Assembly: GCA_020851375.1 (NCBI GenBank)
Contig: JADZCV010000046.1
Coordinates: 1-59,494 of the forward strand
Direction of reading: 5' to 3'
Source of the DNA: Nitrospirota bacterium
Lineage (GTDB): Bacteria; Nitrospirota; 9FT-COMBO-42-15; HDB-SIOI813
DNA length: 59,494 nucleotides
Shown here: positions 1 through 59,494 of the stretch, piece after piece
Numbering within the stretch: position 1 is the first letter of the stretch
How the letters are laid out: each line of letters opens with the position of its first letter
Notes under the pieces: generated by a model
What the model was told of the DNA's origin: nothing
The model's database searches: none
The model's input: only the letters and a program-made list of their open reading frames with translations
Program-made: the position numbers and the translations under genes

Positions 1-158
1 AAAAGCTTTATCTGGTACGGGAGACCAAGTCTACTCTTGACCGGGATAAGCGCCGGGAAACAGAGAACAAAAAAGTTGACTGCGGCAAGGCCCACTTTAA
101 AGCGCTTGGCGTGAACTTTAAAGATGCGACAACTATCAACGAAGTATTACGGCCATAA
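1..158 (+). CDS. res: Type III restriction enzyme Res subunit, C-terminal fragment (5' end outside window)
   Basis: Only the last 51 codons are present, read from base 3 to the TAA at 156-158. The peptide contains an ETK triplet followed by a charged stretch and the segment CGKAHFKALG. This matches the extreme C-terminus of the helicase/nuclease subunit of type III restriction-modification systems, where the PD-(D/E)XK-like nuclease domain ends. The rest of the gene and any Mod methyltransferase lie left of the window. The gene ends about 90 bp from the 3' end of a tRNA gene, an arrangement often seen at island boundaries. The family call is recognition from a short tail, so it is moderately sure. 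Confidence 0.65.
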   Translation, partial: KLYLVRETKSTLDRDKRRETENKKVDCGKAHFKALGVNFKDATTINEVLRP

Positions 159-203
159 ATCCCCAATAAGCCCGACAGGCCATGCGGTATGGGAAGGCAT
201 AAT

Positions 204-233
204 AAAAAAGGGTTACAGCGAATGCTGCAACCC
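204..233 (-). terminator. Rho-independent terminator of tRNA-fMet (possibly bidirectional)
   Basis: A 10-bp stem (210-219 with 224-233, one G-U pair) encloses a GAAT loop. On the minus strand it is followed by a run of six T (plus-strand A, 204-209), just downstream of the tRNA. On the plus strand a T run at 241-246 follows a little further off, so it may also stop transcription from the restriction gene. Confidence 0.75.
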
Positions 234-245
234 CTCTCATTTTTT

Positions 246-322
<77 letters not shown>

Positions 323-354
323 GTATAAGAGCTTCCTTTTCAGGAAACAAATGC

Positions 355-384
355 ATTATATATTTTCTTTCAGATGCAAGTCAA
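355..384 (-). promoter_or_regulatory. Sigma-70 promoter for tRNA-fMet
   Basis: On the minus strand TTGACT (379-384) is separated by 18 bp from a perfect TATAAT (355-360). This predicts a start about 25 bp upstream of the mature tRNA 5' end at 322. Confidence 0.75.
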
Positions 385-520
385 GGTATTTCCCATTTAT
401 ATTATTGAAAAATAAATATTGCTCCCCCTTGATTTTAATTCCGGATTTATGTTATTTAATATATCATAGTAAAAATAGGCGAGTTGAAGATTTAAAAACA
501 TTAACCTGTAAGGAGGTATT

Positions 521-991
521 ATGAAGAAACTGTTAATCGGTGTATTAGTGACAGGGGTATTGTCATCAGGTGTAGCATATGCTGCGAGCCAGGCACAGTC
601 TAATACAGGATGTGGTTTGGGTGCTGTACTCATTGGTGAAAAAGGCAATGATTCATTGCTTGGACAGCTCGCTATGACATTATTAAATGGAACTTCCGCT
701 AATCAGACATTTGGTATTACGTCAGGTACTTCAGAATGTAAGGCTCCGGCAAAGATTGTAAAGAATGAGAGATTGAATGAATTTGTTGTTGCCAACATTG
801 ACAACCTTTCTAAAGACATTGCAATGGGTAATGGTGAATCCCTTGATACAATGGCTGAACTGATGGGGATTTCCATTGATAAGAGGGCTGAGGTTTATAG
901 TAAGATACAGGCGAACTTTGCGAATATTTTCACATCTGCATCCGTAGAAGCGCCCCAGGTTGTGGATAACATTGCTGCAATTATTCAATAG
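521..991 (+). CDS. DUF3015 family secreted protein
   Basis: The 156-residue protein begins with a Sec signal peptide of about 21 residues ending AYA, so it is periplasmic or outer-membrane associated. After the cleavage site comes the DUF3015 signature: NTGCGLG, then an NGTSANQTFGITSGT block and a second Cys (SEC) that could pair with the first. The rest is helical with no known catalytic motif. A strong Shine-Dalgarno (AAGGAGGT, about 510-517) fixes the start. It is followed within 20 bp by the DUF4105 gene and then a lipoprotein hydrolase, forming a putative envelope trio. A terminator-like hairpin lies just past its stop. Function unknown. Confidence 0.85.
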   Translation: MKKLLIGVLVTGVLSSGVAYAASQAQSNTGCGLGAVLIGEKGNDSLLGQLAMTLLNGTSANQTFGITSGTSECKAPAKIVKNERLNEFVVANIDNLSKDIAMGNGESLDTMAELMGISIDKRAEVYSKIQANFANIFTSASVEAPQVVDNIAAIIQ

Positions 992-1009
992 TCAAAAATC
1001 TATTATTTT

Positions 1010-2929
1010 ATGAGACATCTCAGGAAGGGGTATGGATATAAAGTTTTATCCATACCCCTTTTCTTTTTGTTTATATCACTCAATTTAATTCTTACCACAC
1101 CGGCTATTGCAAAAGAAGATGCATATCTTGACAGTTTGTTAAAGGAAACTGAGATAAGAAAATTATACAGTGACCGCTACTGGGATGTTCTTCTGCACTA
1201 TAAAAATTCAATATCAGGTAAACAGAGTTTAGTGGATTCACCTGTGTTTTTCCTCTCATCTGACGGGAAGAATAATCCAAAGGCCGAAATTGAAGCAACA
1301 ATCAGGGCTTTATTTATGGAAGATGAAATGAATGATCAGCATCCAAGATGCCGGTTTGTCGCAAGATATGCATGGCTAAAGGAAGTACTGAATATAGATG
1401 AGACAAGATTGCCGGACGTTACGTGCAAAGAATATAATGACGCTATAAGCAGGATTAATCCCAAAAAGGCGGTTTTTATATTTCCGGTTGGATATATGAA
1501 TAGTCCTGCATCAATGTTCGGTCATACATTATTGAGGATTGACAGCTCATATCAAAGCAAACTCATCTCATATGCAGCAAATTATGCGGCATGGGCAAAT
1601 GACAAAAACGGATTCATTTATGCTTTCAAAGGACTGTTTGGATATTACCTCGGATATTTTACAATTCTTCCTTATTATGAAAAGGTAATGGAATATAATG
1701 AACTTGAGCAGAGGGATATCTGGGAGTATGAACTTAACTTGTCAGAGGCGGAGGTCAGGAGAATGGTAATGCACCTCTGGGAACTCAGGGATATATATTC
1801 TTATTATTATTTTTTTGATGAAAACTGTTCCTATAATCTGCTCTTTTTGCTTGAGGCTGCAAGACCTTCTCTAAACCTTACCGGGAGATTCCATGGATGG
1901 GTTGTGCCGATTGATACGATCAGGGTTGTATTGGACAGCGGTATTGCAGGAGCTGCCGAGTACCGTCCTGCAAAGGCTACAAGGATAAGATATATCGCCT
2001 CTTTAATGGATGAGGAGACACAGGAACTGACGTTAAAGATCGTTAGAAAAGAGATTAAACCGGAAGAGTTGCAGCGGGTTAGTCCTGAAGATAAAATTAA
2101 GATACTTGACCTCAGTGCTGAGATAACCCAGTATGATTACGGAAAGAAACGGATGACGAAAGATGACTATCAGAAACAGTTTTTAAGTATCCTGACTGAA
2201 CGAAGCAGGCTTGGGACAACAGGTGATACTGCCTATAATATTCCTGTTCCTGCATCTCCTGAAAAAGGTCATAAAACAAGTCTGCTCAGATTAGGTGCAG
2301 GTATTAAAAAAAACAATCTGTTCTATGAGGCGGGCTACAGGACTGCCTATCATGCGTTGTCAGACTTTGATGATGGATATATTGAAGGTTCACAGATAGT
2401 ATTTCTCAATACGAATGCCCGCTACTATACCAAAGACAATAAGGTCAGGCTGACTGATTTTGATATAATAGATATTGTTTCCCTCTCTCCGGGAAGTATT
2501 TTTTTTAGGTCCCCATCGTGGAAGGTAAAGACAGGGTTTACAAGAAAGACCATATCAGGGGACAAAGAAATTCTGATTTACCAGTTAAACCCAGGTGCAG
2601 GTTTTGCATTTGAGAATTCTGTGACAGGCCTGACCTACTGTATGTTCGAGACAAACCTGAACGTGTCCGGCAGCCTTAAGGACAGTTATGCCTTTGGTCC
2701 TGGTGTGTCTGTTGGTTCACTACGCCTGATTACAGACTACTGGAAGATTAATGTCAGTTTAAAAGCAATGTCTTTTTTGTTTGGCGAGAAACATGATATT
2801 TACGAGGGCAGGGTTGTTCAATCATTTAAGATAGACCGGAATAACACCTTGAAACTGGATTTTGGTCTGGGCAGGGTTCAGAATGTTCATCAGGATGAGA
2901 TGACGCTGAACTGGAATCATTATTTTTAG
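1010..2929 (+). CDS. DUF4105 (Lnb-type periplasmic domain) protein
   Basis: This 639-residue exported protein has an N-terminal hydrophobic signal (residues about 13-34, ending near PAIAKE). The DUF4105 domain follows, roughly residues 60-390. A conserved His lies in MFGHTLLRID and a conserved Cys in DENCSYNLL, a pair that resembles a cysteine-hydrolase fold, but activity is not established. The C-terminal third is rich in alternating beta strands and ends in an aromatic residue (NHYF), like an outer-membrane-associated beta domain. The ATG at 1010 lacks a clear Shine-Dalgarno and is the only good in-frame start, although a TTG at 1067 exists. A strong hairpin overlaps codons 6-17, so the start and its regulation deserve checking. 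Confidence 0.8.
   Translation: MRHLRKGYGYKVLSIPLFFLFISLNLILTTPAIAKEDAYLDSLLKETEIRKLYSDRYWDVLLHYKNSISGKQSLVDSPVFFLSSDGKNNPKAEIEATIRALFMEDEMNDQHPRCRFVARYAWLKEVLNIDETRLPDVTCKEYNDAISRINPKKAVFIFPVGYMNSPASMFGHTLLRIDSSYQSKLISYAANYAAWANDKNGFIYAFKGLFGYYLGYFTILPYYEKVMEYNELEQRDIWEYELNLSEAEVRRMVMHLWELRDIYSYYYFFDENCSYNLLFLLEAARPSLNLTGRFHGWVVPIDTIRVVLDSGIAGAAEYRPAKATRIRYIASLMDEETQELTLKIVRKEIKPEELQRVSPEDKIKILDLSAEITQYDYGKKRMTKDDYQKQFLSILTERSRLGTTGDTAYNIPVPASPEKGHKTSLLRLGAGIKKNNLFYEAGYRTAYHALSDFDDGYIEGSQIVFLNTNARYYTKDNKVRLTDFDIIDIVSLSPGSIFFRSPSWKVKTGFTRKTISGDKEILIYQLNPGAGFAFENSVTGLTYCMFETNLNVSGSLKDSYAFGPGVSVGSLRLITDYWKINVSLKAMSFLFGEKHDIYEGRVVQSFKIDRNNTLKLDFGLGRVQNVHQDEMTLNWNHYF
1025..1068 (+). terminator. 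Terminator-like hairpin inside the DUF4105 5' coding region
   Basis: A perfect 14-bp stem (1025-1038 with 1047-1060) closes an 8-nt loop and is followed directly by TTCTTTTT. It sits 34 bp past the DUF3015 stop, as a terminator of that gene would, yet falls within the signal-peptide codons of the next gene. Confidence 0.7.
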
Positions 2930-2943
2930 GGCGGGTTCCGGTA

Positions 2944-3795
2944 ATGAAACGCTGGAGTAAATCAGGCGGTAAAATCATATTTTTAACATATTTGCTGATC
3001 CTGACCACAGGTTGTTCCTCTCTCTTCTTCTATCCCCAAAGGGAATTGATAGACAATCCGGCACTACTGAACATTAATTACCGTAATATTTATTTTAAAA
3101 CACCAGATGGCGTGAACCTTAATGGCTGGTTACTCAAAACAAGGGTAAACAAGAATGGCACGGTTTTATTCCTTCATGGAAATGCTCAGAACATCAGCAC
3201 CCATGTTAATAGTGTACTATGGCTGCTTGATTATGGGTACGACGTCTTTCTCTTCGACTACAGGGGCTATGGCAAATCAGAAGGCCATGTCAGTTTAAAA
3301 GGATCGCACTTAGATGCCATATCTGCTCTTGATGCCTTATTGAGCATGACGGATTCCAAAAAGAAGCGGGTTGTTGTATACGGGCAGAGTCTCGGAGGGG
3401 CAATTGCGGTCTATACTGTAGCCAATTCTCCTCATAAGGCAGCAGTTGATGCCATTATATTGGACAGTGCATTCTCATCATACCGGACAATCGCAAGAGA
3501 GAAGTTGGCAGCGCTGATTCTAACATGGCCTTTTCAGTACCCACTTTCATTTTTAATAAGTGATTATTACAGCCCTGTTAGATGGATAAAAAAGGTATAT
3601 CCGGTACCCGTTTTGTTGCTCCACGGAGACAAAGACAGAGTAGTGGCGGTTGATCATAGCAGGATTATTTATAACAATGCGTTATCTCCTAAGGAAATTT
3701 GGGTACTCAAAGGCCTGGATCACATAGAAGGAGTCAGGGATGAAGGCGTAAGGTTGAGACTACTGAATTATTTAGATAAGCTTCCTGCTAAATGA
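2944..3795 (+). CDS. Alpha/beta hydrolase lipoprotein (BEM46/YfhR-like, S33 family)
   Basis: The 283-residue protein has a lipoprotein signal with lipobox TTGC at Cys24, so it should be anchored in the envelope. The hydrolase core shows the oxyanion strand LFLHGNAQN (about 76-83), the nucleophile elbow GQSLGG with Ser149, an acid in HGDKD and a final His in LDHIEG. This is the complete Ser-Asp-His set of BEM46/YfhR-like hydrolases, whose substrates are mostly unknown. It follows the DUF4105 gene by 14 bp, so co-expression is likely. The natural substrate cannot be read from the sequence. Confidence 0.82.
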   Translation: MKRWSKSGGKIIFLTYLLILTTGCSSLFFYPQRELIDNPALLNINYRNIYFKTPDGVNLNGWLLKTRVNKNGTVLFLHGNAQNISTHVNSVLWLLDYGYDVFLFDYRGYGKSEGHVSLKGSHLDAISALDALLSMTDSKKKRVVVYGQSLGGAIAVYTVANSPHKAAVDAIILDSAFSSYRTIAREKLAALILTWPFQYPLSFLISDYYSPVRWIKKVYPVPVLLLHGDKDRVVAVDHSRIIYNNALSPKEIWVLKGLDHIEGVRDEGVRLRLLNYLDKLPAK

Positions 3796-3836
3796 GAAGG
3801 CCGCTTCGTAAATCTTCATCGTTTCCTTTACTCTTA

Positions 3837-3866
3837 TTGACGTCAAATAACAAATTATGCTAATAT
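3837..3866 (+). promoter_or_regulatory. Candidate sigma-70 promoter of the ilv-leu operon
   Basis: TTGACG (3837-3842) is 18 bp from TAATAT (3861-3866), 36 bp before the ilvB start. The -35 is 5/6 and the -10 is 4/6. It is the best match in the short gap. Confidence 0.4.
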
Positions 3867-3901
3867 TTAGAACGTGTTTTTGTGTCCTTACGGGGTGAAA
3901 T

Positions 3902-5671
3902 GTGAAGCTTTCCGGTGCAGAGATACTTATAGAATCTTTAAAAAAAGAAGGGGTTGATACTGTATTTGGCATCCCCGGCGGAGTTGTTCTGCAGATATTT
4001 GACGTCCTTTGTAATGAAAAGGACATCAAATTCATCCTGACCCGGCATGAGCAGGGAGCGACTCATGCTGCTGATGGTTATGCCAGGGCTTCCGGAAAGC
4101 CTGGTGTGGCGATTGTTACATCTGGTCCAGGCGCTACCAACACAGTAACAGGCATTGCTACTGCTCACATGGATTCCATTCCCCTTATAGTCATTACAGG
4201 GCAGGTTGCAACAAAGATGATTGGGAATGATGCCTTTCAGGAGGCTGACATAGTTGGTATAACAAGGCCATGCACAAAATATAATTTTCTTGTCAAAGAT
4301 GCAGATGACCTTGCCAATACGGTTAAAGAGGCATTCTATATTGCAAAGACCGGACGCCCGGGACCTGTGCTTATTGATATCCCCAAGGATGTTTCCTCGG
4401 CAAAGACCGAGTTTATTTATCCCGACAAGGTCTCGCTAAGGAGTTACAGCCCGACTTATCATGGCAACAAGTGGCAGATAAAGCAGGCAGCCCAGGCCAT
4501 TGCAAAGTCAAAGAGGCCTGTTATTTATGCAGGGGGCGGTGTAATACTCTCGAATGCCCATAAAGAGCTTGCAGAGATGGCTGAATTTAACAGGATACAT
4601 GTTGCGCTTACCCTGATGGGATTAGGCGGTTTTCCCGGGACACACCCGTTATTCCTCGGAATGCTCGGGATGCACGGAACGTATGCCGCCAATATGGCTG
4701 TTCATGAGTCGGACCTGGTAATTGCTATTGGTGCGAGGTTTGATGACAGGGTTACAGGAAAGGTCACTGAATTTGCCCCCCGGGCAAAGTTTATCCATAT
4801 TGACATAGACCCTACGAATATACGGAAGAATATTCATGTGGACATCCCTATTGTCGGAGATGTAAGGAATGTCCTTATTGAGTTGAATAAGGAACTGCAT
4901 TTGCTAGAGGGTCAGAGGGCAGAGTGGAATGCCGACAGAAAGCCATGGCATGCACAGATAGAAGATTGGGAAGATGAGCACCCGCTCTCATACAAGAAGA
5001 GTTCCAGGAAGATTAAGCCGCAGTATGTAATTGAAAAGATATATGAACTTACAGGCGGGGACGCAATTATATCAACTGATGTCGGTCAGCATCAGATGTG
5101 GGTGGCCCAGTATTTTAAATTCGACCAGCCGAGGACATGTCTTACCTCAGGAGGACTCGGGACGATGGGATTTGGACTGCCTGCTGCAATGGGCGCACAG
5201 GCTGCATGGCCTGACAAGCTTGTATTCAATTTTGCAGGGGATGGCAGCTTTCAGATGAACTCGCAGGAAATAGCCACTGCAGTCGCAAACAATCTGCCTG
5301 TGAAAGTTGCAATCCTGAATAACGGTTCGCTCGGAATGGTGAGGCAGTGGCAGGAGCTGTTTTTTAACCGTCACTACGCCGGAAGTATCCTTGGCAATAC
5401 ACCTGACTATGTAAAACTTGCCGAGGCCTACGGTGCTGTCGGTCTCAGGGCTGTGACTACTTCTGAAGTTGAGGCGGTAATAAAAGAGGCTATCAGTATA
5501 AAAAGGCCTGTAATAATGGACTTTGTTGTTGATCCTGAAGAGAACGTATTTCCAATGGTTCCTGCAGGCGGCGGTAACTGTGATATGATATTCGGGCCGG
5601 AAGAGAAAACAAGACCTGAGAAAGAGGCCAGGCAGAAGAAGGATAAGTCAAACTCAGTCCTCCCTGCATGA
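3902..5671 (+). CDS. ilvB: Acetolactate synthase, large (catalytic) subunit
   Basis: The enzyme condenses two pyruvates, or pyruvate and 2-oxobutyrate, in the first common step of valine, leucine and isoleucine synthesis. At 589 residues it has the normal length. Three domains are visible: N-terminal ThDP-binding (FGIPGG near residue 20, catalytic Glu in [18 protein letters not shown]), the central FAD-binding domain, and C-terminal ThDP-binding (GDGSFQMN near 445 with the downstream NN). The start is GTG, preceded by GGGGTG. It heads the operon ilvB-ilvN-ilvC and lies 37 bp before its regulatory subunit. Confidence 0.95.
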
Positions 5672-5708
5672 GGTCAACTGCCTGATACAATAATATAAAG
5701 GATTAATA

Positions 5709-7294
<1,586 letters not shown>

Positions 7295-7313
7295 GCCCGG
7301 CATGGAGGAATAG

Positions 7314-7958
7314 ATGAAGAGGGAGCGGTCCCCTATTGCGGTAGAAGGGATCCCGTTTGTAATTATTGCAGGGATTATATCTCTGATTTTCTGTTTTGCA
7401 GGTCTTATAATACCTGCCGGTATATTCTCTTTAGTTACCCTGTTTATAATCTGGTTTTTTCGTAACCCTGAGCGCACAACACCTCAGGGTGAACGCAATG
7501 TAATATCTCCTGCTGATGGTAAGATCATTGAAATAAAAGAAGATGCCGAGACAAGAATTCTGAAGAAGAGGATGCTGAAGATAAGCATATTTATGAACCT
7601 CTTTAATGTCCATGTAAACCGCATCCCATGTAACGGCAGGGTAATTGACATACTGTATAATCCAGGCAAGTTTGTTTCTGCAAATCTGGATAAGGCATCG
7701 CTCGAGAATGAACAGAATGCAGTCGTCCTTGAGACTCCGTCAGGTGAGAAGGTCATATTTATCCAGATCGCCGGATTAATAGCCCGAAGGATAGTCTGCT
7801 GGTTAAGAGCAGGTCAATTTGTCAGGAGGGGAGAACGGTTTGGATTGATACGGTTCGGTTCCAGGGTTGATGTCTATCTTCCTGCCGGGACTGAAGTGAT
7901 GGTATCATTAGGAGATAAGGTTAAGGCCGGTGAGACTATACTTGCTGTATTGAAGTAA
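7314..7958 (+). CDS. psd: Phosphatidylserine decarboxylase (short archaeal-type)
   Basis: Psd makes phosphatidylethanolamine. It is a pyruvoyl enzyme that cuts itself at a Gly-Ser pair, seen here near the C-terminus in FGSRVDVYLP. The 214-residue length, hydrophobic N-terminal membrane segment (about 12-45) and FMNLFNVHVNRIPCNG block mark the short subfamily found in archaea, deltaproteobacteria and relatives. It pairs with pssA 21 bp downstream, which supplies its substrate. Its place inside the ilv-leu operon is typical of those lineages. Confidence 0.93.
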   Translation: MKRERSPIAVEGIPFVIIAGIISLIFCFAGLIIPAGIFSLVTLFIIWFFRNPERTTPQGERNVISPADGKIIEIKEDAETRILKKRMLKISIFMNLFNVHVNRIPCNGRVIDILYNPGKFVSANLDKASLENEQNAVVLETPSGEKVIFIQIAGLIARRIVCWLRAGQFVRRGERFGLIRFGSRVDVYLPAGTEVMVSLGDKVKAGETILAVLK

Positions 7959-7979
7959 TATTACTGAGAGGAGAATATT

Positions 7980-8741
7980 ATGAAAGGGGAGTCGAACAAG
8001 AAGATCGGAGTATTCATCCTGCCGAGCATTCTGACAGCCGCAAATCTTTTCTGCGGTTTTTTTGCAATTGTGTCAGTGCTGAATTCGGACTATATCACAG
8101 CGGCCATTGCAATACTCGTTGCCATGCTTTTTGACGGCTTTGACGGAAAGATTGCCCGTTTGACAAATTCAACAAGCCGCTTTGGGGTGGAATTTGATTC
8201 CCTCTCAGACCTTGTTTCTTTTGGTGTGGCCCCGGGTCTTCTTATTTATACCTGGGCATTGAACGGATACGGCAAGATAGGATGGCTCGCAGTATTTCTT
8301 TTTGTCGTGTGTGGTGCAATGAGGCTGGCAAGGTTTAATGTCAGGACCTCTGTTTCGGATAATAAATATTTTCTTGGTCTGCCTATTCCGGCGGCAGCAG
8401 GAGTAATTGCGACTGTCGTAATATTCGATCATCACATACTGGAGATGGGAAAAGAGGTAAGGCCCATCGTAGTGCTAATTATGACGTATCTCCTTGCCTA
8501 TCTGATGGTTAGCACCATAAAGTACAGGAGTTTCAAGGATGTCCACCTTGGAGAGAGAAAGCCCCTTTCTGCACTTGTTGCTGCCGTACTTCTGCTTATT
8601 GTGGTGGTTGCAGAGCCCCAGATTATGCTGTTTGCCATTTTCATACTTTATGCATTGTCAGGGCCTGTTGAAAGGGGATTAGTCCCATTCAGCAGGCTTG
8701 TAAGGAGAAAGTCTCACGAAACCGGAGTTCATAAGGGATAA
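7980..8741 (+). CDS. pssA: CDP-diacylglycerol-serine O-phosphatidyltransferase
   Basis: PssA makes phosphatidylserine from CDP-diacylglycerol and serine. The 253-residue integral membrane protein has several hydrophobic helices and the CDP-alcohol phosphotransferase signature DG..AR........G...D...D (from about residue 55, beginning DGKIAR and ending DSLSD). GAGAGGAG precedes the ATG. It completes the two-step PE pathway with psd. Confidence 0.94.
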   Translation: MKGESNKKIGVFILPSILTAANLFCGFFAIVSVLNSDYITAAIAILVAMLFDGFDGKIARLTNSTSRFGVEFDSLSDLVSFGVAPGLLIYTWALNGYGKIGWLAVFLFVVCGAMRLARFNVRTSVSDNKYFLGLPIPAAAGVIATVVIFDHHILEMGKEVRPIVVLIMTYLLAYLMVSTIKYRSFKDVHLGERKPLSALVAAVLLLIVVVAEPQIMLFAIFILYALSGPVERGLVPFSRLVRRKSHETGVHKG

Positions 8742-8762
8742 AGAAACACAGGGAGTTTTACG

Positions 8763-10274
8763 TTGCGTAAGATCAGGATTTTTGACACGACCCTGAGGGA
8801 TGGAGAGCAGTGCCCAGGGGCCAGCATGAATAAGGAAGAGAAGCTTACCGTTGCCCGTCAACTGGCCAGGCTGAATGTGGATATTATTGAGGCAGGGTTT
8901 CCTGTGGCATCCCAGGATGATTTTGAGGGTGTCAGACTGATTGCAAAAGAGGTAAGGGGGCCGGTGATTGCGGGCCTGGCCAGGGCCAGGAAGGAAGATA
9001 TTGAGAGGGCGGGCGAGGCAGTATCTGTTGCAGAGAGGTCAAGGATACATACATTTATTGCAACTTCAGAGATTCACATGCAGAGAAAGCTCAGGATGAG
9101 CAGGGATGGCGTGCTTGAAGCGGCTGTTGCCGCTGTCAGACTTGCAAGACAGCTTACGGATGATGTTGAGTTTTCTGCTGAAGACGCATCTCGCAGTGAC
9201 ATTGATTTCCTGTGCAGGGTAATTGAAGCGGTAATAGGCGCCGGGGCCTCGACTGTTAACATCCCTGACACAGTAGGCTATGCACTGCCTGGTGAATTTG
9301 GGGAATTAATCTCACAAATATTTAACAGGGTGCCTAACATAGACAAGTCAGTAATCAGCGTCCATTGTCATAATGACCTTGGTCTTGCCGTTGCCAATTC
9401 CCTGTCTGCAGTTCTTTCAGGCGCTGGTCAGGTGGAGTGTACTGTCAATGGCATCGGCGAGAGGGCAGGTAATGCCTCGCTTGAAGAGGTCGTGATGGCA
9501 ATTAAGACAAGAGGGCCGTTTTTCAATGCTGATACCGGAATCAACACCCAGGAGATTTATAAGACAAGCCGTCTTGTCAGCAGTATAACCGGCATGGTGG
9601 TTCAGCCCAACAAGGCCATAGTGGGTGCAAATGCCTTTGCCCATGAATCCGGTATTCATCAGGACGGCCTGCTTAAAGACAAACGGACTTACGAAATTAT
9701 GACACCGGAGTCAGTAGGTATACAGATGCATAAACTTGTTCTCGGAAAGCATTCAGGCAGGCATGCATTCAAAAATAAACTTGAAGAGCTGGGATATAGT
9801 TTATCTGATGAGGAGATAAATAAGGCCTTTGACAGATTCAAGCATGTCGCAGACCAGAAAAAAGAGGTCTTTGAGGAGGACATTGAGGCTATTGTCTCAG
9901 AAGAAGTGTACCGTATTCCTGAGAAGTATGTGCTGAAATATATTTATGTTGAAAGCGGCAGCGATAAGACACCTGTAGCTACTGTAGAAATTGAGATTGA
10001 CGGGAAGCGTGTCAGAGAAGTATCATCAGGCGATGGACCTGTAGATGCGACATACAGGACAATAAAGCTGATCACGAATGCATCGAGTCATCTTCGTTCA
10101 TATGAAGTAAAGGCCATTACCGGAGGTACTGATGCACTGGGTGAGGTGACTGTAAGGGTGGATGAAGGCGGAAGGACTGTGGTTGGACAGGGTGCAGATA
10201 CAGACATAATAGTAGCCAGTGCAAAGGCGTATCTGAATGCATTAAACAAACTGGCGTACAGGAATCGCAGGTAA
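8763..10274 (+). CDS. leuA: 2-isopropylmalate synthase
   Basis: LeuA condenses 2-oxoisovalerate with acetyl-CoA, the first committed step to leucine. The TIM-barrel domain starts with [12 protein letters not shown] and contains the metal-binding HCHNDLGLA motif. A C-terminal allosteric LeuA dimer domain follows (about 390-500), normally the site of leucine inhibition. The 503-residue length is usual. The start is TTG at 8763 with GGGAG 9-10 nt upstream. The missing ilvD must be elsewhere in the genome. Confidence 0.95.
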
Positions 10275-10284
10275 TCAGGTCACA

Positions 10285-10309
10285 GGGGACATATTTAAAA
10301 TATGTCCCT
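10285..10309. repeat. Short perfect palindrome between leuA and leuC
   Basis: GGGACATATTT and its exact reverse complement flank a single A (10286-10308). GGGGACA...TGTCCC palindromes like this occur dispersed in many genomes, some alongside REP-type transposases. Without a T run it is a poor terminator, but it could trim or stabilise the transcript. It lies between the leuA stop and the preferred leuC start. Confidence 0.6.
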
Positions 10310-10334
10310 GCACACTGGCAGATGGGGATTATAT

Positions 10335-11633
10335 ATGGGAATGACGCTTACAGAAAAGATATTGGCTAAACATGCAAAGAAGGGTTGTGTTTCGCCAGGT
10401 GATAATATATGGGTTGACGTTGACCTTCTTATGACCCATGATGTCTGCGGCCCGGGCACCATAGAGATATTCAGGAAGGAATTTGGCGCAGGCGCGAAGG
10501 TCTGGGACAGGGATAAGGTGGTTATTATCCCGGATCACTACATTTTTACACAGGATACTTATGCAAGGCGAAACATTGATATACTGCGTGAATTTGTCAT
10601 TGAGCAGGGCATAAGTCATTTTTATGATGCCGGATCATCTGACTATAAAGGGGTGTGTCATGTAGCACTTGCTGAAGAAGGGCACACGAGGCCTGGAGAG
10701 GTGCTGTTTGGCACAGATTCGCACACCTGCACTGCCGGTGCATTCGGGGAGTTTGCAACCGGTATAGGAAACACGGACGCGGCATTTATTATGGGGACCG
10801 GAAAGCTCTGGGTCAAGGTGCCGCCTACCATGAAATTTGTTTTTGACGGAGAGGTGCCGCCCTATCTTATGGCCAAGGATTTAATACTCCACGTAATCGG
10901 TGATATTGGTGTGGATGGAGCGACATATAAGGCTATGGAATTTGCAGGAGACGGCATATCAATGCTTTCTGTCGAGGAGAGGATGACTCTTTGCAATATG
11001 GCAATAGAAGCAGGTGGAAAGAACGGGATAATTGCCCCTGACGAAAAGACACTCCGTTTTGTGTCTGAAAGGTATAAAGGCAAAGTTGAGGCAGTGTATG
11101 GTGACAAGGACGCGAGATATGCATCTGTAAAGACATATAATCTCAGAGAGCTTGAACCTGTTGTGGCAAAACCTCATTCTCCTGATAACAAGGCGCTTGT
11201 CAGCGATGTAAAGGGCACCAGGATAGACAGGTGTTACATTGGTTCATGCACCGGCGGCAAGGTGGAGGACTTCAGGGCAGCGGCAAAGATACTCCGCGGG
11301 CACAGTGTAAAGGTCGAGACATTTGTAGTGCCTGCAACCACTGAGGTTGAGAGGCGCATTAAGGATGAGACGATTGATGGTGAGAGCGTATATGCAATTT
11401 TGGAGAAGGCCGGGGCAAAGATAGCCGGAGGGCCGTCCTGTGCCGCATGTCTTGGTGGTCCTTCTGACACATTTGGCAGGACTCACGGCAATGAGGTATG
11501 CATCTCAACCACAAACAGGAATTTTCCGGGACGTATGGGATCAAGGCAGTCGCAGGTTTACCTGGCTTCCCCGCTGACAGTCGCGGCATCCGCACTGCGC
11601 GGAGTTATCACTGACCCAAGGGAGTTTATATGA
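10335..11633 (+). CDS. leuC: 3-isopropylmalate dehydratase, large subunit
   Basis: With LeuD it isomerises isopropylmalate through a 4Fe-4S cluster. The cluster cysteines are visible in CYIGSCTGG and PSCAACLGG. The HACN-type length (432 residues) fits archaeal/deltaproteobacterial LeuC. I prefer the ATG at 10335 (MGMTLTEKI) because GGGGA sits 8 nt upstream. An upstream in-frame ATG at 10302 lies inside a palindrome and adds residues not seen in the family. The gene overlaps leuD by 4 bp. Confidence 0.94.
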   Translation: MGMTLTEKILAKHAKKGCVSPGDNIWVDVDLLMTHDVCGPGTIEIFRKEFGAGAKVWDRDKVVIIPDHYIFTQDTYARRNIDILREFVIEQGISHFYDAGSSDYKGVCHVALAEEGHTRPGEVLFGTDSHTCTAGAFGEFATGIGNTDAAFIMGTGKLWVKVPPTMKFVFDGEVPPYLMAKDLILHVIGDIGVDGATYKAMEFAGDGISMLSVEERMTLCNMAIEAGGKNGIIAPDEKTLRFVSERYKGKVEAVYGDKDARYASVKTYNLRELEPVVAKPHSPDNKALVSDVKGTRIDRCYIGSCTGGKVEDFRAAAKILRGHSVKVETFVVPATTEVERRIKDETIDGESVYAILEKAGAKIAGGPSCAACLGGPSDTFGRTHGNEVCISTTNRNFPGRMGSRQSQVYLASPLTVAASALRGVITDPREFI

Positions 11634-12190
11634 AAGACACAATAAGGGGGACGGTCTACGTCCTTGGAAATGATATTGATACGGATCAGATCATTCCGGC
11701 CCGTCACCTCGTATACAGTCTCAGTGATCCTGAAGAGAGGAAACAGTATGGCAGATTTTCTTTATCAAGCGTGCCTGACGGACAGGCTGGCTTGCCTGAT
11801 GGAAATATCAGGTTCGTAGCTGAAGGTGAATGCAGGTCTCAGTTCAATATCATAATTGCAGGGAAGAATTTCGGATGCGGCTCATCAAGGGAACATGCAC
11901 CTGTGGCGCTGAATATTGCAGGTGTAGAGGCTGTAGTAGCAGAGTCGTATGCAAGGATCTTTTACAGAAACTCTGTAGACGGAGGGTTCTATCTGACTTT
12001 TGAAACGGGTGAGCACCTTTTCAGGGAGTTTAAGACAGGTGATGTTGCTGAAATTGATGTCAGGAAGTCTGTTGTGCACAATCGCAGAACCGGGAAATCA
12101 TATCATCTGAATCCGCTTGGAGATGTGGAAGAAATATTAAGCGCAGGCGGTATCTTTGCATATGCGAGGAAAACAGGGATTATAAGTTAA
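11630..12190 (+). CDS. leuD: 3-isopropylmalate dehydratase, small subunit
   Basis: LeuD forms the swivelling domain of isopropylmalate isomerase. Signatures seen are [15 protein letters not shown] near the N-terminus and [11 protein letters not shown] in the middle, which carries the substrate-contacting loop. At 186 residues it is slightly longer than the commonest forms of about 160-170, because of an insert after the N-terminal motif. Translational coupling with leuC is likely through the ATGA overlap. Confidence 0.94.
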
Positions 12191-12209
12191 TGATCAGGGA
12201 AGGGAGATT

Positions 12210-13286
12210 ATGGGCAAGAGTTATAAAATAGCTGTATTTCCGGGTGATGGCATCGGTAAAGAGATTGTGCCTCAGGCCCTGCGTGTCATTGAAAAAGTGT
12301 CAGATAAATTTGGAATAAACATCAAGACTGACGAGGCGCTCATTGGCGGAAGTGCAATAGACAAATATGGCATACCTCTTCCTGATGATGCCTTGTCCAT
12401 TGCCCTAAACAGTGATGCCGTTTTATTGGGAGCTGTAGGGGGGCCAAAATGGGAGGGGCTTGACTACTCAATTCGTCCTGAAAGGGCGCTTCTTGGACTC
12501 AGGGAGAAACTCGGACTATACGGTAATCTCCGCCCTGTAAAATTATTTTCTGCGCTTGCAGATGCCTCCACACTGAAACGTGAGGTGATTGACGGTATAG
12601 ACATTTTGGTGATAAGAGAGCTTACAGGGGGTATCTATTTTGGGAAGCCGAGGGGTGTGGAAAAATATGAAGGCGGGGAGAAGGGGATCAATACCGAGGT
12701 TTATACAACACCTGAGATAGAGCGGATTGCAAGGCTTGCTTTTGAAGTTGCACGGGGCCGAAGGAAGAAGGTCTGCTCAGTGGACAAGGCAAATGTACTT
12801 GAATCATCCGAGTTGTGGAGGAGGATAGTTTCTGATATTCATAAGGGATATAAGGATGTCGAACTGTCGCATATGTATGTTGACAACTGCTCCATGCAGT
12901 TGATAAGAAATCCGAGGCAGTTTGATGTTATACTTACAACCAATATGTTTGGAGACATCCTGAGCGACGAGGCTGCTATGCTTACAGGTTCTATCGGGAT
13001 GCTGCCTTCTGCGAGCATTGGCGGAAAGGTTGCGATTTATGAACCCATACATGGAAGCGCTCCTGATATTGCAGGTAAGGAAAAGGCAAATCCAATTGCA
13101 ACAATACTATCTGCAGGCATGATGTTCAGGTATTCCTTTAAGATTGATGAAGGATATTCAATTATTGATGATGCGGTAACAAGGGTGCTTGACAAGGGCT
13201 ACAGGACGCCGGATATCTATTATCCCGGCAATAGGGCTGCAGGGACAAAGGAAATAACGGATCTGATCCTCAATGAGATTGCTTAA
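12210..13286 (+). CDS. leuB: 3-isopropylmalate dehydrogenase
   Basis: LeuB oxidatively decarboxylates isopropylmalate with NAD. Length is 358 residues. Family motifs include the start [15 protein letters not shown], the arginines of [14 protein letters not shown], and the metal/NAD region [14 protein letters not shown] with [20 protein letters not shown] precedes the ATG. It ends the leucine block. Confidence 0.96.
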
Positions 13287-13287
13287 G

Positions 13288-13707
13288 ATGTCATTATTTG
13301 ACAAGAGACGATTTATGTGGTTAATATTTTTCATATCGGCCGGTATGGTCATTCTTTCAGGTGGCTGTGCAACGGTAGATCCCGGATTACTCAATGATGG
13401 ACCTTATATAGTATCCACATACCCGTCCACCGGCGATTTTAATATATCAAGATATACAGATATAAGTATCAGATTCAGCGAAATAATGGAACCGGGCGCT
13501 GATATCGGTTTTGATTTACTGGCCCAGGGGGTTAAAATTGACGGTACATTGCGATGGATAGACTCAAATACAACACTTGTTTTCAGGCCGTATAATCCCC
13601 TGAGTGTCAATACCTTTTATCAGTGTATAGTCAAACAGGGCCAGTCGAAAGATGGTAAATATCTTACTGGAGTGCCTTACGTATGGATGTTTACCACCGG
13701 TAATTAA
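13288..13707 (+). CDS. Lipoprotein with bacterial Ig-like (Big_5) domain
   Basis: A signal peptide of about 30 residues ends in a lipobox-like SGGC, followed by one beta-rich domain. The pattern YPSTGDFNISRYTDISIRFSE, closing with GVPYVWMFTTGN, fits the Big_5 Ig-like fold. Such modules bind or scaffold, and none is known to be catalytic. The start is probably ATG 13288, just after the leuB stop; ATG 13273 and 13315 are also in frame. It sits oddly between leuB and asd, probably co-transcribed. Specific function unknown. Confidence 0.72.
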   Translation: MSLFDKRRFMWLIFFISAGMVILSGGCATVDPGLLNDGPYIVSTYPSTGDFNISRYTDISIRFSEIMEPGADIGFDLLAQGVKIDGTLRWIDSNTTLVFRPYNPLSVNTFYQCIVKQGQSKDGKYLTGVPYVWMFTTGN

Positions 13708-13754
13708 TCACGAAATTTAATTAAAATCTGACATGTTGAATATTTGGAGGGGAG

Positions 13755-14777
13755 ATGCGCAGGAAGGATAAATATAATGTTGCCGTTGTAGGCGCTACAG
13801 GTGCTGTAGGAAAGGAAATGACAGCGGTGCTTGAAGAGCGCAAGTTTCCGGTTGATCAACTGAGATTGTTTGCATCCGAAAGGTCGGCTGGTGAATCGCT
13901 TACATATATGAACATGGATTATGTCGTGGAACTGCTGCAGGAAGATGCCTTCAGCGGAATTGATATTGCGCTTTTCTCTGCCGGCGAGGAAATTAGCCTG
14001 CGGTTTGCACCGGTTGCTGTAAAGGCCGGCGCTGTGGTAATTGATAACAGCTCCGCTTTCAGAATGGATCCGGATGTGCCTCTCGTGGTTCCCGAGGTCA
14101 ATCCGGATGCTGCCATGAAACACAGGGGAATTATTGCAAATCCAAACTGTTCCACCATACAGATGGTAGTGGCATTAAAGCCATTACATGACAAGGCAAG
14201 AATAAAACGGATCGTTGTTACGACTTTTCAGTCTGTGTCAGGCAAGGGTAAAGAGGCAATGGACGAACTATTTGAACAGACCAAGTCCCTTCTTAGTTTT
14301 CAGGATGTAAAGGTTGAGGTCTTTCCGCATCAGATTGCTTTTAATTGCCTTCCGCATATTGACATGTTTCTTGATAATGCCTATACAAAAGAAGAAATGA
14401 AGATGGTGAATGAAACGAGAAAGATACTTGGTGATGAAAGCATCAGGATTACTGCCACGACTGTAAGGGTACCTGTGTACATTGGTCATTCAGAGGCCGT
14501 TAATATCGAAACAGAAGAGAATATCAGCGCGAATGAGGCCCGGGCTATATTGTCCGCAGCGCCTGGTATTGTCGTCTATGATGACCCAAAAAGGAACATA
14601 TATCCCCTTCCTGTGGATTCTGCCGGGAAGGATGAGGTCTTCGTCGGGAGGATTCGGGCAGATGAGTCTATAGCAAATGGTCTGAATCTTTGGATAGTTG
14701 CGGATAATCTTAGAAAAGGCGCTGCTACGAATGCTGTGCAGATTGCTGAGATACTGCTTGAAAGGGTAAATAATTAA
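13755..14777 (+). CDS. asd: Aspartate-semialdehyde dehydrogenase
   Basis: Asd reduces aspartyl phosphate to the semialdehyde, the branch point to lysine/diaminopimelate, threonine and methionine. The NADP-binding motif VGATGAVGKEM is at the N-terminus and the catalytic Cys lies in NPNCSTIQMV. The 340-residue length is typical. GGAGGGGAG precedes the ATG. It shares one base with the next start (TAATG). Confidence 0.95.
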   Translation: MRRKDKYNVAVVGATGAVGKEMTAVLEERKFPVDQLRLFASERSAGESLTYMNMDYVVELLQEDAFSGIDIALFSAGEEISLRFAPVAVKAGAVVIDNSSAFRMDPDVPLVVPEVNPDAAMKHRGIIANPNCSTIQMVVALKPLHDKARIKRIVVTTFQSVSGKGKEAMDELFEQTKSLLSFQDVKVEVFPHQIAFNCLPHIDMFLDNAYTKEEMKMVNETRKILGDESIRITATTVRVPVYIGHSEAVNIETEENISANEARAILSAAPGIVVYDDPKRNIYPLPVDSAGKDEVFVGRIRADESIANGLNLWIVADNLRKGAATNAVQIAEILLERVNN

Positions 14778-15952
14778 TGAACAGGATATATCTTGATAAT
14801 GCAGCGAGCACACCTACGAGGCCTGAAGTTATAGATGCCATGCAGCCTTTTTTTAAAAACTGTTTTGGTAATCCGTCGAGTGGTCACTTTTTTGGCAAGG
14901 AAACTGCTAATGCTATAAATGAGGCACGTTCAAGAATTGCCCAGATGATTGGCGCAAGGGATGAAGAGATTATTTTTCTGAGCGGGGGGACAGAGTCTGA
15001 TAATCTTGCAATATTCGGTACAGCATATGCCAACAGGGATAAGGGAAGGCATATTATAACTACAAAGATCGAACATAGCGCAGTTCTTGAACCATGCAGA
15101 TTCCTTGAACGGGAAGGCTGGAAGGTTACTTATCTTCCTGTTACAGGAGATGGATTTGTGGACCCTGATGATGTTCGGGCCGCAATATCAGATGACACCA
15201 TACTTATATCCGTAATGCATGCAAACAATGAGATAGGCACTATTCAGCCATTGAAGGAAATTGGTTTGATAGCAAAGAAATTTGATGTGTATTTTCACAC
15301 TGATGCTGTTCAGACATTTTCACACATACCTGCAAAGGTGGATGATTATCTCGCTGACCTTCTGTCTTTTTCCAGTCATAAGTTTTACGGTCCAAAAGGT
15401 GCGGGCGGATTGTACGTGAGAAAGGGGACCGCTATATCACCTCATCTGTACGGCGGGACTCAGGAGTTCAGGCTTCGGGGCGGCACTGAGAATGTGCCTG
15501 GGATTGTCGGAATGGGGAAGGCTGCACAGATGTCCATGCTTGAGATGGATGCACAGATCAGTTACATTACTTCGCTTAGGGATAAATTGATGAAGTCACT
15601 CCTCGAGATAGAGGGCGTAAGGTTAAATGGCCATGAAAAGCAGCGCCTGCCGAACAACATCAATATTGTTGTTGACTATGTTGACAGCGAGGCTATGATC
15701 ATTAATCTTGACTTCAAGGGTATAGCCGTATCATCAGGGGGTGCATGCATATCTGCAATGAAGGGCCCCTCCCATGTACTTACTGCCATAGGGTTATCCT
15801 ATGAAGAGGCGAGATCTTCCCTGCGAATAACGCTGGGTAAGGATAATACTGAAGAAGAGCTGGGTTATTTCCTTGATGTATTTAAGGATGTGGTGAATAA
15901 TCTCCGGGACATGTCTCCTGTATTTCAGGGCAGGCGTCCAGGAAACAATTAG
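14777..15952 (+). CDS. Cysteine desulfurase (NifS/IscS family)
   Basis: This PLP enzyme removes sulfur from cysteine for Fe-S clusters or tRNA thiolation. The PLP lysine lies in SSHKFYGPKG and the catalytic Cys in SGGACISAM. The short loop around that Cys, plus GGTESDN and HTDAVQ, place it in the aminotransferase class V NifS-like group. Length is 391 residues. No iscU, iscR or mnmA is beside it, so its partner is unknown and I give no gene symbol. Confidence 0.9.
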   Translation: MNRIYLDNAASTPTRPEVIDAMQPFFKNCFGNPSSGHFFGKETANAINEARSRIAQMIGARDEEIIFLSGGTESDNLAIFGTAYANRDKGRHIITTKIEHSAVLEPCRFLEREGWKVTYLPVTGDGFVDPDDVRAAISDDTILISVMHANNEIGTIQPLKEIGLIAKKFDVYFHTDAVQTFSHIPAKVDDYLADLLSFSSHKFYGPKGAGGLYVRKGTAISPHLYGGTQEFRLRGGTENVPGIVGMGKAAQMSMLEMDAQISYITSLRDKLMKSLLEIEGVRLNGHEKQRLPNNINIVVDYVDSEAMIINLDFKGIAVSSGGACISAMKGPSHVLTAIGLSYEEARSSLRITLGKDNTEEELGYFLDVFKDVVNNLRDMSPVFQGRRPGNN

Positions 15953-15989
15953 TATAAATCCCCTCCGATTAAATATTAAAAGTGACTTC

Positions 15990-17009
15990 ATGATTAATCT
16001 GAGTGATTACGATTATCCGTTTGACCCTTCATTGATTGCCCAGTATCCGGAATCAAAGCGGGATGATTCCCGCCTTCTTGTCCTGAACAGGACTGACGGG
16101 ACTGCCGGACACAGGAAATTCAGCAATGTAATTGAAAGCCTGAGGCATGGCGACGTCCTTGTACTGAATAATACCCGGGTGATTCCCTGCAGGGTGACTG
16201 GTGAAAAGGAAGGCACAGGCGGCCGCGTCGAGCTGTTGTTTTTGAAGAAACTTGATGAAAACAGCTGGGAAGCCATGTCAAACAGGAAATTAAGGCCAGG
16301 GACAGGGATAAGATTTTCTGATTATTGCCGGTGCGAGGTATCAGGTGTGGCAAAGAATCATTATATCGTGAAGTTTGCTCATCCGTCGGAGCTGAAGAGA
16401 TTGTTTTCAGAGATAGGGCAAATGCCTGTTCCGCCATACATCAGGAGGGAATCATGTGAAGAAGACAGGGAGCGTTATCAGACTGTGTATGCACTGGAAG
16501 ACGGGGCTATTGCAGCCCCGACAGCAGGACTGCACTTTACCCGGGAGCTCATGCAGGCATTGACAAATCATGGGGTCTCTGTTGTTTACATTACTCTTCA
16601 TGTCGGCATAGGTACGTTCAGGCCTGTCAAATCAGAGTATATAACGGATCACCAGATGGAGAATGAATGGTTTAAGGTTTCTGAAGAGGCTGCGGAGCAT
16701 ATAAGGCAGACTAAGGAAAAGGGAGGGCGTGTCATAGCAGTGGGTACGACTTCCGTCAGGGCGCTTGAACAGGCTTCAATAGATGGAGTGTTAAAGCCTG
16801 CAGAAGGTGAAACAGGGCTTTTTATTTATCCTGGTTACAAGTTTAATATTGTTGATGCAATGATAACAAACTTTCATCTCCCGAGATCTACATTATTTAT
16901 GCTTGTTACAGCATTTGCAGGCAGGGAGAATATATTGAACGCCTATGCTGTGGCTGTTGAGAAGAAGTACAGATTCTATAGTTACGGCGATGCAATGTTA
17001 ATCATCTGA
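15990..17009 (+). CDS. queA: S-adenosylmethionine:tRNA ribosyltransferase-isomerase
   Basis: QueA transfers and rearranges the ribosyl part of SAM to make epoxyqueuosine in tRNA. The 339-residue protein shows the family blocks YPFDPSLIAQYP, NNTRVIPCR, GAIAAPTAGLHFT, LHVGIGTFRPV and NFHLPRSTLFMLV. Length and all blocks are intact. It starts at ATG 15990 without a strong Shine-Dalgarno. No tgt neighbour is visible. Confidence 0.95.
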   Translation: MINLSDYDYPFDPSLIAQYPESKRDDSRLLVLNRTDGTAGHRKFSNVIESLRHGDVLVLNNTRVIPCRVTGEKEGTGGRVELLFLKKLDENSWEAMSNRKLRPGTGIRFSDYCRCEVSGVAKNHYIVKFAHPSELKRLFSEIGQMPVPPYIRRESCEEDRERYQTVYALEDGAIAAPTAGLHFTRELMQALTNHGVSVVYITLHVGIGTFRPVKSEYITDHQMENEWFKVSEEAAEHIRQTKEKGGRVIAVGTTSVRALEQASIDGVLKPAEGETGLFIYPGYKFNIVDAMITNFHLPRSTLFMLVTAFAGRENILNAYAVAVEKKYRFYSYGDAMLII

Positions 17010-17028
17010 ATCATATATGGGGTGCTGA

Positions 17029-17670
17029 TTGCGGGAATTAAGGCATATTTCAAAGAAGCAAGTCAGGAAAAAAAGGAACAAAATACGGAGAATGACAGCC
17101 GTTTTCCTGATAATGATTTTGATCCTTGCCGGAAGTGTGTATTTTCTCCGTAAAAAGCCGGGAGGTGTTAATGTTGATTTAAAGCCGGGCAATATCTACA
17201 CGAAAGTTAAGGATCAGGAGCAAAATACTGATGCGGAAGAAGGCACCAATGATTTTACATTTTATAAAGTACTCAACAGCAAGGAGGGTGATGTAATTCC
17301 GTTTAAAGTTGAACCGTCGAAACCTGATGCGGATCGTAATAAATACAAAGAACCTCCGGTTGATAAAAAAACTGAAGAGATAGACAGCGAGATATTAAAA
17401 AAGATAGAGACAAGGGATAATGAGGGTATAATTTATACGGTTCAGATAGCTGCGCTGAAACAGGAAAAGGCTGCTAATGAGATTGCAGGTCTAATCATGT
17501 CAAAAGGCTTTGCCCCGTATGTAATCAGGGATGACAAATCAGCGAGTATTCCCATATTTAAGGTGAGAATCGGAAAGTTCCTGTCAATAGTGGATGCAAA
17601 TGAGGTTGCTTCAGTCCTGAAAAGAGAAGGGTTTGCTACCTACGTAATAAAAACTTCCAAAAATGATTAA
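17029..17670 (+). CDS. Membrane-anchored SPOR-domain protein
   Basis: The 213-residue protein has a strongly basic N-terminus, one transmembrane helix (about residues 23-40) and an acidic, low-complexity linker. A C-terminal SPOR-like domain follows (about 135-210: YTVQIAALKQEKAANEIAGL, FKVRIGKF, YVIKTSKND). SPOR domains bind denuded septal glycan, so a type II protein in the division or envelope machinery is expected. The start is TTG 17029 with GGGGTG upstream. Which SPOR protein it represents cannot be told. Confidence 0.82.
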   Translation: MRELRHISKKQVRKKRNKIRRMTAVFLIMILILAGSVYFLRKKPGGVNVDLKPGNIYTKVKDQEQNTDAEEGTNDFTFYKVLNSKEGDVIPFKVEPSKPDADRNKYKEPPVDKKTEEIDSEILKKIETRDNEGIIYTVQIAALKQEKAANEIAGLIMSKGFAPYVIRDDKSASIPIFKVRIGKFLSIVDANEVASVLKREGFATYVIKTSKND

Positions 17671-17684
17671 CTCTGGTAATAATT

Positions 17685-19217
17685 ATGCTGGCGCGGGTAT
17701 TGAGCAGTATTATCACAGGGGTGGACGCTTCAATCGTTGAGGTTGAGGCAGACCTTGTTTACGGACTTCCTCTTTTTACTATAGTAGGCCTGCCTGATAC
17801 CGCTGTGCGGGAGAGCAGGGAGCGGGTTAGGTCTGCACTTAGAAATGCCGGTTTTAAACTTCCCCCAAAAAAGATAACGGTGAACCTTGCTCCTGCAGAT
17901 CAGAAAAAGGAAGGGGCGCTGTATGATTTACCTGTAGCAATAGCTATCCTGTGTGCAGAGGGACATGTCAGGAGTGAGGCAATTAAAGACCTTATGTTTA
18001 TAGGAGAGTTGTCTCTGTATGGCCGTACAAAGCCTGTAAAGGGTGCCCTGTCTATCGCCATAGCCGCAAAGAATGCCGGACTGAAGGGGTTGTTTCTACC
18101 AGGAGATAATGTGGAAGAGGCTGCAATTATCGGCGGTATAGATATCTACGGGGTTGACACGCTGCAACAGGTTATCGGGTTGCTTGCCTGCAATGTGCTG
18201 CCGGAACCTCATCGAAGAGGCTGTCGTCTTCCATCGGTAATAAGCGCCTCATATGACACAGATATGTCGGAGGTAAAGGGACAGGAACATGCCAAGAGGG
18301 CGTTAGAGGTTGCGGCAGCAGGCGGGCACAATGTATTGATGATTGGTCCTCCCGGCTCAGGCAAGAGTATGCTTGCAAAAAGACTATCAACAATTCTTCC
18401 GGATATCAGCTTTGATGAGACGATAGAGACGACCAGAATTCACAGTCTTGCCGGAGTATTAAATCAGGATGAGCCGGTCATGAAATATCGGCCGTTCAGA
18501 TACACACATCATACTATTTCCTATGCAGGTATTGCAGGCGGTGGAAGCATCCCAAGGCCAGGAGAGATCAGCCTTGCCCATAACGGAGTCCTGTTTCTGG
18601 ATGAGATGCCAGAATACAGGCGGGATGTCCTCGAGGTACTGAGACAACCCATGGAGGATAGATGTATTACAATCTCGAGGGCCGGAAGCACTGTAAAATA
18701 TCCGGCAAGGTTTATGCTTGTAGGCGCCATGAATCCCTGTCCGTGCGGTTACTTTTCAACGGCTGACAGGGACTGCGTGTGTTCACCAATCCAGATAAAG
18801 AGATACCGAAGCCGGATATCGGGTCCATTGCTGGACCGTATTGATATACATGTGAATCTTCCGCCTTTATCTGCAAGGGAAATCAGGACTGACTGCAGCG
18901 GAGAAACTTCTGCAGAAATCAGAAAGCGTGTCAATATGGCAAGAGAGTGCCAGAGGACAAGATACAACGGCGAGAAAGGCATATACTGCAGCGCTGACAT
19001 GAAGGAATCGCATGTCAACAGGTACTGCCGTATTAATGCGGAATCAGGCAGACTGATTGAGCATTCAATGGAAAGGCTGGGAATCAGCGTCAGAGGTTAT
19101 GTCAAGATTTTAAAGGTTGCAAGAACTATCGCAGATCTCGATTTGAGAGAGGACATATTGACACAGGATGTGGCTGAGGCGATAGGGTATAGAATGTTGG
19201 ACAGGAATATAGTATGA
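17685..19217 (+). CDS. comM: YifB/ComM-family Mg-chelatase-like AAA+ ATPase
   Basis: The 510-residue protein has an N-terminal Lon-protease-like ChlI fold (residues 1-170), a central AAA+ module with Walker A GPPGSGKSMLAKR and Walker B VLFLDEMPEY, and a C-terminal Mg-chelatase subdomain. A Cys cluster (NPCPCGYFS...DCVCS) is typical of the family and may bind metal. ComM helps branch migration during natural transformation in some bacteria, but here that role is inferred by family only. Confidence 0.9.
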   Translation: MLARVLSSIITGVDASIVEVEADLVYGLPLFTIVGLPDTAVRESRERVRSALRNAGFKLPPKKITVNLAPADQKKEGALYDLPVAIAILCAEGHVRSEAIKDLMFIGELSLYGRTKPVKGALSIAIAAKNAGLKGLFLPGDNVEEAAIIGGIDIYGVDTLQQVIGLLACNVLPEPHRRGCRLPSVISASYDTDMSEVKGQEHAKRALEVAAAGGHNVLMIGPPGSGKSMLAKRLSTILPDISFDETIETTRIHSLAGVLNQDEPVMKYRPFRYTHHTISYAGIAGGGSIPRPGEISLAHNGVLFLDEMPEYRRDVLEVLRQPMEDRCITISRAGSTVKYPARFMLVGAMNPCPCGYFSTADRDCVCSPIQIKRYRSRISGPLLDRIDIHVNLPPLSAREIRTDCSGETSAEIRKRVNMARECQRTRYNGEKGIYCSADMKESHVNRYCRINAESGRLIEHSMERLGISVRGYVKILKVARTIADLDLREDILTQDVAEAIGYRMLDRNIV

Positions 19218-19288
19218 TATTCGATTATCCTTCCCTGCATTTGGAAGTTTGTGGGAATCAATACGACTCAGAGCTTGCAAATGGGGAT

Positions 19289-19451
19289 GAACCGTCATGG
19301 GCCTGGGCTCACAAGGGGTCATGAAAACGTCATTCCCGCGTAAGCGGGAATCCAGACCGAGGCCTGATTCTGGATTCCCACTCCCCGCATAAATCCTGCG
19401 GGGACAGGTTTCGTGGGAATGACGGGTACATAGGAGCAATTTCAGGTGAAA
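19289..19451 (+). repeat. Dispersed palindromic repeat, copy A, ending at the PBP1A start codon
   Basis: Nested inverted repeats are visible (GTCATTCCCGCG with CGTGGGAATGAC; AATCCAGA with TCTGGATT). It aligns along its length with copy B at 47832-48037. Its right end carries TAGGAGCA and TTCAGGTGAAA, so the repeat itself contains the ribosome-binding site and GTG start of the downstream gene. The copies diverge right after GTGAAA. Confidence 0.85.
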
Positions 19452-21800
19452 CGTAAGCGAAGTCTTAAGGTCAGATTAGCTGTACTTTTTGCAGCAATTA
19501 TTCTGATTGCAGCCGGTATTGCCGCCGGTATTGGATTTTTTCTTGTGTACAGGAATTTGCCGCGGGTTGAGTCTCTGAGGGAATACAGACCGAGCCTTGT
19601 CAGCCGCATATATTCAGATGACAATAAAATAGTTGGTGAATTCTATGTTGAAAAGCGTGTGCTGGTTCCATTCAACGCAATTCCCTTATACCTTAAGGAG
19701 GCGGTTGTTGCTGTTGAGGATGATGCCTTCTACTCACACAAGGGATTAGACTATAAAGGCATCCTGCGGGCTTTCTGGGTTAATATTATTTCCCTCGATA
19801 TAAAACAGGGGGGGAGCACAATTACCCAACAGCTTGCCCGCTCGCTCTTTCTTACTCCTGAGCAGACTATATTGAGAAAGTTGAAAGAGGCCATTTTGGC
19901 CAGACGGATTGAGAGCATCCTTTCCAAGGACCAGATACTTGAGATATACCTTAATCAGATATACCTTGGGCGGGGGGCCTATGGTGTTCAGTCAGCCTCG
20001 CAAATTTATTTTGGCAAAGACGTAAGATACCTTACACTTTCAGAATCTGCCCTTCTGGCGGCAATAATACGTTCACCGGCGCTTTATTCTCCTTATCTTT
20101 ATCCTGACAGGGTGAAGATGCGGCAGAAGTTCGTTATGAAAAGGATGATGGAAGAAGGTTATATTAATGAGGAAGATTACAAAAAGGCGTATATGCAGGA
20201 CATATTCCTCAGGAAGTATGAAAAACAGGAGGAAATCGCGCCGTATTTTAATGAATATATAAGGCAGTATCTCGTGTCTGTGTATGGTGTTGAGAAGGTC
20301 TACAAGGGCGGTTTGAATGTTTATACCACGATAAACTATGATCTCCAGAAAGAGGCAACTTTAGCGGTAAAGAATGGTTTGAGGGCGCTTGACAAGAGGC
20401 AGGGCTACAGAGGGCCGGTAGTTCACAAATCACCCTCAGAGATTAAAGAATGGCTTGAAGGCCGTGTGGGGACTGTGACACAGGAAGACATTCTGCCTGG
20501 AGATATAGTACAAGGCATTGTTATTAGTGTTGAGAATAGCTTTGCCACTGTCAGGGCAGGAAGGCTTACTGGCCGTATTCCTGTCGAGAATATGCTGTGG
20601 GCAAGAAAGAGACTTTCAGGCACTGGTGCCAAAAAGGTGAATTATCTGAGCGATGATTCTACAGCTAAGGATATTCTGGTCGCAGGCGATGTTGTTTATG
20701 TCAAAGTGATTAGCATTAAAGACGACAACAACGTTGTTTTTGCCCTTGATCAGGAACCTGTAGTTGAAGGGGCTCTTATTTCCATTGACCCTGCAACAGG
20801 CTATGTCAGGGCCATGGTCGGTGGTTTTGATTTTAAACGAAGTGAGTTCAACAGGGCTGTCCAGTCGCGCAGGCAGCCTGGATCTGCTTTTAAACCTTTT
20901 GTATACGGTGCAGCTATTGATAATGATTTTACTGCAGCGACTGTGCTTGATGATTCCCCTATCAGTTACAGTATCCCGGGGTGGGATAAGGACTGGACAC
21001 CTGAAAACTATGACGGTAAATTTTACGGTCCTATGACTTTAAGGGATGCACTTGCCTATTCAAGGAATGTCGTAACAATTAAACTGGCAGAGAAGGTTGG
21101 TATTGACAGGGTTATTAGTTTTGCAAACAGGATGGGAATCAGGAGCAATCTTGAGAGAAACCTGTCTCTTGCGCTTGGATCTTCCGGGGTTTCTCTGATT
21201 GAACTTACAAGCGCGTATGGGGTATTTGCGAATCAGGGTATCCGGGCAGAGCCCACGTTTATAAAGTATATTACTGATAATAATGGCAGGATTCTTGAGC
21301 GGTCTGCCCCGGTTTCAGAAGACGTCCTCTCGCCTCAGACAGCCTATATTATGACCAGTATGATGGAGGATGTAATACAGAAAGGAACAGGCAGACGCGC
21401 ACGCGGGCTGGGAGGTTCTGTTGCCGGCAAGACAGGGACAACAAATAATTTTACTGATGCATGGTTTGTAGGTTATACATCAAGCCTGGCAACAGGCACA
21501 TGGGTGGGTTTTGATGACATGAGGAGCATAGGTCATGGCGAGGCGGGTGCTCGTGCGGCATTACCGATATGGATTGAATATATGCAGACTTCCATAAACA
21601 GGCTGCCGCCATCCTATTTCCCCATTCCAGAGGACATAATGTTTGTAAAAATTGATCCATATAACGGTCTTTTAGCATCACCATACCTGACCGACTTTCA
21701 GGTTGAGATATTCCGGAAAGGGACAGAACCCAATGAAGTATCCAGGGCATCAGGTCCGCGTCCTGGAAGGTACATAATTGACGATGAACCCGTTGACTGA
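19446..21800 (+). CDS. mrcA: Penicillin-binding protein 1A (glycosyltransferase/transpeptidase)
   Basis: This bifunctional murein polymerase is anchored by one N-terminal helix (about 11-34). The GT51 domain has catalytic Glu91 in EDDAFYSHKG and QGGSTITQQL. An OB-like insert follows near 335-400, then the transpeptidase with SxxK at Ser480 (GSAFKPF), SxN at 539-541 (SRN) and KTG at 662-664. At 784 residues it is complete. The start is GTG 19446 with AGGAG 9 nt upstream, both inside a repeat, so expression depends on repeat-borne signals. The gene is followed by another palindrome. Confidence 0.94.
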   Translation: MKRKRSLKVRLAVLFAAIILIAAGIAAGIGFFLVYRNLPRVESLREYRPSLVSRIYSDDNKIVGEFYVEKRVLVPFNAIPLYLKEAVVAVEDDAFYSHKGLDYKGILRAFWVNIISLDIKQGGSTITQQLARSLFLTPEQTILRKLKEAILARRIESILSKDQILEIYLNQIYLGRGAYGVQSASQIYFGKDVRYLTLSESALLAAIIRSPALYSPYLYPDRVKMRQKFVMKRMMEEGYINEEDYKKAYMQDIFLRKYEKQEEIAPYFNEYIRQYLVSVYGVEKVYKGGLNVYTTINYDLQKEATLAVKNGLRALDKRQGYRGPVVHKSPSEIKEWLEGRVGTVTQEDILPGDIVQGIVISVENSFATVRAGRLTGRIPVENMLWARKRLSGTGAKKVNYLSDDSTAKDILVAGDVVYVKVISIKDDNNVVFALDQEPVVEGALISIDPATGYVRAMVGGFDFKRSEFNRAVQSRRQPGSAFKPFVYGAAIDNDFTAATVLDDSPISYSIPGWDKDWTPENYDGKFYGPMTLRDALAYSRNVVTIKLAEKVGIDRVISFANRMGIRSNLERNLSLALGSSGVSLIELTSAYGVFANQGIRAEPTFIKYITDNNGRILERSAPVSEDVLSPQTAYIMTSMMEDVIQKGTGRRARGLGGSVAGKTGTTNNFTDAWFVGYTSSLATGTWVGFDDMRSIGHGEAGARAALPIWIEYMQTSINRLPPSYFPIPEDIMFVKIDPYNGLLASPYLTDFQVEIFRKGTEPNEVSRASGPRPGRYIIDDEPVD

Positions 21801-21926
21801 ATACGGACGCAATATATGGCTTTATACGGCGTTGGACTCCTCCGAAAATCCTCAACGTACAATAAAAGTACGCCTGCGGTTTTCTTGGTCGTCCGCCTTG
21901 TCTAAAGCCATATCTTGCGTCCGTAT
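21801..21926. repeat. Large palindromic element after the PBP1A gene
   Basis: The 24-bp ends (21801-21824 and 21903-21926) are inverted copies with one mismatch, beginning ATACGGACGCAA. The interior is a weaker inverted repeat centred on CGTAC-aataaaa-GTACG (21856-21872). It directly follows the stop codon and may act as a transcription end. The CGTAC/GTACG heart recalls the palindrome at 58892. Confidence 0.75.
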
Positions 21927-21960
21927 TGTGTTGCCCCGCTGATTGCAGGTGTCGTGCTAA

Positions 21961-24257
<2,297 letters not shown>

Positions 24258-24290
24258 AGATGGCCTTTATGGACTGCCGGGAGATAAGAC

Positions 24291-25061
24291 TTGCGTAAAC
24301 ATGTGATAGCTGCAAACTGGAAGATGAATAAGACAATATCCGAGGCGTTGCAATTTGTGTCTGATTTCAGAAAAATGCTCAGGGATACACCTGTAAATAA
24401 TGTGGATATCATCTTATCTCCGGCTTTTACTGCTATTAATGCCATATCAGATGCAGTAAAAAGTGGTGGCAATATTGATGTTGCAGCGCAGGATCTTTAC
24501 TGGGAGGAGAAGGGGGCCTATACAGGTGAAATCTCGGCAGCGATGCTTGCCGATTGCGGGTGCAAATATGTCATAGTAGGGCATAGTGAGAGAAGACAGC
24601 TTTTTGGTGAAACGGATGAACAGATTAGCAAAAAGATAAGGCGAGCAATTTACTCAGGGCTCAGGCCCCTGTTTTGTGTCGGAGAATCACTCCAACAGAG
24701 GGAAGATGACGAGACATTCCGTATTATCAGGAATCAGGTTGAAAAGGGGGTTGATGGTTTAAGCGAAGAGGCTGTGAGTAGCCTGCTGATTGCCTATGAG
24801 CCTGTTTGGGCAATAGGGACAGGCAAAAACGCAACTTCAGAACAGGCAGCGGAGGTTCATGGATTTATAAGGTCTATATTAAGAGAGACTTACGGCAGGA
24901 GTGTATCTGAGACCGTCAGGATACTATACGGCGGGAGTGTGACGCCTGAAAATGCAGGCGGACTGATAAGGCAACCCGACATTGATGGTGCTCTTGTCGG
25001 AGGCGCAAGCCTTAAAGCCGATTCATTCTTTAAGATTATTTCGAGCGCAGCTGTTAATTAA
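24291..25061 (+). CDS. tpiA: Triose-phosphate isomerase
   Basis: TpiA interconverts dihydroxyacetone phosphate and glyceraldehyde-3-phosphate. Catalytic Lys is in AANWKMNK, His in VGHSERRQLFGE and Glu in AYEPVWAIGTG. The phosphate loop YGGSVTPENA is present. The start is TTG 24291 with GGGAG upstream. The 256-residue length is normal. Confidence 0.96.
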   Translation: MRKHVIAANWKMNKTISEALQFVSDFRKMLRDTPVNNVDIILSPAFTAINAISDAVKSGGNIDVAAQDLYWEEKGAYTGEISAAMLADCGCKYVIVGHSERRQLFGETDEQISKKIRRAIYSGLRPLFCVGESLQQREDDETFRIIRNQVEKGVDGLSEEAVSSLLIAYEPVWAIGTGKNATSEQAAEVHGFIRSILRETYGRSVSETVRILYGGSVTPENAGGLIRQPDIDGALVGGASLKADSFFKIISSAAVN

Positions 25062-25083
25062 TGTGTACTGGTAAGGGGGCAAA

Positions 25084-25491
25084 GTGACAATATTTCTTGT
25101 AATTATTCACATAATAGTATCTGTATTCCTCATTGGGGTGGTTTTGCTCCAAAGGGGAAAAGGGGCGGATATGGGTGCTGCCTTTGGAGGCGCATCAAGC
25201 CAGAGTGTTTTCGGCAGCCGCGGTCCGGGAAGTTTTTTAAGTAAACTTACGACGATCGCTGCAGTTATCTTTATATTAACATCTTTTTCCCTTGCCTTTG
25301 TAGGCAGTGACAAGGGTGGTTCATCTGTAATACCGGAACAATCACAGGCGCCTGCAATGCCTCAGTCTGTTGAACCAATGCCGCAATCAGGCGCTCCGGC
25401 ATCAGCGCCAGGCTCGCCTGCAAAGACTGCTGTAATGCCGCCTGCATCATCCGGGTCTGAGTCCTCACCGACCGCACCAGCAAGGAAGTAG
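25084..25491 (+). CDS. secG: Preprotein translocase subunit SecG
   Basis: SecG is the accessory subunit of the SecYEG channel. Two transmembrane helices flank the conserved loop LLQRGKGADMGAAFGG. At 135 residues it is longer than the usual 75-110 because of a Pro/Ala/Ser-rich tail after residue 80. The start is GTG with AAGGGGGC upstream. It follows tpiA directly, as in many bacteria. Confidence 0.92.
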   Translation: MTIFLVIIHIIVSVFLIGVVLLQRGKGADMGAAFGGASSQSVFGSRGPGSFLSKLTTIAAVIFILTSFSLAFVGSDKGGSSVIPEQSQAPAMPQSVEPMPQSGAPASAPGSPAKTAVMPPASSGSESSPTAPARK

Positions 25492-25500
25492 CAGTTTACT

Positions 25501-25528
25501 TAAAGATTTTCTATCGCATATCCGACAA
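25501..25528 (+). promoter_or_regulatory. Candidate sigma-28 (FliA) promoter for the chemoreceptor
   Basis: TAAA (25501-25504) then 16 bp and TCCGACAA (25521-25528) resemble the flagellar consensus TAAA-N15-GCCGATAA in 10 of 12 positions, with a spacer one base longer. It stands 59 bp before a chemotaxis gene. Confidence 0.45.
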
Positions 25529-25586
25529 CAATTCTGCCAATTTGCCAGTATGATCCAACTAACTTAATATACAGGAGGGCGGTAGG

Positions 25587-27206
25587 ATGTTTCTAAAGAA
25601 AATGAAAATCAAGACTCGTCTTTTGGCTGGTTTCACAATTGCATTATCACTTTTTGTAATAAGCGGGGTCATAACTGTTGTTCTTTTGCATAAGTCTGAC
25701 AACAATGTGAAAACTGTTAAAGATAAGAGCCTGCCATACGCCCTTATTGCAAAAGACATAGCCTTTGATGTCGTGCAGGTTCAGCAATTTCTTACGGATG
25801 CGTCTGCAACCCGGGATAAAGAGGTTTTCAAGGAAGCAGAGGCATTTGCAGTTAAATTCAGGCAGGATGTCGCTAAATTCAAGGATATGTACAGGGCAGA
25901 AAATGATCAGGTATCTGTTATGAAGATGGAAGACCTTGAGTCTTCATTTGTCAGATACTATGACACCGGCAAGAAAATGGCCAATGCCTATATCAATGAA
26001 GGCATTGAAGCTGGCAATATAATAATGGATGAATTTGATAAAACGAGTGAGGCAATTACGGCAAGTGTTGATGAATTTGTCAAACAGCAGTCAGATGAAG
26101 TTATTGAAATGACCAGCAATGTCGAGGATTCTATAGATTTGATCATAACGGTTCTTTTGATAATATCTGTGGTGTCAATTGCTGCAGGCGTTTTTACCGC
26201 ATGGTACATAACATCAAGTATAGTTAACCCGTTAGGTAAGGCAGTAAGCGTTTCAAATTCTATTGCCAATGGAGATCTTTCTGTAAAGATCGAATATGAC
26301 AACAATGATGAAACAGGTCAGCTGCTCCATTCAATGGAAAATATGGTGAATAGCCTCAAGAAACTTATTTCAGACATGAAGTCGACATCAGATAACATGG
26401 CCTCTGCAAGCGAACAATTGAGCGCAAGTTCAGAGCAGATGTCCAAAGGGGTAATTTCCCAGTCAGACAGGTCTACACAGATAGCCTCTGCTGCGCACGA
26501 AATGGCTCAGACTGTCGTCGAAATAGCAAGGAATGCATCAAGCATCGCAACGTCCGCCAGTGATACGGCAAAGGTAGCCAGGGAGGGAGAAAATATTGTT
26601 GACAAGTCGGTTTCAGAGGTAAAGGATATTGCTTCAACAATGAGTGAGTCGTCAAAGTTAATGGTTTCTCTCGGTGAAAGGTCCAAACAGATCGGCGACA
26701 TTATCAGGGTAATAAGTGAGATTGCAGATCAGACCAATCTGCTTGCGTTAAATGCGGCCATCGAGGCGGCGCGCGCGGGTGAGCAGGGCAAAGGCTTTGC
26801 AGTTGTTGCTGATGAAGTAAGAAAACTCGCGGAGAGAACGGCCAAGGCCACATCAGAAATTGGTTCCATGATAGGAGCAATCCAGGATGAAGTGCAAAAG
26901 AGCGTTACATCAATGGATGAGGTAAAAAAGATGGTCGGGACAGGCGTGGAATTTTCCACTCAGACAGGAGAGGCCCTGCAGAAGATCGTAGCAGCGGTAA
27001 GCGAACTCCAGATTATGGTTCAGCAGATAGCCTCGGCAACAGAGGAGATGTCTGCCACATCCGAGCAGATCAGCGGGGATATAATGGCAGTAGCAAATAT
27101 CTCCAAAGAGACATCTACAGGCTCGGAGCATATAGCAGAGGCATCTTCAGAGGTTGCCAGACTCGCCTCACGACTTCTTCAGATGGGCGGGCAATTCAAG
27201 ATATGA
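25587..27206 (+). CDS. Methyl-accepting chemotaxis protein
   Basis: The 539-residue receptor has a first transmembrane helix (about 12-37), a helical periplasmic four-helix-bundle-type sensor (about 40-185), a second helix (about 188-210), a HAMP domain and a long signalling coiled coil. The hairpin tip that binds CheA/CheW is canonical (EIADQTNLLALNAAIEAARA then GKGFAVVADEVRKLAERT). It lacks a C-terminal CheR-tethering pentapeptide. The ligand is unknown. No other che genes are nearby, so it works with a remote array. GGAGGGCGG lies upstream of the ATG. Confidence 0.93.
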   Translation: MFLKKMKIKTRLLAGFTIALSLFVISGVITVVLLHKSDNNVKTVKDKSLPYALIAKDIAFDVVQVQQFLTDASATRDKEVFKEAEAFAVKFRQDVAKFKDMYRAENDQVSVMKMEDLESSFVRYYDTGKKMANAYINEGIEAGNIIMDEFDKTSEAITASVDEFVKQQSDEVIEMTSNVEDSIDLIITVLLIISVVSIAAGVFTAWYITSSIVNPLGKAVSVSNSIANGDLSVKIEYDNNDETGQLLHSMENMVNSLKKLISDMKSTSDNMASASEQLSASSEQMSKGVISQSDRSTQIASAAHEMAQTVVEIARNASSIATSASDTAKVAREGENIVDKSVSEVKDIASTMSESSKLMVSLGERSKQIGDIIRVISEIADQTNLLALNAAIEAARAGEQGKGFAVVADEVRKLAERTAKATSEIGSMIGAIQDEVQKSVTSMDEVKKMVGTGVEFSTQTGEALQKIVAAVSELQIMVQQIASATEEMSATSEQISGDIMAVANISKETSTGSEHIAEASSEVARLASRLLQMGGQFKI

Positions 27207-27215
27207 TCTTATCGG

Positions 27216-28049
27216 TTACAGCTTCATGTGCGGGTCTATGGCATCCCGGATGCCCTCGCCAAGGAGATTGTAAGATAGGACAGTAATGAGTATTGCAAGA
27301 CCGGGAAATACGGACAACCACCATGCAATCTCTATATTGTCTTTGCCTATAGTAAGTATATTGCCCCAGCTTGCCTCAGGCGGCTGAACGCCAATGCCGA
27401 GGAAGCTTAACGCAGACTCTGTCAGGATGGCGCCTGCGACCCCGAGTACTGCAGATACAAGCACAGGGGCCATGGAGTTGGGAAGGATATGCCTGAAGAT
27501 TATCCTGAGGTCCCCCGAGCCTATAGCCCTTGCAGACTGAGCAAATTCCCTCTCCTTAACTGACAGAAATTCTGCCCGTACAAGCCTTGTTACACCCATC
27601 CATGATGTAAGACCGATTACAATCATTATGTTGCTTATCCCAGGCTCAAGAAAGGCGATGACTGCCAGTAACAGGAAGAATGTCGGAATTGAGAGCATAA
27701 TATCCACAAATCTCATTATGACGCGATCGGTCCAGCCTCCGTAATATCCTGTAATCGCCCCAAGTATTACACCAATGAATGTGGAAATACCCACTGCCAC
27801 AAATCCTACTGATAAAGAGATTCGTGATCCCCAGATGATGCGGCTCAGGATATCCCGGCCCAGGTCATCAGTACCAAACGGATGTGTAAAGCCGGGTGGT
27901 TCGAGGATATTAAGTACATTGATTGTATTTGGATCATAGGGTGTAATGGCCGGCGCCAATATTGCTATTGTAAAAAGACATGCAACGATAAAACCGCCGA
28001 GTAATGCGAGTTTGTTCTTTTTAAAACGCATCCAAAAAGATATTATCAT
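27216..28049 (-). CDS. Peptide/nickel-type ABC transporter permease, OppC/DppC-like
   Basis: The 277-residue inner-membrane permease has about six helices, an N-terminal OppC extension (FGTDDLGRDILSRIIWG) and the EAA loop EFAQSARAIGSGDLRIIFRH that docks to the ATPase. It is encoded 8 bp after its partner permease. Neither an ATPase nor a substrate-binding protein is adjacent, so the substrate cannot be deduced. Its 3' end faces the chemoreceptor gene with only 9 bp between. Confidence 0.9.
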   Translation of the reverse strand: MIISFWMRFKKNKLALLGGFIVACLFTIAILAPAITPYDPNTINVLNILEPPGFTHPFGTDDLGRDILSRIIWGSRISLSVGFVAVGISTFIGVILGAITGYYGGWTDRVIMRFVDIMLSIPTFFLLLAVIAFLEPGISNIMIVIGLTSWMGVTRLVRAEFLSVKEREFAQSARAIGSGDLRIIFRHILPNSMAPVLVSAVLGVAGAILTESALSFLGIGVQPPEASWGNILTIGKDNIEIAWWLSVFPGLAILITVLSYNLLGEGIRDAIDPHMKL

Positions 28050-28057
28050 TGGTCAAC

Positions 28058-29032
28058 TTACCTGTTTCTGATTCTTGGGTCTGCCAGGGCATAACCGGTA
28101 TCTGCAAGCATATTGCCTATTAAGGTTAATACAGCGCCAATTGTTAAAACTCCCATAATTAGCGGATAATCCCTCGTCATGACTGACATGTAAAACAATT
28201 GCCCCATGCCTGGAATGGCAAAAATGGTCTCAAATATCACACTTCCGCCGATAAGCCCTGGTACTGACAGTCCAAGGATTGTAATAACCGGCAGGAGGGC
28301 ATTTCTCATTGCATGCTTATATATTACAACCCGCTCGGAAAGTCCCTTGGCCCGCGCAGTAGTGATATAATCAGCCCTTATCACCTCAAGCATGTTGCTT
28401 CTCATGTATCGTGACATACCCGCCAGACCGCCAAATGCCTCAAGCAATACAGGGAGGATCAGGTGACTTGCCATATCCAGGAATTTTCCGCCTGTAGTCA
28501 GACTGTCATAATTCAATGATTTAATGCCGGATATGGGAAGCCAGTCCAGGTAAACTCCAAACAGAATCATAAGGAGGAGGGCAAGCCAGAAGGTTGGCAT
28601 GGCAAAGCCGACGAAGACAGTAATGGTAGAGATTTTGTCATAAAGTGAATATTGATGAGTGGCAGATGACACCCCTATGGGTATGGCTATCAGGATAATC
28701 AGTGCCATGGAAAGAACATTAATCAGGATTGTAACAGGCAGGCGCTCTTTTATCTTGTCCCATACAGGTCTCTTGTCTGTGGAGAATGATTCACCAAAAT
28801 CAAGTTTAACCAGGCGTTTTATCCAGATTCCATACTGAACAATTACAGGTTTATCGAGACCATAATATTTTTCAAGCTTTTCCCTTGCCTCAGGTGTTAT
28901 CTTTGGATTTAGCTCGGCAAGGATATCTGTAGGTTTGCCCGGGGCAAGGTGAATTATGAAAAAAGATATCAGTGTTATCCCTATAATAGTCGGAATCATC
29001 TCGAGCAGGCGTTTGGCGAAATAAATAATCAT
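28058..29032 (-). CDS. Peptide/nickel-type ABC transporter permease, OppB/DppB-like
   Basis: The 324-residue permease carries the OppB N-terminal block ([16 protein letters not shown]), six predicted helices and the EAA region [20 protein letters not shown]. It forms a heterodimer with the OppC-like protein. The upstream region, shared with the divergent acyl-CoA synthetase gene, shows no strong promoter on this strand. Confidence 0.9.
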
Positions 29033-29244
29033 CGGGCTTCCTGCAATAATATCAATTAAGTGATGAAATTGGAAGAGGCCTGAACTGCCGGACAGTTTGC
29101 ATCCTGCATCTCACTTGAATTGGGGGATAATTTGATTTATTATCGTTATAGGTTAATCTGACGATAAAAATACAGTATCTCATCTTTGAATTCAATTTAA
29201 CAAAACATTATTGATACAGCATGGATTGAAAGGGGGGCATATTT

Positions 29245-31902
29245 GTGAAAAAGCTGTTTTCTCCTGACACCGTCGCTGTAATAGGCGCTACAGAGCGGGA
29301 TGGTTCTGTAGGAAGGACGGTATTAGAAAATTTAGTCAGATCTCCGGGACGCAGGGTTTTTCCTGTAAACCCAAAAAGAAAAGAGGTCCTGGGCATTGAA
29401 TGCTTTGCCTCTGTCTCAGATATCCCTGTCATTGTTGACCTTGCTGTGATCGTTACCCCTGCCAGTACGGTACCTGCAATTGTTGAAGAGTGCGGTAAGG
29501 CCGGGATAGAAGGTGTGATAATTATTTCAGCGGGCTTCAGAGAGTCCGGTGAGGAGGGCCGGGGGCTGGAAGATGAAATAAGAAAGATCAGGCGCAGATA
29601 TGGCATGCGGATTGTTGGGCCAAACTGTCTCGGTGTTATCAGGCCGCACATTGATTTGAATGCATCATTCCTTAAGGTCAATCCAAAACCTGGCAAGATA
29701 GCCTTCATATCACAGAGCGGGGCCCTTGGAAGCGCTATACTTGACTGGGCTATGGAATCCCACGTAGGCTTTAGCATGTTCGCCTCACTTGGTTCCATGG
29801 TTGACGTAGATTTCGGTGACATAATTGATTTTGTGGGTGATGACCCCAATACAAGGAGCATTATGCTCTATATTGAGGGCATTGGAAATGCAAAGAAGTT
29901 TATGAGTGCAGCGAGGGGTTTTGCCCGCAGTAAGCCTATCATCGTTATTAAACCTGGCAAGTTTGCAGAGAGTGCAAGGGCCGCTGTTTCACATACCGGC
30001 GCTATGGCAGGCGACTACCATGTTTATGATGCTGCCTTTAAGAGGGCCGGCGTCATCAGGATTGAAGAAATTGCAGACCTTTTTAATGCAGCCGAGGTAC
30101 TTGATTCCAAATATCTGCCTAAAGGGCCAAAACTCGCAATTATTACCAATGCAGGCGGTGTTGGCGTTATAGCGACCGACGCTCTGATGCAGTCTCATGG
30201 CGAGTTGTCAAAAATCTCTGATGAGGGCATAAAAGAGCTTGACCAGCACATGCCGGCGCACTGGAGCAGGGGGAACCCGATAGACATCCTGGGAGATGCG
30301 GACATAGATAGATATCTGCATGCTATCAAAGTATGTCTGAATGAGGATGAGGTGAATGGCATACTTGTTATCTATACACCTCAGGGGGCTGCAAAACCAG
30401 ATGAACTCGCACAGCGTATAGTGGACATTGCAAAAAAGACATATAAACCCATCATTGCCGTCTGGATGGGGGGGAAGATGGCCAAAGAGGGAAGGTCTGT
30501 ATTCCTCAAAAACAACATCCCTACTACTGGTACACCTGAACATGCAGTCAAGACCTATATGTATATGTATAAATACGGCAAGAACCTCCAGCTGCTGTAT
30601 GAAACCCCCGCTGAATTGTCAGTTGACCAGGCACCTCCCAAGCACCACTTAAAGGCGCTGATCAGACGCAGTGTACAGGAGGGGAGGCTGCTCCTCAATG
30701 AAGATGAATCAAAGAAACTGCTTAAGGATTATGGAATACCTGTTACCAGGGCATATACTGCCGGCAGCATTGATGAGGCGCTGAGCATAGCAGGAGAAAC
30801 CGGCTATCCCGTGGTACTTAAGATCGTCTCGCCGGACATCACACACAAGACTGATGTCGGAGGTGTGATAACTGGTGTAAACTCGGAGGATCAATTAAGG
30901 GAAAAGTATAACAGGTTGATAAGCAGTGTAAGGGAAAACCGGCCGGAGGCAAGGATCAGCGGTGTCTCTGTCCAGAAGATGTTCGAGCGGATTGACTATG
31001 AACTGATACTGGGTGCAAAAAAAGACAGGGAGTTCGGGACTGTAATCCTCTTTGGGATGGGGGGGATAGGGGTAGAGATCTTCCGTGATTTTTCAGTTGC
31101 GCTCCCGCCGTTAAATCAGACTCTTGCAAGAAGGCTGATGGAAGAGACAGAGGTCTTTAAAATGATACAGGGTTACCGGGGCAGACCTCCTGCAGACATC
31201 AGGCAATTAGAACAGATAATTGTTGCCTTCTCCAATCTCATAATTGATTTCCCTGAGATAGAGGAGATGGACATAAACCCTCTCGCTATTTCCGGGAGTT
31301 CGATATCAGCGCTTGACGCCAGGACTATAATAGATAAAGATGCCATAGGGTCGGCCTCTCCATATCAACATCTCGTCATAACCCCTTATCCTACAAGATA
31401 TGTAATACCGTGGAAACTGATGGACGGGACAGAGGTGTTATTAAGACCCATCCGGCCTGAAGATGAACCTATGGAAAGCGAAATGCTGTCAACCCTTTCT
31501 GAACAGGCCCTTGTCGGCAGATTTTTTCAGGCAGTCAGAAAAATATCACACGATATGCTGACCAGATATTGTAATATTGATTATGACCGTGAGATGGCGA
31601 TAGTGGCAGAGCTCAGGGAGGACGGAAGGAAACGGTTAATAGGAATCGGAAGGATAATTATTGAGACTGACTTCAGGAAGGGCGAGTTTGCGGTCCTTGT
31701 ACATGATGATTTTCAGCGAAGGGGGTTGGGATACAAGCTCGTTGATATGTTGATAGGAATTGCTCATGAAAAGGGATTGGAAAAGGTTTATGGCATAGTT
31801 TTGACTGATAACAGGCAGATGCTGAGGATATGCAGGGAGCTTGGGTTTACTGTGCGTGACATGCCTGACGGTCTCAGCAAAGTTGAGCTGATGTTAAAAT
31901 GA
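29245..31902 (+). CDS. ADP-forming acyl-CoA synthetase (alpha-beta fusion) with C-terminal GNAT acetyltransferase
   Basis: The 885-residue protein runs: CoA-binding Rossmann domain (about 1-130), succinyl-CoA-ligase-like domains (about 145-450), ATP-grasp (about 475-710) and a GNAT domain (about 730-885, with RRGLGYKLVDMLI as acetyl-CoA loop). The phospho-histidine is present as His250 in SHTGAMAG. From memory, the related lysine acetyltransferases Pat/PatZ have lost this His. It could therefore make acetate plus ATP from acetyl-CoA, acetylate proteins, or both. GTG start with AGGGGGG 7 nt upstream. It is followed 7 bp later by a phosphate cotransporter. Confidence 0.88.
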   Translation: MKKLFSPDTVAVIGATERDGSVGRTVLENLVRSPGRRVFPVNPKRKEVLGIECFASVSDIPVIVDLAVIVTPASTVPAIVEECGKAGIEGVIIISAGFRESGEEGRGLEDEIRKIRRRYGMRIVGPNCLGVIRPHIDLNASFLKVNPKPGKIAFISQSGALGSAILDWAMESHVGFSMFASLGSMVDVDFGDIIDFVGDDPNTRSIMLYIEGIGNAKKFMSAARGFARSKPIIVIKPGKFAESARAAVSHTGAMAGDYHVYDAAFKRAGVIRIEEIADLFNAAEVLDSKYLPKGPKLAIITNAGGVGVIATDALMQSHGELSKISDEGIKELDQHMPAHWSRGNPIDILGDADIDRYLHAIKVCLNEDEVNGILVIYTPQGAAKPDELAQRIVDIAKKTYKPIIAVWMGGKMAKEGRSVFLKNNIPTTGTPEHAVKTYMYMYKYGKNLQLLYETPAELSVDQAPPKHHLKALIRRSVQEGRLLLNEDESKKLLKDYGIPVTRAYTAGSIDEALSIAGETGYPVVLKIVSPDITHKTDVGGVITGVNSEDQLREKYNRLISSVRENRPEARISGVSVQKMFERIDYELILGAKKDREFGTVILFGMGGIGVEIFRDFSVALPPLNQTLARRLMEETEVFKMIQGYRGRPPADIRQLEQIIVAFSNLIIDFPEIEEMDINPLAISGSSISALDARTIIDKDAIGSASPYQHLVITPYPTRYVIPWKLMDGTEVLLRPIRPEDEPMESEMLSTLSEQALVGRFFQAVRKISHDMLTRYCNIDYDREMAIVAELREDGRKRLIGIGRIIIETDFRKGEFAVLVHDDFQRRGLGYKLVDMLIGIAHEKGLEKVYGIVLTDNRQMLRICRELGFTVRDMPDGLSKVELMLK

Positions 31903-31909
31903 AACCTTA

Positions 31910-33523
31910 ATGTCTTTCTACTCTATTATATCCTTTCTTGGCGGCATAGCCATACTGTTATACGGAATAAGACTTGCCGGCGATGGCCTTCAGAAGGCGG
32001 CCGGCGGCCGTCTCCGGGCCATTCTGACTTCCCTCACCAGAAACAGGTTCATGGGAATCGGGGTCGGCGCAGTCATTACAGCCATTCTTCAGAGCAGCAG
32101 CGCTACCACGGTGATGCTTGTCGGTTTTGTCAGTTCTGGATTGATGAGGCTGAATCAGACAATGGGTGTCATCCTTGGGGCTGACATCGGCACGACCTTC
32201 ACCGTGCAGATACTGTCTTTCAGAATTTATGATATTGCAATCCTTTTCATTGCAGCCGGCGTTGCCATCATGTTTCTTGGAAAACGGACTGTTGTGCGTG
32301 ATGCAGGCGAGGGTATTCTTGGTTTTTCCTTTATCTTCTATTCAATAAAGATCATATCTGAAAGCATGGTTCCGTTGAAGGACAGCGTCTTATTCAAGAC
32401 AATGCTGCTTTCTGTTGGGGAGAGTCCTGTTACAGCCATACTGATTGCCGCCGTTCTTACTGCAATTGTTCACAGCAGCGCTGCTGTAATTGGCATGACG
32501 CTGGCATTATCACTTCATAATCTCATTACGCTGGATGTGGCAATTCCCATTATATTAGGCGCCAATATCGGCACATGTGTAACAGCCGTATATTCAAGCT
32601 TTGGTGCAAATATAGAGGCAAGACAGGTGGCTGCTGCCCACATTTTATTTAAGATACTCGGAGTTGTAATATTCTTTCCCTTTATTGGTTTATTTACAGG
32701 ACTCGTTGAATTGACCTCTTCTGACGTGCCAAGACAGATTGCAAATGCACATACTCTTTTTAATATCGCAATCGGGATAATCTTTGTACCGCTGACGAAC
32801 CCCATTGCGAACCTGATTCAGAAAATGATGCCGGAAGGGAAAGAAGAAAGATTTGCTCCGAAATATCTGGATCCGCATGTGCTGAGCACTCCTTCGCTTG
32901 CCCTTGGGCAAGCCACGCGTGAAGCGCTGAGAATGGCTGAGATAGTGCACTGGATGCTAAGGGAAAGCATAAATGTATTCAAAAACAATGACAGAGACCT
33001 TCTTCAGAGGATAGAGCAAAGGGATGATGACGTTGATTTACTCGACAGAGAGATAAGGTTTTATCTGACTAGACTTGCTCAATCGTCACTGTCGCCTTCC
33101 CAGTCACGGAGGGAATTCGAGTTAATTGCAATTACAGGCAATATGGAAAATATTGGTGATATTATTGATAAAAACCTGATGGAACTTGCAAAAAAGAAGA
33201 TATATCACGGAGTTGCCTTCTCAGAAAAGGGAATGGAGGAGATTACTGAATTTCACAATAAGGTGCTTGAAAATCTTGATATAGTCATATCCGCCTTTAC
33301 CAGCCATGACAAGGAGCTGGCGCATAAGGTGGTGCGTCATAATGCAAGGATGGGGGAGATTGAGAGGGATCTGCGGCAGGCTCACATCAACAGGCTCCAC
33401 ATGGGGCTTAAGGAGTCAATAGATACGAGTGCAATACACCTTGACATCCTGAGTAATCTCAAGAGGATTAATTCACATATTACAAATATTGCCTATCCGA
33501 CACTTGAAGAGGGTGCAGAATAA
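31910..33523 (+). CDS. Na/Pi cotransporter family protein with C-terminal PhoU-like domain
   Basis: The 537-residue protein has two inverted NptA/PNaS repeats, each with a QSSSATT-type motif (AILQSSSATTVM, then AIVHSSAAVIGM) where substrate and sodium bind. A cytoplasmic PhoU-like helical domain follows (about 340-530). This fits YjbB/NptA-type phosphate carriers, which import or export phosphate. It starts 7 bp after the synthetase, so they are probably co-transcribed. Confidence 0.9.
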   Translation: MSFYSIISFLGGIAILLYGIRLAGDGLQKAAGGRLRAILTSLTRNRFMGIGVGAVITAILQSSSATTVMLVGFVSSGLMRLNQTMGVILGADIGTTFTVQILSFRIYDIAILFIAAGVAIMFLGKRTVVRDAGEGILGFSFIFYSIKIISESMVPLKDSVLFKTMLLSVGESPVTAILIAAVLTAIVHSSAAVIGMTLALSLHNLITLDVAIPIILGANIGTCVTAVYSSFGANIEARQVAAAHILFKILGVVIFFPFIGLFTGLVELTSSDVPRQIANAHTLFNIAIGIIFVPLTNPIANLIQKMMPEGKEERFAPKYLDPHVLSTPSLALGQATREALRMAEIVHWMLRESINVFKNNDRDLLQRIEQRDDDVDLLDREIRFYLTRLAQSSLSPSQSRREFELIAITGNMENIGDIIDKNLMELAKKKIYHGVAFSEKGMEEITEFHNKVLENLDIVISAFTSHDKELAHKVVRHNARMGEIERDLRQAHINRLHMGLKESIDTSAIHLDILSNLKRINSHITNIAYPTLEEGAE

Positions 33524-33563
33524 TTTTCACATATTCGGTTATGCAATTTACTGTGTTTACTCC

Positions 33564-33592
33564 TTGACAATTTCCTGAAATTTATCTAAAAT
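33564..33592 (+). promoter_or_regulatory. Strong sigma-70 promoter for ffh and the ribosomal/RNA block
   Basis: A perfect TTGACA (33564-33569), a 17-bp spacer and TAAAAT (33587-33592, 5/6) lie 36 bp before the ffh start codon. Confidence 0.8.
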
Positions 33593-33628
33593 CGTGCAGT
33601 TTATTCAGAAATATTAATATGGAGTAGT

Positions 33629-34969
33629 ATGTTTGATAATCTGACATCTAAGCTGGATGCTGTGCTGAAAAAATTTAAGGGCAGGGGTGTGCTGACTGAG
33701 CAGGACATTCAGGAAGGGCTCAGAGAGGTTCGGCTTGCTCTCCTTGAGGCCGATGTCAATTTCAAGGTTGTAAAGGCATTTGTTGACCGGGTCAGGGAAA
33801 GGGCGATGGGACAGGATGTCTTAAAGAGCCTTACGCCAGGTCAGCAGGTCGTCAAAATTGTATATGAAGAACTATGTTCTGTAATGGGTGAGCACAGCGA
33901 AGGCATTCGCCTCTCACCCAACCCGCCGACAGTAATTATGCTCTCAGGACTACAGGGTTCGGGTAAGACGACCACAGCCGGTAAGCTTGCCATGATGTTT
34001 AAAGAGAAAGGCAGAAAGGTGTTGCTTGTGGCTGCTGACATCAGAAGACCGGCGGCAGTGAAGCAGTTATGCGTATTGGGGGAGAGTCTCAGGGTGCAGG
34101 TATATACTCCTGAAGGGGGAAAGGATGCCGTAGCGGTATGCCGTGAAGGAGTTGAACATGCTAAAATGTATGGTCATGATGTCGTCATACTTGACACGGC
34201 AGGACGCCTTCACATTGATGACGAGTTGATGGATGAGCTTGTACAGATAAAATCCAGTGTAAACCCCGCTGAACTGCTGCTCGTAGTTGATGCCATGACA
34301 GGGCAGGATGCAGTCAATATAGCCTCACATTTTGACAAGCTGCTTGATATAACAGGTATTATTTTGACAAAGATGGATGGCGATGCGAGGGGGGGCGCTG
34401 TGCTGTCTGTCCGGCATGTAACCGGCAAGCCTGTAAGGCTTGTTGGTATGGGTGAAAAGCTCGACCAGCTCGAACCATTTCAGCCGGATCGGATTGCTTC
34501 CAGGATACTTGGGATGGGAGATGTGCTTTCTCTGATAGAAAAAGCGCAAAATGCTTACTCTCTCGAAGAGGTCTCAAAGTTAAAGGATAAGCTGAAGGGA
34601 GATGGCTTTACCCTCGAGGATTTCAGGGCTCAGATGAGGCAGATAAGAAAGCTTGGTTCGCTTACAGACCTGATCCAGATGATACCAGGCGGCAGGAAAA
34701 TGCTGCAGGCTGCCGGAGGAGATATCCCTGAAGACAGCCTTAAGCGTGTAGAGGCTATAATAAACTCAATGACTATGCGTGAGCGGGTCGATCATACTAT
34801 TATAAATGGCAGCAGGCGTAAAAGGATTGCAAAAGGGAGCGGCACGAGCGTTGAAGAGATCAACAGACTGCTTAAACATTTTCTTGAGGCAAAGAAAATG
34901 ATGAAAGGCCTCTCAGGGGCAAAAGGTAAACTATCAATGCTGAATAAGGCAAGAAGGTTATTTTCATGA
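33629..34969 (+). CDS. ffh: Signal recognition particle protein Ffh (SRP54)
   Basis: Ffh binds 4.5S RNA and signal sequences to target nascent membrane proteins to FtsY. The N domain, the G domain (P-loop GLQGSGKTTT near residue 108, DTAGR, TKMDGDARGG) and the Met-rich M domain (after about 325) are complete in 446 residues. It overlaps the next gene by ATGA and leads the ribosomal block, an arrangement common in bacteria. Confidence 0.96.
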   Translation: MFDNLTSKLDAVLKKFKGRGVLTEQDIQEGLREVRLALLEADVNFKVVKAFVDRVRERAMGQDVLKSLTPGQQVVKIVYEELCSVMGEHSEGIRLSPNPPTVIMLSGLQGSGKTTTAGKLAMMFKEKGRKVLLVAADIRRPAAVKQLCVLGESLRVQVYTPEGGKDAVAVCREGVEHAKMYGHDVVILDTAGRLHIDDELMDELVQIKSSVNPAELLLVVDAMTGQDAVNIASHFDKLLDITGIILTKMDGDARGGAVLSVRHVTGKPVRLVGMGEKLDQLEPFQPDRIASRILGMGDVLSLIEKAQNAYSLEEVSKLKDKLKGDGFTLEDFRAQMRQIRKLGSLTDLIQMIPGGRKMLQAAGGDIPEDSLKRVEAIINSMTMRERVDHTIINGSRRKRIAKGSGTSVEEINRLLKHFLEAKKMMKGLSGAKGKLSMLNKARRLFS

Positions 34970-35835
34970 GTTTTGACATCAACCGGTCTGTTCTTACTGG
35001 TATTTTTAACCATTCCTCTGATTGTATCTTTATTATTGATAAAGAATGGAGAATCGTGGAAATGAACGGCGCGGCTGAAACTGTTTCAGGCTGGAGAAAG
35101 TCAGAGGTCCAGTCAATGCGTCTCTGCACGGAGCTGTTTATTTGTTATGACAAGGATGGAAACCAGCTATGTGATGGTGACTGTCCAAAGCTGAGTGTTG
35201 TTGAGAATAAAAGTGGCAGGGATTCCCTGGATGTAAAGATTACTGACAAGTCAGGACAGCCGTTTATCCTGCCTGGTCTGGCTGTGCCTGTAAGCTGTGA
35301 CGGAGAAATCCTTTCAGCGTTCATTGTAAGAAATGAGATTGACAGGCAGTTGCTGGAGGAACGCCTGTTGTCGCTCGAAAGACTTGACCCGCTTACTCAG
35401 CTCTATCACAGGCAGTATTTTGAAGACCTTTTTAACATTGAAGCCAAAAGGCTTCAGCGGCATGGCGGGACTATAGCACTCCTGATGCTCGACGTTGAAG
35501 GATTGAGGGAATTAAACATCAGGTATGGACACAGGGCAGGGGATGATGTGCTCAGGGGGGTTGGCAAGGTAATTAAAAAGACTATAAGGGAGGTGGACAT
35601 AGCGAGCCGTTACGGTGATGACGAGTATGTCATACTTCTTTATGGCGTTGATGAGGTAAAGGGGCAGGCATTTGTTCAAAGACTCAGGGATAACATGCTT
35701 AAATTGAATCAGACTGAAAATTTCCCTGTGCCTGTTAAGTTAAATATGTGTCTGCTGGTTGAGGACAGGGAATTCCCGTCATTGCTTCAGAAAATAAAAA
35801 ATGTTATAGACGAACATAAGGGAATTCCATTATAA
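34966..35835 (+). CDS. PAS-GGDEF protein with degenerate active site
   Basis: The 289-residue soluble protein has a PAS domain (about 8-115, with several Cys residues) and a GGDEF domain (about 130-289). The catalytic motif reads GDDEY in place of GG(D/E)EF, at about residue 216. An RxxD I-site (REVD) remains five residues upstream. It may therefore be a weak cyclase or a c-di-GMP receptor. Its start overlaps the ffh stop, tying it to SRP and ribosomal expression, an unusual setting for a signalling protein. Confidence 0.85.
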   Translation: MSFDINRSVLTGIFNHSSDCIFIIDKEWRIVEMNGAAETVSGWRKSEVQSMRLCTELFICYDKDGNQLCDGDCPKLSVVENKSGRDSLDVKITDKSGQPFILPGLAVPVSCDGEILSAFIVRNEIDRQLLEERLLSLERLDPLTQLYHRQYFEDLFNIEAKRLQRHGGTIALLMLDVEGLRELNIRYGHRAGDDVLRGVGKVIKKTIREVDIASRYGDDEYVILLYGVDEVKGQAFVQRLRDNMLKLNQTENFPVPVKLNMCLLVEDREFPSLLQKIKNVIDEHKGIPL

Positions 35836-35870
35836 TATAAGGTCTGGTAATTTTATAAGGAGGTGTATTA

Positions 35871-36137
35871 GTGGCAACAACGATTAGACTGACAAGAATG
35901 GGGAGGAGAAAACGGCCTTTTTACAGGGTGGTTGTTGCAAACTCCCGCATGCCGAGAGATGGAAGATTTCTTGAAGTCCTTGGCATGTATGATCCGCTTA
36001 AGGCTGAGAATGTGGAGAGCATAAAGGAGGACAGGGCTCTTTACTGGCTTGGCAAGGGAGCTACTGTTTCGGACACAGTCCGGCAGATCTTCAAGAGGAG
36101 CGGAATCCTGCAGAAGTTTGATGACATCAATAAATAG
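35871..36137 (+). CDS. rpsP: 30S ribosomal protein S16
   Basis: The 88-residue protein begins with the S16 pattern [21 protein letters not shown] strong AAGGAGGT supports the GTG start at 35871. It opens the conserved rpsP-khpA-rimM-trmD-rplS order. Confidence 0.96.
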
Positions 36138-36200
36138 TACGGCACCATAATGACTTTCTTCAGTTGACAGATGGTTTGACAGGAAACGGAGGCGGGAGTT

Positions 36201-36431
36201 ATGAAAGAGCTGATAGAATTGATAGCTAAAGCGCTCGTTGACAGTCCATCGGAAGTTACTGTTGCTGAGGTTGAAGGAGAGAAGGCTACGGTTCTTGAGC
36301 TTAGAGTTGCCCGTGAAGACATTGGCAAGGTTATCGGTAAACAGGGCAGAACAGCAAGGGCGATGAGGACAATACTAAGTGCAGCCGGCACAAAGCTCGG
36401 GAAAAGGTGCGTACTGGAGATACTGGAATAG
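36201..36431 (+). CDS. khpA: KH-domain RNA-binding protein KhpA
   Basis: The 76-residue protein is a single KH domain with the loop [15 protein letters not shown] that grips single-stranded RNA. KhpA, often as a KhpA-KhpB pair, is a broad RNA binder tied to cell-size and division control in some bacteria. The position between rpsP and rimM is standard. GGAGGCGGGAG precedes the ATG. Confidence 0.93.
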
Positions 36432-36955
36432 CCCCGGGAACCGACAGTGATTTTGTTGCAGTAGCCTTTATAGCGAGGATTCATGGCTTAAGAGGTGATG
36501 TCAAGGTAGTACAGCTCTCAGATGACCCGGACAGGATTTATTCTCTGAATAAAGTTTACATTGTTTCAAAAAATGGAGAAACAAAGGAATCCTGCATAAA
36601 AAATATCAAAGCCATTAAGGGTGGTTTTGTTGTGTCACTGTCAACAGTTTTATCGGCATCTGATGCACAACATATTGTTGGAAGTTACATATCCGTACCG
36701 CAAGACGAGGTTCCGGAACCTGGCAAGGATAGATGGTACCATTATGAGATAATAGGAATTGAGGTGTTTACGACCGGCGGGGTGAGGCTCGGAAAGGTCG
36801 AAGAGATTATTACAACCGGTAGTAACGATGTTTATATTGTAAGGAATAATGATCGCGAATATTTAATCCCTGCAATTCGTGATGTTATAAAGGATGTTGA
36901 TACAAAGAAAAGGCGCATGGTCATTGCCGTGATGGATGGTTTAATTGAGATGTGA
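36407..36955 (+). CDS. rimM: 16S rRNA processing protein RimM
   Basis: RimM helps mature the 30S head and binds S19. The RimM N-terminal barrel ([16 protein letters not shown]) and the PRC-barrel ([12 protein letters not shown], then [15 protein letters not shown]) are present. The only plausible start is GTG 36407, inside khpA, giving a 25-bp overlap and an N-terminal tail of about 15 residues. Translational coupling to khpA is likely. Confidence 0.92.
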
Positions 36956-37682
36956 CATTCTGACTCTCTTTCCTGGGATGATATCCCCTGTGTTTGGGGA
37001 GAGCATCCTTAAGAGGGCCCAGGCCAAAGGATTGTTAAATGTCAGGGTTGTCAATATCAGGGATTATACGTTTGACAGGCATCGTACTGCCGATGACTAT
37101 CCATATGGCGGCGGCGCAGGCATGGTTTTAAAGGCAGAACCGGTACTGAAGGCGGTTGATTCAATCAGGGAAGAGGAGAATGACCTTCGCATACTCCTTA
37201 TGTCCCCACAGGGAATGCGGTATAATCAGGATATGGCTTCGGAGTTGAGCAGGGATAAACGAAGGATAGTTTTAATATGCGGACATTATGAAGGTATAGA
37301 CGAGCGGGTGAGGACATACCTGTCGCCCGAGGAGATATCCATTGGTGATTATGTGCTGACCGGAGGTGAGCTGGCAGCCCTTGTCATCATTGATTCTGCA
37401 GTCAGATTGATCCCGGGTGTTCTTGGAGACAGCTCTTCTGTGGTGGATGAGTCATTTAATCAACTGCTTGACTATCCGCACTATACGAGGCCCGAAGAGT
37501 TGAGAAAAATGGGCGTGCCCTCAGTCCTGAAATCAGGGAATCATGAGGAGATACGAATATGGAGAAGGCGGCAGGCGCTTGCAAATACTTTGTACAAACG
37601 TCCTGATATGCTTGACAAGGCGGTCTTGTCAGATGAAGACATAAAATTACTTGAGGAAATTAAGGAGGAAAGAGAACAATGA
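36945..37682 (+). CDS. trmD: tRNA (guanine-37-N1)-methyltransferase
   Basis: TrmD methylates G37 of tRNAs with SAM and prevents frameshifting. It has the SPOUT trefoil-knot region LICGHYEGIDERV and ISIGDYVLTGGELAAL in 245 residues. The start is TTG 36945, inside the rimM end, which gives the usual N-terminus (ILTLFPGM). Confidence 0.96.
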   Translation: MRCDILTLFPGMISPVFGESILKRAQAKGLLNVRVVNIRDYTFDRHRTADDYPYGGGAGMVLKAEPVLKAVDSIREEENDLRILLMSPQGMRYNQDMASELSRDKRRIVLICGHYEGIDERVRTYLSPEEISIGDYVLTGGELAALVIIDSAVRLIPGVLGDSSSVVDESFNQLLDYPHYTRPEELRKMGVPSVLKSGNHEEIRIWRRRQALANTLYKRPDMLDKAVLSDEDIKLLEEIKEEREQ

Positions 37683-38029
37683 ATGTGATAGAACGCCTGG
37701 AAAAACAACAGATGCAGAAAAACATAACGCCATACAATATTGGCGATACAGTGCAGGTGCACGTAAAGGTTATAGAGGGTGACAGGGAACGTACCCAGGT
37801 ATTTGAGGGTAATATAATAGCGAGACGGGGCAAAAATAACAGAAAGACAATTACTGTCAGAAAGGTTTCGTACGGTGTGGGAGTTGAGCGTGTGTTTCCT
37901 GTCTACTCACCGTATGTGCAGGATATAAAAATCCTCAAGAGCGGTAAGGTGCGCAGGGCCAAGCTTTACTATATCAGATCGAAGAAGGGCCGGGCCATGC
38001 GTATTGCTGATAAGGACGCTATTGCCTGA
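37679..38029 (+). CDS. rplS: 50S ribosomal protein L19
   Basis: The 116-residue protein shows the L19 pattern (GDTVQVHVKVIEGDRERTQV and RKVSYGVGVERVFPVYSP). It overlaps the trmD stop by 4 bp. AAGGAGGAAAG lies upstream of the ATG. Confidence 0.96.
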   Translation: MNVIERLEKQQMQKNITPYNIGDTVQVHVKVIEGDRERTQVFEGNIIARRGKNNRKTITVRKVSYGVGVERVFPVYSPYVQDIKILKSGKVRRAKLYYIRSKKGRAMRIADKDAIA

Positions 38030-38630
38030 CCTGTCATTTGAAAATGATGCATACCGGCAGGGGTATACAAATGTCGCCGGAATTGATGAGGCCGGAAGGG
38101 GGTGTCTTGCCGGCCCGGTTGTAGCCGCTGCGGTCATATTCAATGCCGGATATTTTATTGAAGATGTTGATGATTCGAAAAAGCTGTCGCCTGTCAGAAG
38201 GGAGCGCTTATTTGATATAATAAGTGCAAATGCGATGGGCATAGGCGTCGGTATAGTAGACAATCAGGATATAGATAAGATAAATATTTATAATGCTACT
38301 ATTAAGGCCATGAAATTGGCAGTAGAAGAAATTGCGATACATCCTGATTATTTGTTGATTGATGCAGTACCTCTAAAAGACCTGTCAATACCCCAGTTGT
38401 CCATTATTAAAGGTGATACATTAAGTTTTACCATAGCTGCAGCATCAATTATTGCAAAGGTAACAAGAGACCGGCTTATGGCGGAATATCATCTCTCTTT
38501 TCCGGAGTATAATTTTATCACCCACAAGGGTTATGGAACACCGGAACATATTGAGCAGTTGAGAAAATTCGGACCGTGTAAAATTCACCGTGAGAGTTTT
38601 ATTGGAAAGATACCCGGATGTCAAGATTGA
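38022..38630 (+). CDS. rnhB: Ribonuclease HII
   Basis: RNase HII removes ribonucleotides and RNA from RNA-DNA hybrids. Acidic catalytic residues are visible in GIDEAGRGCLAGP and DDSKKL, with a later Asp in LLIDAVPL; the KGD region also fits. I prefer TTG 38022 because AAGGA is 5 nt upstream; TTG 38004 is in frame as an alternative. It overlaps the rplS end by 8 bp. Confidence 0.93.
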   Translation: MPDLSFENDAYRQGYTNVAGIDEAGRGCLAGPVVAAAVIFNAGYFIEDVDDSKKLSPVRRERLFDIISANAMGIGVGIVDNQDIDKINIYNATIKAMKLAVEEIAIHPDYLLIDAVPLKDLSIPQLSIIKGDTLSFTIAAASIIAKVTRDRLMAEYHLSFPEYNFITHKGYGTPEHIEQLRKFGPCKIHRESFIGKIPGCQD

Positions 38631-38989
38631 ATAACAGGGCAAAGGGCAGGGATGGCGAGTTACTGGCAGAAGAGTACCTTGCGATAAGCGGGTATGATAT
38701 CATTGCGAGGAATTACAGAAACCGTTTTGGTGAGATTGACCTTATTGCACGGGAAGGTAATACCCTCGTTTTTATTGAAGTAAAGACAAGGAATAACTAT
38801 AAACATGGCCTGCCTGCAGACGCTGTTGATGAGAGGAAACAACGCAGGCTTGGGAGAGTGGCGCTATCTTATATTGCCAGTGAGGGAATAAATAATCAGC
38901 CGTGCCGTTTTGACGTATTGTCTATAATCGAGAACAGGGTAGAGTTGCTAAAGGATGCTTTTATCCTTCCGGAAGGCAGCATATGGTAA
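38618..38989 (+). CDS. yraN: YraN family (UPF0102) nuclease-like protein
   Basis: The 123-residue protein has the YraN pattern: GRDGELLAEEYL, then NRFGEIDLIAREGNTLVFIEVKTR. The E..(D)...(E-V-K) arrangement is a PD-(D/E)XK-type nuclease core related to Holliday junction resolvases. Biochemical activity is not well established. It overlaps the end of rnhB by 13 bp, the conserved neighbour. Confidence 0.92.
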   Translation: MSRLNNRAKGRDGELLAEEYLAISGYDIIARNYRNRFGEIDLIAREGNTLVFIEVKTRNNYKHGLPADAVDERKQRRLGRVALSYIASEGINNQPCRFDVLSIIENRVELLKDAFILPEGSIW

Positions 38990-39234
38990 CCGGTGTAAAC
39001 AGTGATGTAAATTATAACGGAAAGGTATATCACGTTCAGACGGAAGATGGCGGTATTAATAATCCAATGATACTGACCAGGATATATTGCTGCGGGGTTC
39101 TCATTACGAGCAGAAAGACAAGTTATGTCTATTTGCTCGAGATGGAAGGATTCAGGGATGTTGTGGAAAGACTGATGAAGGAACAGCACAATGAAATGAT
39201 TCAGGAGATTCAGAGTGGCAGGATGGCAAGGTGA
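38983..39234 (+). CDS. Conserved small protein of unknown function between yraN and ftsE
   Basis: The 83-residue soluble protein contains NYNGKVYHVQTEDGG, NNPMILTRIYCCG and a helical C-terminus (MEGFRDVVERLMKEQHNEM). No signal peptide or membrane helix is present. I remember similar small proteins with a YHVQTED motif from deltaproteobacteria and Nitrospirota, but know no function for them. It overlaps yraN by 7 bp and ftsE by 4 bp, so it is certainly in this operon. A role linked to division is only a guess. Confidence 0.75.
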   Translation: MVTGVNSDVNYNGKVYHVQTEDGGINNPMILTRIYCCGVLITSRKTSYVYLLEMEGFRDVVERLMKEQHNEMIQEIQSGRMAR

Positions 39235-39866
39235 TACAGTTTCGCAATATAACAAAATCGTACAGAGGTATACCGGTAATTAAGGATTTTACCTGTTCCG
39301 TTGAAAAAGGAGAATTTGCATTTATTTGCGGGCCTACAGGTTCCGGCAAGAGTACCCTGCTGAAACTGCTTATGTGTATAGAAAAATGCGATTCGGGTTC
39401 CGTCATGTTTATGGACGAAGATCTCACCACAGTAAAGGAGTCACGTATCCCCTTTATTAGAAGGAGCATAGGATTTATTTTTCAGGATGGAAGACTCCTG
39501 TCCAATAAGAACGTATTTGAAAATATTGCGCTTGTGCTGAAGGTCTGCGGCCACAATAAAAAGGAGATTGATTACAGGGTAAGTGAAGCCCTGAGGCTTG
39601 TCGGGATGAGTGATAAGATTTACTCATATCCATACAGCCTATCGGGAGGGGAATTGCAGAAGGTAGCTGCAGCAAGGGCTATTGTAAATGATCCAGTACT
39701 ATTGCTGGCAGATGAGCCTGCAGGCAGCCTTGATGCAGATAGTTCTCTTGAGATATACAACATCTTTAATAAAATTAATAGTACGGGTACGACAGTTATA
39801 GTTGCCACGCATAACCTGGGAACAGCCGAAAAGACAGGAAAACGGATAATCAGATTGACCCAATAA
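39231..39866 (+). CDS. ftsE: Cell division ATP-binding protein FtsE
   Basis: FtsE is the cytoplasmic ATPase that drives FtsX to activate septal wall hydrolases. Walker A GPTGSGKST (about 34-42), ABC signature LSGGELQK, Walker B LLLADEPAG and the H-loop ATHN are all present in 211 residues. The start is GTG 39231, overlapping the previous stop. It lies 19 bp before the ftsX-envC fusion. Confidence 0.94.
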   Translation: MIQFRNITKSYRGIPVIKDFTCSVEKGEFAFICGPTGSGKSTLLKLLMCIEKCDSGSVMFMDEDLTTVKESRIPFIRRSIGFIFQDGRLLSNKNVFENIALVLKVCGHNKKEIDYRVSEALRLVGMSDKIYSYPYSLSGGELQKVAAARAIVNDPVLLLADEPAGSLDADSSLEIYNIFNKINSTGTTVIVATHNLGTAEKTGKRIIRLTQ

Positions 39867-39885
39867 GAGGGAATTAAGCCATTTT

Positions 39886-41940
39886 ATGCTTTTATACAGC
39901 ATCCAGGAAGCAATAAAACAGATCAGATCCAACAAATACACTACCATATCAGCCGCCGGTATAATTTCAATAATCCTTCTGGTATTCGGACTATTTCTCC
40001 TGTCAATTCATAATCTGAATATTTTTGCAGATACACTGAAGAGTGATATGGAGGTAGTGGCATTTTCTTCGGGAAATGAGACAGATGAACATCTCATGGA
40101 CGTCAAGTCTGAAATTGGGAAGATGCATGAGACGGAGGCTGTTGTTTTTATCTCAAAAGATGATGCTATTGGCATGTTTGCGAGGGATCTGACCAGTTTT
40201 CAGGGCGTCATTAAAGGCTTGAAGGATAATCCTTTGCCTGATGCATTCAGGATAAAATTAGTTCCTGATTCCAGAAACCCGGATGCCATGCGCAATTTTT
40301 CTGAGAAGTTGAGGAGGATTAACGGTATTGATGATGTTGAATATGGCAAGGAATGGGTGGAAAGGCTGAATGCACTTGTAACCGTATTGAGGGTGCTGAG
40401 CCTTATTGTCGGTGGAATAATGCTTCTGCTGGTATTGTTTATCGTTTCTAATGTTATAAAGCTGACATTCCTGATGAGACGGGATGAGATTGAGATAATG
40501 CAGCTTGCAGGAGCTACGAGGCTTTTTATCAGGATACCATATATTGTTGAGGGGGGTATATTGGGGTTGATTAGCGCAGGTAGTTCTGTAGTCATATTAT
40601 ACGGTATTTACAGGATTATAATCTATAAGATTCCGTCAACTGTGTACGTGTGGCTTGGTGGTCTTGAATTCAGTTTTATTTCATTAATGGGAGTCATTTC
40701 AATTCTAATCACTGGTGTTATCGTGGGCTGCTTTGGGAGCTGGACATCAATAGGGAGGCTGACGGGTATAGCTTTATTTTTGATTTTATGTTTAAATATT
40801 ACCCATATACATGAGGTTGAGGGTAAGGAGGTTCAGGTAATTGAGAAAGAGATAGAACAGAGCCAGAAGAAGTTGCTTGATGTAGATAAAAAGATTAAGG
40901 AAAGGAAAAAAGCCACTAAAAAGGCGGTTGAAGAAGAAAAGAGGGTTAAAAGCAAGCTTCAAAGTAAGGAAATAAACCTGGGAAGCAAAAAGCAGGAGCT
41001 TAAAAAGGTAAGCAGGGATATTATAAAGAAAAAGGAGGAGATCATGACTGTGCACGAAAATGTAGAGTCATTGTCTTCTGATCTGGACAGAAAAAAAATG
41101 GAATTATCCGGAGTTGTCAAGGAGATTTATAAGTCATACATGTGGAGGCACAGCGGTTCTGCGGAGCTTCTATTGTCATCTGCCGACTATAATGATTATA
41201 AGATACGGTTAAAATATCAGGATAGTCTGATTGGTGAGGCCAACCGAATAATGACAAGCCTGAATGATGACATAGGAGAGCTGAACAGCAGGTTGTCATC
41301 ATTAAACCGGAGACACCAGAATCTCATGCTTGCAAAGGGTAACATTGTTCAAGACAAGGCGACCATTGAACGTGATATCAGACAGGACAAACAGCAGCTT
41401 GTCGGCATTCAAAGGAAAAAGGCAGAGTATGAAGAAGAAATACGGCGTCTTACATCTGCGTCAGCAGCCCTCAAAAAACTTATTTCATCATACGAAAAGG
41501 AGCGCAGCCATGATCTGCCTGTTGCAGGGACCGGTTTTGGCAGGAGTAAGGGGCAGTTGACATGGCCTCTTGAGGGAGATGTCATATCCTCATTTGGCCG
41601 GCAGAGGCATCCGGAGTTTGATGCATATGTTTTTAAGAAGGGTATAGAGATTGCTGCCAGGGGCTCAAGGGATATCAGGGCTGCATTTGACGGTGTTGTA
41701 GCGTATGCAGACTGGCTTCAGGGCTATGGGCTCACACTTATAATTGATCATGGAAACAGTTATTATTCAATTTACGGACATGCATCAAAGATTAATGTTT
41801 CAAGAGGCGGAAAAGTGAAGAAAGGACAGATTGTGGCTGTTGCCGGAAGAGGTAATAATGCAGGCAGAGATGGCATATACTTTGAACTCAGGCATCAGGG
41901 AGAGGTTATAGACCCTATTGCCTGGCTTGCAAAAGGGTGA
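39886..41940 (+). CDS. ftsX: FtsX-EnvC fusion protein: FtsX permease joined to a murein hydrolase activator
   Basis: Residues 1-290 form a complete FtsX: helix 1 (about 19-42), large periplasmic loop (about 43-165), three more helices ending near 284, and the usual cytoplasmic end. The frame runs on through a fifth hydrophobic segment (about 295-308, like a signal peptide). A coiled coil follows (about 318-560), then a LytM domain (about 570-684). That domain carries ADWLQGYGL and YFELRHQGEVIDP, which match E. coli EnvC. Its zinc ligands are degenerate (KKGIE instead of HxGxD; no HxH), as in EnvC, so it should activate amidases, not cut wall. FtsX and EnvC are normally separate proteins. No stop or frameshift is visible at the junction. 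Confidence 0.9.
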   Translation: MLLYSIQEAIKQIRSNKYTTISAAGIISIILLVFGLFLLSIHNLNIFADTLKSDMEVVAFSSGNETDEHLMDVKSEIGKMHETEAVVFISKDDAIGMFARDLTSFQGVIKGLKDNPLPDAFRIKLVPDSRNPDAMRNFSEKLRRINGIDDVEYGKEWVERLNALVTVLRVLSLIVGGIMLLLVLFIVSNVIKLTFLMRRDEIEIMQLAGATRLFIRIPYIVEGGILGLISAGSSVVILYGIYRIIIYKIPSTVYVWLGGLEFSFISLMGVISILITGVIVGCFGSWTSIGRLTGIALFLILCLNITHIHEVEGKEVQVIEKEIEQSQKKLLDVDKKIKERKKATKKAVEEEKRVKSKLQSKEINLGSKKQELKKVSRDIIKKKEEIMTVHENVESLSSDLDRKKMELSGVVKEIYKSYMWRHSGSAELLLSSADYNDYKIRLKYQDSLIGEANRIMTSLNDDIGELNSRLSSLNRRHQNLMLAKGNIVQDKATIERDIRQDKQQLVGIQRKKAEYEEEIRRLTSASAALKKLISSYEKERSHDLPVAGTGFGRSKGQLTWPLEGDVISSFGRQRHPEFDAYVFKKGIEIAARGSRDIRAAFDGVVAYADWLQGYGLTLIIDHGNSYYSIYGHASKINVSRGGKVKKGQIVAVAGRGNNAGRDGIYFELRHQGEVIDPIAWLAKG
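40752..40770 (+). promoter_or_regulatory. Internal Shine-Dalgarno at the FtsX-EnvC junction
   Basis: AGGGAGG (40752-40758) is followed 9 nt later by an in-frame ATA (40768-40770) that opens the EnvC signal-like segment. A TTG at 40780 is the next possible start. This looks like a relic or working start site of a separate envC. Confidence 0.45.
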
Positions 41941-41965
41941 CCTGGAAATCGGGAGGATAAATAGT

Positions 41966-43342
41966 ATGTCAATGAAAAAGCAGAGGGTGAGAACAGGGGT
42001 TGTCGTATTATTGTTTCTACTCCTGGCCGGTGTGTGGGTAATATTCGGGAAGGGCTTCGGGAACCCTGTATTCGGTGGTGAGAGCTATGAAAATCTCAGG
42101 GTCTTTGCAGAGGCGCTGTCGCTTGTAGAAAAAAACTATGTAGATGAAACGAAGACAAAGGACCTTGTTTACGGGGCAATCAAGGGAATGCTTTCAGAAC
42201 TTGACCCTCATACCAGTTTTATGTCGCCTGAAAGTTACAAGGAAATGCAGGTTGATACCAAGGGGGAATTTGGCGGATTAGGCATACAGATAGGTATGAA
42301 AGACAAGAAACTTGTAGTCATTGCACCAATTGAAGACACCCCTGCATGGCGGGCCGGTATCAAAGCAGGCGATCATATTTTCAAGATAGATGACACTGTA
42401 ACAAAGGATCTTGATATGGAAGATGCCGTCAATAAGATGCGGGGTCCGAAGGATACAAAGGTAAAACTGACAATCGTGAGGGAGGGCGAGAAAGAACCGC
42501 TTGAATTTACTATCGTAAGGGACATTATCAAGATAAAGAGCATTAAACACAAGGTAATTGAGGGGGATATCGGTTATGTGCGAATTACTCAATTTCAGGA
42601 GCGTACGGGAGAAGATCTGAGAAAGGCTCTTGACGACCTTGATAAACAGAAAATCAAGTCACTCATCATAGATATGAGGAACAATCCAGGAGGATTGCTG
42701 AAGGTGGCAATCCAGGTTTCTGAATTGTTTCTCAGGGAAGGTAAGCTTGTTGTCTCTGTAAAAGGCAGGAATGACGAGAAGGAAGAATATCTGGCCTCTG
42801 AAGCACATGCCAGGGAAGATTATCCTATTGTTGTGCTTGTTAATGAGGGGAGTGCAAGCGCTTCAGAAATTGTTGCCGGCGCTCTTCAGGATTGGGGAAG
42901 GGCTGTTGTGTTAGGGACTCAGACGTTCGGCAAGGGGTCTGTTCAGACAGTGTTTACGCTAAGTGATGGTTCCGGGATGAGGCTTACTACAGCAAAGTAT
43001 TATACGCCAAAGGGTATATCCATTCAGAATACTGGAATCACTCCGAACATTGTAGTCAAGCCGGCATCAGGGCGTGATGAAGCGGATGGCAAATTTATCA
43101 GGGAAAAAGACCTGAAAAAGCACCTGAAGAATGAGATGATTGATGAAGATTTGGATAGTGGAGCGAAACCTTCAGACAAAGACAGGGGAAGTGGTAATGG
43201 TGATAATGTAACTGAACAACCTCAGGAAGGTGATATTGAAAAGCAGGATTATCAGCTGCAAAGGGCTGTGGATTTATTAAAAGGCTGGAATATTTTTAAA
43301 GGAATTGCGCCTTCAGAAACGCAGGCAAAATCTGCCAGATAG
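41966..43342 (+). CDS. ctpA: S41 family C-terminal processing peptidase (CtpA-like)
   Basis: This periplasmic serine protease is anchored by one N-terminal helix (about 10-30). It has a PDZ domain (GLGIQIGMKDKKLVVIAPIE, about 100-180) and an S41 core with catalytic Ser in NEGSASASEIVAGAL and Lys in FGKGSVQTV. A charged tail ends the protein. I start it at ATG 41966, which has GGGAGG 9 nt upstream; an in-frame TTG at 41918 lies inside ftsX-envC. CtpA proteases elsewhere control murein hydrolases, which fits the neighbours. Confidence 0.92.
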   Translation: MSMKKQRVRTGVVVLLFLLLAGVWVIFGKGFGNPVFGGESYENLRVFAEALSLVEKNYVDETKTKDLVYGAIKGMLSELDPHTSFMSPESYKEMQVDTKGEFGGLGIQIGMKDKKLVVIAPIEDTPAWRAGIKAGDHIFKIDDTVTKDLDMEDAVNKMRGPKDTKVKLTIVREGEKEPLEFTIVRDIIKIKSIKHKVIEGDIGYVRITQFQERTGEDLRKALDDLDKQKIKSLIIDMRNNPGGLLKVAIQVSELFLREGKLVVSVKGRNDEKEEYLASEAHAREDYPIVVLVNEGSASASEIVAGALQDWGRAVVLGTQTFGKGSVQTVFTLSDGSGMRLTTAKYYTPKGISIQNTGITPNIVVKPASGRDEADGKFIREKDLKKHLKNEMIDEDLDSGAKPSDKDRGSGNGDNVTEQPQEGDIEKQDYQLQRAVDLLKGWNIFKGIAPSETQAKSAR

Positions 43343-43399
43343 AATATTATGACATGACAACGCCGGATTGTATGATTGACATGAAAGGAGACGATTCTT

Positions 43400-43729
43400 A
43401 TGGGAAATGTAAGCGCGGTTACAAAAGATACATGGGATGCTGAGGTATTGCAGGCAAAGGGACTGGTGGTCGTAGATTTCTGGGCAGTCTGGTGTGGTCC
43501 CTGCAGAATGGTCTCACCTATCGTTGACGAACTTGCAAAAGATTATGAAGGCAGGGCCAGGATTGTAAAACTCAATACCGATGAAAACCCGGAGATTGCA
43601 AGCCGTTATCAGATTATGGGCATACCTACAATAATGTTTTTTAAAGACGGTAAGGGCGTTGATAAATTAGTCGGGGCTCTGTCTAAAGTTCAGTATAAGG
43701 AAAAGATAGATTCCCTTTTAGCATCCTGA
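43400..43729 (+). CDS. trxA: Thioredoxin
   Basis: The 109-residue cytoplasmic thioredoxin has active site WCGPC at residues 31-35 and the cis-Pro in [15 protein letters not shown] lies upstream of the ATG. No membrane anchor is present. Confidence 0.95.
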
Positions 43730-43747
43730 TTATTTCCTAACTTCAAA

Positions 43748-45460
43748 ATGCTCAGGGCATTGAGGATTAAAGACCTTGCCATTATTGATGAGCTTAATCT
43801 TGAATTCACTGAAGGTTTTGCCGTATTTACTGGTGAAACAGGAGCAGGCAAGTCAATAATTGTTGATGCGCTCGACCTGCTGACCGGCGGCAGAGGCTCT
43901 GCGGACGTTATCCGGGACAGTTGTGACGAGGCCATTGTAGAAGGTGTTTTCTACAGCGAAGTCCCTGAGCAAAATCAGTATAAGTTAAAATTAAACAAGT
44001 ATGGAATTGAGGATAACGGTCAGGAACTTCTTGTGAGGCGGTGTATCAGCAGGAGCGGCAGGAACCGCCTGTATATCAACGGGGTCTTGTCAACTCTTTC
44101 AGTCCTGAGTGATCTGTGCAGTCAGTTGATTGACATACATGGCCAGCATGAGCACCAGTCTTTGCTGAATAAAGAGACGCACGTTAATTATCTGGATGCG
44201 TTCGGCAAGTTGACAGAACTGAGGGGCAGGTTTGCAGAAAGGTTCAGAACGCTTGATGACCTTCAGCGACGCCTCAGCATGCTTGAGGACAATATTATCA
44301 GGAAGAAGGAAAGAGAGGATCTGATAAGATTTCAGCAAGCAGAGATTAAGACCGCTTCACTCAGGATTGGTGAAGACACTGATCTTGCCGCGGAACGCAA
44401 TATCCTTGACAATTCTCAAAATCTCTCAGCTTTAAGTCATGATGCATACTGTATTCTTTATGAAAACGACGAGTCAGTGCTTGCATTGCTCAGCAGGGCA
44501 GAACGTTTGTTGTCTGATATATCATGTATTGATCAAGGGATGACCGGTACTGCTGAGCTGGTCAGGACATCCAGGGTAAATATTAAAGAGGCATCCGAAG
44601 GCATAAGGAGGTTTTTGGACAGGATCAGGCATGATCCGGAGAGATTGGAAAGAGTTAATGAACGCATATATCTCATTGACAAAATGAAGAAGAAATATGG
44701 TCCTGCCATTGAAGATATTCTGTCTCTACAGGAGAGGCTTGAAAGGGATCTGAAATCTATTGAGTCAATAGACCATGATGTCTCGCTCATCACTGAAGAG
44801 ATCGGGATAGTGCGTAAGGATGTATGCGCGCTTGCAGATGAGCTTTCAGAAAAGAGGAAGGATGCTGCGGGCAGGTTTGAAAAAGAGGTTATGAGTGAAT
44901 TATCCAGTCTTGCCATGGAGAAGACAGGATTCGTGATTAATATTGAGGATACTCCCTTATCTCAGGATGGCGTTGATTCAGTAGAATTCATGATCGCAAA
45001 TATGAATGAGGGACCCAGGCAATTGACAAGGGTGGCGTCAGGCGGCGAGCTTTCAAGGATACTCCTTGCTATCAAGAGCAGGATTCATTCCATTAATTGT
45101 GCTCAGACTCTTATATTCGATGAGGTTGATGCCGGTATCGGCGGCAGGGTAGCTGAGGAGGTAGGCAAAAGGCTTAAGTCACTGTCAGGCGGCAATCAGT
45201 TATTTTGTGTAACTCATCTCCCTCAGATTGCTGCGTTCGCTGATTCGCATTTCCATGTGGAAAAGGTTGTTGCAGGTGAAAGGGCAGTGACAAGGGTGAG
45301 GCTGCTGGACCGGGAGGAAAGGATTGAAGAAATAAGCCGGATGCTTGGAGGAAGTGAAAAAACGGGAACTGCATTAAGGTATGCTGAAGAGATGATTAAC
45401 AGGGTTACTGACGGAAATGAACCAGGGCCGGCAAAAAACAGGATATGCTCGCAACATTAA
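43748..45460 (+). CDS. recN: DNA repair protein RecN
   Basis: RecN is an SMC-like ATPase acting in double-strand break repair. Walker A TGETGAGKS is near residue 30, a long coiled coil occupies about 150-380, and the C-terminal half-site has signature ASGGELSR and Walker B LIFDEVDAGIGG. The 570-residue length is normal. It overlaps the next gene by 16 bp. No SOS box was recognised upstream. Confidence 0.95.
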   Translation: MLRALRIKDLAIIDELNLEFTEGFAVFTGETGAGKSIIVDALDLLTGGRGSADVIRDSCDEAIVEGVFYSEVPEQNQYKLKLNKYGIEDNGQELLVRRCISRSGRNRLYINGVLSTLSVLSDLCSQLIDIHGQHEHQSLLNKETHVNYLDAFGKLTELRGRFAERFRTLDDLQRRLSMLEDNIIRKKEREDLIRFQQAEIKTASLRIGEDTDLAAERNILDNSQNLSALSHDAYCILYENDESVLALLSRAERLLSDISCIDQGMTGTAELVRTSRVNIKEASEGIRRFLDRIRHDPERLERVNERIYLIDKMKKKYGPAIEDILSLQERLERDLKSIESIDHDVSLITEEIGIVRKDVCALADELSEKRKDAAGRFEKEVMSELSSLAMEKTGFVINIEDTPLSQDGVDSVEFMIANMNEGPRQLTRVASGGELSRILLAIKSRIHSINCAQTLIFDEVDAGIGGRVAEEVGKRLKSLSGGNQLFCVTHLPQIAAFADSHFHVEKVVAGERAVTRVRLLDREERIEEISRMLGGSEKTGTALRYAEEMINRVTDGNEPGPAKNRICSQH

Positions 45461-46050
45461 AAAAGGAGATCAGGCATCAGGTATTGACAAAGCGTGACAA
45501 CCTGACCACAGAAGAGAGAATCAATCTTAGCCGGAAAATATGCAATAATCTAATGAGTCTTGATGAATTTAAGAAGGCTGATACAGTACATTTTTTTCTT
45601 ACAATAAAGAGTGAGGTCATAACAGAGGAGGCCGTACGGAAGTCATTGCTGCTGGGTAAGGATGTTGTAGTGCCTGTGACAGACAGAAGGCAAAGACGCC
45701 TGCTGCTTTCAAGATTGTCAGATTATGACAGGGACCTGATGCTCATGCACCATGGTATCCATGAACCCAGACCTGAAGCCATAAGGCATATTGACCTTAA
45801 AGATGTGGATCTCATGGTGCTTCCGGGTGTTGCATTTGATCAGACGGGTCACAGGCTTGGTTATGGTGCAGGTTATTACGACAGACTTCTCGAAGCTGAA
45901 CATACAAGACCGGTACTGACGGCCCTCGCTTTTGAACTGCAGATGGTTGACTATATCCCGGTAGGGCTGCATGATGTAGAAGTGGACATGATAGTAACTG
46001 AAGATCGCGTAATACGTTGTAAGCAGTGCAGGCCTTCAGAGCCGGCATGA
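45445..46050 (+). CDS. 5-formyltetrahydrofolate cyclo-ligase
   Basis: The enzyme converts 5-formyl-THF to 5,10-methenyl-THF using ATP. The basic N-terminus (KKEIRHQVLTKRDNL) and the C-terminal LVLPGVAFD-like block, with RLGYGAGYYDR as the nucleotide/substrate loop, are clear. Length is 201 residues. It precedes folD and metF, forming a one-carbon folate group. Confidence 0.93.
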   Translation: MLATLKKEIRHQVLTKRDNLTTEERINLSRKICNNLMSLDEFKKADTVHFFLTIKSEVITEEAVRKSLLLGKDVVVPVTDRRQRRLLLSRLSDYDRDLMLMHHGIHEPRPEAIRHIDLKDVDLMVLPGVAFDQTGHRLGYGAGYYDRLLEAEHTRPVLTALAFELQMVDYIPVGLHDVEVDMIVTEDRVIRCKQCRPSEPA

Positions 46051-46096
46051 TGTTGCCCATAAGAGGCAACGTTACATGTTTGAAAGGATGAGGATT

Positions 46097-46954
46097 ATGT
46101 CAGCAAAGATTATTGATGGAAAGTCAGTAGCAAGGCATATCATAGAAAATATAGCAAAAGAGGTTAATAAACTCAGGCACGAGGGTATTCACCCGGGTCT
46201 TGCAGTAGTGCTTGTGGGAAACAATCCTGCTTCTATGGTTTATGTAAGAAATAAGGGAGAGGCCTGCCGGTCTGCTGGCATCTATTCGGAAGAGCACAGA
46301 CTTCCTGAGGATGCATCAGAGGACGAGTTGCTTCGCCTTATTGAAAGGCTTAATAACGACAACAAAATTAATGGCATACTGGTGCAGCTTCCTCTTCCGG
46401 AACGGATTAATAAAGATAATGTGCTGAAAGCAATTTCTCCTGAGAAGGATGTGGATGGTTTTCATGAAATCAACATGGGGAGGCTGATTACCGGACAGGA
46501 TGGGCTTGTACCATGTACTCCGCTTGGAATTATCAAATTGCTTGATCATTATCATATAACCGTTGAAGGGAAAAATGCCGTTATAGTAGGCAGAAGCAAC
46601 ATAGTAGGCAAGCCGGTAGCGCTTATGCTCCTGAACAGAAATGCGACTGTTACAATATGCCATACAAGGACTAAAAACATGCAGGAGGTTTGCAGGCAGG
46701 CGGATATCCTGATAGCAGCGGTCGGACGTTCTCACATGATATCAGGCGATATGATAAAGGAAGGGGCTGTGGTTGTTGATGTTGGAATCAACAGGCAGGC
46801 TGACGGCAAGCTGGCTGGAGACGTTGATTTTGAACGTGCATCAGAAAAGGCGTCATGGATAACTCCGGTCCCGGGCGGAGTAGGGCCTATGACGATAGCA
46901 ATGCTGCTATATAATACGGTAAAGGCTGCAAGGCATATGGCAGGCAAGCAATGA
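46097..46954 (+). CDS. folD: Bifunctional methylenetetrahydrofolate dehydrogenase/cyclohydrolase
   Basis: FolD interconverts methylene-, methenyl- and 10-formyl-THF with NADP. The catalytic Lys region YVRNKGEACRSAG, the NADP site GRSNIVGKPVA and the PGGVGPMT motif are intact. I choose ATG 46097 (MSAKIIDGK) with AAAGGA 8 nt upstream; ATG 46076 is in frame and possible. It overlaps metF by 4 bp. Confidence 0.95.
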   Translation: MSAKIIDGKSVARHIIENIAKEVNKLRHEGIHPGLAVVLVGNNPASMVYVRNKGEACRSAGIYSEEHRLPEDASEDELLRLIERLNNDNKINGILVQLPLPERINKDNVLKAISPEKDVDGFHEINMGRLITGQDGLVPCTPLGIIKLLDHYHITVEGKNAVIVGRSNIVGKPVALMLLNRNATVTICHTRTKNMQEVCRQADILIAAVGRSHMISGDMIKEGAVVVDVGINRQADGKLAGDVDFERASEKASWITPVPGGVGPMTIAMLLYNTVKAARHMAGKQ

Positions 46955-47814
46955 AAATAAGCAGGCTCCTGAATAATAAGCCTCCCCTGTTTTCTTTTGA
47001 GTTTTTTCCGCCTAAAAGTCCTGAGGGCGAAAAAAACCTGTATGAGACTATCAAAAACCTGCGCAGGCTGGAACCCGCATTTGTGTCCGTAACTTACGGA
47101 GCAGGTGGAAGTACAAGGGAAAAGACTGTTGACCTTGTAATAAGGATTAAACATGAACTGGGTATTGAGCCTATGGCACACCTTACCTGTGTGAACAGCT
47201 CAGAAAAAGAAATAAACAGCATTTTGTCAAAACTGCGGGACCAGGGCATAGAGAACATACTTGCACTGAGAGGGGACATCCCACAGCAGGAGGGGCTTGA
47301 CAGAGGGCATGAGGCCTTCCACCACTCCAATGAATTAATAATGCACATAGTTAAAAACTACGACTTCTGCATCGGTGCAGCGGCCTTTCCTGAAGGACAT
47401 AAGGAGAGCAGGAGTCTCGAGGAAGATACAAACTGCATGAAGATGAAGGCAGAGGCAGGGGCGGATTTTTTCATAACTCAACTTTTCTTTGATAACAGGT
47501 ACTACTTTGAGCTTATTGAGCGGACTCAAAAGATCGGGCTTGCCATACCGGTTATACCGGGCATAATGCCTATCACGAGTGTGGACCAGATTGAACGCTT
47601 TACATCATTATGCGGAGCCACAATACCGGTGGACCTGAAAAACAGGCTCGAATCTGCAAGTGATAATCCGGCGGCTGTAATGGACATAGGCATCAGATAT
47701 GCGACAGATCAATGCCGGGAGCTTCTGAAAAGAGGAGTCCCTGGAATACATTTCTACACACTGAACCGCTCCCCGGCAACTATTGCAATATTGAGAGAGT
47801 TAAAGATGATGTAA
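46951..47814 (+). CDS. metF: Methylenetetrahydrofolate reductase
   Basis: MetF reduces methylene-THF to methyl-THF for methionine synthesis. The TIM-barrel starts with FSFEFFPPKSPEGE and has SVTYGAGGS, LALRGDIP and the FAD region FITQLFFDN. Length is 287 residues. With folD and 5-FCL it handles folate one-carbon flow. Confidence 0.95.
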   Translation: MKISRLLNNKPPLFSFEFFPPKSPEGEKNLYETIKNLRRLEPAFVSVTYGAGGSTREKTVDLVIRIKHELGIEPMAHLTCVNSSEKEINSILSKLRDQGIENILALRGDIPQQEGLDRGHEAFHHSNELIMHIVKNYDFCIGAAAFPEGHKESRSLEEDTNCMKMKAEAGADFFITQLFFDNRYYFELIERTQKIGLAIPVIPGIMPITSVDQIERFTSLCGATIPVDLKNRLESASDNPAAVMDIGIRYATDQCRELLKRGVPGIHFYTLNRSPATIAILRELKMM

Positions 47815-47831
47815 TCACAGAGATTTCACGT

Positions 47832-48037
47832 AAACCGTCATGAGCCCTTCGACTGTTCGACAAGCTCACAGCACAGGGCTCACCAGGGTTCATGAAAATG
47901 TCATTCCCTCGTAAGCGGGAATCCAGACCGACGGCATGGTTCTGGATTCCCACTTATGTGGGAATGACGGGTACTCAAATCCTGCGGGGACAGGTTCTGT
48001 GGGAATTACGGGTGAATAGGAGCATTTTCAGGTGAAA
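47832..48037 (+). repeat. Dispersed palindromic repeat, copy B, ending at the panB start codon
   Basis: It shares blocks with copy A (19289-19451): the GCGGGAATCCAGACCGA core, TCTGGATTCCCACT, AATCCTGCGGGGACAGGTT and the right end with TAGGAGCA and TTCAGGTGAAA. It has an extra inverted segment on the left, around CCCTTCGACTGTTCGAC. The GTG of panB (48032) lies inside it, with AGGAG 9 nt before, exactly as in copy A. Confidence 0.85.
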
Positions 48038-48826
48038 ATTACTGTACCGGACATACGTCGAAGAAAGCATGATGGCCGGAAGATTACCATGCTTACGGCA
48101 TATGACTGCACCTTTGCCAGGCTGATTGATGAAGCCGGCATTGACATTGTCCTTGTCGGAGACTCACTCGGAACTGTTGTGCAGGGTTATCCAACGACAT
48201 TGCATGTCACAATGGATGAGATGATATATCATACCAGGATTGCTTCAAGGGGGGTTCAAAATGCCCTTGTTGTAGGGGACATGCCTTTTATGTCATATCA
48301 GACGTCAGTATCAGATGCGGTGCGAAATGCCGGAAGGTTTCTTAAAGAAGGCTCGGCAGCAGCAGTCAAGATTGAAGGAGGATCTGCTGTTATAGACAAA
48401 ATCAGGGCAATAATTTCATCAGGAATTCCGGTTATGGGACATCTGGGTCTTCTTCCCCAGTCAGTCCATCAAATGGGCGGGTATAAGGTGCAGGGGAGGG
48501 AGGATTCCTCTGCAGAGAAGATTCTGAGTGATGCAGCAATGCTTGAAGATGCCGGAGTCTTTGCAGTTGTACTTGAGGGCATTCCGGCAGGTCTCGCATC
48601 AAAAATTACAAATACGCTGACCATACCCACTATTGGAATCGGCGCCGGGGCCCAATGTGGCGGTCAGGTGCTTGTCATAAATGATCTTCTTGGTTTGTCT
48701 CCTCAGCCTGTACCCAGATTTGTAAGACAATATGCCGCAATGAGGAATATATGCACTGATGCAGTAAAACGCTTTAAGGAAGATGTAGAAAACGGCATAT
48801 TTCCTTCCGCTGACGAGAGTTACTGA
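48032..48826 (+). CDS. panB: 3-methyl-2-oxobutanoate hydroxymethyltransferase
   Basis: PanB adds a methylene-THF carbon to 2-oxoisovalerate to make ketopantoate for CoA. The family blocks KITMLTAYDCTFA, VGDSLGTVVQGY, GDMPFMSYQ and HLGLLPQSVHQMGG are complete in 264 residues. Start codon GTG and ribosome site come from the repeat. It follows folate genes that supply its donor. panC and panD are not here. Confidence 0.95.
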   Translation: MKITVPDIRRRKHDGRKITMLTAYDCTFARLIDEAGIDIVLVGDSLGTVVQGYPTTLHVTMDEMIYHTRIASRGVQNALVVGDMPFMSYQTSVSDAVRNAGRFLKEGSAAAVKIEGGSAVIDKIRAIISSGIPVMGHLGLLPQSVHQMGGYKVQGREDSSAEKILSDAAMLEDAGVFAVVLEGIPAGLASKITNTLTIPTIGIGAGAQCGGQVLVINDLLGLSPQPVPRFVRQYAAMRNICTDAVKRFKEDVENGIFPSADESY

Positions 48827-50206
48827 GTGATATCACCTTCAATCATAGACAGATTGCGGAATGAACTGGGCAGTGATGCAGTCATAACCGACCCGGAACA
48901 CATGATATGTTACTCCTATGACGCAACCCGCATTGAGAAATTGCCTGATGCCCTGTTGATGCCGAAGTCTCCTGAGGATATTGCGTCAATTTTAAAAATT
49001 GCGAATAGTCAAAAGATCCCCGTGATACCAAGAGGAGCCGGCAGCGGATTTGCAGGTGGCTCTGTACCTGCAGAAGGCGGGATAATTCTGTCATTACAAC
49101 GGATGGACAGGATCCTTGAGGTGAACACGAAAGACTTTTATATCGTTGCCGAGCCAGGGGTAGTTACAAGAGATATTCAAAAGGCCGCTGAAGCTGAGGG
49201 ATTGTTCTATCCGCCTGACCCATCGAGTGTGAATTTCTGCACAATAGGTGGAAATATTTCCACTGGAGCCGGGGGTGCCAGAGGGGTCAAATACGGTACG
49301 ACCAAGGACTATGTTATGGGGCTTGAAGTAGTCCTGCCCACAGGAGACATCATCTTTACCGGGACAAAGGCGCCCCGCAGTGTGGCCGGATACGACCTCA
49401 CAAGGCTCCTGACAGGTTCAGAAGGAACACTCGGGGTTATTACAAAGGCGATACTAAGGCTCATACCTTTACCGGAAAAGACGGCTACTGCAGCAGCGAT
49501 ATTTACCTCGGTTAATGATGCCATAGCGGCGGTTGATCATATAATAATGTCTGGTATAAGGCCGTCAGTAATCGAGTTTATGGATAACTCATCAATAAGT
49601 GTAGTACGTGAACTCCTTCCGGAATCTGTAAGGGAACAGGGCGAGGCAATGATCATTTGTGAAGTTGACGGCCCGGGGACACAGCTTGAAGAGGGGTTGC
49701 ACAGTATAGAGGATGTGTGCAGGAAGTCAGGGGCTGTCATTGTTTCTGCCGCACGGACTCCTCAGGACAGGGAGAGGCTCTGGACAGCCCGCAGGTCTGT
49801 GTCGCCTGCGCTCTATAAGATAAATCCTACAAAGATCAATGAGGATATTGTAGTCCCCCGCAGCAGACTTTGTGATTTGATGAACGGGGTCGGCATGATT
49901 GCATCAGGCAATAAGGTACAGATAGTCTCCTTTGGTCATGCCGGAGACGGCAATCTCCACATCAATGTAATGACAGATGACAAAAATAAAGAGGAGTTCA
50001 GGCGTGCCAAAAAGGCGGTACACGAGTTATTTGAGCTTACATTAAGCCTCGGAGGCAGCATTTCCGGAGAGCATGGCATAGGAATGACCAAGGCCCCTTT
50101 CCTTCCTATGGAAGTATCCGATAAGGTGATAGGGATCATGAAGGGAATTAAACGTACCTTCGACCCGAACAACATCCTGAACCCTGGTAAGATTTGGCCG
50201 TCTTGA
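48827..50206 (+). CDS. glcD: FAD-binding 2-hydroxyacid oxidase, GlcD/D-lactate dehydrogenase type
   Basis: The 459-residue protein has a PCMH-type FAD domain (VIPRGAGSGFAGGSVPAEGG; IGGNISTGAGGARGVKYGTT) and a C-terminal FAD-oxidase domain (SFGHAGDGNLHINV; GSISGEHGIG, ending NPGKIWP). This fits glycolate or D-lactate oxidases. No GlcE/GlcF partners or Fe-S subunits are adjacent, so the acceptor and true substrate are open. The start is GTG immediately after the panB stop. Confidence 0.88.
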   Translation: MISPSIIDRLRNELGSDAVITDPEHMICYSYDATRIEKLPDALLMPKSPEDIASILKIANSQKIPVIPRGAGSGFAGGSVPAEGGIILSLQRMDRILEVNTKDFYIVAEPGVVTRDIQKAAEAEGLFYPPDPSSVNFCTIGGNISTGAGGARGVKYGTTKDYVMGLEVVLPTGDIIFTGTKAPRSVAGYDLTRLLTGSEGTLGVITKAILRLIPLPEKTATAAAIFTSVNDAIAAVDHIIMSGIRPSVIEFMDNSSISVVRELLPESVREQGEAMIICEVDGPGTQLEEGLHSIEDVCRKSGAVIVSAARTPQDRERLWTARRSVSPALYKINPTKINEDIVVPRSRLCDLMNGVGMIASGNKVQIVSFGHAGDGNLHINVMTDDKNKEEFRRAKKAVHELFELTLSLGGSISGEHGIGMTKAPFLPMEVSDKVIGIMKGIKRTFDPNNILNPGKIWPS

Positions 50207-51474
50207 ATAAACAACATAGTTTAGAGAGTAAGCTCTGCATTCCATTTCCTGCCCTGAGGGTGCGTAATTACCAGCTCTACTTCAGCGGACAACTTATCTC
50301 TCTTTGCGGCACCTGGCTTCAAACAGTTGCACAGGGCTGGCTCGTGTTACAGCTTACCAGCTCTGCATTTCTCCTTGGCCTTGTAGCTGCGGCATCTATG
50401 CTTCCAAGCCTGTTGTTCTCTCTCCTGGGAGGCGTGATGGTGGACCGTTTCCCAAAAAGAAAGATCCTGCTTTTCACGCAGACAGCCTCGATGTGTTTTG
50501 CGCTTATCCTGGGTGTTCTTACATTACTCAATATCATTACTGTGACTGAGATTGTCATACTGGCGTTTCTCCTCGGCACTGTAAACGCTGTTGATGTCCC
50601 TGCCAGGCAATCCTTTGTCATTGAAATGGTAGGCAGGGATGCGCTTGCATCGGCTATTGCGCTCAACTCCGGAATTTTTAATGCTGCCCGTGTCATCGGC
50701 CCTGGTTTTGCAGGAATACTTATTGCCCTTGTCGGTACAGGCGGGACATTTATCATCAATGGCCTCAGCTACATCGCGGTCATTATCGCCTTGCTTTTCA
50801 TCCGAATTGATAACGAGAGGGCTCAGGTGCCTGAGATAAGTACCCTGACAGCTATCAGGGAGGGAATACAGTATGCCTTTTCCGAGCCGGTAATCCGTAC
50901 CCTCTTGTTATTCGTGGGCGTAACCTCAGTCTTTGGATGGTCCTATTCTTCGATGCTTCCCATAATAGCCCGGAATATCTATCGTGCAGATGCCACAGTC
51001 CTCGGCCACTTCTATTCCGCAACCGGTATCGGCGCCGTGATTGCCATGGTCCTTGTATCCGCCTATTCGAGACAAATCAGGGCATCATGGTTCATCCTCG
51101 GTGGTAACATTCTTTTTGTCCTGAGTCTGGTTATGTTCACGTTTACGGTTAATCTGGCAATTGCGCTTCTTCTTCTGTTATTTGCCGGTCTGGGGCTTAT
51201 TTCACAGATGGCCATGATAAATACCACGATACAGCGACTGGCTGATGACAGGCTGCGTGGACGCGTGATGGCGATATATGCCCTTATGGTCATGGGGCTT
51301 GCCCCGCTCGGTCATCTTGAAGTCGGCTATTTCACTGAACACTACGGCCCCAGGTTTGCGATACGCTTTGGTGCAGCCGTAGTATTTATATTTGCTGTGA
51401 TCCTTTTCCTGAGTCGAAACAGGATAAGAACTGCCCATAAGCGCTATCGCCAGATTAAAAATGAAACAGCGTAG
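50194..51474 (+). CDS. MFS transporter of the EntS/MFS_3 type
   Basis: The 426-residue membrane protein has about 12 helices. It shows the MFS_3 start FRNYQLYF-like segment (RVRNYQLYFSGQLISLCGTW) and the loop motif GGVMVDRFPKRKIL, then VDVPARQSFVIEMVGRD. Related proteins export siderophores or drugs, but no biosynthetic genes are near. The start is TTG 50194 or, equally plausible, TTG 50203, which overlaps the previous stop. Confidence 0.85.
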   Translation: MAVLNKQHSLESKLCIPFPALRVRNYQLYFSGQLISLCGTWLQTVAQGWLVLQLTSSAFLLGLVAAASMLPSLLFSLLGGVMVDRFPKRKILLFTQTASMCFALILGVLTLLNIITVTEIVILAFLLGTVNAVDVPARQSFVIEMVGRDALASAIALNSGIFNAARVIGPGFAGILIALVGTGGTFIINGLSYIAVIIALLFIRIDNERAQVPEISTLTAIREGIQYAFSEPVIRTLLLFVGVTSVFGWSYSSMLPIIARNIYRADATVLGHFYSATGIGAVIAMVLVSAYSRQIRASWFILGGNILFVLSLVMFTFTVNLAIALLLLLFAGLGLISQMAMINTTIQRLADDRLRGRVMAIYALMVMGLAPLGHLEVGYFTEHYGPRFAIRFGAAVVFIFAVILFLSRNRIRTAHKRYRQIKNETA

Positions 51475-51487
51475 GTTTATGTCAAAC

Positions 51488-51516
51488 TTGCTACACATTC
51501 TTATGTTTGCTATAGT
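51488..51516 (+). promoter_or_regulatory. Sigma-70 promoter giving a leaderless transcript
   Basis: TTGCTA (51488-51493) and TATAGT (51511-51516) are 17 bp apart. Transcription would start about 7 nt after the -10, at or next to the A of the ATG at 51523. No Shine-Dalgarno lies before that ATG. Confidence 0.6.
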
Positions 51517-51522
51517 GACGAT

Positions 51523-51744
51523 ATGTACGAAAATCCTATTAACTCAATGACAGGCAAGAGGGTAAGGATTATAGCAAACGATATTGCGTACACAGGTCTG
51601 TTAGTCGAAGTGACGGAAACTTCAGTTGAATTGCAGGGTGATGGTCAGTGGGTCACGATTCCTGTTGACTGTATAAGTTCGATTTCTGCAGAAGAAGATG
51701 CTCCTGATGGCGGGCAGTTTCCGCCCGCTACTGCCGGTTTCTGA
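51523..51744 (+). CDS. Small Sm/Hfq-fold-like protein of unknown function
   Basis: The 73-residue protein has a compact beta pattern: GKRVRIIANDIAYTGLLVEV, then TSVELQGDGQWVTIPVDCIS. The N-D-x-x-Y-x-G-x-L and D-G-Q...V-x-x-x-x-I-S spacing resembles the Sm1 and Sm2 strands of Hfq. The Hfq Tyr-Lys-His triplet is missing. RNA binding is therefore only an inference from fold resemblance. It may be translated from a leaderless mRNA. Its 3' end overlaps the convergent epimerase gene by 17 bp. Confidence 0.65.
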   Translation: MYENPINSMTGKRVRIIANDIAYTGLLVEVTETSVELQGDGQWVTIPVDCISSISAEEDAPDGGQFPPATAGF

Positions 51745-52648
51745 AAAACGCAACAGTATTTGCAAGACCGGTCCTGAGTGGCACTGATGGCTCCCAGTCC
51801 AGTGTTTTTCTTGTCTTGTCAAAGCTCAGACAACTCCGCATCTGCTCCCCCTTCTTTGCAGGCCCGTGCATCTCGCGCACATTGCTCCCTGTCAGTTCAA
51901 CCAGGATCCTGAAAAGCTCATTTACTGTTGTCTCTATGCCTGTGCCGACATTAAAGATATCGCATATGTCATTCTCTATAGCCCGCATTACTGCATTAAC
52001 AACATCCTCTACATAAACATAATCGCGTGTCTGCATCCCATTTCCGTTGATCAGCGGCTGGTCATTTCTAAGCATCTTCTTTGTAAATATGGCTACTACA
52101 CCGGCCTCCCCAAAAGGGTCCTGTCTCGGGCCATAGACATTTGCATATCTCAGTGAAACATACTTTAAACCATGCATCACCTGATAATAATAGAGATAAT
52201 GTTCGCCGGTTAATTTACTTATTCCGTAGGGGCTGACAGGTCGTGCCGCGTGGTCCTCTGCCGTAGGGTAGGGGCCTCCCTCACCGTATATAGCCCCGCC
52301 TGTTGACGAGAAGATGACCTTTCTGGTTCCATAACGAACGGCGTATTCAAGGAGATTAATCATCCCTAGTATGTTTGTCTTTGCATCGAATGCAGGATCG
52401 GCAACTGATCTCCTGACATCCATCTGTGCGGCCAGATGACAGATTACCTCAGGTTTTTCCTTCTTAAATACCTTCTCAATCCTCGGATTTTCAATGTCCA
52501 GTTTATAGAATTCAGCTGCAGGATTGAGGTTTTCGGTTTTGCCTGTTGAGAGGTTATCTATAACAGATACCGTATGTCCTTCCAGTATAAGCCTGTCAAC
52601 TATATGAGATCCTATGAACCCAGCACCGCCTGTAACAAGAACACGCAT
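51728..52648 (-). CDS. NAD-dependent sugar epimerase, GalE-like
   Basis: The 306-residue extended SDR has the NAD motif TGGAGFIGSH at the start, a catalytic Tyr-Lys in YGISK, SSTGGAIYGE upstream of it and YVEDVV near the C-terminal half. This matches UDP-glucose 4-epimerase-like enzymes of the short bacterial/archaeal type. It is the last gene of a minus-strand run after ugd, so it likely handles the same UDP-sugar pool. Substrate specificity is not certain. Confidence 0.88.
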   Translation of the reverse strand: MRVLVTGGAGFIGSHIVDRLILEGHTVSVIDNLSTGKTENLNPAAEFYKLDIENPRIEKVFKKEKPEVICHLAAQMDVRRSVADPAFDAKTNILGMINLLEYAVRYGTRKVIFSSTGGAIYGEGGPYPTAEDHAARPVSPYGISKLTGEHYLYYYQVMHGLKYVSLRYANVYGPRQDPFGEAGVVAIFTKKMLRNDQPLINGNGMQTRDYVYVEDVVNAVMRAIENDICDIFNVGTGIETTVNELFRILVELTGSNVREMHGPAKKGEQMRSCLSFDKTRKTLDWEPSVPLRTGLANTVAFFRNRQ

Positions 52649-52649
52649 T

Positions 52650-53951
52650 TCAGCTCCTCCCTACTGAATAATAGTCAAACCCGTTTTTCCTCATCCTATC
52701 AGGTTCATACACATTCCTTAAATCTATAAATACCGGATGTTTCAACAGACCTCTTAATCTCTCCAACTCAAGGTTTCTGAACTGATTCCATTCTGTGATG
52801 AGTATTATGGCATCAGCATTAGTAGCTGTATCATAGGCATCATTGCAATAAGTGACTTTATTTCCGAGTACGGCTTTTGCATCATCCATTGCAGCCGGAT
52901 CAAAAACTCTTATGTTTGCGCCAATATCAACAAGACCATCTATAATATGAATGGCAGGCGATTCCCTGATATCATTTGTATTTGGCTTGAAAGAAAGGCC
53001 AAGTACACCGAGTGTCTTGCCTCCTGCTCCACGGAGCGCATGTTCGATCCTGGTGATCATGTGATTCTTCTGTGTTATATTGACCTCAATTACACTGCGT
53101 GCAATCTTGAAGTCATAACCGTGGCTCTCACCAATCTGCAGCAGCGCCCTGACATCCTTTGGAAAGCATGAACCCCCAAATCCTGGTCCGGCATGAAGGA
53201 ACTTTGGGCCTATCCTTTTATCCAGTCCCATTGCCTTTGCCACCACCTGGACATTAGCTCCGACCTTTTCACACAGGTTGGCCATCTCGTTGATGAATGA
53301 TATCTTTGCTGCGAGAAACACGTTTGAGGCGTACTTTATCATCTCTGCCGTTTCTATGTCGGTCATAATAAACGGAGTCTCAATTATGTAGAGGGGACGG
53401 TAGAGGTCTCTGACTATAGATGCTGCCCGTTCACTGCCGGAGCCTATAACTATCCTGTCAGGCCTCATAAAATCCTCGACAGCAGACCCCTCACGAAGGA
53501 ACTCAGGGTTGGATACAATATCAAATTCACAATTGCTGTTTATATTTTTGATAATATCTCTTATTCTTTCGCCTGTCCCCACAGGCACAGTGCTCTTTGT
53601 AACTATTACTTTGTAACTTTGAAGATTTTCTGCTATTGTTTTTGCAACAGAGTCCACGTAAGAGAGGTCAGCCGAGCCATCCTCAAGTGACGGTGTTCCA
53701 ACGGCAATGAAAATAACATCTGATTTTCTTATAGTATCCGCTGTATTTCCCGAAAATTGCAGCCTGCCCTCGTTGATATTCTTTCGCATCAGCTCTTCAA
53801 GTCCGGGTTCATAGAAAGGTACGACCCCCTTTTGCAGGAGGTTGACCTTCGCCTCATTCATATCAACGCAGGTAACGTTCAATCCGAACTCTGCAAAGCA
53901 TGTTCCTGTAACAAGACCAACATACCCAGCGCCAATCACGCCTATGTCCAT
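52650..53951 (-). CDS. ugd: UDP-glucose 6-dehydrogenase
   Basis: Ugd oxidises UDP-glucose to UDP-glucuronate in two NAD steps. The N-terminal motif GAGYVGLVTGTCFAEFG, the catalytic Cys in FGGSCFPKD (about residue 260) and the C-terminal domain (LGLSFKPNTNDIRESP) are complete in 433 residues. It sits 1 bp from the GalE-like gene and 4 bp after the other epimerase, whose substrate it makes. Confidence 0.95.
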   Translation of the reverse strand: MDIGVIGAGYVGLVTGTCFAEFGLNVTCVDMNEAKVNLLQKGVVPFYEPGLEELMRKNINEGRLQFSGNTADTIRKSDVIFIAVGTPSLEDGSADLSYVDSVAKTIAENLQSYKVIVTKSTVPVGTGERIRDIIKNINSNCEFDIVSNPEFLREGSAVEDFMRPDRIVIGSGSERAASIVRDLYRPLYIIETPFIMTDIETAEMIKYASNVFLAAKISFINEMANLCEKVGANVQVVAKAMGLDKRIGPKFLHAGPGFGGSCFPKDVRALLQIGESHGYDFKIARSVIEVNITQKNHMITRIEHALRGAGGKTLGVLGLSFKPNTNDIRESPAIHIIDGLVDIGANIRVFDPAAMDDAKAVLGNKVTYCNDAYDTATNADAIILITEWNQFRNLELERLRGLLKHPVFIDLRNVYEPDRMRKNGFDYYSVGRS

Positions 53952-53955
53952 AATT

Positions 53956-54918
53956 TCATTTCCTCCCTTTTTCCCTTTTTAAAAACCATTCTGCAAACCT
54001 GCCCACACCTTCCTTAATGTCCACAGACGGGGTATAACTGAGTAGTTTCCTTGCCTTATTAATATCGGCAAATGTAACCGGCACATCTCCTGGCTGTTCA
54101 GGAAGCCATTCAATGACAGCCTTCTTCTTTAAATTTACTTCAATAAGCGAAATCAGCTCATTGAGTCTAATGGTCTTTGACTCACCAAGGTTGACAATCT
54201 CATACCCAAATTCTGTGTTGAGAGATGCCATTATGCCCGCGATGATATCATCAATATATGTGTAGTCCCGCCTCGATGTCCCATCACCATACACGGGTAT
54301 CTCTTTACCCTCATAGATCAGCCTGGTAAATTTGTGTATAGCCATCTCCGGTCTCTGGCGGGGTCCGTAAACAGTGAAGAATCTGAGGCAGCACACGGGT
54401 ATCCCGTAAAGGTGATGATATGTAAAAGAAATAAGCTCTCCTGCCTTCTTTGTTGCAGCATAAGGAGATATCGGGAAATCCACATTGTCATCTTCACTGA
54501 ACGGGACTTTTTTATTTTCGCCATATACTGATGATGATGATGCAAATATAAATTTCTTTATATGATGGTTTTTTGCCATTTCAAGAAGGTTCATCGTACC
54601 CCTTTCATTAACATCGTAATACAAAAGAGGCTCTTTAATTGATGGCCTGACCCCTGCACGCGCAGCAATATGGACTATAACATCTATATTGTTTGCGTTG
54701 AATATATCGGCAAGGAGTTTTAAATCCCTGATATCACCTTCAATCAATGTAAACTGTCTGTTTTCATGAAGGGTTCTGATATTTTCCCTCTTTATCTGAG
54801 GGTCATAGAATGTATCAAAGTTGTCAAGGCATATTACCCTTGAACCTTCCTTAAGGAGCATTTCACTGAGATGAGACCCTATGAATCCTGCACCGCCTGT
54901 AATAAGGATATTTTTCAA
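53956..54918 (-). CDS. UDP-glucuronate 4-epimerase-like SDR
   Basis: The 320-residue protein has TGGAGFIGSHL, the active-site region SSSSVYGENKKVPF and YAATKK. The segment RQRPEMAIHKFTRLIYEGKE is typical of UDP-glucuronate 4-epimerases, which make UDP-galacturonate for surface polysaccharide. ugd directly downstream supplies UDP-GlcA. It starts 1 bp after the tlyA stop, so it belongs to the same transcript. Confidence 0.88.
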   Translation of the reverse strand: MKNILITGGAGFIGSHLSEMLLKEGSRVICLDNFDTFYDPQIKRENIRTLHENRQFTLIEGDIRDLKLLADIFNANNIDVIVHIAARAGVRPSIKEPLLYYDVNERGTMNLLEMAKNHHIKKFIFASSSSVYGENKKVPFSEDDNVDFPISPYAATKKAGELISFTYHHLYGIPVCCLRFFTVYGPRQRPEMAIHKFTRLIYEGKEIPVYGDGTSRRDYTYIDDIIAGIMASLNTEFGYEIVNLGESKTIRLNELISLIEVNLKKKAVIEWLPEQPGDVPVTFADINKARKLLSYTPSVDIKEGVGRFAEWFLKREKGRK

Positions 54919-54919
54919 A

Positions 54920-55666
54920 TCATTTCTCCATTACCACCAGATATTCCCTGTTCCCCTTTTGGCCGGGGATAGGGGAGGGGGCGCTCCCCCTGATCCTGAA
55001 CCCAATCCCTTCGGCAAACTGAATGACTTTATTTACGGCGCTCAATATTTTGGCGGTATCCCTTACGATACCCCCTTTCCCGACCTCTCCCTTTCCAACC
55101 TCAAACTGAGGCTTGACAAGCGCAACAATCAAAGAGGGAGGAGAAAGATGCTCCCATACGGATGTCAAAATCCTTGTAAGAGAAATAAACGATACGTCAA
55201 TAGTAACTATATCAATTGCTTCTGTAACGGCTGCCCAGTCAAACTTAAGTATATGGGTCTTTTCCAGATTAATCACCCTTGGGTCGTCCCTTAGCTTCCA
55301 GTGCAATTGGCCGTAGCCGACGTCAATGGCATAGACCTTTTTAACCCCATTTTGTAATAAACAGTCTGTAAAACCCCCGGTTGATGCGCCTATGTCCATT
55401 GCCGTCATACCCGTTAAATCCAGATTAAAATGCCTTACAGCCTCTTCCAGTTTAAGTCCGCCCCGGCTGACGTACGGCATCTGATACCTGATGCTGATCT
55501 CAGCGCTCTCATTGCATAAAGTGCCCGCCTTATCTGTCAGGGTGCCGTCAACGTACACACTGCCGGAGAGTATGACCCCCAGGGCCTTCTGTCTTGTTTC
55601 TGCAAGTCCGCGTTCAACAAGGAGGACGTCAAGCCGCAGACGTCGCTCTTTCACACCTTCCCCCAT
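54920..55666 (-). CDS. tlyA: TlyA family rRNA methyltransferase (S4-FtsJ)
   Basis: The 248-residue protein has an N-terminal S4 RNA-binding domain (about 10-70, LDVLLVERGLAETRQKA) and an FtsJ-type methyltransferase domain with SAM loop DIGASTGGFTDCLL. TlyA 2'-O-methylates rRNA in mycobacteria; old annotations call it hemolysin. The start is ATG 55666, overlapping dxs by 16 bp; GTG 55654, which forms a GTGA with the dxs stop, is an alternative. Confidence 0.92.
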   Translation of the reverse strand: MGEGVKERRLRLDVLLVERGLAETRQKALGVILSGSVYVDGTLTDKAGTLCNESAEISIRYQMPYVSRGGLKLEEAVRHFNLDLTGMTAMDIGASTGGFTDCLLQNGVKKVYAIDVGYGQLHWKLRDDPRVINLEKTHILKFDWAAVTEAIDIVTIDVSFISLTRILTSVWEHLSPPSLIVALVKPQFEVGKGEVGKGGIVRDTAKILSAVNKVIQFAEGIGFRIRGSAPSPIPGQKGNREYLVVMEK

Positions 55667-57561
55667 TTTACTAAACGGGGGATGAAGAAAGATACTACCT
55701 TCGCAATGCTGTCTGCATCAAGACCATATAGCTGGTGTAATTCCTTTATAGTGCCATGCTCGATAAACTTGTCAGGAAGTCCAATCCTTTTTACGTGAAT
55801 ATCCGCTGCCCCGTGTTTCTCAAGGGCCTCCATGACTGCGCTGCCAAATCCACCTGCGAGGGTGCCATCCTCTACAGTGACGATATAACCGCATTTATTT
55901 GCAAGCTCTAAAATCATTTCCTCGTCAAGAGGTTTTGCAAATCTTGCATTTGCAACAGCAGCGTCAATTCCATTCTTCTTAAGAATCCGGGCTGCATCTA
56001 ATGCGGGATAGACCATATTGCCCAGCGCAATTATGGCTACATCACTTCCATCCGTAATAATCTCTCCCTTTCCGATTTCTACGGGCATAAACTGCTGTTT
56101 CATTTCCACCCCCACACCCGCCCCCCGCGGATAGCGGACGGCAGAGGGGCCATTGTAGCTGATTGATGCAGAAAGCATGTGCTGTAATTCATCTTCATCC
56201 TTGGGCGACATTATCACAATATTGGGTATATGCCTCAGAAAGTTTATGTCAAATGTCCCATGGTGTGTAGGCCCGTCTTCTCCGACCACACCCGCCCTGT
56301 CAATCGCAAATGTCACAGGGAGGTTTTGAAGACATACGTCGTGAACTATCTGGTCATATGAGCGTTGAAGGAATGTAGAGTAGATTGCAACGACAGGATG
56401 ATATCCTCCTGAAGCCAATCCTGCGGCAAATGTCACCCCATGTTGTTCTGCAATGGCTACATCGTAGAACCTGTCCGGGAATTTCTCTGCAAAGGCATTA
56501 AGTCCGGTACCCTCGGGCATGGCGGCTGATATCGCAACTATTTTATCATTTATCTCAGCAAGTCTTGTCAAAGCCTGGCTGAATATTTTTGTATAGGTCG
56601 GGACAACAGATTTCTTCAACGGTTTCCCTGTCTTAATATCAAAAGGCGGGATGCCGTGGAAAGATGCCGGGTCATTCTCTGCAGGAGGATAACCCTTCCC
56701 CTTCCTTGTGACAACGTGCACGAGAACAGGTCCCTTAAGATTCGCTATGTTCTCAAGAGTCGGGAAGAGGTGATCAAATCTGTGTCCGTCAATAGGGCCG
56801 ATATACCTAAACCCAAGTTCCTCGAATAATGTCCCGGGACCTACCAGTCCTTTTACAGATTCTTCAGCTTTTTTCGCAACCTTCAGCATAGGCTCTCCTA
56901 TGCGGGGGATATTCTTTATAATAAACTCTGTTTCCTGTTTGACCTTTGTGTAAAATGATCCTGTTATAATCTTGCTCAAATAGGATGATATGGCCCCGAC
57001 ATTGCGGGAAATAGACATCTCATTGTCATTTAGGATGACGATAATGTCTTTCTTTAAGTCACCTGTGTGATTAAGCCCCTCAAATACCATGCCGGCTGTC
57101 ATGGACCCGTCGCCTATCACAGCTACAATCTTGTTGGATTTGCCCAGTTTGTCCCGAGCCTCAACCATTCCAAGCGCCGCTGATACGGATGTCCCGGCAT
57201 GTCCGACATTGAATGAGTCATAGCTGCTTTCATCCATTTTTGGAAAACCGCTTATGCCTCCATGTTGTCTGAGTGTATGAAACTCGCTCCTGCGGCCGGT
57301 TAACATCTTGTGAACATATGCCTGATGGCCGACGTCCCAGACAATCATGTCTTCAGGGGTATCGAGGATATAGTGGAGGGCAATTGTCAGCTCGACAACA
57401 CCAAGATTTGAAGCAAGATGCCCGCCTGTACGGGAGACTACTTCCAGCAAACGCTCACGAATCTCTTCTGCGAGCTGCGGAAGATGTTCCTTGGGTATTT
57501 TTTTAAGGTCCTGAGGGCTGTTTATTGTGTCGAGGTATTTCACTTTATAATTCCCGTTCAA
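55651..57561 (-). CDS. dxs: 1-deoxy-D-xylulose-5-phosphate synthase
   Basis: Dxs makes DXP from pyruvate and glyceraldehyde-3-phosphate, the first step of the MEP isoprenoid route. The ThDP motif GDGSMTAGMVFEGLNH...NDNEMSIS, the central transketolase domain (DRAGVVGEDGPTHHG) and the C-terminal domain are complete in 636 residues. The start is TTG 57561, overlapping the ispA stop with AAGGA upstream; GTG 57543 is possible. Its product feeds the ispA enzyme. Confidence 0.96.
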   Translation of the reverse strand: MNGNYKVKYLDTINSPQDLKKIPKEHLPQLAEEIRERLLEVVSRTGGHLASNLGVVELTIALHYILDTPEDMIVWDVGHQAYVHKMLTGRRSEFHTLRQHGGISGFPKMDESSYDSFNVGHAGTSVSAALGMVEARDKLGKSNKIVAVIGDGSMTAGMVFEGLNHTGDLKKDIIVILNDNEMSISRNVGAISSYLSKIITGSFYTKVKQETEFIIKNIPRIGEPMLKVAKKAEESVKGLVGPGTLFEELGFRYIGPIDGHRFDHLFPTLENIANLKGPVLVHVVTRKGKGYPPAENDPASFHGIPPFDIKTGKPLKKSVVPTYTKIFSQALTRLAEINDKIVAISAAMPEGTGLNAFAEKFPDRFYDVAIAEQHGVTFAAGLASGGYHPVVAIYSTFLQRSYDQIVHDVCLQNLPVTFAIDRAGVVGEDGPTHHGTFDINFLRHIPNIVIMSPKDEDELQHMLSASISYNGPSAVRYPRGAGVGVEMKQQFMPVEIGKGEIITDGSDVAIIALGNMVYPALDAARILKKNGIDAAVANARFAKPLDEEMILELANKCGYIVTVEDGTLAGGFGSAVMEALEKHGAADIHVKRIGLPDKFIEHGTIKELHQLYGLDADSIAKVVSFFIPRLVKWGKV

Positions 57562-58478
57562 CTGTTCCTTGCTATGATATAGCCGGCAATCATCCTGAGG
57601 TGGTTTGCCTTATCATCGAAAGAGTCCAGGGCAGCCAGAGCCTCGTTTATGAGTTTTTCTGCCAGGATCTTTGATTCAGCCAATCCTGTAATCGCCGGAT
57701 ATGTGCTCTTGTTTTGTCTTGCATCCTTGCCTAATGACTTGCCAACTTCCTGTTCAATACCTTCCACATCAAGGATATCATCTGCAATCTGAAATGCCAG
57801 TCCGGTCTTAGCGCCATAATCTGTAAGCGCCTGCAGTTGAGTTTCAGTTGCACCACCTGAAATTCCGCCTGCCCGTATGGCCGCCAGTATAAGGGCGCCG
57901 GTCTTCCTGCGATGTAGTTCTTCGAGTTCCCTGATATCCATAATCGTTCCTTCGTTTTCCATGTCTAACTGCTGCCCGCCGACCATCCCTTCTGGTCCTG
58001 CGGCGGCTGCAATTTCATGTATGATCCGGAGACGCCTGTCTGCATGTTTGTTCGCCTCTACATTATCTGCTCCGGAAAGTATTTCAAAAGCCATAGTCAG
58101 CAGGCCGTCGCCGGCAAGTATTGCGGTTGCCTCACCAAAGACCTTGTGGTTCGCAGGTTTCCCCCTCCTGAGGTCATCATTGTCCATAGAGGGGAGGTCG
58201 TCATGGATAAGAGAATAGGTGTGAATCATTTCTATGGCAACAGCAGCAGGTATAACATCTTCTATCCTGCCGCCAACTGCTTCACATGAAGCTATTGCAA
58301 GTATAGGCCTTATTCTCTTTCCGCCTGCAGCGAGGCTGTAGTGCATTGAATTATACAATGTATGGGGTATATTCCCGGGGATGCCCGAAAGTCTCAGAAG
58401 GTATCCGTCTATTATCTCCTTGTTTGACTGGAGGTATGAGCTAAGGATAGACTTATCCTTCGTTTTCACTGTTATCAT
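57558..58478 (-). CDS. ispA: Polyprenyl (farnesyl-type) diphosphate synthase
   Basis: The 306-residue prenyltransferase has a first Asp-rich motif DDLPSMDNDDLRRGKP and a second, QIADDILDVEG. Two residues between the first Asp pair and the next (DDLPSMD) are typical of bacterial FPP/GGPP synthases. Its chain length cannot be fixed from sequence. It lies between xseB and dxs, the usual bacterial order. Confidence 0.93.
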   Translation of the reverse strand: MITVKTKDKSILSSYLQSNKEIIDGYLLRLSGIPGNIPHTLYNSMHYSLAAGGKRIRPILAIASCEAVGGRIEDVIPAAVAIEMIHTYSLIHDDLPSMDNDDLRRGKPANHKVFGEATAILAGDGLLTMAFEILSGADNVEANKHADRRLRIIHEIAAAAGPEGMVGGQQLDMENEGTIMDIRELEELHRRKTGALILAAIRAGGISGGATETQLQALTDYGAKTGLAFQIADDILDVEGIEQEVGKSLGKDARQNKSTYPAITGLAESKILAEKLINEALAALDSFDDKANHLRMIAGYIIARNS

Positions 58479-58710
58479 TTATTTTAGATTCAGTGCCAAA
58501 GGGCTTTAAGACCGCCTTGTCCTTATCCTTCATAAGGATTTCAACCCTTTTCTCTGCCTCATCTAATTTAGTCATGCAGGTCTTTGAGAGTTTTATCCCC
58601 TCTTCAAAGATCTTCAATGATTCTTCAAGAGGCATGTCCCCTTTTTCGAGGGTCTGAACAATCTCCTCAAGCCTCTCCATAGCCTTTTCAAATTTTACTT
58701 CTTTTTCCAT
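58453..58710 (-). CDS. xseB: Exodeoxyribonuclease VII small subunit
   Basis: The 85-residue helical protein has the pattern FEKAMERLEEIVQTLEKGDM and PLEESLKIFEEGIKL. It binds XseA, encoded elsewhere, to form the exonuclease that digests single-stranded DNA. It overlaps the ispA start by 26 bp and heads this minus-strand operon. Confidence 0.94.
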   Translation of the reverse strand: MEKEVKFEKAMERLEEIVQTLEKGDMPLEESLKIFEEGIKLSKTCMTKLDEAEKRVEILMKDKDKAVLKPFGTESKINDNSENEG

Positions 58711-58720
58711 AGGTTAAGGT

Positions 58721-58751
58721 ATTATAATACAAGGAGGGGTAAGGACGTCAA
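58721..58751 (-). promoter_or_regulatory. Sigma-70 promoter for the xseB-ispA-dxs-tlyA run
   Basis: On the minus strand TTGACG (58746-58751) is followed at 16 bp by TATTAT (58724-58729), and a perfect TATAAT overlaps it at 19 bp (58721-58726). Confidence 0.55.
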
Positions 58752-58891
58752 GAAATTATTCAAAGACACTGTTTACCTTGACAAACTCCAGGAAATTTAT
58801 TAATGTCTATCCTGCCCGGCAATTGGTGATTCTTCGTAATTGGTTTGATAATGTAGCCAGGTTGCCCAGTGGTTTGTTAAGCCATTAACTG

Positions 58892-59015
58892 TTTTTTGTT
58901 CAAAAACGTCCAGATGCAAGGAAGGCCTTAAAATTTGAGGTGAGGCGTACTTTATGTACGTTGAGCCTCAAATTTTAAGGCCTGACGCCGCAGATGGATG
59001 TTTTTCAACAAAAAA
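58892..59015. repeat. Large dispersed-type palindrome directly upstream of tRNA-Met
   Basis: The two arms of about 60 nt are near-complementary: TTTTTTGTT plus AAAAAC blocks outside, an exact AGGCCTTAAAATTTGAGG block in the middle, and CGTAC-tttat-GTACG (58946-58960) at the centre. It ends 4 bp before the tRNA. The 58711-59019 gap otherwise holds the xseB promoter and a TTGACA at 58778-58783 facing the tRNA with a weak -10. Nothing else is visible there. Confidence 0.85.
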
Positions 59016-59019
59016 TCAA

Positions 59020-59096
59020 GGCGGTGTAGCTCAGTCGGCTAGAGCAGAGGTCTCATAAGCCTCGTGTCGGTGGTTCGATTCCACCCACCGCCACCA
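59020..59096 (+). tRNA. tRNA-Met (anticodon CAT), elongator type
   Basis: The 77-nt cloverleaf has a perfectly paired acceptor (GGCGGTG with CACCGCC), an encoded CCA, D-arm AGCTCAGTCGGCTAGAGC, anticodon loop CTCATAA and T-arm GGTTCGATTCC. The paired first acceptor bases and lack of three G-C pairs in the anticodon stem exclude the initiator. A tRNA-Ile2 with lysidine-modified CAT cannot be fully ruled out. Confidence 0.93.
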
Positions 59097-59250
59097 TAAT
59101 AAATCCAGCACATCCCCTAATCACCCCTCGCTTCCTCACGGCTTCTTCCTGAAACTGATCCGTCAATAGATATTATCAGGGGTGAAGTTTTATAACGATG
59201 CATTATTGATTCATTATAGAAACATATATTAAAACGTCTAATTATCTCTA

Positions 59251-59280
59251 TTGACAGTGAGGTCAAGTTACTGCTATTTT
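59251..59280 (+). promoter_or_regulatory. Sigma-70 promoter for the secreted protein at the right edge
   Basis: A perfect TTGACA (59251-59256) is 18 bp from TATTTT (59275-59280). It leaves an untranslated leader of about 70 nt before the ATG at 59360, with no fold recognised. Confidence 0.55.
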
Positions 59281-59359
59281 ACGTTTCACGCACGGGCTGT
59301 CTACTGCCAGCTCAAGCTGCCATATAGGGTATAGGCCAAACTAATGGAGGACATGGGTG

Positions 59360-59494
59360 ATGAAGAGGGTATTTGCAGTTCTCTTTCTGATTTTCATTAT
59401 TCCCTGTACATCCTGGTCTTATACATATCAGGATGTGCAGACCTTCGTTGATAACAACCCTGCACCAGAGGGGTGCTTTAACTGGACAGAAGAG
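59360..59494 (+). CDS. Secreted protein of unknown function, N-terminal fragment
   Basis: The first 45 codons are present, and the gene runs off the window. A Sec signal peptide of about 20 residues (KRVFAVLFLIFIIPCTSWSY) is followed by YQDVQTFVDNNPAPEGCF. GGAGG lies 9 nt upstream of the ATG; an out-of-frame ATG at 59353 is not used. The remaining sequence is too short to name. Confidence 0.7.
   Translation, partial: MKRVFAVLFLIFIIPCTSWSYTYQDVQTFVDNNPAPEGCFNWTEE

Follow-up and report, generated by a model that had tools for sequence, protein, structure and literature searches.

A small palindromic repeat at the start codons of ordinary genes in a Nitrospirota genome

Two repeat copies at the PBP1A and panB gene starts

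The window, the whole stretch of DNA analysed here (59,494 nt), is one entire contig of a 2.50 Mb Nitrospirota genome that is 98% complete (G000). As far as could be found, it holds only two copies of the repeat, copy A at the start of the PBP1A gene (mrcA) and copy B at the start of panB (Table 1). They have common blocks of 61 nt (90% identity) and 56 nt (93% identity), and 0.00 chance occurrences of the internal palindrome are expected in the window. Neither a promoter nor a terminator was found in copy A.

The original prediction, that the right end of copy A supplies the ribosome site and GTG start of PBP1A, was confirmed: AGGAG is followed by nine bases, CAATTTCAG, and then by GTGAAA, where a 784-codon frame matching PBP1A family models begins. 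Profiles for panB align from residue 2 of the frame that opens at the GTG of copy B. The arrangement at panB had been described as identical, which is correct for the AGGAG-9 nt-GTGAAA spacing but not for every base, as the right ends slightly differ (GCAATTTCAG vs. GCATTTTCAG). The span first given for copy A, 19289-19451, also requires adjustment, with the element better bounded as in Table 1 and the pentamer that precedes it assigned to a left copy of the target. Judged from sequence alone, this ATGAA is probably the displaced original start of PBP1A.

Table 1. Positions of the repeat copies, their parts, and the adjoining genes within the window.
Feature	Position	Strand	Basis or remark
Left target copy of copy A, ATGAA	19287..19291	+	ATGAA joined to ACGTAAG; mrcA of G004 starts ATGAAACGG at the same codon
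Element copy A, 159 nt, CCGTCATG to GGTGAA	19292..19450	+	Sequence, copy comparison
Left-end hairpin region of copy A, TGGGCCTGGGCTCA	19298..19311	+	GAGCC..GGCTC in most copies
Guide-like segment of copy A, TCATGAAAA (consensus TTCATGAAAA)	19319..19327	+	Complementary to TTTTC-nnn-TGAA; role inferred
Large right-end stem of copy A, GTCATTCCCGCG to GGGAATGAC, with two inner hairpins	19329..19424	+	DNA fold, z = -5.5
Shine-Dalgarno AGGAG carried by copy A	19432..19436	+	Sequence
Right-end copy GTGAA of copy A, present PBP1A start codon	19446..19450	+	Sequence, ORF, profiles
PBP1A gene, 784 aa	19446..21800	+	ORF and PBP1A family models
Left target copy of copy B, decayed (GTAAA)	47830..47834	+	Sequence
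Element copy B, 202 nt, long form	47835..48036	+	Comparison with copy A
Shine-Dalgarno AGGAG of copy B	48018..48022	+	Nine bases before GTGAAA
panB gene, beginning at the GTG of copy B	48032..48826	+	ORF and panB profiles

Anatomy, distribution, and the search for an enzyme

Well over a hundred copies of this small palindromic repeat are present in the genome. A genome search recovered ∼50 related copies of the 160-nt form, and the end motif TTTTCNRRTGAA occurs 202 times, compared with 4 for the reversed control pattern. Loci were taken place by place, and only the sequence around matches was examined. Copies aligned with their flanks follow a common plan, which runs from a left end CCGTCATGAGCC through a GAGCC..GGCTC hairpin with a short or long loop to AAGGnTTCATGAAAA, a variable middle, and a right end GGAG-YA-TTTTCRRRTGAA. 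G000 contains three or more middles, among them the GTCATTCCCGCG palindrome of copy A, one running CCCCCTTTA..TAAAGGGGG, and one that ends in CTTTGTGGTAAATAACGG; elements of another genus have other middles within the same architecture. The spacing between left and right ends clusters near 133, 160, 172, 187, and 200 nt. Copies are single or form head-to-tail arrays with junctions that read TTTTCRRRTGAA; the draft assemblies are in many contigs and arrays may be misassembled, but single copies in unrelated contigs and genera agree.

DNA folds of three elements contain a subterminal hairpin at each end, with z from -5.1 to -7.0. The shared end sequence TTTTC-nnn-TGAA is found on both sides in direct rather than inverted orientation, and the repeat is not a classical MITE with terminal inverted repeats and a target-site duplication. 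No autonomous long copy was found among the loci examined; apparent long spacings between left and right ends were rejected as reverse-strand matches of the near-palindromic left end, the exception being one copy with a decayed right end. Among motif sites of G000, right ends TTTTCGAGTGAA are mostly terminal (38/44) and TTTTCAGGTGAA sites are mostly followed by another element (47/66), as though no further element could insert at GAG ends.

The repeat is largely limited to one family. The left-end pattern TCACnAAGGnnnATGAAAA was found in nine of the ten genomes of the family, with up to 343 copies; of 108 other genomes in the phylum sample, just 8 contained it, in small numbers. Matches to the left-junction pattern fall in Nitrospirae metagenome-assembled genomes (MAGs), nearly all from one groundwater isolate; a match in Bacillus nakamurai was discarded, having no element around it, and no match to the element was found in phage and plasmid records. 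In another Nitrospirae MAG, a lone left end (hairpin, CACAAAGGAGAATGAAAATAAAG) runs into an apparent lipoprotein gene (L140:4295-4400), and the guide segment itself may act there as ribosome site and ATG start.

Searches for Y1 and Y2 transposases gave no candidate matching the element. Genes with the Y1_Tnp domain (PF01797) are limited to one in G000, and none occur in G007 or G004; Y2_Tnp is patchily distributed and absent from G000. The sole Y1 gene of G000, which is RAYT-like, looks truncated and fused to unrelated sequence (L143). A lost or unrecognised transposase is not excluded.

A domesticated TnpA-REP (RAYT) system, in which a single HUH gene spreads the repeats as REP/BIME elements, would account for hairpins in high copy number and for the RAYT-like Y1 genes of G000 and several relatives, and the repeat resembles REP, BIME, and REPIN sequences in being a high-copy intergenic palindrome that forms arrays alongside single genomic HUH candidates. 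This explanation is nevertheless unlikely. Beyond the truncation of the RAYT-like gene, the end motif TTTTCNRRTGAA is absent from the examined stretches around every Y1 gene of the family, that one included, and the complete genome G007, richest in the repeat with 484 sites, has no Y1_Tnp gene. The GT[AG]G feet of canonical REPs (PMC6006769) are not seen at the hairpins, the conserved ends reading CCGTCATGAGC and TTTTCRRRTGAA. The present units are also much longer than REP-type sequences, form direct head-to-tail arrays with exact junctions, and are placed precisely at start codons.

Start signals and empty sites

In dozens of ordinary genes the repeat coincides exactly with the start codon; the frame is kept and the start signals of the repeat replace those of the gene. 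The least biased evidence comes from the right ends of 52 BLAST copies of copy A, chosen without a motif. The expected base begins an RTG in 49 of these; nine ends run into a further element and 40 are terminal, with an ORF of at least 60 codons opened at the RTG of the element in 28 of the 40, compared with 1/40 in a shifted control frame. In a motif-chosen set, an ORF begins at this codon in 60 of 87 terminal ends (control frame 6/87; the other frame is unusable as a control because TGA itself blocks it). A Shine-Dalgarno-like motif is present at 83 of the 87 terminal right ends, and also at 33 of 40 right ends with another element, and no gene, ahead of them; the ribosome site is therefore the repeat's own. 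Genes starting at the element include those for shikimate kinase (aroK), PurN, RmlD, alanine racemase (alr), QueC, PrmC, LexA, HisG, and HemC, with product names taken partly from reading the sequence. Each of the ten ORFs tested has an alignment to one or more NCBIfam profiles that begins at protein residue 1-7.

Orthologues without the repeat point the same way. None of the mrcA genes lacking it keeps the AGGAG and GTG arrangement of copy A: in G001 yifB leads almost directly into TTGTTGAAG, G002 reads GGAGGGATATTTGATTGAAACG, and the gene of G004 has its own start (Table 1) behind different upstream DNA. The panB gene of G001, also without the repeat, starts ATGAAACAAAAAATTAC. These mrcA orthologues and the ends of the other copies support the earlier proposal that the start signals are a property of the repeat and not of the gene; its suggestion that gene expression could be rewired is plausible, with no expression data available.

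For 25 further genes compared with two congeners, RTGAA lies within one codon of the aligned start in 27 of 39 orthologue starts, against a background of RTGAA starts in 11 of 50 other ORFs of the window. Because relatives mostly begin with (A/G)TGAA at the same codon, the proposal can be refined: the gene appears to provide the landing site, with an existing start substituted and no new start created. The clearest pair of filled and empty sites is at a UbiV-like gene, which reads acaagggaaaATGAAATTATC in G001 and, in G000, acaagggcaaGTGAg, the element, and GTGAAACTATC, with the old ribosome site and start codon retained to the left of the element. A stop/start overlap is affected in another pair (L082 vs. 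L185), where G002 reads attattttcaggTGActcc and G000 reads attattttcaggTGAA, the element, and GTGAACCGG; around the insert, the TGA stop of the upstream gene and the GTG start of the downstream gene are both preserved.

Relatives also carry elements at some of the same genes. In the congener G002, the starts of rfbD, ispD, alr, and lexA, which are occupied in G000 too, carry elements whose middle differs from those of G000; G008 has a related element at panB, a gene without one in its congener G005. The simplest interpretation is that insertions happened independently at the same places, and a swap of one middle for another is not excluded. At lexA (L036, L160, L161), a GAACGAATGTTC-like site and the gene start are separated by an element array of ∼450 nt, with a different element at this region in G002 and none in G001.

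Left flanks of first copies end in GTGAA or ATGAA in 49 of 83 raw matches, part of the remainder being false matches. The idea that all left flanks are displaced gene starts was dropped, a Shine-Dalgarno-like signal being strong only in T-rich flanks (30/47, against 5 and 8 in control windows). Many carry GGRGA-TTTTC, possibly as remnants of older elements instead of displaced gene starts, and some may be remnants of older right ends; in the left flank of the queC element (L062:1140-1212), 24 nt identical to the element right end (TATATAGGAGCATTTTCAGGTGAA) are absent from the empty site of G001.

Ordinary REP/MITE-type repeats with no special site in intergenic DNA might produce a similar picture if only insertions near starts with a usable right end survived selection. 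Selection is needed in any model, insertions inside genes being lost, and the background frequency of RTGAA starts given above shows them to be common. Such an origin is nonetheless improbable, more so than a RAYT system, as the junction is base-exact, with 28 of the 40 terminal ends read from the same element codon; relatives that lack the element usually show RTGAA there, and junctions within arrays are TTTTCRRRTGAA.

Proposed insertion and its significance

The preferred reading, held with a probability of roughly 0.7, is that the repeat is mobile but non-autonomous and inserts immediately 3′ of (A/G)TGA(A), its right end recreating that site; movement is inferred and has not itself been shown. 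An element of ∼130-240 nt would insert directly 3′ of the (A/G)TGA(A) pentamer, with a preference for TTTTC-nnn-TGAA, and in its right end, GGAG-nn-TTTTC-nn-(A/G)TGAA, a Shine-Dalgarno sequence would precede a copy of the target. Many genes begin with (A/G)TGAA (Met-Lys/Asn), and (A/G)TGA is frequent where a stop and a start overlap, so insertion there would break nothing. The original start with its ribosome site, or else the stop of the upstream gene, would be left intact to the left of the insert, and the gene would be read from the start of the element. Insertions elsewhere in genes would be disruptive and lost, so that surviving copies would be those at gene starts. New copies may land on the right end of old ones, giving head-to-tail arrays.

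Movement may occur as single-stranded DNA, with the internal TTCATGAAAA inferred to pair with the target or the right end. In a single-strand fold of one element, a left hairpin forms and TTTTC..TGAACC pairs to GGTTCATGAAAA; in an element of another genus, the right end pairs to the same guide-like segment. An A in the first or last position of the triplet between TTTTC and TGAA would pair with a T of this segment and should be preferred if the segment chooses the target. Such an A is present in 55 of 66 occupied targets and 42 of 87 unoccupied right ends (p = 8e-6, an optimistic value that ignores descent among copies). Guide pairing is plausible but not shown, because no covariation between guide and right end was found beyond the invariant TTTTC/GAAAA core, though it was expected. 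The least probable explanation of the repeat is that it serves as a cis-regulatory RNA leader, retained because it controls the translation or stability of many genes, and that it owes its spread to recombination rather than site-specific transposition: strong stems (z = -3.7), the long leader between a putative SOS-box region and lexA, and a guide-like segment that could mask the start codon in mRNA are compatible with it, but the genes have unrelated functions, congener orthologues often lack the element, multi-copy arrays and copies facing no gene occur, and Rfam matches in the window are to tRNA only, none to the repeat.

For a mobile element inserting at (A/G)TGA(A), the closest known counterparts are the IS200/IS605 family, which has hairpins, a 5′ guide, and insertion 3′ of a fixed target without duplication (PMC7290912, PMC6006769), and its ends-only derivatives (PATEs). 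The likenesses include hairpins near both ends, a right end that echoes the target, and complementarity between the target and an internal segment; judged from left flanks and filled and empty pairs, insertion likewise falls 3′ of a fixed short target and leaves no random target duplication. The differences are that no transposase has been identified here, that the putative guide is a single segment of ∼10 nt for both ends instead of a tetranucleotide at each hairpin foot, and that the right end carries a Shine-Dalgarno sequence and start codon. By analogy, the element is inferred to work like IS200/IS605, and membership is not established in the absence of an enzyme.

Other small repeats offer further parallels. 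Rickettsia palindromic elements coexist with genes by in-frame retention (PMC10969869), but lie inside reading frames and add peptide, whereas the present repeat extends no further than the start codon and contributes no peptide. Pneumococcal BOX elements are modular, and boxC can encode a start codon (PMC3049150), but BOX frames are short predicted ORFs, whereas conserved housekeeping genes start from the element described here. A review of prokaryotic MITEs makes no mention of start codons or ribosomes (PMC10969869), and no precedent was found for a repeat whose insertion at start codons exchanges the start signal, which is weak evidence of novelty as most subscription papers were outside the search. 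The odds are about even that this is a new class of mobile DNA, one that uses intrastrand base pairing to find start codons and stop/start overlaps, brings a replacement translation start, can multiply harmlessly in essential-gene operons, and has repeatedly swapped the starts of the same genes in related species.

If the preferred reading is correct, dozens of core genes in this family owe their ribosome site and start codon to a mobile element. This suggests a route to harmless selfish DNA in a dense bacterial genome, namely to target a short sequence that allows seamless insertion and to bring the missing signal. Guide pairing, if real, would represent a long single-stranded-DNA guide for site choice. 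The family also offers a natural experiment on the evolution of translation starts and a warning for gene-start annotation.

Follow-up and report, generated by a model that had tools for sequence, protein, structure and literature searches.

The window analysed here, a stretch of 59,494 nucleotides from a Nitrospirota bacterium, encodes FtsX and EnvC in a single open frame of 684 codons (684 amino acids; 39886-41940, forward strand), with neither a stop nor a frameshift between the two halves. FtsEX-EnvC is a model for an ABC-type machine governing wall cutting at division, and the natural fusion of both halves in every class member sampled suggests that they are made together and act as one unit. 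The joint has the anatomy of a signal peptide, and we consider that the fusion is probably a polyprotein, cut by signal peptidase I and then operating as a canonical FtsEX-EnvC-amidase system.

Domain composition and gene neighbourhood

The features of the fused frame and its neighbours are as follows.

39231-39866 (+): ftsE, the ATPase partner, directly 5' of the fusion (NCBIfam FtsE TIGR02673, 2e-72)
39886-40758 (+): FtsX part, residues 1-291, with four predicted transmembrane (TM) helices, a periplasmic domain (56-151) and a putatively cytoplasmic C-terminal end in GR (FtsX_Gneg match at 3-291; FtsX_ECD; Foldseek match of a low-confidence model to solved FtsX; same end as in unfused relatives)
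40759-40797 (+): joint, codons 292-304, the hydrophobic core of a putative internal signal peptide (LTGIALFLILCLN) and a nucleotide-constrained stretch (codon alignment of 10 genomes; column shuffles; GC3 minimum of the gene; one match per genome)
40798-40824 (+): c-region of the putative signal peptide, residues 305-313 (column 311 = 40816-40818; Ala in 8 of 10 genomes, Val in the window copy)
40819-41514 (+): EnvC coiled-coil hairpin and restraining-arm region, comprising predicted helix I (312-419), helix II (435-543) and, between them, a linker containing a six-residue helix (AlphaFold2 model, mean pLDDT 86; alignment to E. coli EnvC; PDB profile match)
41551-41934 (+): EnvC-type LytM (M23) domain, residues 556-683, with replaced zinc ligands K584, E588 and Y665 (Pfam M23; TM-score against 4bh5; comparison with an intact M23 protein)
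41966-43342 (+), frame open from 41918: next gene, a ctpA-type C-terminal processing protease (Pfam S41 and PDZ; downstream in 10 of 10 class members)

The FtsX part adjoins ftsE and is matched by Pfam FtsX_ECD at residues 56-151 (6e-12, above the cut-off), by Pfam FtsX at 174-292 slightly below the cut-off (3e-5), and by NCBIfam FtsX_Gneg TIGR00439 at 3-291 (profile positions 2-289 of 292; 4e-65). The last match reaches 220 bits against an equivalog cut-off of 255, which is passed by only 22 of 296 genomes of the phylum, the window FtsX falling below it like most of the others. The EnvC portion (about residues 312-684) is complete, comprising the coiled-coil hairpin and a degenerate LytM domain. 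Pfam Peptidase_M23 matches residues 583-677 (3e-24), and NCBIfam EnvC matches only residues 472-683 (4e-33, 115 bits against a cut-off of 270); since this score lies below the equivalog cut-off, the C-terminal half is called EnvC-like by its fold and gene context, and equivalogy is not claimed. In profile searches both halves match solved FtsX and EnvC chains, EnvC residues 37-381 of 8tzk being aligned to profile positions 331-688.

The motif ADWLQGYGL is identical in E. coli EnvC, and the stretch YFELRHQGEVIDP of the fusion corresponds to YFEIRRQGQAVNP in the E. coli protein. K584, E588 and Y665 occupy the positions of the zinc ligands, whereas the HTGVD...HLH residues are intact in the other M23 protein of the genome. 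The assignment of the C-terminal half to the EnvC type, with a pseudo-enzyme LytM domain, is supported. An earlier note on this DNA had read the frame in the same way, as FtsX continuing without interruption into an EnvC with degenerate zinc ligands, and both parts of that description are borne out.

In each of the ten class members (L001-L010) the CtpA-type protease gene comes directly after the frame that encodes EnvC, which suggests a link between EnvC and the protease. On the other side of the cluster, just 5' of ftsE, a small unnamed gene linked to ftsE encodes 83 amino acids (38983-39231, forward strand) and has no Pfam match; its product shows 67-74% identity in seven other class genomes and 35-44% in G038, G040 and G016.

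Distribution and origin of the fusion

A comparison of 61 related genomes gave a single stop-free match in every genome of the window's family, which is the whole class as sampled. The fused frame is intact in ten of the ten class genomes examined, which belong to six genera and, with the query itself left out, show 50-76% identity. The presence of the same frame in all ten rules out an assembly or indel error at 40750-40790. The earlier note had allowed that all close relatives might have separate genes; the class relatives are in fact fused, and it is the more distant Nitrospirota that mostly have ftsX and envC as separate, adjacent genes. A contig scan matched only a member of the class, Nitrospirae bacterium RIFCSPLOW2_12_42_9, and the plasmid collection returned only the LytM end of separate EnvC and no FtsX-EnvC fusion.

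Elsewhere in the phylum (296 genomes, the genera without a listed match having been run again), FtsX is found mostly in ordinary frames of about 300-350 codons among the matches listed. The longer stop-to-stop FtsX frames that were checked are upstream extensions, except for two further FtsX-EnvC fusions, in G240 (731-codon frame) and G138 (746-codon frame), each represented by one genome. In a tree of FtsX and EnvC the fused state requires at least three changes on well-supported branches, and G138 clusters with G254, a genome of the same genus with separate genes. By parsimony this would correspond to three gains, although one gain and two losses cost equally many changes. The two genes are adjacent or overlapping in other families, and in G038 and G040, from two of these families, they share a frame and are separated by a single stop, which shows the ease with which such a fusion can arise.

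Some variation in FtsX itself was also observed. Thirty of the 296 Nitrospirota genomes, many of them in families f2 and f10 (e.g. G010, G019, G026, G034), gave no FtsX_Gneg match at 1e-20 and have a divergent or missing FtsX. Within the class, the FtsX of L008 (G003) is some two dozen residues shorter between TM2 and TM3 (window residues 193-216 approximately), the stretch holding the FtsE-coupling helix, by either loss or assembly error. In genus g6 (L005 = G009 and L010 = G007) the coupling-helix region is altered, and an insert, a partial repeat of the GR(Y) motif that is Gly-rich in L010, lies between the end of FtsX and the signal core.

The joint as a putative internal signal peptide

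In unfused relatives a Sec signal peptide opens EnvC, at or beyond the end of FtsX. In the fusions the end of FtsX (GR) passes directly into a hydrophobic core, about 12 residues long, and then into a short polar c-region, so that Arg/Lys 291, the core and the c-region follow one another in the order of a signal peptide, and the whole can be aligned to the cleavable signal peptides that EnvC carries in unfused relatives. The signal-like hydrophobic segment that had been pointed out at the joint is this core (292-304). With the C-terminal end of FtsX predicted to lie in the cytoplasm, a signal would be needed after it for the export of EnvC.

The -3/-1 rule of signal peptidase, as summarised in PMC9360617, was applied to the c-region. 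Column 311 is Ala, with a small or permitted residue at -3, in eight of the ten class genomes, and the neighbouring c-region residues vary. The window copy and one congener have Val at this column, and their sole rule-obeying sites, VEG/K (window, after 40824) and VES/R, score negative on a small PWM; sites of that quality arise by chance in 55% of 10-residue coiled-coil stretches. On the same PWM, which was built on a set of 30 from E. coli and gives only indicative scores, the Ala-311 site is low in several class members (about -3.3 to 4), and the separately placed fusions end in signal peptidase-like sites, one strong (QVKA/EE in G240, 9.7) and one weak (LSEA/KK, -0.05). The genome encodes signal peptidase I (LepB). 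The core residues G, A, L, L, C, L and N are invariant in the class, a conservation not usually expected of a peptide destined for removal and degradation. A lipoprotein signal peptide was considered and rejected, as Leu and not G/A/S precedes the invariant Cys302 in all ten genomes, leaving no lipobox.

Predicted structure and geometry

The full-length fusion was modelled poorly (pLDDT 62), with a helix predicted at 290-303 and FtsX helices compatible with four TM segments and a cytoplasmic C-terminal end. The EnvC half, modelled with AlphaFold2 from 39 sequences, is predicted with greater confidence (mean pLDDT 86) to form helices at 312-419, 426-431 and 435-543 followed by the LytM domain, that is, the EnvC hairpin with its short linker helix. 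The LytM domain superimposes on that of E. coli EnvC (4bh5) with a target-normalised TM-score of 0.91. The best structural matches of the whole half are 8tzl and 6tpi, the global TM-scores being low (0.34-0.40) for the flexible coil.

In the solved E. coli complexes two FtsX periplasmic domains hold one EnvC (PMC7668044; PMC11139282), and the FtsX grip is on the hairpin tip, residues 114-128 and 141-160 of an EnvC whose mature form begins at 35 (PMC7668044). EnvC requires its N-terminal heptads for activation, and in the active state these are predicted to pair with the restraining arm (PMC12505981). An uncut 1:1 tether would place two EnvC on each FtsX dimer, against one in the solved complexes. 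Moreover, helix I has 108 residues in the model, approximately 16 nm at 1.5 Å per residue, and because the predicted fold puts the EnvC N-terminus at the hairpin end lying that far from FtsX, an N-terminus held at the membrane would orient the hairpin wrongly with respect to its own FtsX. By analogy with the homologues, both stoichiometry and geometry favour cleavage. Were the chain to remain uncut, at least one of the two, the accepted 2:1 assembly or the placement of the EnvC N-terminus, would have to be wrong.

These considerations, together with the resemblance of the joint to a cleavable signal peptide, make doubtful the part of the earlier interpretation in which a lasting covalent fusion fixes pairing and stoichiometry and puts EnvC on a fifth TM segment. 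What stands of that interpretation is the frame, the EnvC identity, the pseudo-enzyme LytM domain and the signal-like joint; what is not supported is the persistence of the link between the mature proteins.

Proposed processing of the fusion

In the mechanism that we favour, FtsX would be integrated into the membrane, its C-terminal end facing the cytoplasm, and the conserved Arg/Lys of that end together with the hydrophobic residues 292-304 would act as an internal Sec signal peptide, exporting the remainder of the chain to the periplasm. Signal peptidase I would then cleave after approximately residue 311-313, yielding FtsX in its usual four-TM form and EnvC free in the periplasm, in equal numbers from one translation event. 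ATP binding by FtsE would shift the FtsX periplasmic domains and twist the EnvC hairpin, the LytM domain would be freed, and this domain would activate the AMIN-Amidase_3 enzyme. We infer both the cleavage and the function of the products. An AMIN-Amidase_3 protein is encoded in the genome, and Amidase_3 is found in nine of the ten class members; the single Amidase_3 of the genome (G000 C44, 82095-82727, L093), which has the AMIN domain, is likely to be the sole client of the activator.

Nucleotide constraint at the joint

Codons 292-304 (13 codons) are the most synonymously conserved and the most AU-ending stretch of the gene, and this constraint is a separate question from that of cleavage. 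When six representatives, one per genus, were compared, synonymous codon identity over the 12 codons from residue 295 onward was 0.50 above expectation, as compared with 0.31 for the best other window of the gene in the same genome set (0.35 with another set), 0.26 for the best in CtpA and 0.21 in FtsE. None of 5000 column-order shuffles reached the excess at the joint, and 300 codon permutations peaked at 0.29. GC3 falls to 0.14-0.18 at the joint against 0.43 gene-wide, and 6% of its Ile, Val, Leu, Phe and Ala codons end in G or C, as opposed to 32-46% in TM1-4. Where EnvC is unfused, its signal peptide shows no such drop in mean GC3, although three members of family f3 do show one; on the tree this family neighbours f1, a weakly supported placement. 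A consensus pattern of these codons finds a single match in each genome. Selection for A/U-ending codons would leave only A-T changes allowed and would thereby account for much of the synonymous conservation.

Several candidate elements were sought at the joint. RNAalifold gave a consensus of -0.84 kcal/mol without meaningful covariation, and thus no conserved RNA hairpin; no Rfam family matched; and the promoter and terminator scan listed no site at the joint, its counts being unremarkable beside those of shuffles. Resemblance to a dif site is poor, and at the setting used the canonical dif pattern was not convincing in the class or in most of the phylum. A programmed frameshift was rejected, there being no slippery site common to all ten genomes (T TTG GGG is absent in several), as were a repeat or mobile element, given the one match per genome, and overlapping coding in other frames, since the positions of the changes in the codon alignment do not fit it.

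Alternative readings of the fused frame

Cleavage by signal peptidase heads the readings considered. Less likely, and next in order, is a chain that remains uncut, in which 292-304 and its flanks form a fifth TM segment and each EnvC is permanently tethered to its own FtsX, giving a complex of two FtsE and two FtsX-EnvC with either a changed geometry or EnvC docked on the neighbouring FtsX. The sequence of the hydrophobic segment is kept, including the invariant Cys and Asn, the fused frame is maintained class-wide, and the window's own species has a degenerate cleavage site, VEG/K, whose weakness makes a tether conceivable there. However, the core (predicted helix 290-303) is rather short to span the membrane as a TM helix, Ala at the signal peptidase column is retained in eight of ten genomes, and a tether clashes both with the ratio of one EnvC to two FtsX and with where the N-terminus of EnvC lies. 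An assembly or sequencing error that joined two neighbouring genes has almost no probability left: adjacent or overlapping ftsX and envC in other families, and the same frame with one stop in G038 and G040, would lend themselves to such an error, but a frame open in ten genomes of six genera refutes it for the class, and only the single-genome fusions of G138 and G240 could still be explained in this way.

It is improbable that the fused frame is used only in part, with an internal EnvC start carried by the constrained joint or a recoding event that ends FtsX early, so that separate FtsX and/or EnvC would be made beside the fusion and the 2:1 ratio reached. Codon 293 is TTG or ATG in six of the ten genomes, TAG and TAA in the +1 frame are conserved in all ten, and the synonymous excess, the low GC3 and the uniqueness of the stretch in each genome fit such a signal. 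Against it, the start codon is not conserved, including in the window's genus, and the three genus-g1 genomes have no NTG at 293; the Shine-Dalgarno-like Gly codon varies; neither a conserved slippery heptamer nor an RNA structure or Rfam match was found; and wobble conservation extends over every codon of the stretch, beyond the stops. Should more than one product arise through the constrained joint, by internal initiation or recoding, or should the chain stay uncut in the window's genus, which taken together we regard as rather unlikely, FtsEX would have a covalently built-in activator and the FtsX:EnvC ratio would be set at translation instead of by separate genes.

Comparison with known systems

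In the earlier note this fusion was taken not to be a known architecture, in agreement with our searches of the open literature (FtsX/EnvC fusion, domain architecture, Nitrospirae/Nitrospirota), which found none, and with a text search of a 2024 FtsEX review, in which no mention of an FtsX-EnvC fusion was found. A system with similar parts is the FtsEX-EnvC-AmiA/B pathway of septal peptidoglycan hydrolysis in E. coli, Vibrio cholerae and Pseudomonas aeruginosa (PDB 6tpi, 8hd0, 8i6o, 8tzl), with which the genome analysed here shares FtsE, the FtsX periplasmic domain, the EnvC coiled coil with its hairpin linker helix, the degenerate LytM domain and an Amidase_3. It differs in that E. coli envC lies far from ftsEX, whereas the window has one frame with a putative internal signal peptide. 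Other Nitrospirota with separate, adjacent ftsX and envC have the same gene order and families, and the joint of the window corresponds to their EnvC signal peptide; they differ in the stop and the separate start between the two genes. The Gram-positive FtsEX partners PcsB, RipC and CwlO are likewise coiled-coil effectors of wall hydrolysis run by FtsEX, but they carry other enzymatic domains and are separately encoded as described.

A parallel in layout is the cytochrome b/c1 polyprotein (fbcH) of Bradyrhizobium japonicum, in which a polytopic membrane protein, a signal peptide and an exported protein are encoded in one frame and the product is cut into two subunits of one complex. The proteins are unrelated to FtsX and EnvC, and cleavage is experimental in fbcH and predicted here; if the FtsX-EnvC chain is cut, it would likewise be a natural bacterial polyprotein processed by signal peptidase.
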